In this document: piece by piece, positions 1 through 64,000 of the stretch | How the letters are laid out: every line of letters begins with the position of its first letter | Numbering within the stretch: position 1 is the first letter of the stretch | NCBI RefSeq assembly: GCF_038957035.1 | Contig: NZ_CP152412.1 | Location: 5,514,501-5,578,500, forward strand | Direction of reading: 5' to 3' | Source: Bradyrhizobium sp. B097 | Lineage (GTDB): Bacteria; Pseudomonadota; Alphaproteobacteria; Rhizobiales; Xanthobacteraceae | DNA: 64,000 nt | Program-made: the position numbers and the translations under genes | The notes under the pieces: generated by a model | Told to the model about the DNA's origin: nothing | The model's input: the letters and a program-made list of their open reading frames with translations, nothing else | The model's database searches: none

Positions 1-3000
1 ACCGCCGCCGATCGATTGCGCGAGCACGCCGACCGAGCCTGCGCCCTTGACGACAATGATGCCGGTGTTGGTGACCGTGACCGCGCCGCCATTGCCGCCG
101 TTGCCTCCGCCGCCACCAACGTTCGACACCATGCCACCCGAGCCGCTCGCGAGTGTGCCGGCCACAGTGAAGCCGCCATTACCGCCGCCACCACCGACCG
201 ACTGCGCATAGATGCCGTAGGACAGCTTGCCTTCGGTCACGATCTGACCCGAATTAGTCACCGACACGAGATCGGCCGAGCCTCCGCCACCGCCACCACC
301 GCCGATGCTTGTGGTCGTGCTGTTGCCGCCCGATCCCGAGGCGGCCAGCGAGAAGCCGCCATTACCGCCGCCGCCGCCGATCGACTGCGCGAGCACACCG
401 ATCGAGCGATCGTTCGTGGTGTGGATCAGACCGGTGTTATCGACCGTGACCTGGCCACCATTGCCGGCACCGGCGCCCGAGCCACCGACCGTGTTGGTGA
501 GAGTCGATCCATTGCCGACGTTGAACGCGCCGGCGAAACCGCCCGAACCACCGCCCCCGCCCACCGATTGCGCAAAGACGCCAATCGATGCGGCGCCGTT
601 GGTAATGATCTGACCGTCATTGGTGACCTTCACCGCGCTGGCGAGGCCGCCGCCACCGCCCGCGCCGCCACCGACGGTCGAACTCGCGTCGCCGCCGAGA
701 TTGAGCGTGCCGTCGACTGCAAATCCGCCGTTGCCGCCACCACCGCCGATCGACTGCGCCTGGATGCCGTGGGCCATCGCACCGTCAGTGAAGATGAGCC
801 CGGTCGACGTGTTGGTGACGGTGACGTCAAGACCGATGCCTCCGCCGCCACCTGAACCGCCGACGGAGGAGCTGGCCGACTTCGCCTGCGAGACGCCCCC
901 GCCGATCGCAAAACCGCCATTACCGCCGCCGCCGCCAACCGATTGCGCAAAGATGCCGGTCGCGCTGGTGCCGGCGGTCGCGATCTGCGCGGTGTTTGTG
1001 ACGTTCACCGAGTTGCCAGCACCGCCGCCGGCGCCTGAACCGCCGAGCGTGCTGCCGAGGCTCGCACCGCTAGCGCTGACGCTGGCGCCGATCGCGAAGC
1101 CGCCGGCGCCGCCGCCGCCACCGACCGACTGCGCGAAGATGCCGAGCGCGCCTTTTCCGGTCGTGCCAATATTGGCGTCGTTGGTGACGGTGACGACACC
1201 GGCGCCGCCAGCCGCCCCTCCGGCGCCGCCGCCGACCTTCGCATTCGAGTCGTTGTTCAGCGAGGCCGCGGCACCGATCGAAAACGCGCCGTTGCCGCCG
1301 CCACCGCCGATCGATTGCGCCTCGATGCCGTAGGAGTACATGCCCGACGTCATGATGACGCCGCCTGCGTGGTTGTTCACGGTGACGTCGCCGCCGATGC
1401 CGGCAGTGCCGCCATTGCCGCCAACGCTCTGGCTGCCGGCATTCGCGGTCGATCCCGCCGCCGAGATTCCGAACGCGCCGCTGCCGCCGCCGCCGCCGAT
1501 CGACTGTGCCAGGATGCCGATCGAGCTGTCCTGCTTGGTCACGATCCTAGCGGAGTTCTCGACCGTCACCAGCATGGCGTTGCCGCCGCCGGCGCCATTG
1601 CCGCCGACCGAGTTGTCGAGCGCGGAGCCGTTGGCGCTGACCGAAGCGCTGACCGAGAAGCCGCCGGAGCCGCCGCCGCCGCCGATCGATTCCGCGAAGA
1701 TGCCGTGCGCGTTGAAGCCGTCGGTGGTGATGGTGTCGAAATTCTTGACGGTAACCGTGCCGCCGGTGCTGCCGGCGCCTGCGCCGCCGCCACCAACGGT
1801 GGATTGAGCATCGCCATTCAACGACAGGCCGGCGCCAATCGAGAAGCCGCCATTACCGCCGCCGCCGCCGATCGATTGGGCTTCGATGCCATGGGCAAAC
1901 GCGCCCTTGGTGTCGATCGTGCCCCCAACATTGTTGTCGACTTCGACGGCCATCGCGAGGCCCGCTGAACCGCCCTGGCCACCGACGCCCTGGTTCACGC
2001 CCTTGGCTGACGAGGCCGCAGCCCCCAGGGAGAACCCGCCATTGCCGCCGCCGCCACCAATCGACTGTGCGACGATGCCGCCGGCGTTTGCGCCATTCGC
2101 CGACAATGCGGCGCTGTTCGTGACCGTGACGGTGTTAGCGTCCGCACCGCTGCCGCCATTGCCGCCCGTCGTGTTGTTGATCGCCTTGCCGTTCGAGCTG
2201 ACCGACACGCCACCGGCGAAACCCCCGGTGCCGCCGCCGCCACCGATCGACTGCGCCAGAACAGCGATCGTGCCGTCACGCGGACCCAGCGTGCCGACGG
2301 AGATCGCCCCGGAATTCGTCACGGTCACACTGCCCGCCTTCTGGCCGGTGCCTGCGCCGCCGCCCGTCGTGCTCGCCGCCGAGTCGGTTCCAACAGAGAG
2401 GGAGCCGCTCACCGCAAAACCGCCATTGCCACCGCCTCCACCGATCGACTGAGCGAGAATGCCGTGAGACAGCAAGCCAGTCGTGATGATCTGTGCGGCA
2501 TTGGTGACCGTGACATCCTTGCCCATGCCACCGTTGCCGCCCGAACCGCCAACGGTGTTGGTCGAGCTTTTGTCGCTCGAGCTGAACGCGGTGCCGACAC
2601 TGAAGCCGCCATTGCCGCCGCCACCGCCGATCGATTGCGCGGTGATGCCGGCCGCGTTGTCGCCGAGTGTCAGGATGAGCGATCCGGAGCCGTTCAGCCC
2701 CAATTGAACCGTGACCGTTCCGCCGTCCGAACCAAGGCCGCCCTTGCCGCCCATGGTGTTGGTGGTGCCATCGCCGCCGAGACCAAGCGCAATACCACCG
2801 GAGAAGCCGCCGCTGCCGCCACCGCCGCCGATCGACTGCGCGACGATGCCGCCGGAGCCATTACCGGTGGTGAGGATGGTGCCATCCGACTTGACGAGGA
2901 CGTTGCCTGCCGCATTGCCGCCGCCGCCATCGCCGCCCGTCGCGTTGGTCACGCCGGCGCCATTGGTCGAGAGCGATCCCGCGATCGCAAACCCGCCATT

Positions 3001-6000
3001 GCCACCGCCGCCCCCGATCGACTGTGCGAGAATGCCAAATGACAGATCGCCGCCGGTGGTGATATTCCCGATATTGGTGACGTGAACGTCGCCGCTGGTA
3101 TTGTTGCTGGCGCCGCCCTTGCCTCCGATCGCCTGTGCCGATCCCTTCGAGTCCGACACGGTCGCCGTCGCAGCAATCGCGAAGCCGCCATTGCCGCCGC
3201 CACCACCGATCGACTGCGCAACGATGCCGCTGGAATTCCGGCCTGCAGTGCTGATAGCACCGTGGTTGGTGACGTCGACCATCAGGATGCCGGCCGAGCC
3301 GGAGCTGCCACCGGCGCCCCCGCTGCCGCCGACCGTGTTGTTGGCGGCGTCTGAGCCCGCCGATAGACTGACGCCGATCGAAAAGCCACCATTGCCGCCG
3401 CCACCGCCGATCGACTGCGCCAGGATGCCGACCGAATTGTCCTTCTCGGTTTTCACCGAAAGGCCGGTCAGGTCGGTCCCTGACGTCTGTTGCGTCGTGA
3501 CCGTGACCTTGCTCGAATTGTTCCCGGTGCCACCATTGCCGCCGACCGAGTTGAGGTCAGTCGAACCGCTGTAAGACAGCGATGCACCGATCGCAAAACC
3601 GCCATTACCGCCGCCGCCACCCAGGGACTGCGCGAAGATACCGGTCGATTCACTGCCCTGCGTGTGCACCTCACCAATGCTGGTGACCGTTACAGTGCCG
3701 CCGGTGCCTCCGGTGCCGCCAGTGCCACCCTTGGACTTGCCGACCGAGTTGTAGTCCATGGTCGCCGAAGCGGCCAAGGAGAAGCCGCCATTGCCGCCAC
3801 CGCCGCCGACCGACTGGGCATAGATGCCCATCGAGCTGTCTTTCGTGGTCGTGATGTTGCCTGTGCTCGTCACATCGACCGCGCCACCGGAATTACATTG
3901 TCCTCCTCCGGTGCACGAGCCGCCGTTGCCGCCGACCGCGCTCGCGATCGCAGCACCGCTTGCGAGCGCCAACGAGCCGGAGAAACCGCCATTGCCGCCA
4001 GAGCCGCCGATCGACTGTGCGAGAATGCCATCCGAGCTCGGCCCCGACGTGAAGATGTCGCCGGTGCTGCCGACGTGAACGGCGCCCGCCTTCGAGCCGG
4101 CGCCGCCGTCGCCACCGAACGCAAACGACGCCGAGCCGCCGCTACTGACCGTGAGCGTGCCGCTGACGGCGAAGCCGCCATTGCCGCCACCGCCACCGAT
4201 CGATTGCGCGAGGATGCCTGCGGACTGCGCACCGCCAGTGGTGATATTGCCGGTGGAGTCGATGCTGGCGAGACCCGCGATGCCACCGCTTCCGCCAGCG
4301 CCACCGAACGCCAGCGAGAGCGCGCCATTTTCAGAGCCGGAGGCCGCAATCGCGAAGCCGCCATTGCCGCCACCGCCGCCGATCGACTGCGCCACCAGGC
4401 CATTTGAAGAGAGACCCGACGTCGTGATCGCCCCGGTCGACGTGATCTTGGCCGTGTTGGCGTCGGAGCCAGCACCTCCGGTGCCCCCGAGGCTGATGCC
4501 GGCGCTCGCCATTCCGGACCCGGCCGCGGCGATCGCAAAGCCGGCATTGCCGCCGCCACCGCCGATCGATTGCGCGGCGATCGCATCGGAATGATCGCCA
4601 TGGGTCGTGACCGCGCCAAAACTCGTGACCGTGACGACATCGGAGTTACTGCCGGAGCCGCCATCGCCGCCGAGGCCGACGCTGACCGCGCCATAGCCGG
4701 CACCGCCGCCCGACAACGAGAAGCCGCCATTGCCACCCTTGCCACCAACCGACTGGGCAAGGATGCCGTTCGAGTTGGCCTGCCAGGTTTCGATCGTATT
4801 GCTTGCCGTGGCAGCGCTGTTGTTGTTGACGGTCACCACGCCGCCGGCACCGCCCGTGCCGCCGCTGGATGCAAACGAGAGATTGACGCTGGCGAGGCCC
4901 GCACCGCTGAACGCACCGGCAAATCCGCCGTTGCCGCCGCCCCCACCGATCGACTGCGCGAGGATGCCGTTCGATCCGGCGCCGGCGCCGCCGGAGACGC
5001 CAGTCGAGATGTTGCCGATGCTGGTCACGGTGACGGCCTTACCGTCAGCGCCATTGGCCCCGCTGCCGCTCTTGTCCAATGCAACCGCGACGCCATTGGT
5101 TGCGGCGCCTGCAATCGAGAAGCCGCCATTGCCGCCGCCGCCTCCGATCGACTGCGCGAAGATGCCGTTGGAGAGGTCGTTGGTCGTCGTAATGTTGGCC
5201 GTGCTGTAAACGGTCACCGCTGCGGCGTCGTTGCCATGACCGCCATTGCCGCCGAACGCCAATCCAACAGAGGCGAAGGTGGCACCGCCGGTCGCTGAGA
5301 CCGCGAATCCGCCATCGCCACCGCCACCACCAATCGATTGCGCGAGAATGCCGTTGGAGCTCACGCCATGCGTCGTGATGCTGCCATTGGCGCCGACGAA
5401 CACGTTGCCGGAGATGCCGCCAGGTCCGCCCTTGCCGCCCAGCGCGAAAGACTCACTCCCGAACACACCCACCGAGACGGCGACTGCATATCCGCCGTTG
5501 CCGCCACCACCGCCGATCGATTGTGCGACGATGCCCGACGAGCGGGCGCCACTGGTAGTAATGTCACTTGCCGAGATCGCACCGATAGAGTTGCAGGCTG
5601 CATTGGCGTTGACACAGACATTGTTGGCGTTGCCACCGGCGCCGCCGCTGCCGCCAATACCATTGCCGATAAAGATGCCTGCGGAGACCGCACCGGCACC
5701 ATTGCCGCCGCCGCCGCCGACCGACTGCGCCAGGATGCCGGCCGCGTCATTGCCGCCGGTCGTGATCGATCCGTTGTTCGTCACGGTGACGACGCCGCCG
5801 CTGCTGCCGCCTGAACCACCCGAGCCGCCAACCGAGAACAGCGCTGCCGCGCCGAACCCACCGTTGCCACCGCCACCGCCGATCGACTGTGCCGTGATGC
5901 CGGTCGAGAAATCCTTCTCCGTGATGATGGTCGCCGAATTGGTGACAGTGACCGCGCTGCCGTTGACGCCCGCACCGCCCTTGCCGCCAAGCGCCGCAAG

Positions 6001-8034
6001 CCCGGCCGCGCCACCGCCGCTGCCGCCGCCGCCGCCGATGGACTGCGCGAGAATGCCTTCCGAATTGGCGCCAAAAGTATGAATCGAGCCGCTCGCAGTG
6101 ACCGTGACGGCGCTGCCGATGCCGCCGCCGGCGCCATCGCCGCCCAGCGAGATCAGGCCCGCGCCGAAGCCGCCGTTGCCGCCGCCGCCTCCGATCGATT
6201 GCGCGAGAATGCCGCGCGAGAAATCGCCATGCGTCACCAGCGCGGCGTTGTTCGACCCGACGACGACCTCGCCGCCCGAACCGCCGCCACCGCCGGCACC
6301 GCCGATCGCGAAGACACCGACCGACCCGCCACCGTTGCCGCCGCCGCCGCCGATCGACTGCGCAAAGATCGCATCGGCGGCGATACAGGACGTGCAGTTC
6401 TGGGAAATGTTGGCGTTGTTATCTACCGTGACCTTCATGGCGTCGCCGGCAGCGCCGCCGCGACCGCCGAGGCCCAATGCGCCAAGCGCGAAGCCGCCAT
6501 CACCGCCGCCCCCGCCAATCGACTGTGCGAAGATGCCTGCCGCCGTCGTCGAGTTCGAAGCATTGGTATAGGAGCCGGTTCCCGTCAGCGTCATGGCGCC
6601 GAAATTGTGGACCTCGACCGTTCCGCCATTGTTGCCACCGCCACCATTGCCGCCGCCGCCAATGAAGCCGACGCCGACGCCGCCGGTACCGCCGCCCCCG
6701 CCGACGGACTGCGCAAAAATACCTGTCGACTGATTTCCAATAACGGTGAGCGTGGCGCTGTTGCTGACAAAGACGTTGCCGCCGGCACCGCCGGTCGAAC
6801 CGCTGCCACCGAAGCCGACAACGCCGCCACCGTTGCCGCCCGCACCGCCGCCACCGCCGACGCTCTGCGCGTAGATCGCCGACGCACCCGTTCCGTTGGT
6901 GCCGATCGATCCATTTGTTGTCGTAACGGAGACCGAACCGCCCTTACCAGCGCTCGAGGAACTACCACCAAATGAAAGCGCACCGATCGATCCGCCGCCC
7001 GAGCCGGCAAAGCCGCCGATGCTCTGTGCGAAAATGCCGAACGCATTGTCGCCCACCGTCGTGATCGTGCCGCCGGTCGTAACCTTGACCGTCCCGCCGT
7101 CAGAGGCCGCTGCGCCCGAGCCGCCGATGCCGGCAATATTGAGACCATCGGCGGAGCCGGCCGCGCCACCGGCAGCGCCGACGCTTTGCGCCCAGATTCC
7201 GGCCGCGCCCGCGCCGTGTGTTGCGATGTCGAGCACATTATTGATCGTGACTGATTTCGGCGCTCCGCCGTTCTTGCCGTCGCCGCCGACGCCGACTGAG
7301 CCGAAGGTGTCACCATTGCCGCCTGCGCCGCCGGCACCGCCGGCGCTGAGGCCCAGGATGCCGTGGGCATTGGTGCCTACTGTCGAAATCAATCCGGCGC
7401 CGGTCGTCGTGATGGTGACATTGCCGCCGTCGCCACCGGAGCCACCATTGCCGCCGATACCAGGAACCGGCACGAGCAAGACCAACGCGCCGAAGCCGGT
7501 TCCGCCATCGCCTCCAGCTTGTCCGACGCTTTGCGCCACGATGCCGGCGGCATTTGTGCTGGTCGCCTGAAAGCCAGCCCCGGGGCCTACGAAATTCACC
7601 GCAACGTCTGGCGCGCTCGATCCGCCGGAGCCATTCGTTCCGTGAATCGGCAGGCTCGTTCCGTTAGATGCTTTCCCACCGCCGACCGAGATGTTGGCAC
7701 TCGCGGTGCCGCCATTCGGCGCGATGTTTACTGCGAGATTGTTGACGTCGAGCGTCGTGTTTCCGCCGGCCGGGCTGGCGCCGCCATTCGGGAAAGTCGC
7801 CGGTGCACCGGAGCAGGTGGTCGTTCCGCCAACCGGCGTATCCTGTTGGCAAGCTGCCAATGCAGGCGACGGCGCATCGATGACGGTGAAGAGCAGCAGC
7901 GCCAACGCGCACAAAATGCGCAAGGGCAAGGACCAACGGAACTTCAGTTTACGCGGCGTCGACGTCCACGGGACATGAATGCTAATATAGTTTTGCGTGG
8001 ACGTACCCGCTCCCCAAACTGTTGGGTTGCGCAC
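1..8034 (-). CDS. Giant Gly-rich repeat protein, probable autotransporter passenger (C-terminus outside window)
   Basis: The minus strand is open without a stop from a GTG at 8034 to the left edge, about 2,678 codons. GAGGG sits 5 bases before the GTG. The product begins with a 30-residue basic extension and a long signal peptide ending PSPALA at about residue 60. After a unique region come about 40 imperfect repeats, each ending in a block such as GILAQSIGGGGGNGG preceded by a short beta-strand segment with VTVTNSG-type motifs. Spacing is about 52-55 residues near the N-terminus and 60-65 further in. Such repeats are known from very large alphaproteobacterial autotransporter or adhesin passengers, which form beta-helices on the cell surface. 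The expected C-terminal outer-membrane barrel would lie left of the window and is not seen, so the secretion route is inferred. Overlapping proline-rich plus-strand frames are shadows. Confidence 0.88.
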   Translation of the reverse strand, partial: MRNPTVWGAGTSTQNYISIHVPWTSTPRKLKFRWSLPLRILCALALLLFTVIDAPSPALAACQQDTPVGGTTTCSGAPATFPNGGASPAGGNTTLDVNNLAVNIAPNGGTASANISVGGGKASNGTSLPIHGTNGSGGSSAPDVAVNFVGPGAGFQATSTNAAGIVAQSVGQAGGDGGTGFGALVLLVPVPGIGGNGGSGGDGGNVTITTTGAGLISTVGTNAHGILGLSAGGAGGAGGNGDTFGSVGVGGDGKNGGAPKSVTINNVLDIATHGAGAAGIWAQSVGAAGGAAGSADGLNIAGIGGSGAAASDGGTVKVTTGGTITTVGDNAFGIFAQSIGGFAGSGGGSIGALSFGGSSSSAGKGGSVSVTTTNGSIGTNGTGASAIYAQSVGGGGGAGGNGGGVVGFGGSGSTGGAGGNVFVSNSATLTVIGNQSTGIFAQSVGGGGGTGGVGVGFIGGGGNGGGGNNGGTVEVHNFGAMTLTGTGSYTNASNSTTAAGIFAQSIGGGGGDGGFALGALGLGGRGGAAGDAMKVTVDNNANISQNCTSCIAADAIFAQSIGGGGGNGGGSVGVFAIGGAGGGGGSGGEVVVGSNNAALVTHGDFSRGILAQSIGGGGGNGGFGAGLISLGGDGAGGGIGSAVTVTASGSIHTFGANSEGILAQSIGGGGGSGGGAAGLAALGGKGGAGVNGSAVTVTNSATIITEKDFSTGITAQSIGGGGGNGGFGAAALFSVGGSGGSGGSSGGVVTVTNNGSITTGGNDAAGILAQSVGGGGGNGAGAVSAGIFIGNGIGGSGGAGGNANNVCVNANAACNSIGAISASDITTSGARSSGIVAQSIGGGGGNGGYAVAVSVGVFGSESFALGGKGGPGGISGNVFVGANGSITTHGVSSNGILAQSIGGGGGDGGFAVSATGGATFASVGLAFGGNGGHGNDAAAVTVYSTANITTTNDLSNGIFAQSIGGGGGNGGFSIAGAATNGVAVALDKSGSGANGADGKAVTVTSIGNISTGVSGGAGAGSNGILAQSIGGGGGNGGFAGAFSGAGLASVNLSFASSGGTGGAGGVVTVNNNSAATASNTIETWQANSNGILAQSVGGKGGNGGFSLSGGGAGYGAVSVGLGGDGGSGSNSDVVTVTSFGAVTTHGDHSDAIAAQSIGGGGGNAGFAIAAAGSGMASAGISLGGTGGAGSDANTAKITSTGAITTSGLSSNGLVAQSIGGGGGNGGFAIAASGSENGALSLAFGGAGGSGGIAGLASIDSTGNITTGGAQSAGILAQSIGGGGGNGGFAVSGTLTVSSGGSASFAFGGDGGAGSKAGAVHVGSTGDIFTSGPSSDGILAQSIGGSGGNGGFSGSLALASGAAIASAVGGNGGSCTGGGQCNSGGAVDVTSTGNITTTKDSSMGIYAQSVGGGGGNGGFSLAASATMDYNSVGKSKGGTGGTGGTGGTVTVTSIGEVHTQGSESTGIFAQSLGGGGGNGGFAIGASLSYSGSTDLNSVGGNGGTGNNSSKVTVTTQQTSGTDLTGLSVKTEKDNSVGILAQSIGGGGGNGGFSIGVSLSAGSDAANNTVGGSGGAGGSSGSAGILMVDVTNHGAISTAGRNSSGIVAQSIGGGGGNGGFAIAATATVSDSKGSAQAIGGKGGASNNTSGDVHVTNIGNITTGGDLSFGILAQSIGGGGGNGGFAIAGSLSTNGAGVTNATGGDGGGGNAAGNVLVKSDGTILTTGNGSGGIVAQSIGGGGGSGGFSGGIALGLGGDGTTNTMGGKGGLGSDGGTVTVQLGLNGSGSLILTLGDNAAGITAQSIGGGGGNGGFSVGTAFSSSDKSSTNTVGGSGGNGGMGKDVTVTNAAQIITTGLLSHGILAQSIGGGGGNGGFAVSGSLSVGTDSAASTTGGGAGTGQKAGSVTVTNSGAISVGTLGPRDGTIAVLAQSIGGGGGTGGFAGGVSVSSNGKAINNTTGGNGGSGADANTVTVTNSAALSANGANAGGIVAQSIGGGGGNGGFSLGAAASSAKGVNQGVGGQGGSAGLAMAVEVDNNVGGTIDTKGAFAHGIEAQSIGGGGGNGGFSIGAGLSLNGDAQSTVGGGGAGAGSTGGTVTVKNFDTITTDGFNAHGIFAESIGGGGGSGGFSVSASVSANGSALDNSVGGNGAGGGNAMLVTVENSARIVTKQDSSIGILAQSIGGGGGSGAFGISAAGSTANAGSQSVGGNGGTAGIGGDVTVNNHAGGVIMTSGMYSYGIEAQSIGGGGGNGAFSIGAAASLNNDSNAKVGGGAGGAAGGAGVVTVTNDANIGTTGKGALGIFAQSVGGGGGAGGFAIGASVSASGASLGSTLGGSGAGGGAGNSVNVTNTAQIATAGTSATGIFAQSVGGGGGNGGFAIGGGVSQAKSASSSVGGSGGGGGIGLDVTVTNTSTGLIFTDGAMAHGIQAQSIGGGGGNGGFAVDGTLNLGGDASSTVGGGAGGGGGLASAVKVTNDGQIITNGAASIGVFAQSVGGGGGSGGFAGAFNVGNGSTLTNTVGGSGAGAGNGGQVTVDNTGLIHTTNDRSIGVLAQSIGGGGGNGGFSLAASGSGGNSTTTSIGGGGGGGGSADLVSVTNSGQIVTEGKLSYGIYAQSVGGGGGNGGFTVAGTLASGSGGMVSNVGGGGGNGGNGGAVTVTNTGIIVVKGAGSVGVLAQSIGGG

Positions 8035-8260
8035 GTTACCCTCGAATAAAATTACCTTGGTCGTACGGTCGTGAGTGGCAAAGGCACTTTGCTATCGGCT
8101 GCGCCTTGGATACCTGCAGCCGATCATCGAAAATTAACGAAACAATTGCTACGCGCGAACCTGATAATCTGCAACTGAGCAGGTCGCAATTCGTCACGGA
8201 CAGACACGTTTGGCCATCCGGTGTGGCTTTTAGGCCATTCAAGTTCCCAAAATGGATCAG
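8035..8260. other. Spacer between IalB-family gene and giant repeat protein
   Basis: 226 bases with no convincing gene. It holds the leader and GAGGG ribosome site of the repeat-protein gene. No strong terminator or promoter motif was recognised by eye. Confidence 0.4.
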
Positions 8261-8929
8261 CTACGGCTTCGCCATCGCGTCCAACGCTTGCGCCAGCCCG
8301 CGAAACGAGAACGGCAGTGTGAGGTCACGATTGCTGCCATCCTTGAAGGCAAGACGGCCGCGGCCGGTTTGAGCGCGCCATTTCACAAGAATGTCGTCAC
8401 GCGTCTCGGTATCGGCGAAACATCCGGACGGCAGGCAACGCCGATATGTGAGGTCCACGGCCTTGTCTTTTTCGTCGACCGACATCTGGACGGGACCTGC
8501 GAACGTCACATTGTTCGGTAGCACGACCACGATCCTCATTCCGGCAGATGGATTGCCAGGCGGACGACCGAATGCGATCTCGGCAATCGGTCCCTGCCCC
8601 TGGACCTGCAAGGTCTGAGCAACCTCGCAATTCGTCGTGCTGCCGCTATCGATACGGCTGCAACGCATCACCCAATCGCCGAAAGTTGCTGTCGTATTCT
8701 GCGGCAGCGAGCTCACAGGTGGAGCTTCGCTCGGAGTTGGCTGCGGTGAAGCGGCCGGAGCCACGGGAGCTGCCGAAGGTTGTGGTGCCGGCGATCGCGG
8801 CGTAGCCGGTCGCGTGGGCTGCGGCTGTACGGGAGCTTGAGCGTGAGTTTGCTGAGCGGCACTCAATTGCGCTGCCATCGCCAAGAGCGCGGCGAACAGA
8901 ATGACGCGCATTGCTGGAAACGAACGCAT
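8261..8929 (-). CDS. Invasion-associated locus B (IalB) family periplasmic protein
   Basis: 222 residues. The N-terminus has a signal peptide (RVILFAALLAMAAQLSAA) and then a Pro/Ala/Gln-rich linker to about residue 75. The IalB domain follows, opening with the typical FGDWVMRCS and carrying paired cysteines (RCS, NCEV, RRCLPSGCF). IalB proteins are periplasmic or envelope proteins of alphaproteobacteria; their biochemical role is not settled. GGGGGG precedes the ATG at 8929 by 5 bases; an internal ATG seven codons later is a possible alternative. It lies upstream of, and in the same direction as, the giant repeat protein, so a shared envelope role is possible but unproven. Confidence 0.85.
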   Translation of the reverse strand: MRSFPAMRVILFAALLAMAAQLSAAQQTHAQAPVQPQPTRPATPRSPAPQPSAAPVAPAASPQPTPSEAPPVSSLPQNTTATFGDWVMRCSRIDSGSTTNCEVAQTLQVQGQGPIAEIAFGRPPGNPSAGMRIVVVLPNNVTFAGPVQMSVDEKDKAVDLTYRRCLPSGCFADTETRDDILVKWRAQTGRGRLAFKDGSNRDLTLPFSFRGLAQALDAMAKP

Positions 8930-9574
8930 CGAAGCCCCCCATTAAAAATTATCGACCAATGCAGAAAATTTACATGCGGGCGCCGTGACGTAAACAGAGA
9001 AATCGTGGCCAGCGAGTAGCGGAGAGTCGAAACGATCGACAGATCGATCCCGACGTCAATCCTGGTGGGATTTATCCGAGCGTGCTTGCCAGGGCTGCCG
9101 ATGACTGCTCAGCAATGAAGATCCTTAATCTCCCCACCGCGCACTTGTCCAAGTCGTACGCGACCTCCGCCGACGCGATCGAGCTCGCAAGATAGCCGAC
9201 AAGGAGTGTTCGCTCGCGCTTGCCTTTAACCGACTTCTCTTTGATATGTCGTGATGTCGCCCTGAACCTTCGCGCACGTGATCGTCCGAGGTGCCCAACT
9301 CATAAGGTCTGCTCAAGTTGGCTGTGGTGAGATTTTTCTTGATCTCCCGGTGCACACGTCGTGCACACGCGGTGCCCCAACCGATTGAAAAACCTGAATT
9401 CTCGGTCCAATCCATCTTGGGCAAGTTTGTGCGAGCTCAAGCAATCGAAATCTAACGAGCATGTTTCTTGCCGATGAGAGTGCGGCGGTTCGACGGCGCG
9501 GGGGAGCAGCGCTGTTCATGACGATCCATTTTGTGTAATCTCTCGCTGCACTCGACCCCTTTGGGAGGATAGCC
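8930..9574. other. Intergenic stretch holding one copy of a dispersed repeat
   Basis: 645 bases with no convincing gene. Frames across it have no ribosome site and no protein-like composition. Positions about 9308-9442 are a copy of a non-coding repeat seen twice more in the window. The rest was not recognised. Confidence 0.5.
9308..9442. repeat. Dispersed intergenic repeat, copy 1
   Basis: Shares with 35145-35274 and 48174-48294 a core CGGTGCACACGTCGTGCAC (a nine-base direct repeat GTGCACACG twice), then CCGATTGAAAAA, then CCAATCCATC about 20 bases on. It is preceded by GAGATTTTTCTTGATCTC. Non-coding by appearance; function unknown. Confidence 0.75.
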
Positions 9575-9697
9575 ATGAGGGCCTTCCTGCTCGCCTGCGC
9601 AGCCGCCGTCGTTGTGGCGGGAGTCAGCGCCGCGGTCCTTGACCGCGTGCAAGAGCCGGTCGCAGAGGCCTTTGCGACGACGGCCGTCCGGCTTTAG
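9575..9697 (+). CDS. Small 40-residue membrane-anchored protein
   Basis: A short gene. GGGAGG lies 6 bases before the ATG at 9575, and the frame ends at a TAG at 9695-9697. The product starts MRAFLLACAAAVVVAGVSAA, a single hydrophobic helix or uncleaved signal anchor, followed by a short polar tail ending AFATTAVRL. The strong ribosome site and the anchor-plus-tail layout suggest a real small protein. From memory, similar small proteins with QEPV and VRL tails are widespread in Bradyrhizobium, but this was not checked. It converges on the formate dehydrogenase gamma gene. Confidence 0.6.
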   Translation: MRAFLLACAAAVVVAGVSAAVLDRVQEPVAEAFATTAVRL

Positions 9698-9720
9698 CGA
9701 TCTCGCCCTCCGTGCGCGGC

Positions 9721-10725
9721 CTACTCCGCCGCCGTGGCGGCCGGCTTCGAGCGCGCATCATTGGCGGCGGCGCGCGCCTCCTCCTCCTCGAGCCACAGAC
9801 TGTGGTGCTCTCTCGCCCAATTGACGTCCACGATGCCGCTGCCCATCGCCTCGAAGGCACCTTGCATGCCGATGGTGCCGATGTAGATGTGGGCCAACAT
9901 CACCGCGACGAACAGCACCGCCACGATCGCGTGGACCACCGCAGCCATTTGCATTCCTTCGATGTCGGCCAGGTAGAACGGGAACATCAGCTGATATCCG
10001 GTGATTGCAACGGCCGCGCCGCCGGTGACGACGATCCAGTAGACCGCCTTCTGGCCGGCGTTGAAACGATAGGCCGGCGGATGGTCGTGACCTACGATGC
10101 CGCCGCCGCGCTTGATCCACTGCACATCGACCTTGTTCGGGATATTGCCGCCAAGCCACATCAGGAAGATCAACATCACTCCGATGGTGAAGGGGAAGCT
10201 CAAATAGTTGTGCGCGTACTTGGCCCATTGCGACCATTCGGAGAATGCTTCGTGGCCGATCAGCGGCAACAGCAGCGGACGGCCGAAGGTGATGTTCAGT
10301 CCGGAGATTGCCAGGATGATGAAGCAGGTCGCCGTCATCCAGTGCACGAAGCGCTCGAAGGCGCCAAAGCGCACGATCGTGCGCCCCGACCTCCCGTCCT
10401 GGAGCCGAACCATGCCGCGAGTCAGATAGAAGGCGACGAGCGCCACGAGCATGCCAAGGATGGCAATTCCGCCGACCCAGCGCAGGGTGACGTTGCGGAA
10501 TTCTCGCCACTCGCGCCCCGCCGGCTGCTCCAGCACGCCTGACCGCTGATCCGGAATGCTGACGCGTCCCTGGATCCGGTCGAGCTCCTGCAGAAGCTGT
10601 TGCTCCTTCACCGCGCTGGCGCTCGGGTTGACCTGCTGGGCGATGGACGGCACCGACGCAGCGATCATCAATGCAAGCGCCCATGCGCCGAGGGCGAGAC
10701 GGATGTGTTTTGCAAGAGACGCCAT
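9721..10725 (-). CDS. Formate dehydrogenase gamma subunit (membrane cytochrome b)
   Basis: 334 residues. The integral-membrane cytochrome b subunit passes electrons from the periplasmic formate dehydrogenase to the quinone pool. The sequence shows an N-terminal signal-like helix ending ASVPSIAQ, a periplasmic stretch and then about five hydrophobic segments. Candidate haem-ligand histidines lie in FVHW, YAHNY, VVHAIVA and LAHIYIG. GGGAGG precedes the ATG at 10725; the frame is open further upstream but overlaps the beta-subunit gene there, so this start is preferred. It is the last gene of the alpha-beta-gamma series, 32 bases after the beta gene. Confidence 0.93.
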   Translation of the reverse strand: MASLAKHIRLALGAWALALMIAASVPSIAQQVNPSASAVKEQQLLQELDRIQGRVSIPDQRSGVLEQPAGREWREFRNVTLRWVGGIAILGMLVALVAFYLTRGMVRLQDGRSGRTIVRFGAFERFVHWMTATCFIILAISGLNITFGRPLLLPLIGHEAFSEWSQWAKYAHNYLSFPFTIGVMLIFLMWLGGNIPNKVDVQWIKRGGGIVGHDHPPAYRFNAGQKAVYWIVVTGGAAVAITGYQLMFPFYLADIEGMQMAAVVHAIVAVLFVAVMLAHIYIGTIGMQGAFEAMGSGIVDVNWAREHHSLWLEEEEARAAANDARSKPAATAAE

Positions 10726-10757
10726 GAGTCCCTCCCGGTAGTTGCGCGAGGCCACCT

Positions 10758-11354
10758 TCAGGATTCGATCGTCTCGCGATAGGCAGTCTTCCAGCCCCAG
10801 GCGCCTGAGCCGTAGCCGCGCTTCATCACACGTTCCTTGTAGATCTGGGCAATGATCTCGCCATCGCCGGCGAGCAACGATTTGGTGGAGCACATCTCGG
10901 CGCAGAGCGGCAATTTGCCCTCGGCGAGGCGATTGGCCCCATACTTCTCGTACTCCTCCTTGCTGCCATCGGCCTCGGGGCCGCCGGCGCAGAACGTGCA
11001 CTTGTCCATCTTGCCGCGGGAGCCGAAATTGCCAATCTTCGGATATTGCGGCGCGCCAAACGGACACGCATAGAAGCAATAGCCGCAGCCGATGCACAGA
11101 TCCTTGGAATGAAGCACGACGCCGTCGGCGGTCGTGTAGAAGCAGTTGACCGGGCAGACCGCCGCGCAGGGCGCGTCGGTGCAGTGCATGCAGGCCATGG
11201 AGATCGATCGCTCACCGGGCTTGCCGTCATTGATGGTGACGACGCGGCGCCGGTTGATGCCCCAGGGCACCTCGTGCTCGTTCTTGCAGGCGGTCACGCA
11301 GGCATTGCACTCGATGCAACGATCGGCGTCGCAGAGGAATTTCATCCGAGCCAT
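10758..11354 (-). CDS. fdh3B: Formate dehydrogenase beta subunit (four [4Fe-4S] clusters), FDH3 type
   Basis: 198 residues. The iron-sulfur electron-transfer subunit sits between catalytic and cytochrome b subunits. Four cysteine groups are visible: CIECNACVTAC near the N-terminus, CMHCTDAPCAAVCP, CIGCGYCFYACPF, and a split CTFC with LCAEMC. It is shorter than E. coli FdnH/FdoH and lacks their C-terminal membrane helix, which fits the FDH3-type beta subunit. GAGGAG lies 9 bases before the ATG at 11354. It follows the alpha gene by 13 bases and is surely co-transcribed with it. Confidence 0.93.
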   Translation of the reverse strand: MARMKFLCDADRCIECNACVTACKNEHEVPWGINRRRVVTINDGKPGERSISMACMHCTDAPCAAVCPVNCFYTTADGVVLHSKDLCIGCGYCFYACPFGAPQYPKIGNFGSRGKMDKCTFCAGGPEADGSKEEYEKYGANRLAEGKLPLCAEMCSTKSLLAGDGEIIAQIYKERVMKRGYGSGAWGWKTAYRETIES

Positions 11355-11367
11355 GTGCGTTGCTCCT

Positions 11368-14313
11368 CTAGGCTGCGACAATCTGGCAGAGGGTGACCTT
11401 GGTCTCCTGCATGTTGGTCGCAGGATCATAGCCGTAGGTCGTGATCGTATTGGCGCTTTCGCCAAGCACAATCGGATCGGTCCCCTTCGGGTAATTGCCG
11501 CGAAGGTCCTTGCCCGCGAGCCAGCCGCCGAAATGGAAAGGCATCCAGGCAACGCCCTTCCCGACCCGTTCGGTCACCAGCGCCTTCATTCTGGCACGCG
11601 AGTTGTTTTCAGCACCGCTCACCCAGACCCAGCCGCCATCCTTGATGCCGCGATCGGCGGCATCGGCGGGGCTGATCTCGATGAACATGTCCTGCTGGAG
11701 TTCGGCGAGCCACGGATTGGTTCGCGTCTCTTCGCCGCCGCCCTCGTATTCAACCAGGCGGCCCGAGGAGAGGATGAGCGGGAATTGCTTGGCAATCCCC
11801 TTCTCCACCGCGGCCTTCTGCACGGAGAACCCGATGTTGGGCATGCGGAACTGCTTGGCATCGGGAAGCGTCGGATATTTGGCGACCAGATCGACGCGCG
11901 GCGTGTAGATCGGCTCGCGGTGAACCGGAATGGGATCCGGCAGGCCGAACGCGTTCATGCGCGCCTTGCCGTTGCCGTAGGGCACGCAGCCGTGCATCAG
12001 CGCGACGCGCTGAATGCCGCCCGATAGGTCGAGCGACCACGACACTGCGTCTGGAGTGGCGGGATTGATCCTGTTGATCGTGGCCATCTCCGCCTCCGTC
12101 AGATCCTTGTCCCAGCCGAGCTTCTTCAGGCTCGCCAGCGTGAATTCCGGATAGCCGTCCTTGATTTCCGAATCCTTCGAATAGGACCCGTCGGCGAGCA
12201 GGCTGACCTTCCGCGTCGTGCCGTCGGCTAGCTTCTCCTCGCGTTCGATGCCAAAGCGCGGCCGGAACGTGCCGCCACCATCCATCACGCCGAGATTTGT
12301 GTTGTAGAGCAGCGGCGTGCCCGGATGCCTGACCTCCGGCGAGCCCCAGCACGGCCACGGCAGGCCGTAATAGTCGCCGCCGACCTCCGGATCGTCCTTC
12401 GGAGCCCGCATCGTCAGCATGTCGAACTTCGCCTGGTTCCTCATATGGGCCTTGAGACGCTCGGGCGATTGCCCGCAATAGCCGGTCGACCAGCTGCCGC
12501 GATTCATCTCGCGCAGGATGTCCTCCGCCTCGGGCAGATTGTTCTCGACCTTGATGTTCTTGAACATCTTGTCGGCAAAGCCGAACTTCTTTGCCAGCAG
12601 ATAGGTGATCTCGAGGTCGTCCTTGGACTCGAAGATCGGCTCCACGATCTGCTCACCCCACTGCAGCGAGCGGTTCGAGGCGACACGGGATCCCTTGCAC
12701 TCGAATTGGGTGGCGACCGGGAGAATGTAGAGACCGTCCTTGCGACCGGCCTCCACCGCGAGCGAGGTCCAGGTGGTCGGATGCGGGTCGGCGATGACAA
12801 GCAGGTCGAGCGCCTTCAGACCCTTCAGGGATTCCGGAATGCGGGTGATGCTGTTGGAGGCGTGTCCCTGCACGAACACCGCCCGCACATTGTCTTTCTG
12901 GGCGACCTGGTCTTTCGGCAGCGTCACCGCCTCGAACCAGCGAGTCAGCGGGATGCCGGGCGCTTCCATGATCTGCTTGGAGTCGAAGCGCGACTTCAGG
13001 AAATCATAGTCGACTTCCCAAACGCGCGACCAGTGCTTCCACGCGCCCTCGGCGAGCCCGTAGTAGAACGGTAGCGTGACGATATCGAGCCCGACGTCGG
13101 TTGCTCCCTGAACGTTGTCGTGGCCGCGGAAGATGTTGGCGCCCATGCCCGGTCCGCCGACATTCCCGGTCATCAGGAGCAGGATGCAACTCGCCCGCAC
13201 ATTGGCGGTGCCGACCGTCTTCTGAGTCTGACCCATGGCCCAGATCAGTGTCGACGGCTTTTCCGTTGCGAACATCTTCGCGACACGCTTGAGCTGCTCA
13301 CCGGGAATGCCGGTAACGCGCTCGACCTCCTCCGGATTCCATTTTTCGACCTCCTTGCGAAGATCGTCGAAACCATAGACGCGCTGCCGGATGAATTCCT
13401 TGTCCTCCCAACCGTTCTGCAGGATGTGCCACATCATACCGTAGAGCACCGGAATGTCGGTGCCTGGCCGCATGCGGACATACTCAGTCGCGTGCGCCGC
13501 GGTTCGCGTCAGACGCGGGTCGATGACGATGAAGTTGGCCTTCTGAAGTTCCTTGCCCTCCAGCAGGTGCTGCAACGACACCGGATGCGCCTCGGCCGGA
13601 TTGCCGCCCATGATCATCTGGGTCTTGGCGTTGCGGATGTCGTTGAAGCTGTTGGTCATCGCGCCGTAGCCCCAGGTGTTGGCCACGCCGGTGACGGTCG
13701 TCGAATGGCAAATACGCGCTTGATGGTCGGTGTTGTTCGTGCCCCAGAACGCGCCAAGCTTGCGGAATAGGTAGGCACCTTCGTTGGTCATCTTGGCTGA
13801 CCCGAGCCAATACACGGAATCGGGACCCGACTTCTCGCGAACCTCCAGCAGCTTGTCGCCGATCTCGTTGATCGCGGTCTCCCAGGAGACCCGGGTCCAC
13901 TGCCCACCCACAAGCTTCATCGGGTAGCGTAGCCGCCGCTCGCTGTGCACGAGCTCGCGCACGGAGGCGCCCTTGGCACAGTGCGATCCGCGATTGATCG
14001 GGGAATCCCAGGTCGGCTCCTGGCCAATCCATACGCCGTTCAGCACCTCGGCGGTCACGGTGCACCCAACCGAGCAATGCGTGCAGATGCTCTTGCGCAC
14101 CGTCGCTCCCGTGGTGAGCGGCCCCGCGGCGGCGGCTTTCGCCTTGCGAATGCTGCCGAGGGGCAGTGTGCTGAGCGCAGCAAGCGCGCCGCCGGCAAGA
14201 CCGGACCGACGCAGGAACGTGCGGCGGTCGAAGCCGCCGGTCTGCCCGCACAGGAGGGCCGCGACGGACCCACGTCGGTCGGAATCGGAACGCGGTGATC
14301 TCCTGATCAGCAT
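11368..14313 (-). CDS. Formate dehydrogenase alpha subunit, Mo/W-bisMGD enzyme with catalytic Cys
   Basis: 981 residues. Oxidises formate to CO2 at a molybdenum or tungsten bis-guanine-dinucleotide centre in the periplasm. A twin-arginine signal (DRRTFLRRSG, Arg 30-31) leads into a hydrophobic segment. A [4Fe-4S] site follows: Cys77, Cys80, Cys84 and Cys112 (CTHCSVGC then GSHCAKG). The active-site motif QARICHSTTV has Cys202 where E. coli FdnG/FdoG have selenocysteine, next to the conserved His. GAMTN and GGNPAEAHP follow as in the family. The ATG at 14313 is preferred over an upstream in-frame TTG because GGGAGG lies just before it. The gene is followed closely by beta and gamma subunits. 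Confidence 0.95.
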   Translation of the reverse strand: MLIRRSPRSDSDRRGSVAALLCGQTGGFDRRTFLRRSGLAGGALAALSTLPLGSIRKAKAAAAGPLTTGATVRKSICTHCSVGCTVTAEVLNGVWIGQEPTWDSPINRGSHCAKGASVRELVHSERRLRYPMKLVGGQWTRVSWETAINEIGDKLLEVREKSGPDSVYWLGSAKMTNEGAYLFRKLGAFWGTNNTDHQARICHSTTVTGVANTWGYGAMTNSFNDIRNAKTQMIMGGNPAEAHPVSLQHLLEGKELQKANFIVIDPRLTRTAAHATEYVRMRPGTDIPVLYGMMWHILQNGWEDKEFIRQRVYGFDDLRKEVEKWNPEEVERVTGIPGEQLKRVAKMFATEKPSTLIWAMGQTQKTVGTANVRASCILLLMTGNVGGPGMGANIFRGHDNVQGATDVGLDIVTLPFYYGLAEGAWKHWSRVWEVDYDFLKSRFDSKQIMEAPGIPLTRWFEAVTLPKDQVAQKDNVRAVFVQGHASNSITRIPESLKGLKALDLLVIADPHPTTWTSLAVEAGRKDGLYILPVATQFECKGSRVASNRSLQWGEQIVEPIFESKDDLEITYLLAKKFGFADKMFKNIKVENNLPEAEDILREMNRGSWSTGYCGQSPERLKAHMRNQAKFDMLTMRAPKDDPEVGGDYYGLPWPCWGSPEVRHPGTPLLYNTNLGVMDGGGTFRPRFGIEREEKLADGTTRKVSLLADGSYSKDSEIKDGYPEFTLASLKKLGWDKDLTEAEMATINRINPATPDAVSWSLDLSGGIQRVALMHGCVPYGNGKARMNAFGLPDPIPVHREPIYTPRVDLVAKYPTLPDAKQFRMPNIGFSVQKAAVEKGIAKQFPLILSSGRLVEYEGGGEETRTNPWLAELQQDMFIEISPADAADRGIKDGGWVWVSGAENNSRARMKALVTERVGKGVAWMPFHFGGWLAGKDLRGNYPKGTDPIVLGESANTITTYGYDPATNMQETKVTLCQIVAA

Positions 14314-14324
14314 GGCCGCCTCCC

Positions 14325-14534
14325 TCAACGCGGATAGCGATTGACGCGATAATACGCCTTCACGTGGTCGGTTTCCCTGTAGCGGGCCTTGCGCTTCTCA
14401 ACCTCGGTCTCGCTGTCGGCTTGCGCCGGCGCGATCAAGGGGGCTGCCAGCGTGGCGCCGGCGCCGATCGTGCCGAGCCCGACCTTGCGAAGGAAGTCGC
14501 GGCGGCCTGCCGTCATTTTCTTCTCGTCGCTCAT
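14325..14534 (-). CDS. Small formate-dehydrogenase-region Tat-signal protein
   Basis: 69 residues. Carries a clear twin-arginine leader (GRRDFLRKVGLGTIGAG, then LAAPLIAPAQA) and a short charged tail, KARYRETDHVKAYYRVNRY. This matches the family known only as the formate dehydrogenase region Tat target, found next to fdh operons and of unknown role. It may be a small accessory subunit or assembly factor carried through the Tat pathway. It lies between the chaperone and alpha-subunit genes, 11 bases before the latter. Good ribosome site (GGAGAGG). Confidence 0.9.
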   Translation of the reverse strand: MSDEKKMTAGRRDFLRKVGLGTIGAGATLAAPLIAPAQADSETEVEKRKARYRETDHVKAYYRVNRYPR

Positions 14535-14561
14535 TGCACCTCTCCTGGACCGGGCAACTGG

Positions 14562-15338
14562 TCAATTGGCGAACTTGAAGGCCTCTGTCTCAATCTCCAA
14601 AAACACGCATCCCAGCGTCCCGACTGCGCGATAGAACTTGGCGCTCTCGGCCTTCGCCATGTCAGCGAACAAATGTCCGATCCAGCGGGACACATGCTTC
14701 TCGAAGAAGACGCGCTGTGCTGCAAGCGACGCCGGGAAACGACCAGCCACAAGGCCCGCCATGATTTCGCATAGCGTCGCCGCATGGTCCTCTGGTTCTG
14801 GATTGCTCTCCGCCCGCTCGATGCCAAGCGCGGCCAGATCGTCACGAAGTCGCGACAACGGGCGCTCGTTGAGGAAGCCGGTCAGATAGTAGGACGCGTA
14901 GGGCAGCAGCTCGCCGCGCCCAACGCCGACAAACAGCTCAGAATATTCGCGTTCGACCTCGGCCGCGACCGCGATCGAAGCGGCCTCCGCAAGTGCGGCG
15001 TGGGCGCGCCCAAGCGGCGTCACATCGCCGTTCAGTTGCGCGATCTGCTCAAGCAAGGCTTGCGACGGCGCCGCCGAGAGCAGGGTCGCAAGCAGTGCGT
15101 ATTCCTGCACGCGTCCGACTTCGATCGGATCAAGCAGGTCCGATACCGCAAGCTCGCCATAGAGATCGGGACGAAGAATTTTTCGCGAGACGCCTGTCGC
15201 GATCTCGACCGCAATCACGCGCCGCGCCGGCACCTGGTTCCAGTTCGACACCGACGGCTGGGCAATACCGATTTTCCGGGCTAGTTGGGCTACACCCCCG
15301 GCGGCATCGATGGCACGTTCAAGGCCCGCATGGCGCAC
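14562..15338 (-). CDS. Fusion of YdaS/Cro-like HTH and TorD-family chaperone
   Basis: 258 residues. Residues about 4-60 (GLERAIDAAGGVAQLARKIG, SVSNW, PARRVIAVEIATG) are a Cro/YdaS-type helix-turn-helix. The remainder is an all-helical TorD/DmsD-type chaperone: LLPYASYYLTGFLNERP, EPEDH and an FFEKHVSRWIGHLFADM segment typical of the family. TorD proteins bind Tat leaders of molybdoenzymes and guard cofactor insertion. Here the likely client is the adjacent formate dehydrogenase alpha subunit or its small Tat partner. The HTH suggests a second role as a transcription factor, and a palindrome sits in its own promoter. GTG start with GGGAGG 5 bases upstream. Confidence 0.88.
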   Translation of the reverse strand: MRHAGLERAIDAAGGVAQLARKIGIAQPSVSNWNQVPARRVIAVEIATGVSRKILRPDLYGELAVSDLLDPIEVGRVQEYALLATLLSAAPSQALLEQIAQLNGDVTPLGRAHAALAEAASIAVAAEVEREYSELFVGVGRGELLPYASYYLTGFLNERPLSRLRDDLAALGIERAESNPEPEDHAATLCEIMAGLVAGRFPASLAAQRVFFEKHVSRWIGHLFADMAKAESAKFYRAVGTLGCVFLEIETEAFKFAN

Positions 15339-15376
15339 ACCGCCCTCCCATCCTGGGGGCCAAGCGCTTGATTGCG

Positions 15377-15417
15377 TTTGTTTAACAAAGACTAGTCGGG
15401 TGGTGGAGGGCGGTCAA
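15377..15417 (-). promoter_or_regulatory. Promoter and candidate operator of the HTH-TorD/formate dehydrogenase genes
   Basis: On the minus strand TTGACC (15412-15417) and TAGTCT (15389-15394) are separated by exactly 17 bases, a good sigma-70-type promoter. Just downstream the 13-base palindrome TTTGTTAAACAAA (15377-15389 as read on the minus strand) covers the expected transcription start. This is a plausible binding site for the HTH domain of the gene it precedes. Seen in sequence; function inferred. Confidence 0.5.
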
Positions 15418-15457
15418 TCGATCGGCATAGCCTATGACTATAGCATTTGGTCGCACC

Positions 15458-16117
15458 CTATCGAGGCAGCGCGCCGCCATGTGTGCGGCGCCGAACGGCA
15501 GACTCTTCGCTCGCGCCCTGGAGTTGCGGTGCAGCAGAGTTTGACGGAGGTCCCGCGCTTGCGGACTTGTCGGACAGCGGGAGATCCGCGCACGCCCTCA
15601 CCGGATTTGGTGCTTGCGCCAAATCGTCGACGGCAGCAGCAGTCGGTCGCATGGCGTCTTCGACAGTCTCTTCGATCGCGTCGGTCGCGTTCTCGGCCGC
15701 CTGCACGAGGTCCCCGACAACGCGGCGGACGAGTTCGTCAACCTGCTCGGACGAATAGTCCAGTGGACCGAAACCGGGCATGGCCGACGGGTCGTTGAAG
15801 TCCCAGGCATTTTCCGCCAACCCAATGAAATCGCGAATGGCAGGATCGGCGCTCCAGGCCCGACGAAGCGCCGCACGGCTCAATTCCCGCGGAATGCCCT
15901 TGCGAAGGAAAGGCGAGAGGTCGGTCGCGGCATCAATCGATTCGATGGGCGGCAGGCTCGACAAGTCGACCTCGGTGGGACAGGGCTCCGCCGCGTCAGG
16001 GGCAGCCATCGCCGAAGCATTCGCCTCGGCGGGTTGTTCGGGTCTTGGTTCAGCGTGGCCGTCCCTCGCCGCCTGCTTGCGTCGCGACCAGCGCGCCAGA
16101 AAGTCGCCTTCGCTCAT
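15458..16117 (-). CDS. DUF3306 domain protein of the formate dehydrogenase island
   Basis: 219 residues. N-terminus FLARWSRRKQAA and the central block LPPIESIDAATDLSPFLRKG, then ALRRAWSADPAIRDFIG, are the marks of DUF3306. The C-terminal third is acidic and low in complexity. Biochemical role unknown. DUF3306 and DUF3305 genes regularly occur beside formate dehydrogenase genes and are presumed to help assembly or maturation. The start overlaps the stop of the DUF3305 gene (ATGA), so the two are translationally coupled. Confidence 0.85.
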   Translation of the reverse strand: MSEGDFLARWSRRKQAARDGHAEPRPEQPAEANASAMAAPDAAEPCPTEVDLSSLPPIESIDAATDLSPFLRKGIPRELSRAALRRAWSADPAIRDFIGLAENAWDFNDPSAMPGFGPLDYSSEQVDELVRRVVGDLVQAAENATDAIEETVEDAMRPTAAAVDDLAQAPNPVRACADLPLSDKSASAGPPSNSAAPQLQGASEESAVRRRTHGGALPR

Positions 16118-16629
16118 TCGTGCCCACCTTCATGGCGCCGTTGCGCCAGCGCCTCCGGATCGGCGCGGCTCCGCTCGCGCTTGAAGAACTCATTCTCGAC
16201 GTAGTGCTCGGCGATGAAATCTTCAATCGCCCGGCGCAGCACCTCGGGCATCGGTACCGCTTCGACGAGGTTGACACCGGCCCCCGTGAACGCCTCCCCT
16301 TCGGCCGGATCCGCCGTGACCGCGGAAAGGAGGTAGGGCGAGGCTCCCTCGGCAGGGCTCAACACGATCCAGATGCTGGGCGCACCGGAGGTGAGATTGT
16401 CGCGGTAGCGCTCGGTTTCCGAGCGGTAGAGGTCGACTGTCGCGCTGCCGGCGTAAAACAGCGTCACTCCCTCCTGCTCGCGGATCACCGTCCACGGCGT
16501 CACCTCCGGCTCGTCCGGCAGCACCCCGACGCCGCGCCAGACGACGTCGACCCACGGAGAATCCGCTCTGCGGCGCTCGACCACGACGCCGACGGAGAGA
16601 CGGACCAGCGGCTCTGCGACAGGGCTCAT
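16114..16629 (-). CDS. DUF3305 domain protein
   Basis: 171 residues, soluble. Conserved features of DUF3305 are visible: the opening RLSVGVVVERRRADSPWVD, then W(R)GVGVLP, a central YRSETERYRDNL segment and PSIWIVL. Function unknown; its constant company with DUF3306 and formate dehydrogenase suggests an accessory role. It overlaps its neighbours by four bases at both ends (ATGA type), placing it in one operon running from the ligase-like gene to DUF3306. Confidence 0.85.
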   Translation of the reverse strand: MSPVAEPLVRLSVGVVVERRRADSPWVDVVWRGVGVLPDEPEVTPWTVIREQEGVTLFYAGSATVDLYRSETERYRDNLTSGAPSIWIVLSPAEGASPYLLSAVTADPAEGEAFTGAGVNLVEAVPMPEVLRRAIEDFIAEHYVENEFFKRERSRADPEALAQRRHEGGHE

Positions 16630-17648
16630 GTCACGGCCTCCAGATGCTTGGTTGGCAGTCCCGTCAGCAGATTCTGCGGCTTCATCCGGACGACCTGATC
16701 GGACGTCATTGCAAGGATCAGATAGGCCGGCGTGCGCCCCGCAATATCAACGATCAGGCCGGGATCCGCAAAGCTCAGCCGAAACAGCGCCAGCACGCGC
16801 CCCGCGGTGCGGTCGTCGAGGGATTCGCCCTGCCAAAGCCGGTCACCGATCCGGGTCGCTTCCGAATCCAGGCCCACATACCAGGTGAGTTCTGCGTTGC
16901 GCAGTTCGGTCAGCGGCTCGATCGTCACGTCGATCCCGAGCAGATGCGAGATCCAGCGTCGCAACACTTCGGCCAGTGAAGCCTGCCCCCGCCCTCCGCC
17001 GGTCAGATCAAGCGCCATATCGAACTGGTCACTGCGTTGCCAATAGCCGTCGGCGTTCTCCTCGCCGAGAACGTCGAGTTGTGTATCGCCCGCTGCACCC
17101 AGCATCGACATCAGCGACAGCACCGGCGTCGGGCTGCGCCCGCCAAGGATCTCCTCGTCGCCCAGGAGCAGCAAATGCTCGTGCGGCAGGATCCGTTGCG
17201 GCCGAAAGAACAACTCGGCTGCGCGCAGCAAAAAAGGATCTTCGCAGCGATCAAGCACATTGCGCAGGATCACATGCACCAGTTGGTTCATGAACAGCGG
17301 CGGCAGATTGGCCGAACCTGAACGAACCGACGCGAGATAGGCCGCCTCCAGCGTCGGATGGCGCAGCAGGAGGTCGCGAAATGCCAGCACGAACCGCCAG
17401 TTCTCCCGCGCGTCGGCGTCGTCGATCGCGGCCACCTCCGTGACTCCGACCGGGTGGCGCGGATCGGTCAGCAATTGCCGGTGCAAGCGACGCTCGACCG
17501 CGCACGCGTCGTCCGGCGGCATCAGCTCGGGGCGCGCGAAATAGGCCTTCAGGTATTCATCCGTGACAACGAGCCCGCCGCTCGCGTTGCGATCGAGCAG
17601 ATGGTGGCCGCAGGCGATCCAGAAATCCTTCATCGCCAAATCTTTCAT
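16626..17648 (-). CDS. DUF6352-type protein of the formate dehydrogenase island
   Basis: 340 residues, soluble, no signal peptide and no obvious catalytic motif. Begins MKDFWIACGHHLLDRN, with DEYLKAYFARPEL soon after; a conserved FFRPQRI and a His/Glu-rich LPHEHLLLLGDEE lie mid-protein. From memory this corresponds to DUF6352, a family linked to alphaproteobacterial fdh islands; the family number should be confirmed. Its ATG overlaps the stop of the upstream DUF6505-type gene by four bases. A second in-frame ATG five codons later is a possible start. Function unknown. Confidence 0.78.
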   Translation of the reverse strand: MKDLAMKDFWIACGHHLLDRNASGGLVVTDEYLKAYFARPELMPPDDACAVERRLHRQLLTDPRHPVGVTEVAAIDDADARENWRFVLAFRDLLLRHPTLEAAYLASVRSGSANLPPLFMNQLVHVILRNVLDRCEDPFLLRAAELFFRPQRILPHEHLLLLGDEEILGGRSPTPVLSLMSMLGAAGDTQLDVLGEENADGYWQRSDQFDMALDLTGGGRGQASLAEVLRRWISHLLGIDVTIEPLTELRNAELTWYVGLDSEATRIGDRLWQGESLDDRTAGRVLALFRLSFADPGLIVDIAGRTPAYLILAMTSDQVVRMKPQNLLTGLPTKHLEAVT

Positions 17649-18181
17649 GGCCCTGGCTCCTTGCTCATATCGGCAAGATTGAGATCGCCGCCGGGTTCGG
17701 CATCATCCTCCACTTCCATGAACGAGAACGCCTTGCCGTGCCCCTGCCCCTCCCGTAGCCGCAAGCTCCGGAAGGACTCGCGGACCTCGCCATCGCGCAC
17801 CGAGCGATGGACGGCGATCAGCGTGCTAATCGGATGGGCACAGAGCGATTGCGCAAAGGCAACCTCCTCTTCCGCCGCCACGCGCGCGGTTGCAAGATCC
17901 GGCGCACCGAACCGTTCGACCAGCCGCTTCGCCAGGAGCTCCACCAGCGCGCGGCGATCGTCCGCGGTCGCGGGAACGATCTGCGCCAGCGTCGACCAGC
18001 CCCAGGATTGCACTCCGAGAAAACCGCCGCGGAACGCGGTACGCTCCTTACCGTCCAGTTGCTCCAAATTGCGATCAAGAAAGCGGAACGCGCCCGACAC
18101 CGCCCATTCCCCGGGCTCCGCGGACACGTCGAATACCAACGTGTCGGACGGATCGAGCGCAATGGTGCGCAAGAGCTTCAC
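17645..18181 (-). CDS. DUF6505-type protein of the formate dehydrogenase island
   Basis: 178 residues. Starts at GTG 18181, chosen because it overlaps the stop of the ligase-like gene (GTGA) and has GGAGG 9 bases upstream. A further upstream GTG at 18214 would add 11 residues inside that gene. The product opens with KLLRTIALDPSDTLVFDVSA and includes GAFRFLD and FRGGFLGVQSWGWSTL, which fit a small soluble protein assigned, from memory, to DUF6505. No catalytic motif is evident. Translational coupling on both sides indicates a single operon. Confidence 0.75.
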   Translation of the reverse strand: MKLLRTIALDPSDTLVFDVSAEPGEWAVSGAFRFLDRNLEQLDGKERTAFRGGFLGVQSWGWSTLAQIVPATADDRRALVELLAKRLVERFGAPDLATARVAAEEEVAFAQSLCAHPISTLIAVHRSVRDGEVRESFRSLRLREGQGHGKAFSFMEVEDDAEPGGDLNLADMSKEPGP

Positions 18182-18933
18182 AGGCGCGGCCCTCCAAGCT
18201 TCGGATCGAGCCACGAGGACGACAGCAGGGATTTCCTCAAATCGCGCCGCTCGGTCCCATCTCCTCCAACCCGGCGCACCAGAAGATCGCCGTTGTCAGC
18301 GATCGCGCGAGAGGTCTGCGGTTGGTCCGTCAGCCGGCTCAGGAATTCGCGTGCAACGGCGTCAAAACCGTCGACTTGCCAGGTTTCGGTCGCGCGCATC
18401 AGGTGCCGCGCAAAGCTTTCCGTGATTTGAACCGCGCCGGCTTCGCCAAAGCCCTCCTGATCGAGCGCCGAAGCGAGTGGATGCACGCCCGCTTCCGCCT
18501 CGGTTATCGCAACCGTCCGGATCATGGCACCGAACACCAACCAACGCGGCGGCTCATCCTCTTTCGCGGACGATGGCCAGCCAAGCCGGCCGCCACCGAC
18601 GAGCCCGCCGTCGACACGGACCGCATCCGGCCAGTCGATGGCGACCTGCTTGTTCGGCGGTGCATAGGCGCGCAAGGCGTCGGTCAATGCCACCATGGCG
18701 GCATAGAAGGCGCGGCGCGCGGTGCACAAGGGCTCGGCGGGTTCGAGCACGACGGCGAACTCGGCAAGATCGAAGCGCCCCACATAGGTCAGCGTACCTG
18801 CCCCACTCTCTTCCGCGATTGCGATGGCATGGGCGAAGGCATCGCGCGTCTCGCGCAGCCTCACCAGCGTGAACGGCGGAGGCAGGTCAATGGGCTCCAG
18901 GATCGATGAGCGCGTGCGGACGGTCGGCGACAG
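18178..18933 (-). CDS. Biotin/lipoate-protein-ligase-like protein (start uncertain)
   Basis: About 251 residues if started at a CTG at 18933 that has GGAGG 5 bases before it; 228 if started at the GTG at 18864. The longer form is preferred because the family's LPPPFTLVRLRE segment lies before 18864. The fold is that of the BPL/LplA/LipB ligases (GRFDLAEFAVVLEP, FYAAMVALTDALRAYAPP, VAIDWPDAVRVDGGLVGGGR), but the substrate is unknown. It is the first gene of the minus-strand island and could modify or load a cofactor on an island protein. No AUG start exists in frame, which is unusual. It is divergent from the [4Fe-4S] protein gene. Confidence 0.78.
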   Translation of the reverse strand: MSPTVRTRSSILEPIDLPPPFTLVRLRETRDAFAHAIAIAEESGAGTLTYVGRFDLAEFAVVLEPAEPLCTARRAFYAAMVALTDALRAYAPPNKQVAIDWPDAVRVDGGLVGGGRLGWPSSAKEDEPPRWLVFGAMIRTVAITEAEAGVHPLASALDQEGFGEAGAVQITESFARHLMRATETWQVDGFDAVAREFLSRLTDQPQTSRAIADNGDLLVRRVGGDGTERRDLRKSLLSSSWLDPKLGGPRL

Positions 18934-19046
18934 ACGGACCTCCAGCTTCCATTTCTTCCCATGTGATAATAGTTTATCCGAGCAAAGGGGACGGCGCGAG
19001 TCCGCCCCCGCGTTCCCCGACCGCTTTGGGAGGTGAATAGCCGCGT

Positions 19047-21065
19047 ATGCCGGATTCGCCGAAGACGATCCTGATCTGCTCGTGCGAAGACACGATGCGT
19101 CTCGACACCGCTGCGATCAAGCGAGGATGTCGCAACAGCGAGATCGCCGAATTCCGACACCTGTGCCGAGCCGAGCTGGATCGGTTTCGCGATGCAGCGA
19201 AGGTTGCGGGGCCAATGATCGTCGGTTGCACCCAGGAGGCGCCGCTGTTTGCCGATGCGATGGAGGGCCGCTCGGAAAGAACAGAGTTCGTCAACATCCG
19301 GGAGACCGCAGGGTGGTCCCTGGAAGGGCGACAGGCGGGACCGAAAATGGCAGGGCTGCTCGCTGCAGCATCCGAGCCCATGCCAGCCTACCCGTTTGTC
19401 ACCTTGTCGAGCGAGGGCGTGATCCTGATCTATGGCCGCGACGACGTCGCGGTTGAAGCGGGCCAGCTGCTGGCAGATCACCTCGACGTGACGGTCATGA
19501 TCACGCGGCCAGCGCAGATTGCACCACCGGCGACGACATCGTTCCCGATCGTCAAGGGAACGATCCGCAATGCCAAGGGACATCTGGGCGCCTTCGAGCT
19601 TGTGATCGACGACTATGCCGCGGCTCGCCCCTCCTCGCGCGAGGCGCTGCTGTTCGAGGCTCCGCGCAACGGCCTGACGTCGCGCTGCGACCTCATCCTT
19701 GATCTTTCCGGCGGGACGCCACTTTTTCCCGCGCATGATTTGCGCGAAGGCTATATCCGCGTCGACCCGGGAGACCCGCCCGCAATGCTGCGCGCGGTCC
19801 TCAAGGCACGCGATCTCGTCGGCAGTTTCGACAAGCCGAAATACGTCAACTTTACCGCAGACCTCTGCGTGCATTCGCGGTCGAAGCTAACGGGGTGCCA
19901 TCGCTGCCTCGATCTTTGCCCGACCGGTGCGATCACGCCGGATGGCGATCACGTCAAGATCAATGCGGAGGTCTGCGCCGGATGCGGCCAATGCGCCGCA
20001 GCCTGTCCGACCGGCGCGGCAACCTATGCCCTGCCGCCAGCCGACGCGGTGTTGCACAAATTGCGCGCGATGCTTTTGTCCTATCACGCAGCCGGTGGCA
20101 CCAATGCCGTCGTGCTGTTCCACGACAGCCAGCACGGCACGGCGCTGATCGATGCGCTCGCCCGCCATGGCGACGGGCTGCCGGCCAGCGTGCTGCCGCT
20201 CGCGGTGAACGAGGTGACGCAGGTTGGACTGGAGGCCGCCGTCGCTTCCTTCGCCTACGGTGCGGCTGGGATACGCTTTCTCCTGCGCGCAAAGCCGCGG
20301 CATGACGTCGCCGGCCTCTTCAAGACGATCGCGATGGCTCATGCGATTATCTCCGGGCTTGGGTTCGAAGGACGCAGGGTCGAAGCCATCGAAACCGATG
20401 ATCCGGACGCACTCGGCAAGACGCTCTGGTCAATCGAGCCGGCGCCGACCGTCGAGCACCCAGCGACCTTCCGGTCCGTCGGCAAACGGCGCGAATTGCT
20501 TCGCCTCGCGCTTCACGAGCTTCACAGCCGCGCTCCTTCGCCGGTCGACGTCATCGCGCTGCCTGAAGGCGCACCACTTGGCGCGATCCGCGTCAATGTG
20601 GAGGGATGCACCTTATGTCTGTCTTGCGTGTCGGTCTGCCCGACCGGTGCGCTGCGCGACGATCCCGAACGTCCTGTGCTCAAATTCGTCGAAGATGCCT
20701 GCGTGCAATGCGGATTGTGCCAGAGCACGTGCCCGGAAAAGGTGATCACACTCAAACCGCAGATCGACTTCCGGGCCGCCAGGGCCCCGGCAACGATCAT
20801 CAAGCAGGAAGAGCCGGCGCTTTGCATCCGCTGCAACAAACCATTTGGCGTGAAGAGCACGATTGAGAAGATCGCGGCGAAACTCGAGGGCCGGCACTGG
20901 ATGTATCCCGCCGGCGACAAGCGGCTCGATACGGTAAGAATGTGCGCGGATTGCCGCGTGATGACCATGAGCGAGCAACAGTTCGACCCGTTTGCCGGCG
21001 TGCCACAACGCGCGGCGCCTCGCACGACCGATGATTATCCACGCGAACGGGAAACCAAGAATTAG
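19047..21065 (+). CDS. Large poly-[4Fe-4S] protein of the formate dehydrogenase island
   Basis: 672 residues. Cysteine groups are seen at CHRCLDLCPTG and CAGCGQCAAACPTG (about residues 285-330), and again at CTLCLSCVSVCPTG and CVQCGLCQSTCPE (about 520-575), so two ferredoxin-like pairs. Extra cysteines at CSCEDT near the start and CIRCNKPFG and CADCR near the end could bind metal. This fits the [4Fe-4S] protein commonly found beside fdh operons in Bradyrhizobium and relatives. It probably transfers electrons, perhaps in formate dehydrogenase maturation or an alternative electron route. No membrane helix or export signal. Divergent from the ligase-like gene, so the two share a promoter region. 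GGGAGG lies 13 bases before the ATG, rather far. Confidence 0.85.
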   Translation: MPDSPKTILICSCEDTMRLDTAAIKRGCRNSEIAEFRHLCRAELDRFRDAAKVAGPMIVGCTQEAPLFADAMEGRSERTEFVNIRETAGWSLEGRQAGPKMAGLLAAASEPMPAYPFVTLSSEGVILIYGRDDVAVEAGQLLADHLDVTVMITRPAQIAPPATTSFPIVKGTIRNAKGHLGAFELVIDDYAAARPSSREALLFEAPRNGLTSRCDLILDLSGGTPLFPAHDLREGYIRVDPGDPPAMLRAVLKARDLVGSFDKPKYVNFTADLCVHSRSKLTGCHRCLDLCPTGAITPDGDHVKINAEVCAGCGQCAAACPTGAATYALPPADAVLHKLRAMLLSYHAAGGTNAVVLFHDSQHGTALIDALARHGDGLPASVLPLAVNEVTQVGLEAAVASFAYGAAGIRFLLRAKPRHDVAGLFKTIAMAHAIISGLGFEGRRVEAIETDDPDALGKTLWSIEPAPTVEHPATFRSVGKRRELLRLALHELHSRAPSPVDVIALPEGAPLGAIRVNVEGCTLCLSCVSVCPTGALRDDPERPVLKFVEDACVQCGLCQSTCPEKVITLKPQIDFRAARAPATIIKQEEPALCIRCNKPFGVKSTIEKIAAKLEGRHWMYPAGDKRLDTVRMCADCRVMTMSEQQFDPFAGVPQRAAPRTTDDYPRERETKN

Positions 21066-21099
21066 AACCAATTGGGAGCAGCACTTGGGAAGGCGCACC

Positions 21100-21408
21100 A
21101 TGTCTCATCTCACCAAAGCTCATTTTGCATTCATTGCCGTTGGAGTTGCCCTTGGCGCAGCGATGATCGCGGCACCCGCCGAAGCCGCGCGCCTGTCGAA
21201 AGCCGACAAGGTCGCCTTGAAACAGGCGATCGTTGCCTGCAAGGCGGAAGCGAAGGGCAGGAAGGCCAAATGGCTCGCGCGCCGGAAATACGTGAACAAT
21301 TGCGTCACCGAGGCCCTGAAAGAGCACCCAAACGTCGACGTCGTCAGACTGATCAAGGAGTATCCGAACATAACGGCCCTCCCGGTAGAGAAATGGCCCG
21401 GCTTCTAG
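21100..21408 (+). CDS. Small exported basic protein of unknown function
   Basis: 102 residues. A classical signal peptide (HFAFIAVGVALGAAMIAAPAEA) is followed by a lysine-rich domain (LSKADKVALKQAIVACKAEA) with two cysteines, which may form a disulfide in the periplasm. The chosen ATG has GGGAAGG 6 bases before it; earlier in-frame codons lack a signal peptide. It lies 34 bases after the [4Fe-4S] protein gene, so is probably co-transcribed with it. Family not recognised. Confidence 0.75.
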   Translation: MSHLTKAHFAFIAVGVALGAAMIAAPAEAARLSKADKVALKQAIVACKAEAKGRKAKWLARRKYVNNCVTEALKEHPNVDVVRLIKEYPNITALPVEKWPGF

Positions 21409-21433
21409 CAATGCAACGCTGCGTAACGGGCCG

Positions 21434-22726
21434 CTACCGTCGCGCCAACGTCGCATGCCCCAGGAAATCCGTGAGCGCCTTGCGGTCCTCGACCGAGCCG
21501 ATCCGCTGCTCCGGCATTTTTGTGCCCGGCGTAAAGGTATTCGGGCCGAGCTCGAAAAGTCTTGCCACCGTTTCGGGGGTCCAGACGATATCGAGCTTCG
21601 TCAGCGCGTCGGAGAAGCGATATCCCGGCAACGACGCAATCCTGCGACCGTACAGGCCATCGAGCGTAGGGCCGGCGCGCTGCGGCTCCTCCGCCGACAG
21701 CGTGTGGCACGCAACACACGCCCTGAACACCTCGGCGCCACGATCTCCCACATGGGCTGCCAGCGGATCGCCTTGCGCGGCCTGCAGCGACGAGCCGACA
21801 GGATCGCCCGTCCGTGCGTTCCAGCGCCGGATCCTGCCGTCCGCGCCGCCCGTCAGCAACGTTGCATTGTCGGGCAGGAACGCAGCCGACCAGACTGGCG
21901 CGCCCTGAGCGACCAGCGATCGCACGGTGCTCCGCGCCTTTCGGTCGATGACGGAGACGCCTCCGCCAATTCCGGCTGTCGCGATCAAGGCGCCGTCCGT
22001 CGACATCGCCAATGCGACGATCGGGTTCGAGTCGGCCAGTATCTCACCGGTCTCGTGACCGCTCGACGTCAGAAACCGTACCTTTCCGTCGCCTCCACCC
22101 GTAATGATCTCGCCGTCGGGCGCCACTGCCACGGCATTGAGAGGTGACGGAAGCAGGACGACATCCGGCGTTCCCGCCACCATCGGCCAAATCCTCAACT
22201 CGCTATCGTAACCGACGCTGACCAGCGATTGTCCGTCCGCAGAGAAGGCAACTCCGTTGACGTTCTGCGTGTGCCCTTTCAGCATCTGCGACGCGCCGTC
22301 GGCGAGTGACCAGACACCCACCATATGATCCCACGACGCCGTGGCGAGTCTGGTTCCGTCCGGCGAGACGACGAGCGAAACGATTGGCGCGCGATGGCCC
22401 TCGAAAACCTGATCCGGCTGCTCCCGGCCGGGTGTCCAGATCGCGATCCGCGCGTCGGCCCCGGCTGTCGCCATTCGGCCATCCCTCAGGAAGACGACCG
22501 CATTCACCGCATCAGAATGAAATCGAAGGACTTGCTCCGCGGATTCGGTCCTGAGTGACCATCGAATTGCCGACGTATCAAAGCTGCCTGACAGAGCACT
22601 GTCACCGTCACGCGAGATCGCGATCGCGCGCACGGGGCCGCCATGACCCGCGAGTTGTCCTCGCGCCGGCGTTGAATCAAATGCCCACAGGGCGGCAACG
22701 ACATACAAATTTGAGAGCCAGTTCAT
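21434..22726 (-). CDS. Exported WD40-repeat protein fused to a cytochrome c domain
   Basis: 430 residues from the ATG at 22726, which gives a signal peptide (NWLSNLYVVAALWAFDSTPARG). About seven WD40-type repeats follow (HGGPVRAIAISRDGDSALSG, GHRAPIVSLVVSPDG, GHTQNVNGVAFSADG and others), enough for a beta-propeller. After about residue 330 there is a class I cytochrome c domain with haem site CVACH, GPTLDGLYGR and a probable axial Met in GTKMPEQRI. The protein should be periplasmic and redox-active. It ends 26 bases past, and converges on, the small exported protein gene. A longer start at 22852 is possible but lacks a signal peptide at its N-terminus. Function not known; an electron acceptor or sensor for the adjacent formate system is conceivable. 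Confidence 0.85.
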   Translation of the reverse strand: MNWLSNLYVVAALWAFDSTPARGQLAGHGGPVRAIAISRDGDSALSGSFDTSAIRWSLRTESAEQVLRFHSDAVNAVVFLRDGRMATAGADARIAIWTPGREQPDQVFEGHRAPIVSLVVSPDGTRLATASWDHMVGVWSLADGASQMLKGHTQNVNGVAFSADGQSLVSVGYDSELRIWPMVAGTPDVVLLPSPLNAVAVAPDGEIITGGGDGKVRFLTSSGHETGEILADSNPIVALAMSTDGALIATAGIGGGVSVIDRKARSTVRSLVAQGAPVWSAAFLPDNATLLTGGADGRIRRWNARTGDPVGSSLQAAQGDPLAAHVGDRGAEVFRACVACHTLSAEEPQRAGPTLDGLYGRRIASLPGYRFSDALTKLDIVWTPETVARLFELGPNTFTPGTKMPEQRIGSVEDRKALTDFLGHATLARR

Positions 22727-22943
22727 CGGCAGCTCGCGGGTCGGCTCCGGCACGTCGCCGTTGCCTTGCGGGATAGTTTGCGCGGGCTTGGCCGGGGTCA
22801 ACGACTGGAGCCGTTGTTGGGTTTCCATGTTGCGCCGCGGGAGAGAAGGCACCCCCGCTACTCAATGCCGCAAGGGCGTCTTGTCGGCTTGAATCGAGCG
22901 TCACCGGCTCCTATCCTGAACCTGAAGCGTCAGGGATGACGGC

Positions 22944-22973
22944 ATGCAAATACGATCTAAACCGTATCTGCAT
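22944..22973. repeat. Inverted repeat with 11-base arms
   Basis: ATGCAAATACG (22944-22954) and CGTATCTGCAT (22963-22973) pair with one mismatch around an 8-base loop. It overlaps the first codons of a doubtful ORF. Could be an operator or an RNA hairpin; no T-run follows. Confidence 0.45.
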
Positions 22974-23183
22974 TTCATTTCGCTGTGGCGATCGCTCCGC
23001 AATTCGATTCCGCCGCGCCACGGCGATGCGCCTCGTCAAGCGTCACCATCGCTCGTTTACGTCGCGGTCGTGATGACGTTTCTCTTGGCTATCCTGGAGG
23101 TAGATCTTCATCGAGGCGAATTGGAATCGCTTGGTCTCCTCGCAAACCGCGACCCACCTCCGGCCGCCTTCTTGGGCCCCTAG
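22944..23183 (+). CDS. Possible small protein with one hydrophobic segment
   Basis: 79 codons from ATG to stop. A hydrophobic stretch (LVYVAVVMTFLLAILEV) lies mid-protein and the ends are polar. The ribosome site is weak (CAGGGA, 7 bases before the ATG), and an inverted repeat covers the start. No family recognised. This may be chance coding. Confidence 0.25.
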   Translation: MQIRSKPYLHFISLWRSLRNSIPPRHGDAPRQASPSLVYVAVVMTFLLAILEVDLHRGELESLGLLANRDPPPAAFLGP

Positions 23184-23262
23184 GCGTTCGTCGCCCGCTC
23201 AGGCTTCATTCGCTCCTTGAGCGTGATCCGACTGCGGTCTGCTTCGCCTGTCAAGCGGCCGT

Positions 23263-23478
23263 TTAGCGCGTCGTCTCTCTTGGGAAGACCAGAGACCGGT
23301 CGTCAAAGTCCTCGGCTGGCAACTTGGCTCCACCGCGGGCGCCTTGCAGTTCTTGCAGTATCGAACTGCTTGCGGTCCCGGCCTGCCCGACCGTCGGGAC
23401 CGAGTGTGAGCGCGGGATGCCGAGCACCACGATAACAAACGCGAAAACCATGACGGCCGCTACCACCAGACCTTTCAT
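23263..23478 (-). CDS. Small membrane-anchored protein in the bacteriocin regulon
   Basis: 71 residues. GGAG lies 7 bases before the ATG. The N-terminus is a single hydrophobic helix (GLVVAAVMVFAFVIVVLGIP); the rest is a polar tail of about 50 residues (LQELQGARGGAKLPAEDFDD). No double-glycine leader. A perfect TGTGA-N6-TCACA site lies 78 bases before the start, the same element and distance found at four precursor promoters nearby, so it is probably co-regulated with them. It could be an immunity or accessory membrane protein. Family not recognised. Confidence 0.6.
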   Translation of the reverse strand: MKGLVVAAVMVFAFVIVVLGIPRSHSVPTVGQAGTASSSILQELQGARGGAKLPAEDFDDRSLVFPRETTR

Positions 23479-23554
23479 GCGAAATCTCCGTTCGGTTGGA
23501 GCTGTCCCGAAGAAGTTTGCAGTGATCTGATTAGTGCTGACCGCAGCATCACGA

Positions 23555-23570
23555 TGTGAACCGCCTCACA
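23555..23570 (-). promoter_or_regulatory. Crp-type site before the 71-residue membrane protein gene
   Basis: TGTGAACCGCCTCACA fits the TGTGA-N6-TCACA consensus exactly. The GTGA-N6-TCAC core is 23556-23569, 78 bases from the ATG at 23478. Confidence 0.65.
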
Positions 23571-24392
23571 TGCCCTGGAAATTTTCTACTGGGGCGCCTT
23601 TCGGGTTCCGCCCGATTAAAGTCGACGGCACAATGGCGCCCTCCGCGAGGATGCGGCCGACAAGACGGATGCTAAAATTGCCGGCGCGTTATCCGCAATT
23701 GAACTTCAATCCACGAGATGGTGTTGCTCTGTTGACGTTCGATCGAACCGCGGCAGCCTCAAAATCGACGCTCACAAGAGTTTTCGCAAGTTGCTTGCGC
23801 GCGTAAAGTACCCCGGCTCGTGGGTTGGTGAACAAAATCGCGGAAATGGTAGAGCGTGGGCAGCCCATCTGGCACCGCGGAGGCAGGTCGGTTCGCAAAC
23901 GCCGACGAACGACGCCGGCTTCTCGGTCGCAGGCAGCTGCCCCGCTTTCATTACTACGATCGCGTCGCGCCGACGCCCGCGTCGAACGGCTGTTCAGGCC
24001 GTCAATGGATTTTTCTTGGTCTCGCCACGTGTTCGCTCACGATGGACTGAGGCATCTGGACGTCATCCCTCAGAGCCCCGCCCATTTCTCGGGCGCAGAT
24101 ACGGCCAGTGCGGTGCCGTCGTCTCACCGATCAGGGAATTGCGGGCGAGCGCGTGAAACCGCGGCTTCGATCTGCTCGTTGAGTGATTCGTTTTTGACCG
24201 CATCACGTCCAAGTTCGAGATAGGCCGGTCCTTCCAGTTTCGCCCGCTCGGCGGCAAGCCGGACTGCCAGGTTCGTCCAGCGTGGTCCGGCAGTCGTCTG
24301 CCCTACCTGCCGCGTACCTTTTACCATACCCGAGGCGCGCCAAATACGCCACTCACTCTGCCGCGAAACCAGCAGGCGCTGGCCTGGTCGAT
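23571..24392. other. Stretch with decayed repeat copy and no confident gene
   Basis: About 820 bases. Positions about 23880-24050 resemble 48055-48215: both have CTTCTCGGTCGCAG, then a GGATTTTTCTTGG-like run, so this seems a decayed copy of the dispersed repeat and its flank. One weak ORF (24124-24327, minus) is listed separately. Confidence 0.4.
24124..24327 (-). CDS. Possible small protein or gene fragment
   Basis: 67 codons from ATG to stop with protein-like, amphipathic content (WTNLAVRLAAERAKLEGPAY, then LNEQIEAAVSRARPQF). No clear ribosome site and no family recognised. It may be the tail of a decayed gene. It is divergent from the first precursor gene. Confidence 0.3.
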   Translation of the reverse strand: MVKGTRQVGQTTAGPRWTNLAVRLAAERAKLEGPAYLELGRDAVKNESLNEQIEAAVSRARPQFPDR

Positions 24393-24408
24393 TGTGACGC
24401 ACGTCACA
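24393..24408 (+). promoter_or_regulatory. Crp-type site before precursor 1
   Basis: TGTGACGCACGTCACA, a perfect TGTGA-N6-TCACA palindrome, ends 74 bases before the ATG of the precursor gene at 24482. TATCCT further downstream could be the -10 element. Confidence 0.7.
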
Positions 24409-24481
24409 GCGACCGTCGCTTGGAGTTCGTATCCTTCCCACACCGGTCGCAATGGAGCCGCCGGCAACAGAGGGAAGGCAG

Positions 24482-24661
24482 ATGAAGATGACGAGCATTC
24501 GTGAACTGTCGGCCGACGAACTGGGAGTCGTTTCGGGCGGCAAGCCGACCAGCCCGGTCAGTGTTCCTGCAAATGCGTTCGACAAGCTGCTGGCGGCGAT
24601 CGACAAGAATCTTGCGATGGTAAAGCAGCTACAGCCCGGCGGTTACCTTCCGCCCGGCTAA
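24482..24661 (+). CDS. Double-glycine-leader bacteriocin-like precursor 1
   Basis: 59 residues. The leader (SIRELSADELGVVSGG) has the LSxxEL-xxVxGG pattern recognised by C39 peptidase exporters; cleavage after GG at about residue 22 would free a 37-residue core beginning KPTSPVSVPANAFDK, with a helix-like middle (LLAAIDKNLAMVKQ) and a Pro/Gly-rich end. GGGAAGG lies just before the ATG at 24482. The exporter with a C39 domain lies 5 kb to the right. A Crp-type site lies 74 bases upstream and a long palindrome 41 bases downstream. No modification enzyme is seen nearby, so an unmodified class II-type peptide is most likely. Confidence 0.8.
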   Translation: MKMTSIRELSADELGVVSGGKPTSPVSVPANAFDKLLAAIDKNLAMVKQLQPGGYLPPG

Positions 24662-24701
24662 GGTAACGAGCCACATTGTGGCCCCCGTGCCCATGGTTGC
24701 A

Positions 24702-24752
24702 GTGGTTACGTTACGGTTCGGTTCTCTAGAGAGCCGATACCGACGTAACCAC
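24702..24752. repeat. 51-base near-perfect palindrome after precursor 1
   Basis: Arms GTGGTTACGT (24702-24711) and ACGTAACCAC (24743-24752) pair perfectly. Inside them CGGTTCGGTTCTC and GAGAGCCGATACCG pair with small bulges around TCTCTAGAGA. It would form a very stable stem-loop in RNA. No T-run follows, so it may protect mRNA ends or be a protein site rather than a simple terminator. Confidence 0.65.
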
Positions 24753-24781
24753 CCGTGCCCTCCTCCGCGGCTTGTGCCGTA

Positions 24782-24895
24782 GTGTTGGAGTATTGCGGCG
24801 TGTCGGCGGACGATCTTCGGAAAGCCATCGAGAAGATCGGCGACTCCGCTACGGTCCAAAAGGAATTGGACTTACTCGACAAATTTCACGAATGA
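24782..24895 (+). pseudogene. Short DUF3606-like coding fragment
   Basis: The frame EYCGVSADDLRKAIEKIG followed by VQKELDLLDKF resembles the C-terminal half of small DUF3606 proteins, which usually have a longer N-terminus. Only a GTG start is available and no ribosome site is visible. Its TGA overlaps the ATG of the next ORF (ATGA). It may be a relic or a very short gene. Confidence 0.35.
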
Positions 24896-25170
24896 CCAAA
24901 CCTAACTGTCCAATCTGCTTCGGCCCGGGAATGATACTGCTCGGCGTCGGAACGTTCTTTGCACAAGTTGTGACGATCGGAATCGTCGGTCGGGCCGCCG
25001 CCGAGAACCCAAGGATCGCAAGTGACAATTATCTGGCCTGTTCTTTTTGTTGGGGGCTTATCGGTACGGCAGTTCCCGGTCAACTGTTCGATTCCTTCGG
25101 GGCATGCGTCGGCGGTATAGTATGTTCTATGGCCGTGGCCGCACTGCTCACTGCAATCCTGACTGCGTAA
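24892..25170 (+). CDS. Small cysteine-containing membrane protein, candidate immunity protein
   Basis: 92 residues. Two to three hydrophobic segments (MILLGVGTFFAQVVTIGIVG; LACSFCWGLIGTAVPG; GGIVCSMAVAALLTAIL) and six cysteines, including CPIC at the N-terminus and CSFC in the middle. The ATG overlaps the stop of the preceding fragment. No family recognised. Its place between precursor 1 and the cyclic-nucleotide-binding gene, and its small size with several helices, fit a bacteriocin immunity protein, but this is inference only. Confidence 0.5.
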   Translation: MTKPNCPICFGPGMILLGVGTFFAQVVTIGIVGRAAAENPRIASDNYLACSFCWGLIGTAVPGQLFDSFGACVGGIVCSMAVAALLTAILTA

Positions 25171-25350
25171 TGGGCGACCTTCGCCAATCAGACCCTGGCC
25201 TTGTGCCAAGATCCGCCGTTTCTACATGTCCGGGTCTTCGCACATCGAAGCGTGCGCTTCACGGACATTTGCAAGCTCCTGCAAGCGCTTGGAAGCAACA
25301 ATGTCAGGACTCTCGGGCCTGATCTTTCGAACGACTCTCAAGACAAGAAG

Positions 25351-25830
25351 CTATCGCTCCGCCTGCTGCACCAACAGCTCGGCAATCCGATCATCGGCGC
25401 GGCGGAGCCTCCGGCAAAGTTCGCGGCCGATATTCTGCATCACTAGGACATACGCGCGGATGTCTGCCTTGCCGTACATGTAAAGGTTTCGAGCCGTGAG
25501 CTCATACAGGACAGTTGGGCTTTGCGCGACGACGGAGGCCGATCGATTCTGCATTTCGATGAGCGTCATCTCGCCAAAGAAATCGCCGGGCTCAAGACCT
25601 GCCATCCGAATTGAGCGCCCCGCACGCCCAAGCTTGCTTACCATGAGCTCGCCGGAGTGAATAACAAACATTGAACGCCCCGGCTCTCCTTCGGCCACGA
25701 TCATCGCGCCGACGTCGAAACGGCGCTCGACAAGCATTGAGATCAACAGATCGAGGCTCGGATCTGACAGCCCTCCGAAAAAAGGCGTGGCAAGCAGGAA
25801 AGCTTTCAATTCGGGAGAGTTGACAGCCAT
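25351..25830 (-). CDS. Stand-alone cyclic-nucleotide-binding domain protein
   Basis: 159 residues. A single cNMP-binding fold: FFGGLSDPSLDLLISML, then GAMIVAEGEPGRSMFVIHSG, then the phosphate-binding-cassette region GDFFGEMTLIEMQNRSASVV. The C-terminus is a helix (IGRELCRRLRRADDRIAELL) and there is no helix-turn-helix, so it cannot bind DNA as Crp does. Such lone domains are found near NHLM-type export loci. It may regulate the exporter or a partner in response to a nucleotide or other signal. Its neighbours are peptide precursor genes with Crp-type promoters. Confidence 0.85.
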   Translation of the reverse strand: MAVNSPELKAFLLATPFFGGLSDPSLDLLISMLVERRFDVGAMIVAEGEPGRSMFVIHSGELMVSKLGRAGRSIRMAGLEPGDFFGEMTLIEMQNRSASVVAQSPTVLYELTARNLYMYGKADIRAYVLVMQNIGRELCRRLRRADDRIAELLVQQAER

Positions 25831-26021
25831 CGCGCTACTATACTGCTACTCCCGGTAGCAGCAAGCCCAGCGGCTCGAGTGAGCACGGCGTCCGCGGGTT
25901 CAGACGAAGCGAAAACTTAGCCAGCGCGATCGCGCGGGCCCGCTTCGCTGTCCCGGTTCATGCCCGACTACAGAGCCGGCCTCGTTGGGGACGCCGGCTC
26001 TGATATGCACCTGCTCGTTGA

Positions 26022-26237
26022 TTACACTGGAAACGGTCCGAACGGACCACTCGTAGGAAAGGTCGGTCCAGTGCCGGTCGGCAGCCGCGGACCACGCCCG
26101 AGCGTCGGAGAAACATAGATCACGCCTCCATGACCGTCCGAAACCGGAATTCCAAAGCAACCGCCGGTCACGGTTTCAAATTCCTCATCGGACAACGGAC
26201 GGACCGTCTGATGCTCATTCTGGTATGCACTCATCAT
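26022..26237 (-). CDS. Double-glycine-leader bacteriocin-like precursor 2
   Basis: 71 residues. Leader ends in PLSDEEFETVTGG, a C39-type double-glycine site; the 45-residue core begins CFGIPVSDGHGG and is rich in Pro, Gly and Thr (GRGPRLPTGTGPTFPTSGPF). One Cys directly follows the cleavage site. The ATG at 26237 is chosen because GGAG lies 6 bases before it; ATGs 6 and 12 bases further upstream are in frame. A Crp-type site lies 80 bases upstream. Unlike precursor 4 the core is not hydrophobic. Confidence 0.75.
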   Translation of the reverse strand: MMSAYQNEHQTVRPLSDEEFETVTGGCFGIPVSDGHGGVIYVSPTLGRGPRLPTGTGPTFPTSGPFGPFPV

Positions 26238-26316
26238 CGTCATCTCCATCTGTCTACGGTGAACGGATGATCCTTGCCATCCAGGTGCAGCTTGCCGCAT
26301 CGACGACCAGCTCGCT

Positions 26317-26330
26317 GTGACCTTGATCAC
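26317..26330 (-). promoter_or_regulatory. Crp-type site before precursor 2
   Basis: GTGACCTTGATCAC, within TGTGACCTTGATCACG, matches GTGA-N6-TCAC exactly. It lies 80 bases before the ATG at 26237. Confidence 0.65.
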
Positions 26331-26433
26331 GCAGCCTGCACGGGCGATGCTGACCCGCACTTTCAGCGGTATCGTCGATGCTGTTGCCGATTGAGGTGCA
26401 GCGGTGAACGATCGACTTGCCGCACAACCACTG

Positions 26434-26470
26434 AAAAAAAATGCGAGGTCCTCGTTTCTGGACCTCGCAT
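26434..26470 (-). terminator. Rho-independent terminator after precursors 4 and 3
   Basis: Arms ATGCGAGGTCC (26441-26451) and GGACCTCGCAT (26460-26470) pair perfectly around an 8-base loop. On the minus strand the stem is followed by eight Ts (26434-26441). It lies 46 bases past the stop of precursor 3. Confidence 0.85.
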
Positions 26471-26515
26471 CGATTGATCCCTTTCCGCTAGCCCAAGGCA
26501 CGAGCCAGGCTTGAG

Positions 26516-26677
26516 CTAGCTCCGAATGGGTCCTCCCGACGAGGTGGGAATGTGAAGTTGGCCCAAAAGCCAATTTATGAAATCGGAAACAGCCGAGCCG
26601 CCGGTTCCGCCATTATTGCGGCTTCCACCGCACGCGGAATCGAGCTCGTCTCCAGTCAACTCACGAATTTTCTGCAT
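26516..26677 (-). CDS. Double-glycine-leader bacteriocin-like precursor 3
   Basis: 53 residues. GAGAGGAG lies 6 bases before the ATG at 26677; the frame ends TAG at 26516-26518. The leader KIRELTGDELDSACGG is a double-glycine type; the core begins SRNNGGTGGSAVSD and contains a hydrophobic helix FINWLLGQLHI before a Ser/Gly/Pro tail. It follows precursor 4 by 110 bases and precedes the terminator, so the two form one transcript, possibly a two-peptide pair. A 15-bp hairpin lies between them and may set their ratio. Confidence 0.75.
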   Translation of the reverse strand: MQKIRELTGDELDSACGGSRNNGGTGGSAVSDFINWLLGQLHIPTSSGGPIRS

Positions 26678-26729
26678 GGTACGCTCCTCTCATCTGTTGG
26701 GCTTCTGCCTGCTGAGCTCCTGCCCGCCG

Positions 26730-26774
26730 CCAAAGCGAAACCCGTGATGCGGGCGCGCCCGGGTCTCGCTTTGG
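26730..26774 (-). promoter_or_regulatory. Intra-operon hairpin between precursors 4 and 3
   Basis: CCAAAGCGAAACCCG (26730-26744) and CGGGTCTCGCTTTGG (26760-26774) pair over 15 positions with one mismatch and a 15-base loop. No T-run follows on the minus strand. It may be an attenuator or a processing and stability element. Confidence 0.55.
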
Positions 26775-26787
26775 TCGGACGGGGTGC

Positions 26788-27018
26788 TCAGAAGATCTGG
26801 CTGATGCAGTACCCGATCCCAGCGAGAAGCCCGCCGCCAATGGCACCGGGTACGGCGCCGATGCCGCCAACCGCCGCACCGCCCATGCCGCCCGTCACTG
26901 TTCCGCCCCCCAGCGCCTTGGCGAAATCTCCCCAGCTCCACTTGCCGCCGGCCACCGCGTCGAGTTCGTCGATGGAGAGCTCGCGGGTGGCTGAATTGTC
27001 GTTCACGTTACGCGTCAT
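26788..27018 (-). CDS. Double-glycine-leader bacteriocin-like precursor 4 (Gly-rich, pore-type)
   Basis: 76 residues. Leader ends RELSIDELDAVAGG; core of about 50 residues begins KWSWGDFAKALGGG and runs into a hydrophobic Gly/Ala-rich helix with several GxxxG motifs (GGMGGAAVGGIGAVPG, then GGGLLAGIGYCISQIF). This resembles Blp-type and two-peptide class II bacteriocins, which insert into membranes. GGAGG lies 7 bases before the ATG at 27018; a longer upstream frame is rejected because it lacks a leader pattern at its N-terminus. A Crp-type site lies 82 bases upstream. First gene of the precursor 4-3 transcript. Confidence 0.83.
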   Translation of the reverse strand: MTRNVNDNSATRELSIDELDAVAGGKWSWGDFAKALGGGTVTGGMGGAAVGGIGAVPGAIGGGLLAGIGYCISQIF

Positions 27019-27099
27019 TTCAGTCCTCCTTGCTGTGTTCATGGTGCGGGACCATCCCGTAACCAGTGTGCAGCATGTCTCTGCTGCCCGGAGGCTTCC

Positions 27100-27113
27100 G
27101 TGAGAATTGTCAC
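27100..27113 (-). promoter_or_regulatory. Crp-type site before precursor 4
   Basis: GTGAGAATTGTCAC matches GTGA-N6-TCAC exactly and lies 82 bases before the ATG at 27018. Confidence 0.65.
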
Positions 27114-27226
27114 TCCAGCTGAACCCCGCTGCAGTCAAGCCGGCTGTTCTGAGCCGCGCGGGCTCCAGGGGTGAAGCCAACGTCGCGCGTCAAAACCCGG
27201 CTCGTGATCGCGCACAATCGCGCCTC

Positions 27227-27240
27227 GTGATGCAGATCAC
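27227..27240. promoter_or_regulatory. Extra Crp-type palindrome without a clear target
   Basis: GTGATGCAGATCAC matches GTGA-N6-TCAC. No gene starts about 80 bases away on the minus strand. On the plus strand an ATG at 27337 with AAGGAG upstream exists, but that frame runs antisense to an exported-protein gene and does not look real. Confidence 0.4.
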
Positions 27241-27396
27241 GCCCGATCTGAATGGCAGATCTATTGTGCTGCGCGGAGTTCGCGAAGGGACGGTCCGTCC
27301 CGGACATCTGGCGGAAAGCACGAAGGAGCGTCCACAATGTGGGACCAGGGATCCGCCGACAGATCCCGCATTCAGCGTCAGCAAATGCGTGGCGCG

Positions 27397-27924
27397 TTAC
27401 AGGCGATCGCGAATGGAGTTCAGGATGCCAGTCGTTGTATCGATGACCCTCAACGCCTCCTGTGCCTTTCCGAACCCCACCGGATTTTTGTTGCATTGCT
27501 CGGACAACTGCACCAGCCGCTTTCTCTCGCCCGTCAGAATGACGTTGGTTTTATCGACCGCAAACTTGACGACACCTCGCAACGGACTGTCGTCACCGAC
27601 GTCGGTCAAGTCCTTCTCCATCGTGATCAGATATTCGTAACTGGCGAGTTCGTCGGAAATCTGCAGAAGCTCGCGGATCGTGGAGTTGACACAGACGATG
27701 TCCCCGTTCGGTACGTCCGAGCGCTTGACGGTCTCGACGAGATCACTCATCAGATTCGCAAACAACGGCTTCAAGCTTTCCGCCTGCTTGCGATCGCTCT
27801 CGGAAAGGACCCCGGCCTGTGAGACAGGGGACCATAGCAAACCCAGCGCTACACTCGTCACGAGCACGGCCTGCTGCGCGTGCGCTGCAAACAACCGCCT
27901 TGCCCTGCCGCTCAGCGTGCGCAT
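27397..27924 (-). CDS. Exported protein of unknown function in the bacteriocin locus
   Basis: 175 residues. Signal peptide (QQAVLVTSVALGLLWSPVSQAG) and then a mostly helical soluble domain with two cysteines that could form a disulfide (IVCVNSTIRELL and LSEQCNKNP). Conserved-looking helices include ESLKPLFANLMSDLVETVK and ELASYEYLITMEKDL. It should reside in the periplasm. It is divergent from the secretion-adaptor gene with 61 bases between them. Candidate roles are immunity or an export accessory; no family recognised. Confidence 0.65.
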   Translation of the reverse strand: MRTLSGRARRLFAAHAQQAVLVTSVALGLLWSPVSQAGVLSESDRKQAESLKPLFANLMSDLVETVKRSDVPNGDIVCVNSTIRELLQISDELASYEYLITMEKDLTDVGDDSPLRGVVKFAVDKTNVILTGERKRLVQLSEQCNKNPVGFGKAQEALRVIDTTTGILNSIRDRL

Positions 27925-27985
27925 TCGAGCCTCGGCACCGATTTCGCGCCGGTCGTTGTTGTGACCACGTCTGATCTATGCGAAG

Positions 27986-29341
27986 ATGTCGACATATTCA
28001 TTCAATCAATTCAGTCCTTTGCGTGCTGATATGTCCACCTCGGAAACGCTCGGACAGCCGGAGAATAGGAGTGCGACCTCCGAGCCGCAACGGGCATTTC
28101 GGGCGATGGCGCTCGATCGCGCGGCCTCGCCTGAACAGCTTGATCAGCTCGTCGTCATCACCAGGCCTGCGGACTGGATTATAACGGTCGTTTTCCTTGT
28201 TGCGGTGGTGGCCGCGGTCGTGTGGAGCATTTTCGGGCGCGTACCCACCCGCGTCTCCGGCGAGGGAATCCTGATCAGCAATGGTGGCAAGGTGGTCGAC
28301 GCGGTCTCGGCCGCGGCCGGCCGGCTGCAGTCCGTTGCCGTCACTGTCGGCGACCACGTCGACCTTGGCCAGTCGATCGCTCAGATCGTTCAGACCGACA
28401 TTGAGCAGAAGCACACGGCGGCGGTCGAAGTATTACGGGAGCGCCAGCGCGAATATACCGACCTCAAATCGAAGGTCGCAGCCGAGCTCGCCGCCAAGAG
28501 TCAGAATTTCGAGAAACTCGAAGCCGCACTCGAGCAAGTCATCAAGGCGACCGGCCAGCGCGTCGATTATCTGTCGGTTGACGTCAAGAACCTCGAAGGG
28601 CTGCTCGCGAAGGGTTACACGACGCGACGCAACCTGGAGGACCGACGCCAGGAACTGAGCGATGCGCAGCAACGCCGCCTCGACGCGCAGAATGAGATTC
28701 TCAAGCTCAGGGCGCAGAAGACGGACCTTGAAACACAGCGCGAACGCGACATTCAACAATCCGAATTTACCCTGAACGAAGCGCGCCGGCAGGTGAATGC
28801 GGCCGCGGAGCAGTTGAGCCAGAATACGCAGGTCCTCAGTCCGATGGAAGGCCGTGTCCTCGAAGTGAAGATCTCTCCCGGCTCGGTACTCTCGGTCGGG
28901 ATGCCCGTGGTCCAGATCGAAACCGAAGGCAGCAAGCTCCAGGCCATCGTCTATATTCCAGCTGAACATGGCAAGCAGATCAAGCCGGGGATGCAGGTTC
29001 ATCTCGAGCCGAGCACCGTCAAACGCGAAGAGTTTGGCATGATGCTGGGCACGGTTTTGAGAGTCTCTGACTTCCCGATGACGCCTCAGGGCATCAGCGC
29101 GGCGTTGCACAATGAAAGCCTGGTGTCCCGCTTCTCCCACAACGGCGCGCCATATGCTGCCGAGGTGGCACTTCAAGAGGATGATTCCACCGCGACGGGC
29201 TATCGCTGGGCCGTGGGCAATGGGCCTGCCACTCATTTGACGAGCGGAACCCTGGCGCACGCGGAAATCACAACTCGGCGGCAACGGCCGCTCGATCTGG
29301 TGATCCCCTTGATCAGGCACCTAACGGGAATTGATGGATAA
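27986..29341 (+). CDS. HlyD-type membrane-fusion protein of NHLM bacteriocin export system
   Basis: 451 residues. One membrane helix near residue 60-80 (WIITVVFLVAVVAAVVW), then a barrel/lipoyl half (GEGILISNGGKVVDAVSAAA, VGDHVDLGQSIAQI), a long coiled coil about residues 140-275, and the second lipoyl half (SPMEGRVLEVKISPGSVL). This is the layout of HlyD-family adaptors linking an inner-membrane ABC exporter to the outer envelope; with its neighbours it fits the NHLM bacteriocin system secretion protein. The ATG at 27986 has only a weak ribosome site; a later ATG at 28031 is possible. Its stop overlaps the start of the C39-ABC gene. Confidence 0.88.
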   Translation: MSTYSFNQFSPLRADMSTSETLGQPENRSATSEPQRAFRAMALDRAASPEQLDQLVVITRPADWIITVVFLVAVVAAVVWSIFGRVPTRVSGEGILISNGGKVVDAVSAAAGRLQSVAVTVGDHVDLGQSIAQIVQTDIEQKHTAAVEVLRERQREYTDLKSKVAAELAAKSQNFEKLEAALEQVIKATGQRVDYLSVDVKNLEGLLAKGYTTRRNLEDRRQELSDAQQRRLDAQNEILKLRAQKTDLETQRERDIQQSEFTLNEARRQVNAAAEQLSQNTQVLSPMEGRVLEVKISPGSVLSVGMPVVQIETEGSKLQAIVYIPAEHGKQIKPGMQVHLEPSTVKREEFGMMLGTVLRVSDFPMTPQGISAALHNESLVSRFSHNGAPYAAEVALQEDDSTATGYRWAVGNGPATHLTSGTLAHAEITTRRQRPLDLVIPLIRHLTGIDG

Positions 29342-31535
29342 GTCCCCTCCCACGTCGGCAAACGCGCGGCACGGTCGCCTATCGGGACTGCTGCGCAAGC
29401 AGGTGAAGCGGACCCCGGTTGTCCTGCAGATGGAGGCGGTCGAATGCGGCGCTGCGGCGCTCGCAATCATTCTCGCCTATCACGGCGCCTGGATTCCCCT
29501 GGAGCAGCTCCGCATTGCCTGCGGCGTTTCGCGCGACGGAAGCAAGGCCAGCAACATCGTCAGGGCGGCGCGGCGCTACGGCCTAGTTGCAAGGGGGTAC
29601 AGTGTCGAGCCGCCCGCGCTGACTACGCTTCCGACACCCTGCATCATCCACTGGAACTTCAATCATTTTGTGGTCCTGGAGGGTATCAAGGCCCGGCACG
29701 CCTATATCAACGATCCTGCGAGCGGCCGCAGACGCATTAGCTTGGCCGAGCTCGATCTTGCCTTCACCGGAGTGGTGCTGGTCTTCGAGCGCGGCGAAGA
29801 GTTCAAAATGGTCGGCAGCAAGCCCAACGGGATCGGGCTGCTGCTGCAAGAGTTGCGTCATTCAAGGGCGGCGGTTGTCCTGCTGGTGATCGTGAGTATC
29901 GTGCTCGTCGTTCCCAATATCCTTGCCGCAGGCTTCTCCAAGATTTTTGTCGACGACATTCTGATCCAGCACAACAATCGCTGGCTCATGCCACTCCTGA
30001 TCGGAATGGCGCTAACGGCGGCCTGTCGCGCGGTGATGGTCGCGGTTCGTCAGTCGGTGTTATTACGATTGCAGGCCAAGCTCTCTGTTGTCATGACCAG
30101 TCGCTTCCTGTGGCGCGTGATGGCGCTGCCGATGGAATTCTTTACCCAGCGCCATGCCGGGGACGTTGCCAGCCGCGTTGCGTCGAACGAGCAGGTCGCA
30201 CGCCTTTTGTCCGGCGGAATTACGATGAACGCGCTCAGCTTGACGTCGGTGCTGCTGTTTGCCGGCGCGATGGCGGTCTATGACGTCAGCCTGACGGTGC
30301 TGTGCGTCGCGATCGCCTTGCTGAACGTTCTCCTGCTTCGCCTGGTTGGGGCGCGACGGCAGGAGCTCAGCTACCGGCTCGCGGTTGAACGGGGCAAGCT
30401 CCTGGGCGCCACGGTGGGCCTGGTGCGTACCATCGAAACCATCAAGGCGAGCGGCCAGGAGGATGACGCGTTTGGCAAATGGGCGGGCCTCCAGGCCAAC
30501 AATCTGAACGCCGAACAGAGGCTTGGTGCATCGGCCATCATCTTGGACATGATGCCGACGCTGCTCTCCGGGCTGATGGTCGCGGCGATCCTCGGGCTCG
30601 GTGGTTTGCGGGTTATCGAAGGCTCGCTGACGCTTGGCAGCCTGGTTGCATTCCAATCCCTGGCGGCGAACTTCTCGGAACCATTCGAGAATCTCGTCAA
30701 CTATTTCGGCGGCCTGCAGACCATCAAGGGAGCGCTCGAACGGCTCGAGGATATTCGCAAATACCCACTCCGGCCCGCGCCATCCGGCAACGCCATCGAT
30801 AGCGTTCCATCAAAGCTTGCCGGCAGGGTCGAGCTTCGCAACATCAGCTTCGGCTATTCGGTTCTGGAACCGCCGCTGCTGGCCGACCTGTCGCTGGCGA
30901 TCCCTGCGGGATCGCGCGTGGCACTTGTCGGCGTCTCCGGCAGCGGAAAATCGACGCTCGGCAAATTGATCTGTGGGCTGTACGAGCCGTGGGCGGGAGA
31001 AATTCTATTCGATCAATGGAAGCTGGCGGAGCTTCCATCCCAGGAGTTCGCAAATTCCGTCTCCTATGTGGACCAGGATATATTTCTGTTCGAGGGGACC
31101 GCGCGCGACAACCTGACCCTTTGGGATTCGACGGTGGATGAGCGCGACTTGATCGCCGCCGCGCGGGATGCGTTGATCCATCACGACCTGGCCACGCGTC
31201 CCGGAAACTATGACTGCCACATCAATGAGGGCGGCGGCAATTTCAGCGGAGGGCAACGCCAACGTATCGAAATCGCTCGGGCGTTAGTCTGCAATCCGTC
31301 GATTCTCGTCCTGGACGAAGCAATGGCCGCCCTCGATCCGATCACGGAAAAGGTCATCGACGACAACCTGCGACGCCGAGGCTGCACCTGCATTATCATC
31401 GCACATCGCCTGAGCACTGTGCGTGATTGCGACGAAATCATCGTGCTGGAGCATGGCCGGATCGTGGAACGTGGCACCCACGAACAGCTTGTCGCGCTCC
31501 AGGGCGCCTATGCAAGGCTCGTGACAAGCGAATGA
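29334..31535 (+). CDS. C39 peptidase-ABC exporter (NHLM bacteriocin type)
   Basis: 733 residues. Cleaves double-glycine leaders and exports the cores. The N-terminal C39 peptidase has catalytic Cys38 (QMEAVECGAAALA), His111 (WNFNHFVVL) and Asp127 (INDPAS). A six-helix transmembrane domain follows (about residues 165-440). The ATPase domain has Walker A GVSGSGKST, signature FSGGQRQR, Walker B ILVLDEAMAALD and switch His in IIAHRLS. The ATG at 29334 is preferred over a TTG one codon earlier. Overlaps with the adaptor gene upstream and the second ABC gene downstream (ATGA) indicate one operon. It is the likely processing enzyme for the five precursors. Confidence 0.93.
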   Translation: MDKSPPTSANARHGRLSGLLRKQVKRTPVVLQMEAVECGAAALAIILAYHGAWIPLEQLRIACGVSRDGSKASNIVRAARRYGLVARGYSVEPPALTTLPTPCIIHWNFNHFVVLEGIKARHAYINDPASGRRRISLAELDLAFTGVVLVFERGEEFKMVGSKPNGIGLLLQELRHSRAAVVLLVIVSIVLVVPNILAAGFSKIFVDDILIQHNNRWLMPLLIGMALTAACRAVMVAVRQSVLLRLQAKLSVVMTSRFLWRVMALPMEFFTQRHAGDVASRVASNEQVARLLSGGITMNALSLTSVLLFAGAMAVYDVSLTVLCVAIALLNVLLLRLVGARRQELSYRLAVERGKLLGATVGLVRTIETIKASGQEDDAFGKWAGLQANNLNAEQRLGASAIILDMMPTLLSGLMVAAILGLGGLRVIEGSLTLGSLVAFQSLAANFSEPFENLVNYFGGLQTIKGALERLEDIRKYPLRPAPSGNAIDSVPSKLAGRVELRNISFGYSVLEPPLLADLSLAIPAGSRVALVGVSGSGKSTLGKLICGLYEPWAGEILFDQWKLAELPSQEFANSVSYVDQDIFLFEGTARDNLTLWDSTVDERDLIAAARDALIHHDLATRPGNYDCHINEGGGNFSGGQRQRIEIARALVCNPSILVLDEAMAALDPITEKVIDDNLRRRGCTCIIIAHRLSTVRDCDEIIVLEHGRIVERGTHEQLVALQGAYARLVTSE

Positions 31536-34420
31536 GTAACCCCGGCACGAGGGATGAGTTTGCGACCGCGAGGCCAATTGAAGCCCCCGCCCCTTACCGC
31601 GTGGCGGTCGATCCGCGGCATCCCATTCTCCTCAACGAACGCGATCAGGTACTGGAGGTGAGCGCCGGTCATATCGATATCTTCGCCGTGGAGGCGGACG
31701 GCGTCCGACATCATCTGCTTCGATGTGAAATTGGCGAAGTCATACTGGACCTGCACACGGCCTGTGAAAGGTCAGCGATTCAGTTGCAGATCGTCGCAGT
31801 CGGGGGTCCCGACGCGGAGATCATCACGGTCTCACGAAGCGAGATCGCCACGGAACGCATGTCGGGCTGGATCGGCCGGGTCTCCATGCTCGCGGCCGGC
31901 TCGGCCCGATCGGACAACGCTTCCGAATTGATCGGCGGCGAAACAAGTGAACTGCGTCCAGGCGAGCGTTGCCGTGGCCCAAAGCGAAGCATCGTGTGGG
32001 CCCGCATCGAAGCAGGAGGCGTGAAAGTATTGGATCTCGACCTCGAGCTCGAGGCCGGAGGTCCCTTCATTCCGCTCACAGCGGAGGTCTGGCTGGAAGC
32101 CGGCGAGAGTGGCGCCAGAATCACAGCAGAGCCGACCGCGCCTGAATTGCCTCTGGTCTGGCTGGCCCTCGACCGCTTCCATGTCGCGATTGCCGCCAGT
32201 CTGGAGCGGTGGCTTCGACATGAGCGGTCGTCCGAGCGGCAGCAACTCGCCCGGCGAGCCGAACTGACCCGTGCGCGAACGCTGGATGCTCTTGAGCGTC
32301 TGTCCGAAGTTGTCACCGCGCCAACCGGTCGGACGCAGGTCGAGCTGGATGCCAGCGATCCCCTGCTCGCCAGTTGCCGCCTCGTTGCGGACGCATCGGG
32401 AAGCTCCATCATTCATGCGAGCCGAACGCATCCCGCAAGCCAGAGTTTCAGCGACATCCTGCAGATCGCGCGTGCATCGCGGTTACGAATTCGCCGCGTC
32501 CAGTTGCGCGATCGTTGGTGGAAGTCGGATGCCGGCCCCCTGCTGGGGTGGCATGGGCCCGAAAGAGACCCGGTCGCTCTGATCCGTGACCGGCGCGGCC
32601 GGTACACGATGATCGATCCGAAGCAAGAATGGCGGCAACCGGTCGGTGGCTCGGTTGCAAGCGCTCTCGCACCGGAAGCCGTCAGCTTCTACAAAGCCTT
32701 GCCCGCGCACCCACTTCGCTATCGTGATCTGCTGTCATTCGCGACCGGAGGCCTCTCCGGCAGCATGGTCCGCATGACCCTCGTGATCATTGCCATCGGG
32801 TTGCTGTCGCTGATACCGCCGCTGGTGACGAATCTGCTGGTCAATTCCGTGATCCCCCGCACGGAGATCGACCAGCTCGTCGTTTGCGCGGCAGCGCTCT
32901 CCGTCACCGCGATCGCGATAGCGGGACTGCAGGGAATGCAGGGACTGGTCACGCTCCGGCTCGAAGGCCTCCTCGATTACAAGCTCCAGGCCGCCCTCAT
33001 CGATCGACTGCTCCGGTTACCGGCGTCGCTGTTTCGCGACTACACGACCGGAGATTTGGTCGACCGGTCGATGGGCATTGAAGCGACGCGCCAGATCGTT
33101 ACCGGACGGACCTTGCGAGGCTTTACATCGGCCCTGTTCGGGATTTTCAGTATTGGGCTCATGCTCTACTACGACCTCAGACTCGGCAGTATCGCGCTTC
33201 TACTGATCGCGCTCCGGGCGGCCGCAATCGTCGCTACCAGCGCCGTGCGAATCTACTACGAAAGCAAGCACTTCAATCTGCAAGGCAAGGTCAGCGGTTT
33301 GGTGCTGCAACTGATCGCCGGCGTCAGCAAGCTTCGCGTGGCGAACGCCGCAAGTCGCGCACTGGCGCGATGGTCGGGACAATTCGCCGTTCAGAAGCGC
33401 TACTTCATCGCCTCGCAGCTAGCGGCCAACGTGCTGGTCGTGTTCGAGACGGCCTTCCCCCTTCTAGCCGTGTTGATCATTTTTGCGGTCGCCTCGCGCA
33501 CCAACAGTCAGCTCTTGGCCAATCTCGGCGCCTTTCTCGGTTTCCTCTCCGCGTTCGGACAGACCACGGCAGCGATCGGCAACTTTGCCTCGAGCATGAG
33601 CGAATCGCTGGTGGTCATCCCCCATCTCACCAGGATGAAGCCGATTCTCTCCGCCGCCGCCGAGATCGCTGAAGATCGGCGGCCCGCAGGCGAGCTGATA
33701 GGTGAAATCGAGTTTTCCGGTGTCACATTCCGCTATATCGAGGGTGGACCTACGGTTCTTAATGACATTACCTTGCGTGTTTCGAGGGGCGAGTATGTGG
33801 CAATTGTCGGCCCTTCGGGCAGCGGAAAATCATCGCTGTTGCGATTGCTGCTGGATTTCGAACGACCGGAAGCCGGGACGATCTTCTATGACGGCAAGGC
33901 GCTGAACACGGTTGAGACCAACGACGTGCGCCGCCAGCTCGGCGTTGTACTGCAAGACACCAAGCTGGCAACGGGCAGTCTATACGAAAACATTTGCGGC
34001 GGCGTCGACCTGACGCTGGACAAAGCCTGGGAGGCCGCGCGGCTCGCGGCGCTCGATGCCGATATTCGGCAGATGCCGATGGGTATGCACACGCTCGTTG
34101 CGGAAGGCATCAATACGCTCTCGGGCGGACAGCGCCAGAGAGTCCTCATCGCCCGCGCGCTGGCACGTTCGCCACGCATCTTGCTTTTTGACGAAGCAAC
34201 GAGCGCGCTCGACAACCAGACCCAGGCGATCGTCGGAGCCTCGCTGGAGCGGCTGAATGTCACGCGGATTGTTATTGCTCATCGGCTGAGCACAATCCGC
34301 CACGCGGATCGAATCGTGATGCTGGTCGGTGGCAAGATCGTGCAATCGGGAAGCTATGACGAGCTGACGAGTGGAACCGGCCCATTTGCAGAGTTCGCGC
34401 GGAGACAGCTTGTGGTCTAG
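31532..34420 (+). CDS. Second ABC protein of NHLM bacteriocin export system, with long N-terminal domain
   Basis: 962 residues. About 430 N-terminal residues precede the transporter and lack a C39 catalytic Cys; they include a part (LLNERDQVLEVSAGHIDIFA) resembling the N-terminal region of NHLM ATP-binding proteins. The transmembrane domain spans about 435-710 (MVRMTLVIIAIGLLSLIPPL and others). The ATPase has Walker A GPSGSGKSS, signature LSGGQRQR and Walker B ILLFDEATSALD. It probably pairs with the C39-ABC protein as a heterodimer, or acts at a different step. Its ATG overlaps the previous stop; upstream in-frame codons inside that gene are rejected. No sign of decay. Confidence 0.9.
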   Translation: MSNPGTRDEFATARPIEAPAPYRVAVDPRHPILLNERDQVLEVSAGHIDIFAVEADGVRHHLLRCEIGEVILDLHTACERSAIQLQIVAVGGPDAEIITVSRSEIATERMSGWIGRVSMLAAGSARSDNASELIGGETSELRPGERCRGPKRSIVWARIEAGGVKVLDLDLELEAGGPFIPLTAEVWLEAGESGARITAEPTAPELPLVWLALDRFHVAIAASLERWLRHERSSERQQLARRAELTRARTLDALERLSEVVTAPTGRTQVELDASDPLLASCRLVADASGSSIIHASRTHPASQSFSDILQIARASRLRIRRVQLRDRWWKSDAGPLLGWHGPERDPVALIRDRRGRYTMIDPKQEWRQPVGGSVASALAPEAVSFYKALPAHPLRYRDLLSFATGGLSGSMVRMTLVIIAIGLLSLIPPLVTNLLVNSVIPRTEIDQLVVCAAALSVTAIAIAGLQGMQGLVTLRLEGLLDYKLQAALIDRLLRLPASLFRDYTTGDLVDRSMGIEATRQIVTGRTLRGFTSALFGIFSIGLMLYYDLRLGSIALLLIALRAAAIVATSAVRIYYESKHFNLQGKVSGLVLQLIAGVSKLRVANAASRALARWSGQFAVQKRYFIASQLAANVLVVFETAFPLLAVLIIFAVASRTNSQLLANLGAFLGFLSAFGQTTAAIGNFASSMSESLVVIPHLTRMKPILSAAAEIAEDRRPAGELIGEIEFSGVTFRYIEGGPTVLNDITLRVSRGEYVAIVGPSGSGKSSLLRLLLDFERPEAGTIFYDGKALNTVETNDVRRQLGVVLQDTKLATGSLYENICGGVDLTLDKAWEAARLAALDADIRQMPMGMHTLVAEGINTLSGGQRQRVLIARALARSPRILLFDEATSALDNQTQAIVGASLERLNVTRIVIAHRLSTIRHADRIVMLVGGKIVQSGSYDELTSGTGPFAEFARRQLVV

Positions 34421-34687
34421 CCAACTGGTCGATCGGCCTGCTTACCACAATCCCTCCATTCAGTCCTATGCCCTGACGACTACGAGCACAAAGCATCTCG
34501 GACATGACGTCATGTCGTCCTGACCAGAGTGCCATGGTCGCAAGAGGCGACCAACTCACAGGTTCTGTCCACGTCGGCTGTGGGAAAGGATGACGCGCGG
34601 CCACTTGCTGCGCAATCGTCACGCAGCAAGTCTTTGATTCACCGAGCCGCATCGCGGATCGCGTGCCAGCGCCGATCCCGACGAAGA
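34421..34687. other. Spacer between exporter gene and precursor 5
   Basis: 267 bases between convergent genes. No convincing gene, and no terminator with a T-run was found by eye. Confidence 0.4.
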
Positions 34688-34861
34688 TCAGAAGGGCCAA
34701 ATTGATTTGACGATACCTTCCACCACGCCGATGACCTGCTTGATTCCGCGAACCAGGCCGTGACCACCGTTACCCGTGCCGGTGCCGTTGCCGTCACCGT
34801 CCGCACCGCCGACCACACGATCGAGGGCTTCCATCGACATTTCATGGTCGAACTTGTTCAT
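34688..34861 (-). CDS. Double-glycine-leader bacteriocin-like precursor 5 (cationic helix)
   Basis: 57 residues. Leader ends SMEALDRVVGG; the 38-residue core starts ADGDGNGTGTGNGGHG, a flexible Gly linker, and ends in a cationic amphipathic helix GLVRGIKQVIGVVEGIVKSI with terminal WPF. AGGAG lies 7 bases before the ATG at 34861; another ATG two codons earlier is in frame but too close to that site. A Crp-type site lies 80 bases upstream. The gene lies beyond the exporter operon and points back toward it, apart from the other precursors. Confidence 0.78.
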   Translation of the reverse strand: MNKFDHEMSMEALDRVVGGADGDGNGTGTGNGGHGLVRGIKQVIGVVEGIVKSIWPF

Positions 34862-34940
34862 AGCCATTCTCCTGTTTTCGGGAGGGGCCATCCCCTCAAG
34901 CCGTGACCACACGCATACGAGGTCATCCGGCTAGTCGGCC

Positions 34941-34954
34941 GTGATCCACGTCAC
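34941..34954 (-). promoter_or_regulatory. Crp-type site before precursor 5
   Basis: GTGATCCACGTCAC matches GTGA-N6-TCAC exactly, 80 bases before the ATG at 34861. Confidence 0.65.
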
Positions 34955-35144
34955 GCATGGTTTGCGCCGCGGCAAGTTTTTCGTTCCTGAGTTCGACGAA
35001 CGCAATTGCGTGAATGTCCAGTAGGAGCCGTGACGTTTCCGACGCCCGAGAACCGAGGCCGCTCGTCGTCCGCGCTCGCCCTGCCCCCTGGAAATTGTGG
35101 CATGCATATCGCCCACCTCACGCCGCCCAAGCCACTTCAAATGG

Positions 35145-35274
35145 CCTGCTCACATTGGCTGTGATGAGATTCTTCTTGCTGTCGCGGTGCACACGCCGTG
35201 CACACGCGGCCCTCTAATCGATTGAAAAACTTGAACTCTCGCGCCAATCCATCATGGGAAGTTTGAGCTAGCTC
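35145..35274. repeat. Dispersed intergenic repeat, copy 2
   Basis: Has CGGTGCACACGCCGTGCACA, then ATCGATTGAAAAAC, TCTCGCGCCAATCCATCAT and GGGAAGTTTGAGCTAGCTC, in the same order and spacing as copy 1. Confidence 0.75.
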
Positions 35275-35406
35275 CAGCAACCGATGTCCGATTGGAGCCA
35301 ATCAGAGAAGGTTCGTCCATCACCCTGCCCCATAAGCCCAGCACACGTTCAAATCGTGGAACTGCCGCCGCTCCGCCCAAAGGCCGAAACTCCAACCAGT
35401 GCTAGC

Positions 35407-35436
35407 TAAAAAAGCCTCCGGCGGGCATGCCGGAGG
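35407..35436 (-). terminator. Rho-independent terminator of the porin gene
   Basis: On the minus strand CCTCCGGC, loop ATGCCC and GCCGGAGG form a perfect 8-bp stem followed by CTTTTTT. It lies about 66 bases past the porin stop. Confidence 0.9.
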
Positions 35437-35502
35437 ATTTCTCGGAGGTTCATAGTTGTCGCGAGTTGCCTCTTTGCTTCCTGCTTCTAGAAGCTCAGCG
35501 GA

Positions 35503-37071
35503 TTACCAGTTGCGCTGGGCGCGCAGGAGCAGAGTGTAGGTGTCCTGGTCCTTCAGCTCGTAGAGAGCTGCCGGCTTGCCGATCGCACCACTGCCCGGAT
35601 AGCTGATCACACCAGCATATTTCTGGTCCAGATGGGTGTAGGTGAAGTCTGCCGAGAAGGCCAGGTTCTTCACTGGAGTCCACTGGGTCTGGGTACCGAG
35701 CTGCGCGATGCTGTAGTCGGGGTTACACGAGGTCAAGCGAGCGACACCAAACGTCGCGCCGAACGTACCGCCTACGCCGCTGCCGGTCGGACCGCAGATG
35801 TAGGTCTTGGCTGTACCATTGTACGATACGCCCGCGTAAGCACCGTAGATGCTGGTATTCCAGTTCGGGCCCCAGTTGTGGACATAAGCACCGCGCATAC
35901 CCCAAGTCGAGACGAGTTGCTGCGAGCCACCAGTGACAAATACGCTGTCCGGGGCAATGCCGAAGCCAATGCTTTGATAGGCGCCAGCCACGCTGGTGCC
36001 ACCGAAAATGGTGTTCGCACCAGCCTGAGCGGACAGCTCCTGGATGTTGTAACGGGTCGCACCGTTCGTATACACGCCCTGGACGTTGATCGTGTCGCCA
36101 GGTCCGCTCTGGATGTCCTTGATCGACAAGGCCAACTGACCTGCCCAACCCCACTTGTCGTCCGGATGACCGGTGACCTCGGTGGAGCCGTAATAGGCTG
36201 CGTGATTGTCATGGGCGGCGAGCGATCCCTGAAACAGACCCCATGCCTGATCGACACGCAGCATGGCGATGAAGTCCGGCGAAATCGTGCCAGCATAGTC
36301 GCTGGCGCCATAAGGACCGAGAGCCGCAAAGCCAGCCGCGCCAAAAGGCGCAGCCAGGTTGTTCACGCCAGCCTGATTGTAAGCCGACTGATCCTGAGCC
36401 GACAGAGACAGCGACACGCCGTCGCCGAACTGCGCGGTGTAGGTGAACTGGTTCACACCGGTGCTCGTGCCGCCGCCACCAACGAGGCCGTCGAAGTTGT
36501 TGCCCGGATAGCCGGTCCAGGGCGTACTGAACTGCGAAATCGCTTTGCCGATGGTGAAGCCAGCGAACTGGATGAAGGCGTAGTACACGCCCAGCGTACC
36601 AGCAGCCACCGCACCGCCGTTGGCGTTGTTCGGGGCCGAAGCCGTGCCGATCGGCGAGTAGACGGTCGTGCCGTTGCCCTGCCCGGCGTAGCTGTCCGTC
36701 GTCCAGGAGAAGGTAGAATTCAAGTACGTGCGGAGCACGCCGTACTCGGTCGCGGTGCGCGTATCGATGTTCAGGCCTTCACGGGAGCGCCAAGTATAAC
36801 CGTTGGTGAAACGGTTCTGAGCACCACCAGCGCCCGCAGTATTGCCTGTGGCGTCCGCATTGGTGTTCGCCAGCACGTCGACGCGCAGATAGCCGCTCAG
36901 CTTAAGACAGGTGTCGGTGCCCGGAATGTAGTAGAAACCGGGACCATACAGGGAGCAAACCTTCACGTATTCGACCGCTTTGGCCTTGACGGGAAGATCG
37001 GCCGCCTGTGCTCCGCTCATCGCGACGAGACCTGCCGCTGAACCAAGCATAAGGCTCTTAATCATCTTCAT
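35503..37071 (-). CDS. Outer-membrane porin (Omp2/Porin_2 family)
   Basis: 522 residues. Signal peptide (SLMLGSAAGLVAMSGAQAAD) and the family opening VEYVKVCSLYGPGFYYIPGT with the constriction-region cysteines (KVCSLYG, TDTCLKLSGY). Many alternating beta-strand segments follow and the chain ends in the C-terminal aromatic (LLLRAQRNW) used for barrel insertion. Alphaproteobacterial porins of this type form trimeric general diffusion channels. The gene has its own terminator. Upstream lies one copy of a LysR-type promoter element that is shared with catabolic genes, so this porin may be a substrate-specific, induced channel. Confidence 0.95.
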   Translation of the reverse strand: MKMIKSLMLGSAAGLVAMSGAQAADLPVKAKAVEYVKVCSLYGPGFYYIPGTDTCLKLSGYLRVDVLANTNADATGNTAGAGGAQNRFTNGYTWRSREGLNIDTRTATEYGVLRTYLNSTFSWTTDSYAGQGNGTTVYSPIGTASAPNNANGGAVAAGTLGVYYAFIQFAGFTIGKAISQFSTPWTGYPGNNFDGLVGGGGTSTGVNQFTYTAQFGDGVSLSLSAQDQSAYNQAGVNNLAAPFGAAGFAALGPYGASDYAGTISPDFIAMLRVDQAWGLFQGSLAAHDNHAAYYGSTEVTGHPDDKWGWAGQLALSIKDIQSGPGDTINVQGVYTNGATRYNIQELSAQAGANTIFGGTSVAGAYQSIGFGIAPDSVFVTGGSQQLVSTWGMRGAYVHNWGPNWNTSIYGAYAGVSYNGTAKTYICGPTGSGVGGTFGATFGVARLTSCNPDYSIAQLGTQTQWTPVKNLAFSADFTYTHLDQKYAGVISYPGSGAIGKPAALYELKDQDTYTLLLRAQRNW

Positions 37072-37263
37072 GCTAAACCTCCAAGTTGCTCTATCTCTGG
37101 GAGGGTTCCGGATCCGCCGGGTAAAAAGCGCCCTCAGGTTGGTTCCCTTGTCCCTTTAACCCCGCTTGGTTTTCGCGCTCGGACACACGCGCTTGAAGCG
37201 CGAGGGACGTAAGCGAACCACTTGTTACGGGACGACCTCGGGAGCCCCCTCCGCCGCAGAGCA

Positions 37264-37331
37264 ATTGTGAGGAAGACACGCTACATCTGAAAAGCATATA
37301 TTTTAGGGGCCATTCATCTAAAATAGGCATG
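37264..37331 (+). promoter_or_regulatory. LysR-type promoter/operator element, copy A
   Basis: Contains the dyad TGAAAAGCATATATTTTA (37288-37305) and TTCATCTAAAATAGGCATGG just before the LysR relic. It is one of four closely similar elements (also at 43744, 46049 and 47386). It lies about 190 bases before the porin start on the other strand. Confidence 0.75.
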
Positions 37332-37589
37332 GTCCGCTACAGCGAGGAACTGACGGGCGTACGCAAGGTTCGCTACTTCGTCAGCATCGCGGACAGCGGC
37401 AGTATCAATGCAGCGGCCGGCCTCTTGCAGGTCGCACAGTCGGCGATCAGCCGCCAGATGCTTCGTTTGGAGGATGAAGGGGTGCTGCTTCAGCGCAGCG
37501 TCGTCGGTGTAGAACTGACGGAGCGCGGCCATTTCCTGTTGGAACGGGCGCGCTTTCGGCCGACCGGATGGCGGTTTGCCGTTTGGTAG
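37329..37589 (+). pseudogene. Truncated LysR-family regulator (DNA-binding domain only)
   Basis: Encodes VRYFVSIADSGSINAAAGLL, then AISRQMLRLEDEG, the HTH half of a LysR protein nearly identical in pattern to the intact LysR at 46444-47364. The position equal to that gene's ATG reads ACG, so the normal start is lost. One codon is missing at EEVGG, the sequence diverges after LLERARF, and the ligand-binding domain is absent. Regarded as a decayed paralogue. Confidence 0.8.
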
Positions 37590-37812
37590 ATGTCGGCGAA
37601 CGCCATTGAAATCGCTCGGAACGGCTATTTGATAGATGTTGCCGAGAACACCGCAGACCTCGCTCAGATTGGGGCAATTGACTTCGCAAAGCCGGTCGCC
37701 GCGAGCGTTGCAGGAATGCCCTGCGTCTGCTCGTCGTCGCGCACCGCGGCATCACCCGCCGCCGCGCCCACGATCGCTCCAAGGGCCCTGGTGGAGCGCT
37801 CTACGAAGCAGA
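37590..37812. other. Unassigned stretch after LysR relic
   Basis: About 220 bases, open in places but with stops in the relevant frames. No family recognised; possibly further gene debris. Confidence 0.35.
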
Positions 37813-39261
37813 TCAACGGGCTGGCGCAGCGCCGTGCGAGCGCATGCGCCGCTCCAGCACCGCCAGCACCGGCGCCAGCAGCAGCACCAGCAGCATCGGC
37901 GCCGCCGCGGTGCACATGGCGGCCTTCAGGCCCATCTGATGCGCCAGCAAAGCCGCTCCGATGAGCGGTGCCGCGCTGCTGCCGGCGCGCGAGACGGCGC
38001 CCTTCCAGCCGACCGCGGCGCTGCGCAGCGCGGCCGGATAGACGATCGGTGTCAGGATGTTGAGCGACTGGTAGGTGCCAAAGGTGAAGAAGCCGGCGCT
38101 AACGATCGCGCCAACGAAGCCCGCGCTGCCGAACGGAAAGAAGGCCAGCCCAACCAGCGACAGCATGTCCAGCAGCGCAAACACGACGATCACGCGGTAG
38201 CGCCCAAAGCGATCCATAATTAAGCCGGTCGACAGCCCGGCGACGATGGAAGTCGCGCCGGCGACCGAGGCGTAGACCGCGTAGCTGGCCAGCGGGATGC
38301 TTTCGAATTCATGGAAGAACGCCGCATTGAGGGCGAACAGATTCACGCTGACCTGGCCGCAGATGCAGGTGAACCAGAGCACGAGCGTGAAGGCGGCGCG
38401 GTGACTGCCGAAGATCTCGACGATCGAGATGCCGGTGCCGAGCCGCCGGGCCGGTTCACCGAATTGGGTGTCGGGCGGTAGCACGATACTTAGCTTGCGC
38501 AGCGCGCCGAGGATGTCGGTCGAAGGGGCGGCCGTGCGCGCCAGGTGCAGCGGCGACTCGGGTACCAGGAGCAGGACCGGCACGATCATCAGGAACGGTG
38601 CCAGTGCGCCGACCACGTACATGCCCTGCCAACCGATGCGATCGAGCAAAAGGGCCACGAGGGCACTGGCGACCACTGCGCCCACGCCGATGCCGGCATA
38701 GACTATGCCGACTATGGTCGAGCGGCGCTTGATGGACGAGATGTCGGCCACCAGGCTACCGACCGCGGGCAGCAGGCCGCCGCCGACCATGCCGGCGATG
38801 AAGCGGGTCACCGCGAAGCCGGTCGCCGAGGTAGCGAACACACTTTGCAGGGTAGCGACGGAGAACAGCGCCAGCAGCACGACAATCATGCGCTTGCGAC
38901 CGAAGCGATCGGCCAGCGACGACAGCAGCAGCCCGCCGAGTGCCTGACCGATGGGTTGCGCCGCGAAGGCACCGGTGAGGCTGGCGGTGGCCACGCCGAG
39001 CGTGGAGGCGATCGCGGGCAGCATCTGCCCGGTCACTAGCAGATCGTAGCTGTCGATCAGCATAACCAAAAACAGCAACGCCATGGTGACGACATGGCCG
39101 CGCCGCACCGGCGATGCGTCGAGCAGAGCACCGAGGTCGATCTTGTTGCTGCCCGTGCCGCCACCCGGATTCGCGGCGGCGGGTGCACCGGCCGCTGCCG
39201 GCGCACTCGCGATGGAAGCCGCGCACACATCGGTCACCTGTTCGTTCGTCGCGAGCCTCAC
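37813..39261 (-). CDS. MFS transporter, aromatic-acid:H+ symporter (AAHS)-like
   Basis: 482 residues. Twelve hydrophobic segments after an Ala-rich N-terminus of about 55 residues. First-helix signature LFLVMLIDSYDLLVTGQMLP carries the Asp expected in this family, followed by the loop motif LADRFGRKRM and, after helix 6, MDRFGRYR. Family members import aromatic or other carboxylic acids with protons. GTG start with GGGAGG 8 bases upstream. It lies 126 bases after the hydrolase gene and in the same direction, so it probably imports the substrate or product handled by the neighbouring enzymes. Confidence 0.9.
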   Translation of the reverse strand: MRLATNEQVTDVCAASIASAPAAAGAPAAANPGGGTGSNKIDLGALLDASPVRRGHVVTMALLFLVMLIDSYDLLVTGQMLPAIASTLGVATASLTGAFAAQPIGQALGGLLLSSLADRFGRKRMIVVLLALFSVATLQSVFATSATGFAVTRFIAGMVGGGLLPAVGSLVADISSIKRRSTIVGIVYAGIGVGAVVASALVALLLDRIGWQGMYVVGALAPFLMIVPVLLLVPESPLHLARTAAPSTDILGALRKLSIVLPPDTQFGEPARRLGTGISIVEIFGSHRAAFTLVLWFTCICGQVSVNLFALNAAFFHEFESIPLASYAVYASVAGATSIVAGLSTGLIMDRFGRYRVIVVFALLDMLSLVGLAFFPFGSAGFVGAIVSAGFFTFGTYQSLNILTPIVYPAALRSAAVGWKGAVSRAGSSAAPLIGAALLAHQMGLKAAMCTAAAPMLLVLLLAPVLAVLERRMRSHGAAPAR

Positions 39262-39387
39262 TCAGCGTCCTCCCTCGTTTTTTGATCCGTTCACCCGCCT
39301 GCCAATGCAAGGAGCAGGGATGTATTGCGGATATGTTCGTCGTTGTTACTTCCTTGGCCGCGCAGGGACTTCCAGCACGGTGATGGC

Positions 39388-41184
39388 TCAAGCGCTCTCG
39401 GAAGGAATGATCGGCAGGAGGATGAAGGGCTCATTGGAGTCGTCGAAATGCAGCGTGTTCTCTCCACCAAAGATCTCCGGCGGCCGATCCCGCGGTTCCG
39501 CATGACGGAACGGACCGACGCCCGTCATCGGGTAAGGTTGATCAGTGAGGCCGGTGTCGCCCAGACCGTTGTCGTAGTCACAGCCACGAATGTTCAGTGC
39601 CAGCGTATAGCCCGGAGGCACCACGATGCAGGTCGGCAGGATCTCGATGTCCAGCACGACGGGCTCACCCGGCACGAGCGGCTGCAGCTCGTCGTGCGTG
39701 TGGTAGGGACGGTACGGGAGTGACTTGGCCTTATCCAACTTGCGATGCGAGGCACGTAGCCAGCCCAACGCGATCGGGACGCGCGGATCGTTGGAGCCGA
39801 TGAACAAGACCTCTCTGCCGTCTGGCGCAAACAGCCGCAACGCCAGGAAGATGTCAGCATCGACAGTACGAGACGACACCACCAGCCTGGCAGCCACGGG
39901 GCCGGTGATCTCCAGTTCCTTGGCGGCGGGCGGCATGGTGAACGTGATTCCGTCACCCGTGGTATTGTAGGAGATGCTGGCGCCGGTGCTCGGCGTGGTG
40001 CTGAGGGTGCGCGTGGAGGGAACCAGATAGTATTTGGTCCACTGCGTGCGTGCGAGCGGCCATTCCTGCTCGTCGCGGATCGTGAAATGCTCGCCCGGCC
40101 GACGAATCTGCAACTGCACCGGCGGCTGTTTGTCCCAGCCCGTGTCCTTGCCCTGCAGGAAGTGCCCGAGGAAGCGCTTCTGCAGCGCAACGCCTTCGGC
40201 GCGGTAGAAAGGGCTGAAGTGACTGTCACCATGCACTTCGAGCCACTTCTGGCCGGAGCCGGCCGCGAGATAGCCTTCGAAGTTTCCGCGCGGGTGAACT
40301 CCCATGCCGCCCCAGTTGGCTGCTGACAGCAGCGGCACCTGGATGCGACTGACGTCGGGTCTGCGCCCGGCATAGAACTCGTCGTCTAGGGGATGGTTCA
40401 GGGCCACGCTGGACATCGGTTCGGCACGATTCGCCGCGAGCTCCTCGTCCGACAGCGTTTCTGGTCCGCTGACCAGTTCGCCGTTGTTCGGATTGCGCGC
40501 TCCACGCTCGCCGTACCCGTGCTGAATCCGCAGCACCTGGCGACCGAACCAGCCGGCGCCGAACTGCGAATAGATGCCGCCGTGCCGCGCGGCGTCCCGG
40601 TAGCGGTCCACGAAACCCTCCCAAACGCAGATGGCAGCAAGATGCGGGGGCCGCAGCGCGGCGACGTGCCACTGGTTGGTCGCGTAATAGGAAATGCCGT
40701 TCATCCCGATCTTGCCGTTGCTCCAGGACTGTGCCGCCGCCCATTCAATGCATTCGTACAAGTCCCGCGTTTCCTGCTCCGAAGTCGGGTCGAGCACGCC
40801 AGGCGAGCGGCCTGCACCGCGACTGTCGACGCGGATGCAGACAAAACCGTCCGGGACCCACTTCTCAGGGTCGACGACTTCCCAGTTCATGTATTTGTTC
40901 GACGAGCCTTCGGCGATCTCAGGATAGGCCCGAACCATGCGGTCATACGCACTCTTGTAGCCCACTTGCATTGGCACGCCCTTGCCATAAGCCCCGTAGG
41001 AAATCAGGGCGGCATAGCGGCCCGGCGCCCGCGGGAGAAAGATGTCCGCGCGCAGGACTACGCCGTCGCTCATCGGAATTGGCGCATCCCAGAGGATGCG
41101 CATGCCATCAGCGTATACCGCCTCCGGTGTATCGTCAGACAGCGCGGCGTTGGCGTCGGCGTGATTCGACTTCACGTGATTCAT
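39388..41184 (-). CDS. CocE/NonD-family hydrolase, paralogue 1
   Basis: 598 residues. An alpha/beta hydrolase of the X-Pro dipeptidyl-peptidase S15/CocE group. Early block SDGVVLRADIFLPRAPGRY; nucleophile motif GMNGISYYATNQW with catalytic Ser; likely acid and His in RPDVSRIQVPLLSAANWGG and VHGDSHFSPF. A C-terminal jelly-roll domain (ITGPVAARLVVSSRTVDADI, PYHTHDELQPLVPGE) is typical. The family hydrolyses esters or amides; the substrate here is unknown. GGAGG precedes the ATG. It is a close paralogue of the gene at 44012-45796, pointing to a local duplication. Confidence 0.9.
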   Translation of the reverse strand: MNHVKSNHADANAALSDDTPEAVYADGMRILWDAPIPMSDGVVLRADIFLPRAPGRYAALISYGAYGKGVPMQVGYKSAYDRMVRAYPEIAEGSSNKYMNWEVVDPEKWVPDGFVCIRVDSRGAGRSPGVLDPTSEQETRDLYECIEWAAAQSWSNGKIGMNGISYYATNQWHVAALRPPHLAAICVWEGFVDRYRDAARHGGIYSQFGAGWFGRQVLRIQHGYGERGARNPNNGELVSGPETLSDEELAANRAEPMSSVALNHPLDDEFYAGRRPDVSRIQVPLLSAANWGGMGVHPRGNFEGYLAAGSGQKWLEVHGDSHFSPFYRAEGVALQKRFLGHFLQGKDTGWDKQPPVQLQIRRPGEHFTIRDEQEWPLARTQWTKYYLVPSTRTLSTTPSTGASISYNTTGDGITFTMPPAAKELEITGPVAARLVVSSRTVDADIFLALRLFAPDGREVLFIGSNDPRVPIALGWLRASHRKLDKAKSLPYRPYHTHDELQPLVPGEPVVLDIEILPTCIVVPPGYTLALNIRGCDYDNGLGDTGLTDQPYPMTGVGPFRHAEPRDRPPEIFGGENTLHFDDSNEPFILLPIIPSESA

Positions 41185-41205
41185 TCCTATCGTTCCTCCG
41201 AACAG

Positions 41206-41318
41206 TTAACTTGTCTGGATTCCTAGTGGCGCCAGGATCTTTTTGAAGCGATCGATCTCCGAATTGACTTAGATCTTGAATGCTCGCGGCGACATCATCT
41301 CGACTTTCTGGCGCAACG
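41206..41318 (-). pseudogene. C-terminal relic of a Bug/TctC-type solute receptor
   Basis: On the minus strand the short frame VNSEIDRFKKILAPLGIQTS then stop matches the end of Bug-family periplasmic receptors (typically SEIxRWxKxxxxxGI). It is preceded by a TAA and by MMSPRAFKI in the same frame, also typical just before that end. The rest of the gene is gone. It suggests that a carboxylate uptake gene once lay here. Confidence 0.6.
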
Positions 41319-41322
41319 ACAC

Positions 41323-42495
41323 TCAGATCCAGTCAACGGCCACTTCACGCATCAGGGCATGGAGCCGGCTCTGTCCCTCGAAGCCGATACCAGGCCGCTG
41401 GGGAGCGGGCATCCATCCACCCGACACGTGACAATCGTCTGCGTAGCCGCCGAACGCGCCGAAAAAACCCGGATAGGCTTCGCAACCGCCGAGCCCCAGA
41501 CCGGCCACGAGAGCGAGGGACATTTGATTGCCGCCGTGCGGAAAGTGCCTGCAGTAATCCCAGCCGTGCGTTGCCAGCTCTTTGACGAGGTCCGCATAGG
41601 TACCGATGCCGTAGATCTGCGGCGGATCCATCTGCAGATAGTCACGGCCCTTGCGCCACCCGCCAAATCGCACCTGATTCCAAACGTCTTGGGAGCTAAA
41701 AAGGTTTTCGCCGGTGGCGAGTGCTTCCGAGTAGGCCTCGGCAACCGCGGCCGAAGCTTCGAAGTCGTTCGGATGGCAAGGCTCCTCGAACCAACGCAGT
41801 TTGAAAGGAGCGAGAGCGCGGGCATAATCCAATGCCTCTTTGGTGGAGAAACGTCCGTTGGCATCGACAGAAAGTTGCCGTGGATCGCCGAGGAGCTTCA
41901 ATGCCTCCTCGACGCGGCCGATGTCTTCCGCCAGGGATAGGCCGCCGACCTTGATCTTCATGTGCGTGTAGCCGGCGTCCAGATGGCGTTGGAGCTCCTC
42001 GGTCACGTCACCAGGTTTGCTGTCCGGTCGATACCACCCGCCACCGACGTAACAGGGCACCCTTGCTTCCATCGGGCGTTGCCGCCACGATTGCGAGACA
42101 AGTTCCGCCAGCGGAAGACGCCGAGCTTTGGCCACGGCGTCCCATAAGGCGGTCTCGATCGTGCCGACCGGCACCGACCGTGCAGCGTCGCCGCCCGGCT
42201 TCTCGCCGACGAGCATGCACTGCAGTGCCTTAGACGGATCGAGAAAGCAGTCTCGATCCAGCAAAGCTTCCGGGGATGATTGCATCAGCCTGGGTATGAA
42301 CCGGGCCCGCATCGGCTCACCACATGCGTATCGGCCGATGGAGTTGAAGGCGTACCCGATGACTGGAGCACCCTCGACGATCCTATCGGTCAGTACAGCC
42401 ACGATCGAGACTGTCATCTCCGCGAAAGAGAAAACCGAATTTCGCAAGTCACTGCGCATTGGCAGCGCCGCCTCGCGTACGTCCAGGACGCGCAT
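41323..42495 (-). CDS. Enolase-superfamily dehydratase, D-tartrate dehydratase (TarD)-like
   Basis: 390 residues. N-terminal capping domain (RVLDVREAALPMRSDLRNSV, IGYAFNSIGRYACGEPM) closely follows Bradyrhizobium D(-)-tartrate dehydratase as recalled. The barrel has the acid/base Lys region HMKIKVGG, metal ligands Asp in SVDANGRF, Glu in WFEEPC and Glu in ATGENLF, and the catalytic His in FPHGGNQMSL. GEKPGGDAARSVPVGTIETA is also characteristic. The substrate is probably an aldarate-type or tartrate-like acid; the assignment to tartrate itself is inference. Next to hydrolase 1 and an FAH enzyme, in the same direction. Confidence 0.85.
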   Translation of the reverse strand: MRVLDVREAALPMRSDLRNSVFSFAEMTVSIVAVLTDRIVEGAPVIGYAFNSIGRYACGEPMRARFIPRLMQSSPEALLDRDCFLDPSKALQCMLVGEKPGGDAARSVPVGTIETALWDAVAKARRLPLAELVSQSWRQRPMEARVPCYVGGGWYRPDSKPGDVTEELQRHLDAGYTHMKIKVGGLSLAEDIGRVEEALKLLGDPRQLSVDANGRFSTKEALDYARALAPFKLRWFEEPCHPNDFEASAAVAEAYSEALATGENLFSSQDVWNQVRFGGWRKGRDYLQMDPPQIYGIGTYADLVKELATHGWDYCRHFPHGGNQMSLALVAGLGLGGCEAYPGFFGAFGGYADDCHVSGGWMPAPQRPGIGFEGQSRLHALMREVAVDWI

Positions 42496-42794
42496 GTCTA
42501 GAATATCTCCAATGGTTCTTTTGCGCCGCCAGGAGGCTTCGAACTCGAGCGACTTCGGCTTCCATGATGGCGGCGATTGGTGTCGGGCTCATCGTTTAGC
42601 CAACGAGTCCTCCGGCGGCTTCGAAGCGCGCAACCACTCCTTGAGCCCCACTGATTTGGGAGAAGGTCTTGTCCGGCCCGTCGAAGATGAGCGTCAGCGT
42701 ACCCGCGGGTGCGCAAATCATCAGTTTCCTCCTGTGGGCGGCGTCGGGCCGCGCATATTCTTGTGTCGTTGGCCGCGCGGGGATTAATCCCAGT
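42496..42794. other. Spacer between dehydratase and FAH genes
   Basis: 299 bases. A short minus frame reading MMICAPAGTLTLIFDGPDK has some protein character, but no family or ribosome site was recognised. Possibly debris. Confidence 0.35.
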
Positions 42795-43712
42795 TCAGTC
42801 CGACAGGTCCGCCGCAACCACGCTCCGCAGAACGCCGAGGCGTTCTACCTCGCACTCGACGACATCTCCCGGCCTCAGCCAGACTCCGTCGCCGAGACCA
42901 CCGCCCGCAGGCGTTCCGGTAGCGATCACATCGCCGGGCCATAAGGTCATGCCCTTCGACACTTCCGCGATGAGCGCCGGTACCTTGTGGATCATGTCCG
43001 ACGAGTTCGCATCCTGACGGACCTTGCCGTTGACGCGACACTGTTTGCGCAACGGGTACGGCTCCCGCAATTCATCGGTGAGTACCAGCACGGGACCCAT
43101 TGGGCAGGCGGCATCGAGACCTTTTGCCTGAGTCCAGTTCTTTCCGTACGAGGTGTTGAGGTCGGGATACCCGTCATTCATCTGGAAGTCCCGATAGCTG
43201 ACGTCGTTCACCACCATGTAACCCGCCACATGGTCGAACGCGTCTTCGGCGTCAATGCTTCGGCCAACGCGACCGATCATGATGCCGATCTCAACCTCAT
43301 GATCCAGCTTGTTCGACGCGCGGTGCGCGACGATCGTGTCGCCCGGATTGGCCACGCTGCTGGACGGCTTCTGGAAGAAGAACGGTTTGGCCGGAACCTT
43401 GACCTTCGCTTCCTTGTCGTGACCGTAATAGTTGACGACGTGCGCCAAAATCTTCGACCCGGCTTCGAACGGTGCGAGCAGTCGCAACGATGCCATTTCC
43501 AGCGCTGGTAACTGGCTTCGGCGAGCGATGATAGAAGCCATGTCACGGTGCGCGACCCCGCCGGCGAGGAAAAGGCGCAAATCCGTAGCCGCGGGAACGA
43601 ACCAGTCGAGACGCTGCTCTTGTGCCGCAGCTACCAGATCAATCACCTGGCCATCGGCAACGACGAGGCCAAGGCGAGCGCCAAGGGGAGAGAGAAACCG
43701 GGCGATGCGCAT
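42795..43712 (-). CDS. Fumarylacetoacetate hydrolase (FAH) family enzyme
   Basis: 305 residues. N-terminal strand domain (RIARFLSPLGARLGLVVADG) and the FAH catalytic domain: metal-binding Glu-x-Glu in LDHEVEIGIMIG, Asp in YMVVNDVSYRD, WTQAKGLDAACPMGPV and the end motif MTLWPGDVIATGTPAG. Such enzymes hydrolyse, decarboxylate or hydrate 2-oxo acids formed from sugar acids or aromatics. It may act on the 2-oxo acid made by the adjacent dehydratase. ATG at 43712 preferred over an in-frame TTG. A LysR-type element begins only 32 bases upstream. Confidence 0.9.
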   Translation of the reverse strand: MRIARFLSPLGARLGLVVADGQVIDLVAAAQEQRLDWFVPAATDLRLFLAGGVAHRDMASIIARRSQLPALEMASLRLLAPFEAGSKILAHVVNYYGHDKEAKVKVPAKPFFFQKPSSSVANPGDTIVAHRASNKLDHEVEIGIMIGRVGRSIDAEDAFDHVAGYMVVNDVSYRDFQMNDGYPDLNTSYGKNWTQAKGLDAACPMGPVLVLTDELREPYPLRKQCRVNGKVRQDANSSDMIHKVPALIAEVSKGMTLWPGDVIATGTPAGGGLGDGVWLRPGDVVECEVERLGVLRSVVAADLSD

Positions 43713-44011
43713 GTTTGATATCAAATCTCAGGTTAGGAGACTGATTGTGGGAACGCGCGCTGTATCTGAAAAGCACATATTTCAGATGCTGTTTATCTAA
43801 AATAGGCATGGAGGCCTGGACCACTAGAAATTGGTGAACTGCTGGCTGCTCTGCTTCGTCTTCGCCGTTGCTCCTGCAAAGAGATACACCATCCACAGCG
43901 TCCCCGACGGTGGTTGCAGGACGCGCGCAGCGTTAGTACCTCCAGCAGCGCAATGGCACTGCCGCGCAGGAGTGCACTTCTTCGGTTCAATGCATGGTGA
44001 GGGCAGGCTCT
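43713..44011. other. Spacer with LysR-type element B
   Basis: 299 bases. Contains element B (43744-43810). The expected LysR reading frame after it stops after a few codons (TAG), so no regulator is left here. Confidence 0.45.
43744..43810 (+). promoter_or_regulatory. LysR-type promoter/operator element, copy B
   Basis: Dyad TGAAAAGCACATATTTCA (43767-43784), then TTTATCTAAAATAGGCATGG. Divergent from and directly before the FAH gene. Confidence 0.75.
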
Positions 44012-45796
44012 TCAGGTCTGGCCGGAAGGGATGATAGGCAGCAAGAGGAAGGGCTCCCGACCTTCCTCGAAATGCAGGGTGTTTTCGCCGCTGAACACTG
44101 CTGGCGGCCGGTCGTGCGGATCCCTATGGGTGAACGGCCCGACGCCGGTCATGCGGTAGGGGGCATCCTTGAGACCCGGATCGCCCAGACCGTGGTCGTA
44201 GTCACAGCCGCGAATGTTCAGTGCCAGCGTATAGCCGGGAGGCACTACGATGCAGGTCGGCACGATCTCGACGTCGAGCACCACCGGTTCACCCGGGACC
44301 AGAGGCTGGAGTTCGTCATGCGTGTGGTAGGGGCGGTACGGCAGCGACCTGGCTGGGTCGAGCTTGCGGTGCGAGGCGCGGAGCCAGCCCAGCCCAATCG
44401 GAACGTGGGGGTCATTGGAGCCGACGAACAGGACCTCCTTGCCATCCGGATCGAACAGGCGCAGCGCCAGGAAGATGTCGGCATCAGTCGTGCGAGAGGA
44501 CACCATTAGTCGGGCCGCGACTGGGCCGGTGATCTCCAGCTCTTCCGAAGCCGGTGGCAGGGTGAACATGATCCCGTCGTCCGTGGTGCTGTAGGAGATG
44601 CTGGCACCGGTGCATGGCGTGGCGCTCAGGGAGCGTTTGGCGGGATCCAGGTAGTACTTAGTCCATTTCGTTCGGGCGAGCGGCCATTCCTGCTCATCGC
44701 GAATTGTGAAGTGCTCCCCCGGGCGCCGGATGTGCAACTGCACCGGCGGCTGGCGATCCCAACCCGTGTCCTTGCCCTGGAGGAAATGCGCCAAAAACCG
44801 CTTTTGAAGTTCGATGCCCAACTTGCGATAGAAAGGGGTGAAATGCGAATCACCGTGGACTTCGAGCCATTTCTGAGCGGAGCCTGCGCCGAGATAGCCC
44901 TCGAAGTTACCCCGCGTGTGCAGACCCATGCCGCCCCAATTTGCGGACGACAGCAGCGGCACCTCGATACGGCTAACGTCGGGAGTCCGCTCCCGGTAAT
45001 AGTCATCGATCAGGGGGCGGTCGAGTACCTCATTGGAGGCAACGTTCACGCGGTTCTTTGCAAGCTCTTCGTCGCTCAGCGTTTCCGGGCCGGCAACGAG
45101 CTCACCTGTGTTCGGGTTGCGGTGGCCGCGCTCGCCATATCCGTGCTGCAGCGGGGCCACCTGCCGGCGATACCAGTCCGCGCTGAACTGCATGTAGATG
45201 CCGCCCTGCCGGGTCGAGTCCCGGTAGCGGTCCATAGCCCCCTCCCACACGCAGATGGCAGCAAGGTGCGGAGGCCGCAGCGTGGCTACGCGCCACTGGG
45301 TGGTCGCATAATAGGAGATGCCATTGAGCCCGATCTTTCCATTGCTCCAGGGCTGGGCGGCCGCCCACTCGATGCATTCGTAGAAATCCTGTATTTCACG
45401 CGACGATAACGTGTCGAGCACACCATGAGATCGCCCCGCGCCGCGGCTGTCTACACGGACGCAGACGAAGCCATCGGGCACCCACTTCTCGGGGTCCACC
45501 ACCTCCCAGCTTTGGTACCTGCCGGACGAGCCCTCCACGATGTCCGGTGCGGCTGCGACCATGCGTGACCACTGGCTCTTGTAGCCGACCTGGAGCGGCA
45601 ATCCCTTGCCGTACGGACCATAGGACATGATTGCGCCATAGCGGCCGGTCGCCTCAGGCAGAAATATATCGGCGCGCAGCACGACCCCATCGCTCATGGT
45701 GATCGGCGCGTCCCAGAGGATACGCATGCCGTCAGCGTGTACCGCCGCAATTTCTCCATGACCATCAGAATTTCGAACGCGTGTTTTTGTCGCCAT
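44012..45796 (-). CDS. CocE/NonD-family hydrolase, paralogue 2
   Basis: 594 residues from the ATG at 45796 (GGAG 8 bases upstream). The open frame extends 106 codons further, but those lack a ribosome site and overlap relic sequence. Same domain order as paralogue 1: SDGVVLRADIFLPEATGRYG, nucleophile GLNGISYYATTQW, VHGDSHFTPFYR and a C-terminal jelly-roll with ITGPVAARLMVSSRTTDADI. The two proteins are similar along their whole length, so they arose by duplication and may differ in substrate. LysR element C lies about 255 bases before the start. Confidence 0.9.
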   Translation of the reverse strand: MATKTRVRNSDGHGEIAAVHADGMRILWDAPITMSDGVVLRADIFLPEATGRYGAIMSYGPYGKGLPLQVGYKSQWSRMVAAAPDIVEGSSGRYQSWEVVDPEKWVPDGFVCVRVDSRGAGRSHGVLDTLSSREIQDFYECIEWAAAQPWSNGKIGLNGISYYATTQWRVATLRPPHLAAICVWEGAMDRYRDSTRQGGIYMQFSADWYRRQVAPLQHGYGERGHRNPNTGELVAGPETLSDEELAKNRVNVASNEVLDRPLIDDYYRERTPDVSRIEVPLLSSANWGGMGLHTRGNFEGYLGAGSAQKWLEVHGDSHFTPFYRKLGIELQKRFLAHFLQGKDTGWDRQPPVQLHIRRPGEHFTIRDEQEWPLARTKWTKYYLDPAKRSLSATPCTGASISYSTTDDGIMFTLPPASEELEITGPVAARLMVSSRTTDADIFLALRLFDPDGKEVLFVGSNDPHVPIGLGWLRASHRKLDPARSLPYRPYHTHDELQPLVPGEPVVLDVEIVPTCIVVPPGYTLALNIRGCDYDHGLGDPGLKDAPYRMTGVGPFTHRDPHDRPPAVFSGENTLHFEEGREPFLLLPIIPSGQT

Positions 45797-45863
45797 TTTT
45801 TTAACTCCAGTTACTATCGACAATTGGATACGACGCGAGGTGCTCAAGCACCCACGATTTGCA

Positions 45864-45960
45864 TCAGCGGATACGGCGCGTTGTAGCTTCGAGGCCGACG
45901 CCCGGCTTGTTCGGCACTTCAACATGGCCGTCCGAGACCACCTTGCCGGCGGCAACGCTG
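45864..45960 (-). pseudogene. C-terminal relic of an enolase-superfamily enzyme
   Basis: The minus-strand frame GKVVSDGHVEVPNKPGVGLE, ending TTRRIR and a stop, fits the C-terminal end of mandelate racemase/muconate lactonizing enzymes (Gly-x-val-Pro-x-x-Pro-Gly-x-Gly). No other part of the gene remains. It lies between LysR element C and hydrolase 2. Confidence 0.6.
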
Positions 45961-46048
45961 TCATCGCGTCTTGGCGCTGATGGGTGGAGAATATTCGACG
46001 ACCACAACTGGGGATTCTTTTGGAAGACCACTGAAAGATCACGCGCCG

Positions 46049-46115
46049 ATTGTGGAAACACGCGCCACACTTGAAAAGCACATTTTTCAGGGACCATTCA
46101 TCTAAAAGAGGCATG
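46049..46115 (+). promoter_or_regulatory. LysR-type promoter/operator element, copy C
   Basis: Dyad TGAAAAGCACATTTTTCA (46072-46089), then TTCATCTAAAAGAGGCATGG. Lies before hydrolase 2 on one side and a LysR relic on the other. Confidence 0.75.
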
Positions 46116-46137
46116 GACCCGCTGGCGCCGGGAACTG

Positions 46138-46197
46138 ATGGACTTGCGCCAGCTTCGCGACTACGTCATCGTCGCTATGGGTGATTGCGGACGATGA
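46138..46197 (+). pseudogene. Remnant of a LysR gene start
   Basis: ATG then DLRQLRDYVIVAMGDCGR and a TGA. It aligns with the start of the intact LysR (DLRQLRYFVSVADSGSIS), at the same distance from the promoter element. Nothing further of the gene is present. Confidence 0.7.
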
Positions 46198-46443
46198 CTG
46201 GGCGGCGGACGCTCCGCGCAACTGACACGACGCCGCAACCCATCGGCAGCGCGCGGCGCGCCGGTTCGATGGCGCGATCCGTCATCAGCCGCAAATCGCG
46301 ACTCGGCCTCTCACAGGTCTTGATCGTCTTACTGGCCGTGGCGTTGTCGCTCCGGCCCTCCACCGACGTTCTCGATGTCGTGCGGCAGGGCGACTTGAGC
46401 GCCGGCAGCACCGAATGGTGGATGCTTCACATCAGGACGGTTT
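46198..46443. other. Unassigned stretch after LysR remnant
   Basis: About 245 bases without a recognised gene; probably debris between the LysR remnant and the intact LysR gene. Confidence 0.35.
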
Positions 46444-47364
46444 TTAAACTTGAGATAGGACTTGCGCTTTGGCTCGCACAGGCAAGAACAGCTTTTCCTC
46501 AATGCGTTCGCATACAATTTGCTCAACGGCGGCGCGAAGCGCGCGGGCTGCCAGACTGGCGGGGCGCCCCTTGCCCCAAGCTATCATTCGGGTTGTGTCG
46601 AGCCCACGCACGGGCACACCTTGCAACCCGCGCCAAATGTCGGACGTACTCAATGCCGACTTGGGAACAACCACATAGCCCACGCCGGAGCGGGTCAACT
46701 CGGCTGCGGGACTGCTGCTATGGATTTGGATGATAGGACGCAGCGCCCCGTAGCGTTCCTCGAAGATGCGCCGTAGGCCCGGCGAGATAATGATTGGCAT
46801 CTGCTTTAAGTCGCGCGCGGCAATGCTCTTTCGCTTGCAGATCGGATTGCCAACGGGAGCCAGAAGCAGAGTTTCTTCGCGCCAAGCAGGTTTCACCACG
46901 ACGTCTTCGCGCGCTTCAATTTCAGTGACGAGAGCTAGATCCAGCGTACCGGCGGCAAGGCTGCGCAGCATCTCGTCTGTTGTACTATCCGAAAGCTCAA
47001 GCTGAACTTGCGGAAACTGGGCGTGGAACCGTTGAATCAAGGGTACATAAAGGGCTCGCCCCGCGCTCGCAGGGGCGGCCATGCGTACGGTGCCACGCAT
47101 TCCGCGGCTGAAGGTTGAAACGTCGTTCGTAGCACTCTCGATCTCTCTCAGGATGAAGCGCGCCCGCTCCAACAGCACGTGGCCGCTCTCGGTCAGCTCT
47201 ACCCCGGCAATGCTGCGCTGAAACAGCACGCCCCCCACCTCTTCCTCCAAACGAAGCATCTGGCGGCTGACCGCTGACTGTGCGACGTGCAAAACGACGG
47301 CCGCTGCGCTGATACTGCCGCTGTCCGCGACGCTGACGAAGTAGCGAAGTTGGCGTAAGTCCAT
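46444..47364 (-). CDS. LysR-family transcriptional regulator (intact copy)
   Basis: 306 residues. N-terminal winged HTH (DLRQLRYFVSVADSGSIS, HVAQSAVSRQMLRLEEEVGG) and a periplasmic-binding-like effector domain (GTVRMAAPASAGRAL, LDLALVTEIEAREDVVVKP, ELTRSGVGYVVVPKSAL). The ATG at 47364 has GGGGGA 4 bases upstream; an earlier ATG at 47388 falls inside the conserved promoter element. It probably autoregulates through element D and, as the only complete LysR here, may control the other three copies of that element before the porin, FAH and hydrolase 2 genes. Confidence 0.9.
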   Translation of the reverse strand: MDLRQLRYFVSVADSGSISAAAVVLHVAQSAVSRQMLRLEEEVGGVLFQRSIAGVELTESGHVLLERARFILREIESATNDVSTFSRGMRGTVRMAAPASAGRALYVPLIQRFHAQFPQVQLELSDSTTDEMLRSLAAGTLDLALVTEIEAREDVVVKPAWREETLLLAPVGNPICKRKSIAARDLKQMPIIISPGLRRIFEERYGALRPIIQIHSSSPAAELTRSGVGYVVVPKSALSTSDIWRGLQGVPVRGLDTTRMIAWGKGRPASLAARALRAAVEQIVCERIEEKLFLPVRAKAQVLSQV

Positions 47365-47385
47365 CAGTCCCCCAGTTTCGAGGTC

Positions 47386-47452
47386 CATGCCTATTTTAGA
47401 TGAATAGCCTCTGAAACATGTGCTTTTCAAGTGTGTCGCGTGTTCTCACAGC
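47386..47452 (-). promoter_or_regulatory. LysR-type promoter/operator element, copy D
   Basis: On the minus strand TGAAAAGCACATGTTTCA (47412-47429), then TTCATCTAAAATAGGCATGG, just before the intact LysR gene. Confidence 0.75.
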
Positions 47453-47599
47453 GCCGCCAGGTCAAACAAAGTGACCGCCGACAAGAAACAACCTGTTCCC
47501 AGCAGAAACGATCGAACGCCATGACTTAGCCGAGGTATCATCAAAAGCCTGATCAGTATGGGCATGAGGCTCAGTCTCGTGATGGAATCGGATACTAGA

Positions 47600-48075
47600 G
47601 CGAGCTCTGCCGGCTTGGTGTTCAGGTACGTGATTTCCAAGGAGGATGCCCAGCAACGGATCGCGGAGCTGAAGAGCGGTTGCGCGTCGAGGCGGAACTG
47701 GCTGCCCTCGAGGAGGCCCTCCCTCCATCTCACTGCATCCGGCAACGCCGGACCGCTTCATCGAGACCGTGAATGCGCTTGCCGACACGATAGCAAGCCA
47801 CGCAAGCGCGGAGGACGACCGCGGCCCGTTGGTCGCCGACTTCAGGTCGCTTGCGCACAGCGTCATCGTCCACCCGAATGGCCCTTAGGAAGGCTTCGAG
47901 GTCGAGGGAAAGCTGGCCGCACTGGTCGGCGGAGGGCTTTTTCTGGAGGCCCACCATAGTAGTGGGTCATACGTGGTAGCGGGGGAGCGACTCGCCCCCC
48001 CGACATCAGCATTCTTCATACTCGCGCTGAATAGCAGCCCCCTACCCCACCGGCGAAAGGCAGGTTCGTTCGCCA
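47600..48075 (+). pseudogene. Decayed C-terminal part of a large serine recombinase
   Basis: Frames on the plus strand read QQRIAELKSG, then after frame changes ETVNALADTIASHASAEDD, PLVADFRSLAHSVIVHPNGP, a TAG stop, and GKLAALVGG, VVAGERLAPP. These match the C-terminal part of phage- or island-type serine recombinases. Frame changes and an in-frame stop show it is dead. It marks past insertion of a mobile element. Confidence 0.6.
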
Positions 48076-48173
48076 TGCCGACAACGAGATCAGCTTCTCG
48101 GTCGCAGCTGCCGCGCTGCTCTCATCAATTCGATTGCGTCGAGCCCCAACATCCGCATCACGGCTCGGACCGA

Positions 48174-48294
48174 CTGCTCAGGTTTGCCAACAATAGATTT
48201 TTCTTGATCTCCCGGTGCACACGTCGTGCACACGGCGCACCCTAACCGATTGAAAAAATTGAACTCTCGCTCCAATCCATCATGGGCGCAACGG
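48174..48294. repeat. Dispersed intergenic repeat, copy 3
   Basis: Has TTTTTCTTGATCTCCCGGTG, CACACGTCGTGCACACGG, ACCGATTGAAAAAATTGAAC and CCAATCCATCATGGG, as in copies 1 and 2. It follows the recombinase relic. Confidence 0.75.
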
Positions 48295-48620
48295 AAAAGA
48301 GATAGTCTCGCGGTTTCAAGTAGTTACCTTGGAATTCAAAGGGACGCCCATAAACATGTGCGCTTCAAACTAGGCCGAATTTGCGCACGCTTGTACCCGT
48401 TTTGACCTGCCAGTGCACGCGTAGCGCACAGAAAGCGGCGCCCAGAGTATGTCCAATGATGCTGTCCCGGAAGCAGACTGCGCTCTGTCCTCGACCTGCT
48501 CGGCGCGGTCGAGATCGAGGCCGCGCCGGACAGCTCCGGGCTGCCCGCGCGGATGCGCCGACACCTGCTTCGACCGCGGCGTATTCGTCCTCGCGCTCGG
48601 TGACACGGGCCCCAACTGTC
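48295..48620. other. Intergenic stretch before GMC gene end
   Basis: About 325 bases with no convincing gene or terminator. A plus-strand frame here (CALSSTCSARSRSR) looks like shadow coding. Confidence 0.35.
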
Positions 48621-50225
48621 TCAGGAGGCGCTTACCAATTCCGCCGCTCCCAAGATGAAGCGAGCTGCCCGCTCCCCGATCATCATCGTCGGTGCGTTGG
48701 TATTTCCGGAGACGAGCCGCGGCATGATTGAGGCGTCGGCAATCCGAAGGCCTTCGACGCCACGCACCAGCAGTTGTTCCGAGACAACCGCCATCGGGTC
48801 GCCGGAGGGCCCCATCTTTGCCGTTCCGGAGGGATGAAACACGGTCTTCGAGATCGCGCGGACATAGTCGGCGAGCGCATCGACGTCGCTCTCCACGCCG
48901 GGCTTTGGCAGAGCGCGCCGCTTGATCAGACGCGCCAGCGAAGGCGCCTCGGAAATGCGAATGGCAAGCTGGACGCCTCGCACGAGGATGTCGACATCCG
49001 CTCGCTCTGCAAGCGAATTGGCGACGAACAGCGCCGGGTCGGCCGGATTCGGCGATCTCAGGCGAACAGTTCCACGGGACTGCGGGCGCAGCACACAGGG
49101 GCCGATCGAGATGCCATGTCCGGGCTCGGACGGCCGATCCGCAAAGCCGTTGAACGTCGGCAAGACGTGAAACTGGATGTCCGGCTCGCCGGTCCTGGCG
49201 GTATCGGCAAAACCGCCGGACTCCACGACCGTTGATGTCAGCAACCCGGTCTTGGTCAGAAGGTACTGCATCATGTGCGATGCGGCCCGAACGCCCTTGT
49301 CTTCGCCGAAGATCGAGATCGGATCCCTGGTCTCGCACTGAACGGTCGCTTCGAGATGATCCTGGTAATTCTCGCCGACCCCGGGCAGATCGGAAACGAT
49401 CTCGATTCCATGTTCGCGCAGATGGGCAGCAGGTCCGATCCCCGACAGCTGCAAGATTTTCGGCGTCGCCAGTGCGCCGGCAGTCAGGATCACTTCGCGC
49501 CGCGCCTTGACGGTCGAACCGTCCTCGAGCAGCACACCGCTCGCGCGCTTGCCTTCGAACACCACCTTGTGGACACGCGTCGCGGTCCTGATGGTCAGGT
49601 TCGCACGTCGCTCTGCCTCGCGCAGGAAGGCTTCGGCGGCGCTGCGGCGGCGTCCACGGCTCGTCGTCGTCTGGTAGAAGCCGACGCCCTCCTGGCGCGC
49701 GCCGTTGAAGTCCTCGTTGTAGGGGATGCCCGCCTCCTGCGCGGCGCGGATAAATGCCCAGGACAATGGATGGCCGTAGGCACGATCGGAGACATTGAGC
49801 TTGCCGATCGTGCCATGATATTCGCCGGACAGCCGCTGGTTGGCTTCAAGATCGCGGAAGACCGGAAGCACCTCATCGTAGCTCCAGCCGCGGCAACCCA
49901 TCTGCGACCATGTATCGTAATCCCGCCGCGATCCCCGGATGTAGACCATCGCGTTGACCGAACTGCCGCCGCCCAGGACGTGCCCCTGGGGTACGATCGA
50001 CGGGCGCCCGTTCAGGCCCTTCTCGGGCTCGGACGCATAGACCCAGGCGTCGCGTCCCTTCTCGAGCACCTTGAAGAAGGTCGCAGGGATGTGGATGAAC
50101 CGGTCGGTGTCGCGCTGTCCGCTCTCGATCAGCAAGACACGATTGCGCGGATCTTCAGACAGGCGGGACGCCAGCACGCAGCCAGCGGAGCCGCCGCCGG
50201 CGACGATATAGTCAAACTCCTGCAT
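48621..50225 (-). CDS. GMC-family FAD-dependent oxidoreductase (choline/alcohol dehydrogenase-like)
   Basis: 534 residues. N-terminal FAD-binding motif DYIVAGGGSAGCVLASRLSE; GMC signature 1 (GHVLGGGSSVNAMVYIRGS) and signature 2 (GALATPKILQLSGIGPA). Catalytic His and Asn lie in FHPSGTAKMG and SGNTNAPTMMIGERAA. The family oxidises primary alcohols to aldehydes with an artificial or respiratory acceptor. GGGAG precedes the ATG. It lies 42 bases after the aldehyde dehydrogenase gene in one transcript, suggesting a two-step oxidation of an alcohol to an acid. Confidence 0.92.
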   Translation of the reverse strand: MQEFDYIVAGGGSAGCVLASRLSEDPRNRVLLIESGQRDTDRFIHIPATFFKVLEKGRDAWVYASEPEKGLNGRPSIVPQGHVLGGGSSVNAMVYIRGSRRDYDTWSQMGCRGWSYDEVLPVFRDLEANQRLSGEYHGTIGKLNVSDRAYGHPLSWAFIRAAQEAGIPYNEDFNGARQEGVGFYQTTTSRGRRRSAAEAFLREAERRANLTIRTATRVHKVVFEGKRASGVLLEDGSTVKARREVILTAGALATPKILQLSGIGPAAHLREHGIEIVSDLPGVGENYQDHLEATVQCETRDPISIFGEDKGVRAASHMMQYLLTKTGLLTSTVVESGGFADTARTGEPDIQFHVLPTFNGFADRPSEPGHGISIGPCVLRPQSRGTVRLRSPNPADPALFVANSLAERADVDILVRGVQLAIRISEAPSLARLIKRRALPKPGVESDVDALADYVRAISKTVFHPSGTAKMGPSGDPMAVVSEQLLVRGVEGLRIADASIMPRLVSGNTNAPTMMIGERAARFILGAAELVSAS

Positions 50226-50267
50226 ATCACTCCCTGCGACGCGGCCGATTCCGACCTGCTCCCCCGG

Positions 50268-51674
50268 CTAAACAAACACGGTCTGGACGGTGGTGAACTC
50301 CTTCAGCCCATCGACCCCGAATTCCACGCCGAAGCCTGACTGCTTCACGCCGCCGAACGGCGCGTTCGGCTGAATGGCGCCGTGCTTGTTGATCCAGACC
50401 GATCCGGATTCGATGCGTTGCGCGACCGCCTTCGCACGCGCGAGGTCGGTTCCCCAGACCGAGCCGCCGAGCCCCAGCGCGCTCGCATTGGCCTTGGCAA
50501 TCGCGTCCTCGACGTCGGAATAGCGGATGATCGGCAGAGCCGGGCCGAACTGCTCCTCGTCCACCAGCCTGCAGCCGTGATCGACGTCGGCAACCAGCGT
50601 CACAGGATAGAAGTAACCAGGGCCGCCGGGCGGATCGCCGCCGACCAGCACCCGACCGCCCTTCTTGCGCGCCTCTTCGACGAGGGCCGAGACGATCTCG
50701 AACTGCCGGCGATTCTGCACCGGACCAAGCGTCGAGGTCTCGGAGAGACCGTCGCCGACGACGATCTGCTTCGCATAGGCCGCGAGCTCGCGGCAAAGCT
50801 CGTCATACAGGCTGTCGTGGACATAGAGCCGCTTCAGCGCCGCACAGGTCTGACCGCCATTGATGAATGCGCCCCAGAACAGGCCCTCGACGATCTTCTT
50901 CGGGTCGGCATCCGGCAGCACGATCCCGGCGTCGTTGCCACCGAGCTCGAGCGTCAGGCGCTTCAAGCTGCCCGCCGCATTCTGCATGATCTTGCGGCCG
51001 GTCGCGGTCGATCCCGTAAACGTCACCTTGCCGATTCCGGGATGCGCCGACATCAGGCTGCCGATCTCGTTGTCGCCGGTGACGACATTCACCACGCCCG
51101 GAGGCAGTTTCTCATTGATCAGCTCGACCAGACGGATCGTGCTCAACGGCGTCAATGGCGACGGCTTGATGATCACGGCGTTGCCTGCGCGGATCGCCGG
51201 GATGATATGCCAGCACGCGATCATGACCGGCCAGTTCCACGGCGTGATCGAGCCGACGACCCCGATCGGCTTGCGATGTAGCTCGACCCGTCCTTCGGCA
51301 CCGTCCTGCAGGACTTCCACCGGCAGCGACAAACCGCTGGTATGGCGTGTCCAGGCCACGGCGCCACCGATCTCGAAACGCGAACCTAACCCGTTCAGCG
51401 GCTTGCCCTGCTCGAGCGTCAGGAGCCGCGCAAGTTCCTCGGCATGCTGCTCGATCGTATCGGCGATCGCGCGACAGGCATCGGCACGCTCGCTATCGGG
51501 CCGGTCCTTCCAGATTTCAAACGCCCTGGAGGCGGCCGCAACCGCGGCGTCGAGATCGGACGCCGTCGCGAGCGGCATTCCGCCGACCACGGCGCCGGTC
51601 GACGGGTTGAGGACGTCCTGGAAACGATCTGTCTCGATCCGGCGCCCGTCGATAAGCAAGCTCCAGCGCTGCAT
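50268..51674 (-). CDS. NAD(P)-dependent aldehyde dehydrogenase
   Basis: 468 residues, normal length for the superfamily. Cofactor-domain motif GVVGSITPWNWPVMIA with IKPSPLTPLS, GSTATGRKI, the general base Glu in LTLELGGNDAGIV and the nucleophile Cys in GGQTCAALKRLY. Oxidises an aldehyde to an acid, probably the product of the GMC enzyme encoded just downstream. GAGGAG precedes the ATG. A direct-repeat site matching those before the SDR and binding-protein genes lies 58 bases upstream, suggesting control by the AraC protein encoded next to it. Confidence 0.93.
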   Translation of the reverse strand: MQRWSLLIDGRRIETDRFQDVLNPSTGAVVGGMPLATASDLDAAVAAASRAFEIWKDRPDSERADACRAIADTIEQHAEELARLLTLEQGKPLNGLGSRFEIGGAVAWTRHTSGLSLPVEVLQDGAEGRVELHRKPIGVVGSITPWNWPVMIACWHIIPAIRAGNAVIIKPSPLTPLSTIRLVELINEKLPPGVVNVVTGDNEIGSLMSAHPGIGKVTFTGSTATGRKIMQNAAGSLKRLTLELGGNDAGIVLPDADPKKIVEGLFWGAFINGGQTCAALKRLYVHDSLYDELCRELAAYAKQIVVGDGLSETSTLGPVQNRRQFEIVSALVEEARKKGGRVLVGGDPPGGPGYFYPVTLVADVDHGCRLVDEEQFGPALPIIRYSDVEDAIAKANASALGLGGSVWGTDLARAKAVAQRIESGSVWINKHGAIQPNAPFGGVKQSGFGVEFGVDGLKEFTTVQTVFV

Positions 51675-51731
51675 GCAATCTTCTCCTCACGACAACGACT
51701 TGCTTCAGCAAAAGCCATCGCACGGCCAATG

Positions 51732-51761
51732 TCTTGGAAAGGAGCGCGGTTTCGCTTGGAC
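51732..51761 (-). promoter_or_regulatory. Candidate AraC operator before aldehyde dehydrogenase gene
   Basis: Plus-strand reading TCTTGGAA (51732-51739), 14 bases, GCTTGGAC (51754-51761). Same unit and spacing as sites at 57597 and 59819. Confidence 0.6.
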
Positions 51762-51775
51762 GGGAGCGCAGCAGG

Positions 51776-52732
51776 CTATCGGCGCGTGACGTCGGTCGGC
51801 GAGCAGTCGAAGGCCCGCTTGAAGCAACGGTTGAAATAGGAAATGTCGTTGAAGCCGGACGAATAAGCGATCTCGGCGATGGTGCCGCCGTCAGAGCCGC
51901 GCTGCCGTTCCAGCAGGCGATCCTTGGCCAGCCGCAGCCTGCGATCCCGGATGAAGCTGGTGACCGTGGTTCCGACCGCGCTGAAATCTTCCTGCAACGT
52001 GCGCATCGAGACGCCGAGACGATTGGCGAGCCATTGCGCCGTCAGCCACTCCGCCGTGAGATGGCGATCGACCAGGGCCCGCGCGAATTCGAGCCGGCCG
52101 GACGCCCGCTCCTTCGGACAGAGCGGGGTGTCCGGCGAATCCGCGGCGAACGCCTGCCGGGTCGCCTGCAGCAGCAATTGCCGCAACTCGCCGGACCGCT
52201 TGTGGCTCGACGGCAGCTGCAACATCTTGGCAACCAGCGCCCGCAGCATCGTCGACATCGGGTCCTCGGCTCCGAGCCGTCGTGACACCTCGAAGTCGTT
52301 CGGCTTCTCTGACAGCAACAATTGCCGCGGCAGATGCACCGACAAGTGATTGCTGAACTGGCCGTTGAAGAAGAAGTTCGACGGCAGCGAGGAATCGACC
52401 AGAATGCAGTCGCCGGGCGAGATGATGCTCTGATGCCCTTGCTGCTCGACCCCGCACACCCCCTGCAACTGAACCAGCAGGAAGAAGTGCTCGCCATAGT
52501 CCTGGCGAATATCGCGCTCTGCGCGGCGAACCACGTCGACGTCGGTTGCGACCTGGACGATCTCCATGCCTGCGGCATCGCGCAGCACAACGCCGCCATT
52601 GACGAAGCCGCGCTCCTCCTGGCCGAACGGATTGAACCGTCCGCACACGGACCGGAGCTTGTCCCTCCATTCCTCCAAAGGCGGCTGTCCCCAGACTTCG
52701 GGAGTCCAGCTGCTAAACTCCTGGAGCTGCAT
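51776..52732 (-). CDS. AraC-family transcriptional regulator
   Basis: 318 residues from the ATG at 52732 (GGAGGAGCGC before it); a longer frame to 52855 lacks a ribosome site. N-terminal AraC-binding-like sensor domain (EEWRDKLRSVCGRF, ILVDSSLPSNFFF) and a C-terminal double HTH (LTAQWLANRLGVSMRTLQED, then IAEIAYSSGFNDISYFNRCF). It lies within a catabolic block, between the ABC genes and the aldehyde dehydrogenase. Three direct-repeat sites with 22-base periodicity in this block are its likely targets. TAACATGTTA (52773-52782) before its own start is another possible operator. Confidence 0.9.
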   Translation of the reverse strand: MQLQEFSSWTPEVWGQPPLEEWRDKLRSVCGRFNPFGQEERGFVNGGVVLRDAAGMEIVQVATDVDVVRRAERDIRQDYGEHFFLLVQLQGVCGVEQQGHQSIISPGDCILVDSSLPSNFFFNGQFSNHLSVHLPRQLLLSEKPNDFEVSRRLGAEDPMSTMLRALVAKMLQLPSSHKRSGELRQLLLQATRQAFAADSPDTPLCPKERASGRLEFARALVDRHLTAEWLTAQWLANRLGVSMRTLQEDFSAVGTTVTSFIRDRRLRLAKDRLLERQRGSDGGTIAEIAYSSGFNDISYFNRCFKRAFDCSPTDVTRR

Positions 52733-52866
52733 GCGCTCCTCCCTGGGAAACGCCGTCGGGCGGCGCTTTTGATAACATGTTAAGCACCTCCTTTGCCGTG
52801 TCAACGCCTTTCCGGCACGGAGATGCGGGCACGGCACCGCGACCAGCGGTCGCAACGACGATGTGC

Positions 52867-53577
52867 TTATGCGAGATAGGCGCTGTGCAGGATGGCGGGA
52901 TTGTCGATCAATTCTCGCGGCTCACCGGAAAAGCAGATCTTGCCGCGTTCCATCACGTAGACCGCATGGGCGATCTTCAGGGCGATGTGCGTGAACTGCT
53001 CGATCAGCAGCACGCCGACCCCTTGCGCGGCCAGGTCCTGCAACACCGGCACCAGGCGAGCAACGACAACGGGGGCGAGACCGAACGACAACTCGTCGGC
53101 GAGCAAATAGCGTGGCTTGGCAATGATCGCCTGCGCGAGCGCCACCATCTGCTGCTGTCCCCCGGACAAATTGCCCGACCTGGCCTGAAGGCGTTCACGC
53201 AATTCGGGGAACGTGCCGAGCGCAACATCGATCGCCGATCTCAATTCGGCGCGCGACAGATGGCTGCCGGCGACCTTGAGATTGTCCTCGACACTCAGCT
53301 CGTTCAGGACCTGGTGTCCTTCAGGGACGGCGGCCAGCCCGCTCGCGCGAATGGTCTCCGGCCGCAAGCCCATGATCGAGTGTCCGTCGAGATTGATGGC
53401 GCCCGAGGTCGCAGGCAGGACGCCGGCGATCGCCAGCACGAGACTGCTCTTGCCGGCGCCATTCGCGCCCAGCAGCGCAGTGATCCGTCCGGGCGCGAGG
53501 GCGAGATCAATGCCGTGCAGGATCGCTTTGCCGTTGCGGGAGAGATCGAGACCCCGCACTGTAAGGCCGGCGCTCAC
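52867..53577 (-). CDS. Branched-chain-type ABC transporter ATPase (LivF-like)
   Basis: 236 residues. Walker A LLGANGAGKSSLVLAIAG, signature LSGGQQQMVALAQA, Walker B YLLADELSFGLAP, switch His region replaced by EQFTHIA, a LivF-like trait. The GTG at 53577 overlaps the stop of the LivG-like gene (GTGA) and has GGAGG 7 bases upstream; longer upstream frames are rejected. It is the last of five transporter genes. Energises uptake of a small organic solute, not necessarily an amino acid given the catabolic setting. Confidence 0.92.
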   Translation of the reverse strand: MSAGLTVRGLDLSRNGKAILHGIDLALAPGRITALLGANGAGKSSLVLAIAGVLPATSGAINLDGHSIMGLRPETIRASGLAAVPEGHQVLNELSVEDNLKVAGSHLSRAELRSAIDVALGTFPELRERLQARSGNLSGGQQQMVALAQAIIAKPRYLLADELSFGLAPVVVARLVPVLQDLAAQGVGVLLIEQFTHIALKIAHAVYVMERGKICFSGEPRELIDNPAILHSAYLA

Positions 53578-54293
53578 GTCGCATCCTCCAACACACCGAG
53601 ATAGGCCGCACGCACCTTCGGCTCGGCCAGCACGCTTGCCGTCGCCCCATAGGCGATCGCGGAGCCGAAATCGAGCACCAGCGTTGCCGTGCAGGTCGCC
53701 GAGATCAGGTCGACGTCGTGGTCGACCAGCAATACCTGCGCCCCGCAATGGCCGTGAAGCTGCCTGATGACGTCGCGCAGATGCTCACTCTCATGCTGGG
53801 CGAGACCCGCGCCCGGTTCGTCCATCATGATCAGCCGCGGGCGGCCGACCATGGCGCGAGCGATCTCCAGCATCCGCCGCTGATAGGCGTTGAGGTCGCG
53901 GCCGAGCACGTTGCCCTTGGCAGCAAGGCCGACGAACTCCAGCGCCTGCGCAATCAGTGCAGCGCGCGGCTGCCCATCGGTCGGCACATTGTCGAGAATG
54001 GCATTGATGTTGTCGGCCGCGGTCAGATTCTCGACAACCTGCTCATTCTGAAACGTGCGGCGAATCCCGAACGCGGCCCGCTTGTGAATCGCGATGTTCC
54101 TCAGGTCCTGGCCGTCGATGCTGACATGCCCCGTGGTTGGGCGCACAAATCCGGACAGGACATTGATCAGCGTCGTCTTGCCCGCGCCGTTAGGCCCGAC
54201 CAGACCGGTGACCGGCTCGGGCAGACGTGCCGTCAGCTCGCTCAAGCCACGCACGCCGCCGAACTGCACCGTCAGATCGTCGATCTCGATCAT
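53574..54293 (-). CDS. Branched-chain-type ABC transporter ATPase (LivG-like)
   Basis: 239 residues. Walker A GLVGPNGAGKTTLINVLSG and a LivG-type region AAFGIRRTFQNEQVVENLT. The signature is altered: LNAYQRRMLEIARAM replaces the usual LSGGQ. Walker B LIMMDEPGAGLA and switch His in VDHDVDLI. ATG at 54293 overlaps the LivM-like stop (ATGA). Works with the LivF-like protein as the ATPase pair. The altered signature motif is worth noting, though LivG proteins vary here (often LSYGQ). Confidence 0.9.
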   Translation of the reverse strand: MIEIDDLTVQFGGVRGLSELTARLPEPVTGLVGPNGAGKTTLINVLSGFVRPTTGHVSIDGQDLRNIAIHKRAAFGIRRTFQNEQVVENLTAADNINAILDNVPTDGQPRAALIAQALEFVGLAAKGNVLGRDLNAYQRRMLEIARAMVGRPRLIMMDEPGAGLAQHESEHLRDVIRQLHGHCGAQVLLVDHDVDLISATCTATLVLDFGSAIAYGATASVLAEPKVRAAYLGVLEDAT

Positions 54294-55321
54294 GGACCGG
54301 CCTTTCGTTCGCCACACAGGGCCCGGCGCAGGCGCCCGACCAGGTCAGACAGTTGGCCGGCGATGCCGTGCGGCGCGGTGATCAAGGCGTGCAGCAGCCC
54401 AATGCCGAACACCATGGTTGCGATATTGCCGTCGACGCGGAAATCGTTAAGCAGCGCCGGAAAGGCGCGCAACATCAGCCCGGCGATAATCGGGCCGAAC
54501 CAGGAATACGCGCCGCCCACGATCGTCAGTGCAAACAGCATGATCGACTGGCTCGCCGGAAACGCGCTGCCGTCGAGCTGCCCGACGCCCCCGGCAAGCA
54601 CCGCTCCCGCGACGCCGGCGAGGAAACCGGCGAGCGCAAAGGCCCACACCTTGTAGGCGACGATGTCGACGCCGCCGGCGAGCGCGCAGACCTCGCTGCG
54701 GCGGATCATGGCCCAGGCGCGGCCCGGCCGCCCGCGAACATGCACCAGCACCAGCAGATAGCAGAGCATGGTGACGACGATCGCGTAACGCAGATAGGCC
54801 TCATCGCTCTGCGCAATGAGCGGGCGCGCCATCATCAGCCGCGCGCCGGTGCTCTTGCCGAGGATGCCGGGTCCGCCGTCCGGAAAGCCGAATGCGCTGA
54901 TCAGCACCTGGATCGCGCCGGCCATCATCAAGGTGATGATCGCCAGATAGAGCCCGCGCATGCGCAGCGCCGGCAGCCCGACGATCAGTCCGACCAGCGC
55001 CGCCGAGACGCCCGCGGAGAGCAACGCGATCTCGAACGGCACCCCGAGGCCGTGGGAGATGCGCAGCGCGAACCAGCCGCCGACGCCTAGCAGGCCGAAC
55101 TGCGCCAGCGACACCATGCCGACCTGCGCGAACAGCACGCTGACGCTGAGGCTTGCGATCGTCAGCGCCGCGGCGGAGATGAATGTGCGCAGCCAATAAT
55201 TGCTCAGCGCGTCCGGTATCACATACAGGGCGATCAGCGCGGCCACGCACAGGGCGATCCCGCGAAGCGGCAATCTGGCGGCGCGAATGGGCGGCACTCC
55301 CTCCAGGCTTTGATCGGTCAC
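54290..55321 (-). CDS. Branched-chain-type ABC permease (LivM-like)
   Basis: 343 residues, about ten hydrophobic segments. Family pattern in the middle (GLILGLPALR-like: LIVGLPALRMRGLYLAIITL) and FALAGFLAGVAGAVLAGGVG, with AYSWFGPIIAG near the end. GTG start with AGGTGA upstream, 6 bases after the LivH-like stop. Forms the transmembrane pore with the LivH-like permease. Confidence 0.9.
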   Translation of the reverse strand: MTDQSLEGVPPIRAARLPLRGIALCVAALIALYVIPDALSNYWLRTFISAAALTIASLSVSVLFAQVGMVSLAQFGLLGVGGWFALRISHGLGVPFEIALLSAGVSAALVGLIVGLPALRMRGLYLAIITLMMAGAIQVLISAFGFPDGGPGILGKSTGARLMMARPLIAQSDEAYLRYAIVVTMLCYLLVLVHVRGRPGRAWAMIRRSEVCALAGGVDIVAYKVWAFALAGFLAGVAGAVLAGGVGQLDGSAFPASQSIMLFALTIVGGAYSWFGPIIAGLMLRAFPALLNDFRVDGNIATMVFGIGLLHALITAPHGIAGQLSDLVGRLRRALCGERKAGP

Positions 55322-55327
55322 GTCAGC

Positions 55328-56191
55328 TCACCTGTACACGAAGACGACCTTGCGCTGCATCCACAGCAGCGCGCCGACCGCAAACAGAAACGGCACCGCG
55401 GTACGGAACGGGCCGACGATCGGCACCGGCGTCAGCAGCGCTTCGCAGACGCCGATCGCAAGGCCCCCCGCAACGGTCGCCGGTAGCGATGCGAAGCGCC
55501 CTACCACCGCCGCAGCGATCGCCGGAATGACGGCGAATGTCAGCGCCTGGCCGCTCAGCCGCTGCAGATCGGCGAGCAGCACACCGCTGACGCCGGCCAG
55601 CGCGCCTGAGATCACCCAGGCCCAGCCATCGACGCGGAACACGCGAACACCAAGCATCGCGCTGAGGTCGCGGCTGCTGGCCAATGCCCGCATCTGAAGG
55701 CCGACGCGGCTATAGGAGAGAAATGCCATCACCGCGCAGGTGACCAGCAAGCCGAGCGCGAACGCGACCGCGCGCGTCATCGTGACGCGAACGCCCATCA
55801 GGTCGAAGCTCATCGTGTCGGTCGGCAGCCGAAGCCGGCGCGGCGCTTCGCCCCAGACATATCCCATGAAACCCAACAGAATGAGTGCGAAGCTGAGCGT
55901 CGCGACGGCGCGCATGATCGGATCCGAATAGGCAAGCCGGGGTGCGATCACGCGACCGTAGAGGAATGACACCGCGACCGCAGCGGCGATCCCGCCAATC
56001 CACGACCATTCGGCCGGACCGCCGCGCTCGACGATCGACCAGGAGATAAAGGCTGCCAGGGCGCCGACCGCGCCCTGGGCAAAGTTGACCACGCCGGATG
56101 CCCGGTAGAGCACCACGATGCCGACACCGGAGAGCACGTAGGTGGCGGCCGTCGCGAGGCCCGCAACGAGAAAGGGCGTGAAGTCGGGCAT
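55328..56191 (-). CDS. Branched-chain-type ABC permease (LivH-like)
   Basis: 287 residues, about eight hydrophobic segments. LivH marks: ASGVVNFAQGAVGALAAFIS in the second segment, VGLQMRALASSRDLSAMLGV and WVISGALAGVSGVLLA. It lies 3 bases after the binding-protein gene and 6 before the LivM-like gene, so the whole transporter is one operon. Confidence 0.9.
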   Translation of the reverse strand: MPDFTPFLVAGLATAATYVLSGVGIVVLYRASGVVNFAQGAVGALAAFISWSIVERGGPAEWSWIGGIAAAVAVSFLYGRVIAPRLAYSDPIMRAVATLSFALILLGFMGYVWGEAPRRLRLPTDTMSFDLMGVRVTMTRAVAFALGLLVTCAVMAFLSYSRVGLQMRALASSRDLSAMLGVRVFRVDGWAWVISGALAGVSGVLLADLQRLSGQALTFAVIPAIAAAVVGRFASLPATVAGGLAIGVCEALLTPVPIVGPFRTAVPFLFAVGALLWMQRKVVFVYR

Positions 56192-56194
56192 CGT

Positions 56195-57460
56195 CTATTT
56201 CGCGATCCCGATTGTCTTCTCGAAGGCGTGCACGTCGTCGAGCTCGGGATCTTCCGACTCGATGCAGACCGGCTTCGGCACCAGCTTGCCCTCCTTGACC
56301 TGCGACACCGGTCCGGCGTGGTTGGCATTGTGCCGCGGTCCCGAGCCGATGTACCAGGGCGAGCAGAACATGTCGCTCTCGAACCGGTTGACGTTGCGCA
56401 GCGCAGCCGTGACCGAGGCCCGATCGATCTTGGCCGGATCCATCTTCAGCAGGGTCTCCGCCGTGACCCGTGCGGCGAGGTAACCGGCCTGCGAGAAGGT
56501 ATCTCGGGGATCGGAGGCCTGGCCATACTTGTCCAGCACCGCGAGCCAGTTCAGCGTATCCGGCGTTCCGGCATTGGCGGCATTCAGCTCCATGTCGACC
56601 GTGACCTTGCCGTCCCAGTACTTGCCGATCGCGTGCGGGAAGTCCGGGTTGTAGAGAGACGCCGGACCTGCGAAATGCACCTTGTCGGCGAGCCCCTGCT
56701 CTTCCGCCGCAGCGAAGATCGGAACCGCCAGCCCCTTGGGCGTGCCGACGCTGATCACGTCAGGCTTGAACGCCATCGCTTCGAGCACGATCGAGGTCGC
56801 ATCGAGCGAGCCGGGATCGAACGCGATGATCTTGCCGTCACCGCCCTGCTTCTTGATCCAGGCGACCGCGCCGGTGCAGGACCACTCGCCGACATTGGGA
56901 ATGTTCGGCGCGATGCAGACCACACGCTTGATCTTGCCGGGATAGGTCCGCGCGACATCCATCACGGCCTTGGTGTTGCTGACGCGCGGGCCGGCATTGG
57001 TCGGCGCATAGTTCTTCTGGAAGAAGCAATCGCGCGGCACCCCGACGCCGGCGATCACCATGATGTCTTCCTTCTCGTAGATCCCCTGATTGGCGCCGCA
57101 ATCGACGAAGCTCATGTTGCCGACCAGCGCGACCGCCTTCTGGTCACGGATCAGCTTCGCCGCGACCTGCGACGACTGCTCCGGGTTCCAGGCATCGTCC
57201 TCGAGCAGATATTTGACCGGGCGGCCATTCACGCCACCATTGGCGTTCAAGCACTTGAAATAGGCCGCCGCGGCCAGCCCCGACGAGCTGAAATTGTCCG
57301 GCCCGGTGATGCTGACGATGCCGCCGACGACGATCGGCTCGCCGGTCGCCGCCTTGCCGGTGTTGGCACCGCACTTTGGATCAGCCGCGTAGGCAGCGCT
57401 GCCGATGCAGATCGCAAGCATTGCGATGACGGCAGCCAGGATCGTCTGTCTCGATATCAT
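56195..57460 (-). CDS. Branched-chain-type ABC periplasmic substrate-binding protein
   Basis: 421 residues. Signal peptide (ILAAVIAMLAICIGSAAYAA) and a type I periplasmic-binding fold: VVGGIVSITGPDNFSSSGLA, then NGRPVKYLLEDDAWNPEQS, KLIRDQKAVALVGNMS. The ATG at 57460 has GGAGGGG 6 bases upstream; the longer frame lacks a signal peptide at its start. First of five transporter genes. Ligand unknown. A candidate AraC site lies 137 bases upstream. Confidence 0.92.
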   Translation of the reverse strand: MISRQTILAAVIAMLAICIGSAAYAADPKCGANTGKAATGEPIVVGGIVSITGPDNFSSSGLAAAAYFKCLNANGGVNGRPVKYLLEDDAWNPEQSSQVAAKLIRDQKAVALVGNMSFVDCGANQGIYEKEDIMVIAGVGVPRDCFFQKNYAPTNAGPRVSNTKAVMDVARTYPGKIKRVVCIAPNIPNVGEWSCTGAVAWIKKQGGDGKIIAFDPGSLDATSIVLEAMAFKPDVISVGTPKGLAVPIFAAAEEQGLADKVHFAGPASLYNPDFPHAIGKYWDGKVTVDMELNAANAGTPDTLNWLAVLDKYGQASDPRDTFSQAGYLAARVTAETLLKMDPAKIDRASVTAALRNVNRFESDMFCSPWYIGSGPRHNANHAGPVSQVKEGKLVPKPVCIESEDPELDDVHAFEKTIGIAK

Positions 57461-57707
57461 GCGTTCCCCTCCATACCCCAGATGTCGCGTGGGTTTCGTT
57501 GTTCCGCCGCGCGTCCCCTTGCGCGCCGTGCAATGCAATAACGGCACGTTGTTCGGCCGAGTTGATCTTGATACTAGGCAGCCGCGATCCGGCACGTCTT
57601 GGACTCGGACGCGATCGGCCTAGGACACAAACGAGCAATGTGTGAGCCCGAAGCCCGCGTGCGCCGAGTGACCGATGCCCCAGCCCCGGCGCACGCGGCC
57701 GCCCCCG
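57461..57707. other. Promoter region of the Liv-type operon
   Basis: 247 bases between the SnoaL-like and binding-protein genes. Contains the direct-repeat site at 57597-57626. No gene. Confidence 0.5.
57597..57626 (-). promoter_or_regulatory. Candidate AraC operator before the Liv-type operon
   Basis: Plus-strand reading TCTTGGAC (57597-57604), 14 bases, CCTAGGAC (57619-57626). Same unit and 22-base period as the sites at 51732 and 59819. Confidence 0.65.
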
Positions 57708-58097
57708 CTACCTCATCGCGTCGGCGACGAGCCTTGTGTCGGTGAACTGCTCGAAGCGCACCACCCGCCCCTCGTCCACGTCCCAGACGTGCACGACACG
57801 TGCGCGCATTGCCTTGCCGGTCGGCTTGTAGTGCCCGGAATAGGTCCCGATCCCGACGATCGTCGTGCCACCGTCGATCAGTCTTTCAAGCGTGAACGTG
57901 TAGCCGGTCCACTCCTCGCCAATGCGCTTGAACACGCCGGCGATGATGGCGTCCGTACCGACATAGGTTCCCGCATAAGGGAAACCTGCCATCTCGGTCC
58001 ACCTTGTCTCCCCGGTGATCGGCGCCATCATGGCAGCGAGATCACCGCGATCCGATCCGGCGTAATGCGCCTCGATCGCGTCGTAGTTCCGGCTCAC
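57708..58097 (-). CDS. SnoaL-like (NTF2-fold) protein
   Basis: 129 residues. Small alpha+beta cone fold of the SnoaL/limonene-epoxide-hydrolase group: IEAHYAGSDRGDLAAMMAPI, GTDAIIAGVFKRIGEEW, and the closing VHVWDVDEGRVVRFEQFTDT. Such proteins are often isomerases, hydrolases or cyclases, but many are of unknown activity. GTG start with GGGAG 7 bases upstream. Third gene of the SDR, MoaF-like, SnoaL-like operon. Confidence 0.85.
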   Translation of the reverse strand: MSRNYDAIEAHYAGSDRGDLAAMMAPITGETRWTEMAGFPYAGTYVGTDAIIAGVFKRIGEEWTGYTFTLERLIDGGTTIVGIGTYSGHYKPTGKAMRARVVHVWDVDEGRVVRFEQFTDTRLVADAMR

Positions 58098-58113
58098 GTC
58101 GCTGCTCCCATGA

Positions 58114-58908
58114 TTACACCGGCTCCTTGCCGGGGTCGTAGCTGGTTCTGGACTTGATCTTGATGAAGGCGCCGGCCGGCTTGTTCTCGACCCGGCCCTC
58201 GCTCGTCACGCCGAGGAATTTTCCGGTCGAGCGCATGGCATCCCAGTTGTAGAAGAAGATCGACGCGACCGGGATGATGAACTCGCGGAATCCGAAGACG
58301 TACTGGTTATGATCGAACTTGTAGGTCGTCGTCAGGTCGACGTCGCCATGACCGCGCTGAACCCCGACCAGGTTCTGCCAGGCATAGCGCTGCGAGCTCA
58401 GATAGACATGCTCGTAAAGGTGCTGCGGGCTGTATTCGTAATGGGCCGTCATCCCGACCAGGTCCCGCGACGGCGCCGGCTCGAAGCCCGCGGGCGGAAT
58501 GGCGGGATCGCCGACGACACCGGGCGTGTAGACCTGCGCAACCCGCGGTTCGCCGGGAGCTTCGCCCACGGCGCGGACACGCTCGCGGACCGACAGCACG
58601 CGGCGGGTCCTGGTGTTGACGATGAACGCTTCATCTTCGGTCGCACGCGCGGCAAAGGTGACGTTGATGAAGACGACGTCGGGCGCGACACTGATTGCCT
58701 CGTACCAGTCCGCGCCGGTCGTGTCGCCCTCGCGCCATTCGAGCCGATCGACTGAAGCAAAAGCCAAATCAATGGCACGGCCGTCCTCCAACGTGATCTT
58801 CAGGCGCTGGCCGGCGAGCGCATCCGTGATCGGCAGCCGGTTGGTTGCGATACCCGCGGCGAAGTCATCAAAATTCTTCCAGTCAGCGGGTCTGTCGTTG
58901 CCCTGCAT
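58114..58908 (-). CDS. MoaF-family protein
   Basis: 264 residues. Two similar beta-barrel halves as in MoaF: an N-terminal part with FAAGIATNRLPITDALAGQ and VDRLEWREGD, and a C-terminal part with YEYSPQHLYEHVYLSSQRYA, then FREFIIPVASIFFYNWDAMR and STGKFLG. MoaF was named for co-regulation with molybdopterin genes, but its role is unclear and homologues often sit in catabolic operons. The ATG at 58908 has GGGAGG 7 bases upstream. A lipocalin-like binding or catalytic role for a small substrate is plausible. Confidence 0.82.
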   Translation of the reverse strand: MQGNDRPADWKNFDDFAAGIATNRLPITDALAGQRLKITLEDGRAIDLAFASVDRLEWREGDTTGADWYEAISVAPDVVFINVTFAARATEDEAFIVNTRTRRVLSVRERVRAVGEAPGEPRVAQVYTPGVVGDPAIPPAGFEPAPSRDLVGMTAHYEYSPQHLYEHVYLSSQRYAWQNLVGVQRGHGDVDLTTTYKFDHNQYVFGFREFIIPVASIFFYNWDAMRSTGKFLGVTSEGRVENKPAGAFIKIKSRTSYDPGKEPV

Positions 58909-58922
58909 TTCTTGCCTCCCGC

Positions 58923-59711
58923 TCACTCGACGAATGCCAATGTCGGCAAATCGACCACGGCCGCCCCGCCATCGACGGTCAGGATCGAACCATTCATGGC
59001 CGACGCTTCATCCGAGGCGAGGAAGCAGATGACGTTTGCGACCTCCTCCGATGTCGCCGGGCGACCGAGCGGCACATCCTTGGTGACCAGCCGGTAGGCC
59101 TCCTCGATCGAATGCAGCCCGTGCTTCTCGACGATGACCTGCATCTGCTCGTCGGCCATCGCTGTCGCAACCCAGCCGGGACACACGATATTGGTTCGCA
59201 CGCCCTTGCGGCCGTAGTCGCGCGCCAGCGATTTGCCGAAGCCGATGCAGGCGTGCTTCATCGTCACATAGCCGGCCGCGTCGGGGCCCGCGAACAGGCC
59301 GGCGATCGAGGCAACGACCACGACGGTGCCTTTTTGCGCGATCAGATCCGGAAGGCTTTCGCGGGCGCAGACGAAGGCGGTGTCGAGGTTGAGCCGGGTC
59401 GCCAGCGACCACGTCTCGTCGGTCATCGAGATTGTCGGACCGACGCCATGACCGCCGGCATTGGCGATCAGGATATCCACCCTGCCGAACTTGCCGTGGA
59501 TCTCCGTCAAGGCTGCCCGTACGGCGACGCTGTCGGCCGCGTCCGCCTGCACCACGAAACAACCGGTCTCGTCAGCCAACGCCTGCAGCGGCTCCCGCCG
59601 CCGGCCCATGACCGCAACGTTGGCGCCCTCCGACGCAAGCCGCCGTGCGACGGCCGCTCCTATTCCGGTGCCACCACCCGTGACCAAGGCAGTTCGTCCG
59701 CTGAATCTCAT
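58923..59711 (-). CDS. Short-chain dehydrogenase/reductase (classical SDR)
   Basis: 262 residues. Cofactor motif ALVTGGGTGIGAAVARRLA, structural NAGG in ILIANAGGHG, catalytic Ser in VVVASIAGL and Tyr/Lys in GYVTMKHA, then NIVCPGWVATAM. MGRRRE after beta-2 suggests NADP preference. Oxidises or reduces an alcohol/ketone in the pathway encoded here. First gene of an operon with MoaF-like and SnoaL-like genes, with a candidate AraC site 108 bases upstream. Confidence 0.92.
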   Translation of the reverse strand: MRFSGRTALVTGGGTGIGAAVARRLASEGANVAVMGRRREPLQALADETGCFVVQADAADSVAVRAALTEIHGKFGRVDILIANAGGHGVGPTISMTDETWSLATRLNLDTAFVCARESLPDLIAQKGTVVVVASIAGLFAGPDAAGYVTMKHACIGFGKSLARDYGRKGVRTNIVCPGWVATAMADEQMQVIVEKHGLHSIEEAYRLVTKDVPLGRPATSEEVANVICFLASDEASAMNGSILTVDGGAAVVDLPTLAFVE

Positions 59712-60121
59712 GTATGCGCCTCGCCCCCGATGCCGCCCGCGTTGTCGTCGAGCCGGACGACAAACTGCTACCCGACGATCGTTCGTTGCTGTCAGTTAGA
59801 CCTACCGGGCCGCGGACGTCTTGGACTCAAGCGCAGCTATGCTAGGACGTGGGCGCGTACGGCGGTTCCGCTCGCAAGTCGTCGGCCTCTGATTTATTTT
59901 AAGTATAAAGCATCACCACTGACCAAAGGACCGCCGAGGCGCCCCTTGAAGAACCGCGGAGATCGCTTTTCGGCGGGCCACGCACTGCAAATTCCGCTAC
60001 ATCAGCAAGCGGGCTCGCGCCGCCTTGAACGAACCTTGAATTTACTTTTGGCACGAACTATCTTGTAGGTGACATTGAGGTCGTCGCCGTCAGCGGGACC
60101 GGATGCCGCGGGAGATTTGAT
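59712..60121. other. Divergent promoter region of SDR operon and MarR gene
   Basis: 410 bases. Holds the direct-repeat site at 59819-59848. An AT-rich run near 59888-59910 could be part of a promoter. No gene. Confidence 0.45.
59819..59848 (-). promoter_or_regulatory. Candidate AraC operator before the SDR operon
   Basis: Plus-strand reading TCTTGGAC (59819-59826), 14 bases, GCTAGGAC (59841-59848). Same unit and period as the other two sites. Confidence 0.65.
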
Positions 60122-60628
60122 TTGGCAGTCGCGAAGGAGTCCCCACCTGTTTCGCCCAAGAGCGGGGTTGATCAGGAGGCCGAGTACCGGGCTCAGACAC
60201 GGCTTTGGCTTCGGCTGCTTGCCTGCACAACCCTGATCGAGGGCGAGTTGCGGCGCCGGTTCCGCGAGGAATTCGATTTCACGATGCCGCGCTTCGACGT
60301 TCTGGCACAGCTTGACCGCGAGCCGAGTGGACTGGTGCTGGGAGAGCTGCCGAAGCGCCTGATGGTCTCCGCTGGAAACCTCACACCCATCGTCGACCGT
60401 CTGGTCGAGGACGGCTACATCACCCGCACCCCCTCCAACCTCGATCGGCGCGTGCAGATCGTTTGCATGACCGTCGAGGGCCGCAAGGCCTTCAGGCGCA
60501 TGGCCAAGAGCCATGGCTCATGGCTGGCGGAACTGTTGGCAGGATTCCCGGCCGACCGGCTCGATGGATTGACCAGCGAGCTCGACGAGCTCAAGGGCGC
60601 CGTCAAGGACGCAATGCAGAAGCCGTGA
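60122..60628 (+). CDS. MarR-family transcriptional regulator
   Basis: 168 residues. Helical N-terminus (RLWLRLLACTTLIEGELRRR), winged HTH (LGELPKRLMVSAGNLTPIVD, LVEDGYITRTPSNLDRRVQI) and a C-terminal dimer helix (LTSELDELKGAVKDAM). TTG start with GGGAG 7 bases upstream. It is divergent from the SDR operon and convergent with the downstream binding-protein genes. Probably represses one or both neighbouring catabolic units in response to an aromatic or acyl-CoA ligand (inference from family habit). Confidence 0.9.
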   Translation: MAVAKESPPVSPKSGVDQEAEYRAQTRLWLRLLACTTLIEGELRRRFREEFDFTMPRFDVLAQLDREPSGLVLGELPKRLMVSAGNLTPIVDRLVEDGYITRTPSNLDRRVQIVCMTVEGRKAFRRMAKSHGSWLAELLAGFPADRLDGLTSELDELKGAVKDAMQKP

Positions 60629-60714
60629 GCTGACCCGAGCCACATATTCGGTGTCGTCCCTGCCTAGTGCGCAATTGCGCACGGGAGCAGGGACGACGCG
60701 TGGGAAGAGAATGC

Positions 60715-60845
60715 CGGGCGGCGCACGCCGCAACAGCCCTGTGCGATTGGATGGCCTGCTCGACCTCGCATGGGGGCACATTCTCCCCGCGGCCGCGGAT
60801 CGAGTCCTTCATGCGATCGGTGAAGCGATCATGATCGTCGGGATC
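60715..60845 (-). pseudogene. Relic of an acyl-CoA synthetase (ANL superfamily)
   Basis: Minus-strand frame DRFTDRMKDSIRGRGENVPP then CEVEQAIQSHRAVAACAA is the hinge region (DRxKDxIRRRGENI) of AMP-forming CoA ligases. Sequence on both sides does not continue the family. A remnant of a lost gene of the pathway. Confidence 0.6.
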
Positions 60846-60892
60846 GCAGACCACCGCCGGAGTGAAACCTGCGGTGCCATCCCGCCGCTCGA

Positions 60893-62050
60893 TCAGGGCA
60901 GCAGCTTGTACTTGCCGTCCTCGATCTGAACCAGGATCCGCGCACGCGCATCGACGCCGTGGCGATCCGCCGGCGTGTAGGAGTAGACGCCTTGCGTCCC
61001 GGCCAGCTCCTTGGTGGTGAACAGCGCCTCGCGCAGCGCGGTGCGGAATTCCGGCGAGCCCGGCTTGGCGCCGGTCGCCAGAGCGCGCTTGGCCGCATCG
61101 ACGAACACCAGCCAACCGTCGAAGGAATAGGATGAGAACGAGTCGGTCGGCGCCTCGCCATTCGCCTTCTCGAAGGCCGCGCGGAACGCCAGGGCAACCT
61201 TCTGGATCGGATTGCTGGCTGGCAGCTGCTCGGCCGCGGTCACCGGCCCGGTCGGGCAGATGATTCCGTTGGCGGCCTTGCCGGCCAGCCGCAGGAAGTC
61301 GGCGCTGATGAGCCCGTGGTTGCCGTAGAGCGGTCCCTTGTAGCCACGCTCGGACAAGGCGATCACCGGCAACGCACCCGGCGTTCCCGTGCCGCCAAGC
61401 ATGATGGCGTCGGGGTGGGCTGCCAGCGCGCGCAGCACCTGGGCGGTCACCGACGAATCCGAGCGGGCGTATCGCTCGTTGGCGATCACCTTGATGTCGG
61501 CCGCCTTGGCGCTTTGCGCCAGCGAGTCGTACATGAGGTCGCCGAAGGCATCCGAGAAGCCGATGAACGCGACGGTCTTCAACCCTCGCGCCTTCATGTG
61601 GTCGACGATGCCCTGAACCAGAAGCGGCGTCGGTTGCGGCGTCTGCACGACCCAGGGCCCGCCCTCGCCCGGCGGCACCGGCGCGATCGGCGAGACCGCG
61701 ATCATCGGCGTTTTCATCTCGATTGCGGCCGTCGCCATTGCCAGCGTCTGCGGCGCGCCCGACGTGCCGATCAGAATGTCGACCTTCTCCTGCTCGACGA
61801 GCTTGCGCGCATTGCGCGCCGATGCCGTCGGATCCGAAGCGTCGTCGAGTTGGATGACGCGGAGTTTCTCACCGCCGACTTCGCCGATATAGGCTTCACC
61901 GGCCGCCAGTCCTTTTGCGTTCGGAATCCCGATCGACGACACCGGGCCGCTGAGGCCGGTGACGAATCCGACGAGGATCTCCGCCTGCCCGACCTGCGGA
62001 ACGGCAACAAGCAGCGCGGCCGAAGCCAGCAAGGTCTTCATCGAGATCAT
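60893..62050 (-). CDS. ABC transporter substrate-binding protein (branched-chain type), second
   Basis: 385 residues. Signal peptide (TLLASAALLVAVPQVGQAE) and type I binding fold: VGFVTGLSGPVSSIGIPNAK, LIGTSGAPQTLAMATAA, GFSDAFGDLMYDSLAQ. ATG at 62050, with AAGGACAGG upstream. Only distantly similar to the binding protein at 56195-57460. No permease or ATPase lies beside it within the window, so it either uses the Liv-type transporter nearby or one outside the window. Downstream and co-directional with the cyclase gene. Confidence 0.88.
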   Translation of the reverse strand: MISMKTLLASAALLVAVPQVGQAEILVGFVTGLSGPVSSIGIPNAKGLAAGEAYIGEVGGEKLRVIQLDDASDPTASARNARKLVEQEKVDILIGTSGAPQTLAMATAAIEMKTPMIAVSPIAPVPPGEGGPWVVQTPQPTPLLVQGIVDHMKARGLKTVAFIGFSDAFGDLMYDSLAQSAKAADIKVIANERYARSDSSVTAQVLRALAAHPDAIMLGGTGTPGALPVIALSERGYKGPLYGNHGLISADFLRLAGKAANGIICPTGPVTAAEQLPASNPIQKVALAFRAAFEKANGEAPTDSFSSYSFDGWLVFVDAAKRALATGAKPGSPEFRTALREALFTTKELAGTQGVYSYTPADRHGVDARARILVQIEDGKYKLLP

Positions 62051-62107
62051 GGCACCTGTCCTTCTTGATTTGCGTTTCTTCTGTTGGGCAAGCGCCATCC
62101 GCTCGCT

Positions 62108-62890
62108 TCAGCTCGCCGACACCAACGCGATCACGCGCAGCGGGCTGCCGGAACCGTTCTGGATCTTCAAGGGCGAAGCCACAATGACGGCGCCCGTGGC
62201 GGGAAGCTGATCGAGATTGCAAAGACACTGAAGGCCATAGCGGCCGGCGCCGTGCAGGAAGTGATGCGCCGGATAAGGCGGCTCGAAATGGCCGGCCTGC
62301 CCCGCGTCGGTGCCGATCGTCTCGGTGCCGAAGCCGATGATGCCGCGCTCCTCCACCAGCCATTTCATGACGGCCGCGTTCGGGCCCGGCGTGTGCGCGC
62401 CGTCATCCCTGAGGTTGGCGTAGTCGCGCCAGCCCTTCTTCGACCAGTCGGTCCGCAGCAGAACCCAGTGCCGCGCCGGAATTCGCCCGTGCTTCGCCTC
62501 CCAGGCTTCGACGAGCGGAACGGTCAGCAGGAAATCCGGATCCTGCGCTGCGCCGGCCGAGCAGTCGATGACGCACGCCGGAGCGATCATGTCCTTGGCA
62601 GGCATCGTGTCGACGGAATTGTTCGGCAGGTCCTTGCCAGTGAACCAGTGAATCGGCGCATCGAAATGCGTGCCGGTGTGCTCGCCGAAGGTCACATTGT
62701 TCCAGTACCAGGCCGGACCGCGACCGTCATAGCGTGAAATCTCCTGGATCCGGACCGGAGCTGCCTGGCCAAACTCCGGCGGCAGCACGATGACCGGAAA
62801 ATCCGGACTGAGCGTGAAGGTCAGATCGACGACGCGCACCGCGCCGGACGAGACCGCACCTGCGAGCTCCAGGAGATTCTTGCTTTGCAT
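62108..62890 (-). CDS. Cyclase-family metal hydrolase (isatin hydrolase / kynurenine formamidase-like)
   Basis: 260 residues. Metal-binding motif GEHTGTHFDAPIHWF (His-x3-His-x-Asp), preceded by VVDLTFTLSPDFPVI and followed by the conserved DMIAPACVIDCSAGA, VLLRTDWSKKGW and IGFGTETIGTDAG. The family opens amide or lactam rings and cleaves formamides (isatin hydrolase, KynB). GGGAGG lies 8 bases before the ATG at 62890; the open frame further upstream overlaps the next gene. It probably acts in degradation of an aromatic or cyclic compound together with its neighbours. Confidence 0.88.
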   Translation of the reverse strand: MQSKNLLELAGAVSSGAVRVVDLTFTLSPDFPVIVLPPEFGQAAPVRIQEISRYDGRGPAWYWNNVTFGEHTGTHFDAPIHWFTGKDLPNNSVDTMPAKDMIAPACVIDCSAGAAQDPDFLLTVPLVEAWEAKHGRIPARHWVLLRTDWSKKGWRDYANLRDDGAHTPGPNAAVMKWLVEERGIIGFGTETIGTDAGQAGHFEPPYPAHHFLHGAGRYGLQCLCNLDQLPATGAVIVASPLKIQNGSGSPLRVIALVSAS

Positions 62891-62924
62891 CGTCACGTCC
62901 TCCCGCTTGGTTGAAATCCTGATC

Positions 62925-64000
62925 TTATTTGTCGAGCTCGCGCTCGACCGCCTTCGGATTGGCGGCGAGACGCTGCCTGATTTCCTCGGCGACGTCTCCG
63001 ACATACATCTCCTCGAGTCCGCCTCTGAGCCCGGACACAATCGCCTGTGCAACAGCGCGCGGCGCGACTTTGGGCGGCGGCACGGTCTGGAACCACTCGG
63101 TGTCGACCGGCCCCGTGAACAGGTTCAGCACCTTGACGCCGCCGGGCCGCAGTTCCGCGCGCAGACAATGCGACAGCGACAGGCAGGCGGCTTGCGATGC
63201 CGAGTAGGCGCCGAAAGCGGGCCAGTTCACCAGCGCATGGACGGACAGGATATTGACCCAGGCGGCACTGCTGTTGACGCCATCCGCCCCCCGCATCCGC
63301 ATCGCCGGACCGAAGGCCTGCGCGAGGTTGATGAAGCCGAGATAGGCCTGGTCGATCTCGTCCCGCGCGATGCTCGTGCCCCTGCGGTCGAGGAGGCCGC
63401 CAGGCCGCACATATTCCGTCGTGTTGACGAGGATGTCGACCTTGCCGCCGATGTCGGCCGCAAGATCAGTCGCCGACTTTTCGTCGGCCGCGTCGAGCGT
63501 AACGAGTTCGATCCCCTGCTGTCCGCGCAACAGCTGCTCGCCGACAAACGGCCGCCACGGTTCGGCAACGCCGACGAACACCGTCTTTGCGCCCGCGGCC
63601 TTCAGCGCCGCAATGGCCTCCTGGCCGATCAGGCTGCGGCCATTGGTCACCAGCACCCGCCGGAATTTCGGATCAGCCGTCATTTCCCGCCACTGCCTGT
63701 CGTCTGCCATCTTGGGAGTCTCCCCCTCGGGTCGGGCAAAGGCCACCGCCTGACCGCTCTTGTCGAGCTGAAGCGACATGAGGACAGGCGCACCCTCGAC
63801 ACAGTCGGCATGCAGATGCGCCACCATCGTCGGACCGCAGTCCATCTTGACGAGACCAATGCGCCAGGGCGCCCGCTCGCGGAAATAGACGTCGCTCGGC
63901 ACCCGCGCCGTGGTTTCGGCCAGCAGCGCGCCGCGGCGCGGCGCATCGACGAACACCAGACCGGCCGACAGGCAGACGGGGCACGCCTCACGTGCCGGAT
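62925..64000 (-). CDS. OB-fold (DUF35-like) / SDR fusion with degenerate SDR active site (5' end outside window)
   Basis: At least 358 residues; the frame is open to the right edge. The first part has a CPVC pair, as left from a zinc ribbon, and an OB-fold-like stretch (VYFRERAPWRIGLVKMDCGP, VLMSLQLDKSGQAVAF) as in DUF35 proteins that partner thiolases. From about residue 110 (window numbering) comes an SDR domain, but its cofactor motif reads TNGRSLIG, the NAG motif reads VNTTEY and the catalytic Tyr-x3-Lys reads YSASQ, so the Lys is missing. It may be a structural or acyl-CoA-binding partner rather than a dehydrogenase. Confidence 0.8.
   Translation of the reverse strand, partial: PAREACPVCLSAGLVFVDAPRRGALLAETTARVPSDVYFRERAPWRIGLVKMDCGPTMVAHLHADCVEGAPVLMSLQLDKSGQAVAFARPEGETPKMADDRQWREMTADPKFRRVLVTNGRSLIGQEAIAALKAAGAKTVFVGVAEPWRPFVGEQLLRGQQGIELVTLDAADEKSATDLAADIGGKVDILVNTTEYVRPGGLLDRRGTSIARDEIDQAYLGFINLAQAFGPAMRMRGADGVNSSAAWVNILSVHALVNWPAFGAYSASQAACLSLSHCLRAELRPGGVKVLNLFTGPVDTEWFQTVPPPKVAPRAVAQAIVSGLRGGLEEMYVGDVAEEIRQRLAANPKAVERELDK

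Follow-up and report, generated by a model that had tools for sequence, protein, structure and literature searches.

The window, that is, the whole stretch of 64,000 nucleotides that was analysed, belongs to a 9.25 Mb chromosome and carries an NHLM/NHLP peptide export locus (Table 1). The export operon scored 309 bits with TIGR03794 (cut-off 156), 1018 bits with TIGR03796 (cut-off 853) and 846 bits with TIGR03797 (cut-off 709), all three above cut-off as in the NHLM/NHLP bacteriocin export systems. An adaptor, a peptidase-ABC1, an ABC2 protein and precursors with double-glycine leaders, the parts that define such a locus, were all recognised here from the sequence. The nearest named relatives of the ABC2 protein belong to Bradyrhizobium (88-92% identity for the best six). 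None of the five precursors gave a Pfam match above cut-off. Precursor 3 shares the strand of precursor 4, starts 110 bases past the end of that gene and is therefore probably co-transcribed with it.

Three other small genes were compared with 60 related loci of the genus (the sample is described below). The 71-aa membrane-like protein had a relative in only one of them. The 159-aa protein with a cyclic-nucleotide-binding domain was at least 70% identical to proteins of 19 loci, with seven more weak matches, and showed a weak likeness, below cut-off, to TIGR03896 (bacteriocin-type transport-associated); possibly it brings a second cyclic-nucleotide input to the export step. The 175-aa protein had relatives in 47 of the 60 loci, no NCBIfam match and a single weak Pfam match below cut-off.

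Table 1. Genes, CRP-type boxes and promoter elements in the window. Positions after the box are counted from the box; E values refer to the promoter model R1.
Feature	Position	Strand	Remarks
71-aa small membrane-like protein gene	23263..23478	-	not a double-glycine precursor
CRP-type box of the 71-aa protein gene	23556..23569	-	perfect TGTGA-N6-TCACA; TAATCA at position 37 (TA there, last base not a pyrimidine); 77 bases to start codon
CRP-type box of precursor 1	24394..24407	+	perfect TGTGA-N6-TCACA; TATCCT at position 37; E 1.8e-10; 74 (ATG 24482) or 80 (ATG 24488) bases to start codon
Precursor 1	24482..24661	+	double-glycine leader IRELSADELGVVSGG
159-aa cyclic-nucleotide-binding domain protein	25351..25830	-	inside the locus; no recognised DNA-binding domain or HTH
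Precursor 2	26022..26234	-	leader VRPLSDEEFETVTGG
CRP-type box of precursor 2	26317..26330	-	CAAGCT at position 37; E 3.0e-10; 82 bases to start codon
Precursor 3	26516..26677	-	leader IRELTGDELDSACGG; no box of its own
Precursor 4	26788..27018	-	leader TRELSIDELDAVAGG; Bacteriocin_IIc-like at E 1.4e-4, under the curated cut-off
Shared promoter layout, example of precursor 4	27016..27115	-	box, -10-like CATGCT, stem-loop CGGGA-TGG-TCCCG, ribosome-binding site, start codon
CRP-type box of precursor 4	27100..27113	-	CATGCT at position 37; E 2.2e-11; 81 bases to start codon
Second, distal box	27227..27240	.	intergenic; 208 bases ahead of precursor 4; nothing -10-like at position 37
175-aa protein of unknown function	27397..27924	-	
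NHLM/NHLP peptide export operon	27986..34420	+	HlyD-type adaptor, peptidase-ABC1, ABC2
Precursor 5	34688..34861	-	leader DHEMSMEALDRVVGG
CRP-type box of precursor 5	34941..34954	-	-10-like TATGCG from position 38, one base further; E 1.9e-9; 79 bases to start codon
Box inside ORF	36443		within the 522-aa ORF 35503-37071
Box inside ORF	51079		within the 468-aa ORF 50268-51674

The sequence-only reading of this DNA had described five perfect GTGA-N6-TCAC palindromes at 78, 74, 80, 82 and 80 bases from the start codons of the 71-aa protein gene and precursors 1, 2, 4 and 5. All five were recovered, perfect and in place, 74-82 bases ahead of the four double-glycine precursor genes and the 71-aa protein gene, and the distances agreed within 2 bases depending on the ATG chosen. 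The list itself was short by three perfect sites, at 27227, 36443 and 51079, the last two within ORFs. The 522-aa ORF around the box at 36443, porin-like in our own reading, had no NCBIfam match. The distal box of precursor 4 recurred at 209, 191 and 223 bases in the related loci L072, L077 and L086. No box was found near the start of the exporter operon, the closest upstream one (27227) lying more than 700 bases from the first start codon.

Eight boxes in the window stand against 0.84 expected from the mean of 100 dinucleotide shuffles, in which the maximum was four. With the rate of the genome itself (216 matches in 9,252,481 bases), the probability was 1.7e-4 for eight boxes in 64 kb and 3.9e-7 for six boxes in 11.4 kb, the latter stretch having been picked once the sites were known.

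Alignment of 31 non-redundant promoters on the box revealed a -10-like element at positions 37-43 as the strongest conserved block downstream of it. Among 27 promoters less than 65% identical to one another, 14 had the motif YAW..Y starting at position 37, and no other position had it more than twice. The distance from the box to the start codon varied between 57 and 84 bases (69 boxes); the distance from the box to the -10-like element was fixed in the aligned promoters. In class II CRP promoters the box is centred at -41.5. As the -10-like element starts at position 37, the boxes described here would be centred at the same place, and a box near -41.5 beside a -10 element is what the promoters display at the level of sequence. 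Class II promoters are defined by the overlap of the box with the -35 region (excerpt of PMC5449483). In the window, the full YAW..Y stood at position 37 in three of the five promoters (precursors 1, 2 and 4) and was absent there from the other two, which counts against the class II reading. A promoter model built on sequence alone (R1) matched the 9.25 Mb genome four times at E below 1e-8, each time at a precursor promoter of this locus; the next match had E 0.007. The promoter of the 71-aa protein gene did not appear among the R1 matches up to E 5; hence this gene has the box and TA at position 37 without the rest of the layout.

Conservation was followed in 265 genomes of the genus, the own one included. 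The ABC2 gene was present in 70 of them at E <=1e-100, with 75 matches, one being that of the window; 60 regions taken out of these matches, the remainder left out, made up the sample of related loci. A leader motif that we built from the five precursors of the window picked 118 candidate precursors in the window and the 60 regions. The box preceded 69 of the 118 within 110 bases and 71 within 250 bases, lying at 65-90 bases in 68 cases and elsewhere in three. A further 23 candidates had no box of their own but followed a box-led precursor, and 24 had neither box nor box-led neighbour, a counterpoint to common control that has to be read with the origin of the list in our own motif. The same regions held 52 boxes without an assigned candidate, 15 of which, as seen by eye, precede double-glycine precursors missed by the motif, so that 118 is an undercount (the scripted motif applied behind the unassigned boxes was too strict, catching 3/52 vs 15 by eye).

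Of 3328 palindromes (256 half-sites x 13 spacings) counted ahead of the candidates, GTGA-N6-TCAC came first, and when upstreams at least 60% identical were removed, the box was retained in 31/58. The runners-up, TGTG with spacing 8 (20) and TGAC with spacing 4 (17), both overlap the same box; AGGG with spacing 6 (17), also among the next palindromes, fits the hairpin discussed below. Nineteen loci sampled in other families of the order had no perfect box within 150 bases upstream of any of their 18 candidate precursors. CRP-type control of NHLM precursors therefore looks, as far as sampled, like an addition made in Bradyrhizobium, by which the loci of this genus would differ from the other NHLM/NHLP loci of the order.

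Two further arrangements were seen in the related loci. Near-identical precursor pairs (M[TI]ERSN.. then MLN..) occurred twice per locus in opposite directions, each pair being box-led, in L096, L097, L102, L103, L104, L106 and L107. In the clade L089-L092 and L128, two boxes 37-38 bases apart lay upstream of precursors.

Boxes in the rest of the genome were sampled as the first 73 of the 216 sites by coordinate, with genes taken from our own codon-score caller, which called 82% of the sampled DNA as coding. Forty-five boxes lay inside called genes and 28 outside (binomial P 3.2e-5). A genome scan for random placement, proposed earlier as a check, thus gave a mixed but favourable outcome: an intergenic excess on the one side, an intragenic background of 45/73 on the other. 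YA at position 37, in either direction, accompanied 15 of the 28 intergenic boxes (next best of 22 positions, 8) vs 6 of the 45 intragenic ones, and the full YAW..Y was found there in 5/28 vs 1/45. Outside the peptide genes, too, the box of this genome seems to work as a class II site. Since intergenic boxes elsewhere have the same geometry, the box is not specific to the peptide genes, and these look like part of a larger CRP regulon. A gene with a class III cyclase domain (L010, C1:233646) has a box some 135 bases ahead of it, through which CRP feedback on cyclase supply is possible.

The 216 genome matches and the intragenic share of the sample are what might be expected if the sites had arisen by chance or from base composition, or were inherited only through recent duplication of one promoter. 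The shuffles, the palindrome rank on non-redundant upstreams and the absence of the box from the 18 precursors of other families speak against chance, which these tests already exclude. The earlier judgement that chance was very unlikely was borne out by the shuffles, by the probabilities at the genome's own rate and by the same placement of the box in relatives. Duplication alone is insufficient, because intergenic boxes elsewhere in the genome keep the same spacing; shared ancestry of some promoters is likely and is compatible with function. Chance and duplication taken together are an extremely improbable explanation. The reading of the boxes as predicted binding sites of a CRP-type activator at class II promoters of the precursors is, by comparison of these sequences, very probably correct.

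The motif types before the precursors were compared next to the box. The claim that the sites follow the Crp consensus and not the FixK/FNR box held: the core GTGA-N6-TCAC was perfect in all five reported boxes (the full TGTGA-N6-TCACA 16-mer in two), and FixK/FNR-type TTGA-N6-TCAA preceded none of the 118 candidates. For Clr of Sinorhizobium meliloti, a strict consensus HGTYHCNNNNGRWACA and a loose core GTNNCNNNNGNNAC have been described (excerpt of PMC10127613). The strict consensus was found in 0/118 candidate upstreams. The loose core was present in 20, in 17 of them as GTGAC-N4-GTCAC, which makes these CRP-type boxes too, and in three without GTGA/TCAC; it agrees with 17 of the 70 boxes that precede candidate precursors and, among the five reported, with the one at 24394. 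In these upstreams GTGA is the better predictor than the Clr core.

The Crp HTH family had 26 matches in the own genome, 19 of them over cut-off. Among the CRP/FNR-type helices as we read them, only L017 (TRESINK) and L020 (ARESVNR) possess an R-E recognition helix, and both join a helix of this R180/E181 type to a cNMP-binding domain. L017, encoded at C1:3160090-3160848, is GlxR-like; its best solved relatives were 3i54/3d0s (TRESINK vs SRETVNK). In order, these relatives were 3i54/3d0s/3mzh/3h3u, which we take to be Rv3676 of Mycobacterium, then 7pza, presumably Clr of S. meliloti, and then 4byy/4cyd/3r6s, which we regard as GlxR. GlxR (Corynebacterium) and Rv3676 are thus the closest solved relatives of L017 and share its R-E residues; they differ in that the host here is an alphaproteobacterium and the predicted control is that of peptide precursors. 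Clr resembles the present case as a cAMP/cGMP-responsive CRP-like protein of a root-nodule bacterium, with 7pza homologous to both candidates, but its helix, SRPKVNR, is without the glutamate, its strict consensus fits none of the 118 upstreams, and its loose core without GTGA/TCAC fits three. The R-E pair (residues R180/E181) is used by E. coli CAP (excerpt of PMC10127613), R180 is linked to the G of GTGA (excerpt of PMC1274295), and the GlxR consensus is TGTGANNTANNTCACA (excerpt of PMC4254451). CRP homologues of Bradyrhizobium and Sinorhizobium group with those of Actinobacteria (excerpt of PMC5449483), and L017 would be of this kind.

Other members of the CRP/FNR superfamily, responding to nitrosative stress or oxygen (HcpR-, NnrR- or FixK-like), could in principle read such a box, given that HcpR of Desulfovibrio has the CRP-like motif wTGTGAnnnnnnTCACAw (excerpt of PMC1274295) and that the genome encodes FixK-like proteins, L016, L018 and L019, recognised by us from LETVSR/IETVSR. 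These three have L or I at the R180 position, which the same source ties to the G of GTGA; the R-E pair is confined to L017 and L020 among the helices read, and the lack of TTGA-N6-TCAA before the candidates points the same way. A regulator of this class is highly improbable.

L020 (C1:341 kb) is the other protein that might read the box in place of the GlxR-like CRP. Besides its helix, cNMP-binding domain and Crp HTH, it was detected in all 32 box-bearing genomes tested (two by partial matches), and a gene with Cache, HAMP, GAF and class III cyclase domains lies 2.4 kb from it, beyond an AsmA-family gene. The best solved relative of L020 is 7pza, and the strict consensus of Clr is missing before the precursors; this argument is weak, since Clr is without the glutamate that L020 has. 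Relatives of L017 (E <=1e-60) were present in 257 of the 265 genus genomes, five of the eight misses being less than 90% complete, so conservation does not separate the two candidates, relatives having been counted by similarity and the R-E helix read in the own proteins. What favours the GlxR-like CRP over L020 is a perfect TGTGA-N6-TCACA box directly behind the L017 gene in 13 of 20 genomes (absent in seven), with TA at position 37 in 13/13 and, 59-66 bases further in 11 of the 13, a script-picked gene encoding a membrane-like protein of 83-89 aa. In L221 (1502-1851), the neighbour of the GlxR-like CRP gene encodes a membrane-like protein of 89 aa and shows this box and TA spacing. Ahead of the GlxR-like gene itself no perfect box was found in the about 0.98 kb of L017, where the sole one stands directly behind the gene. 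We consider the GlxR-like CRP probable as the regulator of the precursors, and L020 a clearly less likely rival. The genome's 29 class III cyclase domains are only permissive for a response to cAMP.

The earlier proposal of one Crp-like regulon for peptide production finds strong support for the precursors in genus conservation, class II geometry and two genome-encoded cNMP regulators with the R-E pair; it does not extend to the exporter, which has no box near its start, nor to a box reserved for peptides. With the GlxR-like CRP as the favoured regulator, a CRP-family dimer, presumably bound to cAMP, would sit on GTGA-N6-TCAC centred at -41.5 in place of a -35 element and would recruit RNA polymerase to the -10 element beginning 22 bases after the box. 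The double-glycine precursor genes would be switched on in this way, and the NHLM transporter would presumably cleave and export their products. Binding, activation over repression, and cAMP as the ligand are what we infer from these data. The E. coli class II CRP promoters of the galP1 type share the overlap with the -35 region, the centre at -41.5 from the (here inferred) start and the GTGA-N6-TCAC core; the promoters described here differ in looser flanks (the full 16-mer in 2/5), in a GlxR-like candidate regulator and in starts that are deduced from the -10 element.

Many of the promoters also contain a short 5' UTR stem-loop, whose loop falls some 30 bases ahead of the ATG and whose stems differ widely (GAGGGG/CCCCTC, GTTGCGGGG/TCCCGCAGC, TGGCGAGG/TCTCGCCA). 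Hairpin strength exceeded that of dinucleotide shuffles at p <0.05 in 12 of 29 promoters, with a mean z of 1.67, and was above the mean of the own mononucleotide shuffles in 38 of 41. Taken singly, the four precursor promoters of the window did not stand out (p 0.88 for precursor 1 and 0.08-0.17 for precursors 2, 4 and 5, with 0.17 for precursor 4). RNAalifold on a MAFFT alignment of 39 promoters returned the box palindrome only and no 5' UTR hairpin; the hairpins look misaligned in that alignment. By these comparisons the hairpin is likely real, and it is possible that it forms a second layer of control. We tentatively suggest, as a reading that is rather less probable than not, that promoter, hairpin and double-glycine leader make up one expression cassette under a global CRP of actinobacterial type, with the hairpin as the second control point.

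CRP control of enteric bacteriocins offers a precedent for regulation of this sort. Bacteriocin-like activity has been reported in B. japonicum (PMC4520892). Among the papers listed, taken by title and opening part of the abstract, neither a CRP target set in Bradyrhizobium nor any control of its NHLM peptides was found. Class II CRP control is familiar as such; among those listed titles and abstract openings, no case came up in which it switches diverse NHLM peptides throughout a genus.

Altogether, the analysis predicts that a CRP-like protein would switch secreted peptides on together, here and in many relatives. It provides a genus-wide, concrete target set, a promoter geometry at base resolution and two candidate regulators, and it makes testable when soil and nodule bacteria deploy secreted peptides and what purpose their many cyclases serve. 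If the tentative cassette is true, new or diverged core peptides attached to it would immediately be controlled by cyclic nucleotides and exported by NHLM, and Bradyrhizobium would possess a plug-in system for secreted peptides.
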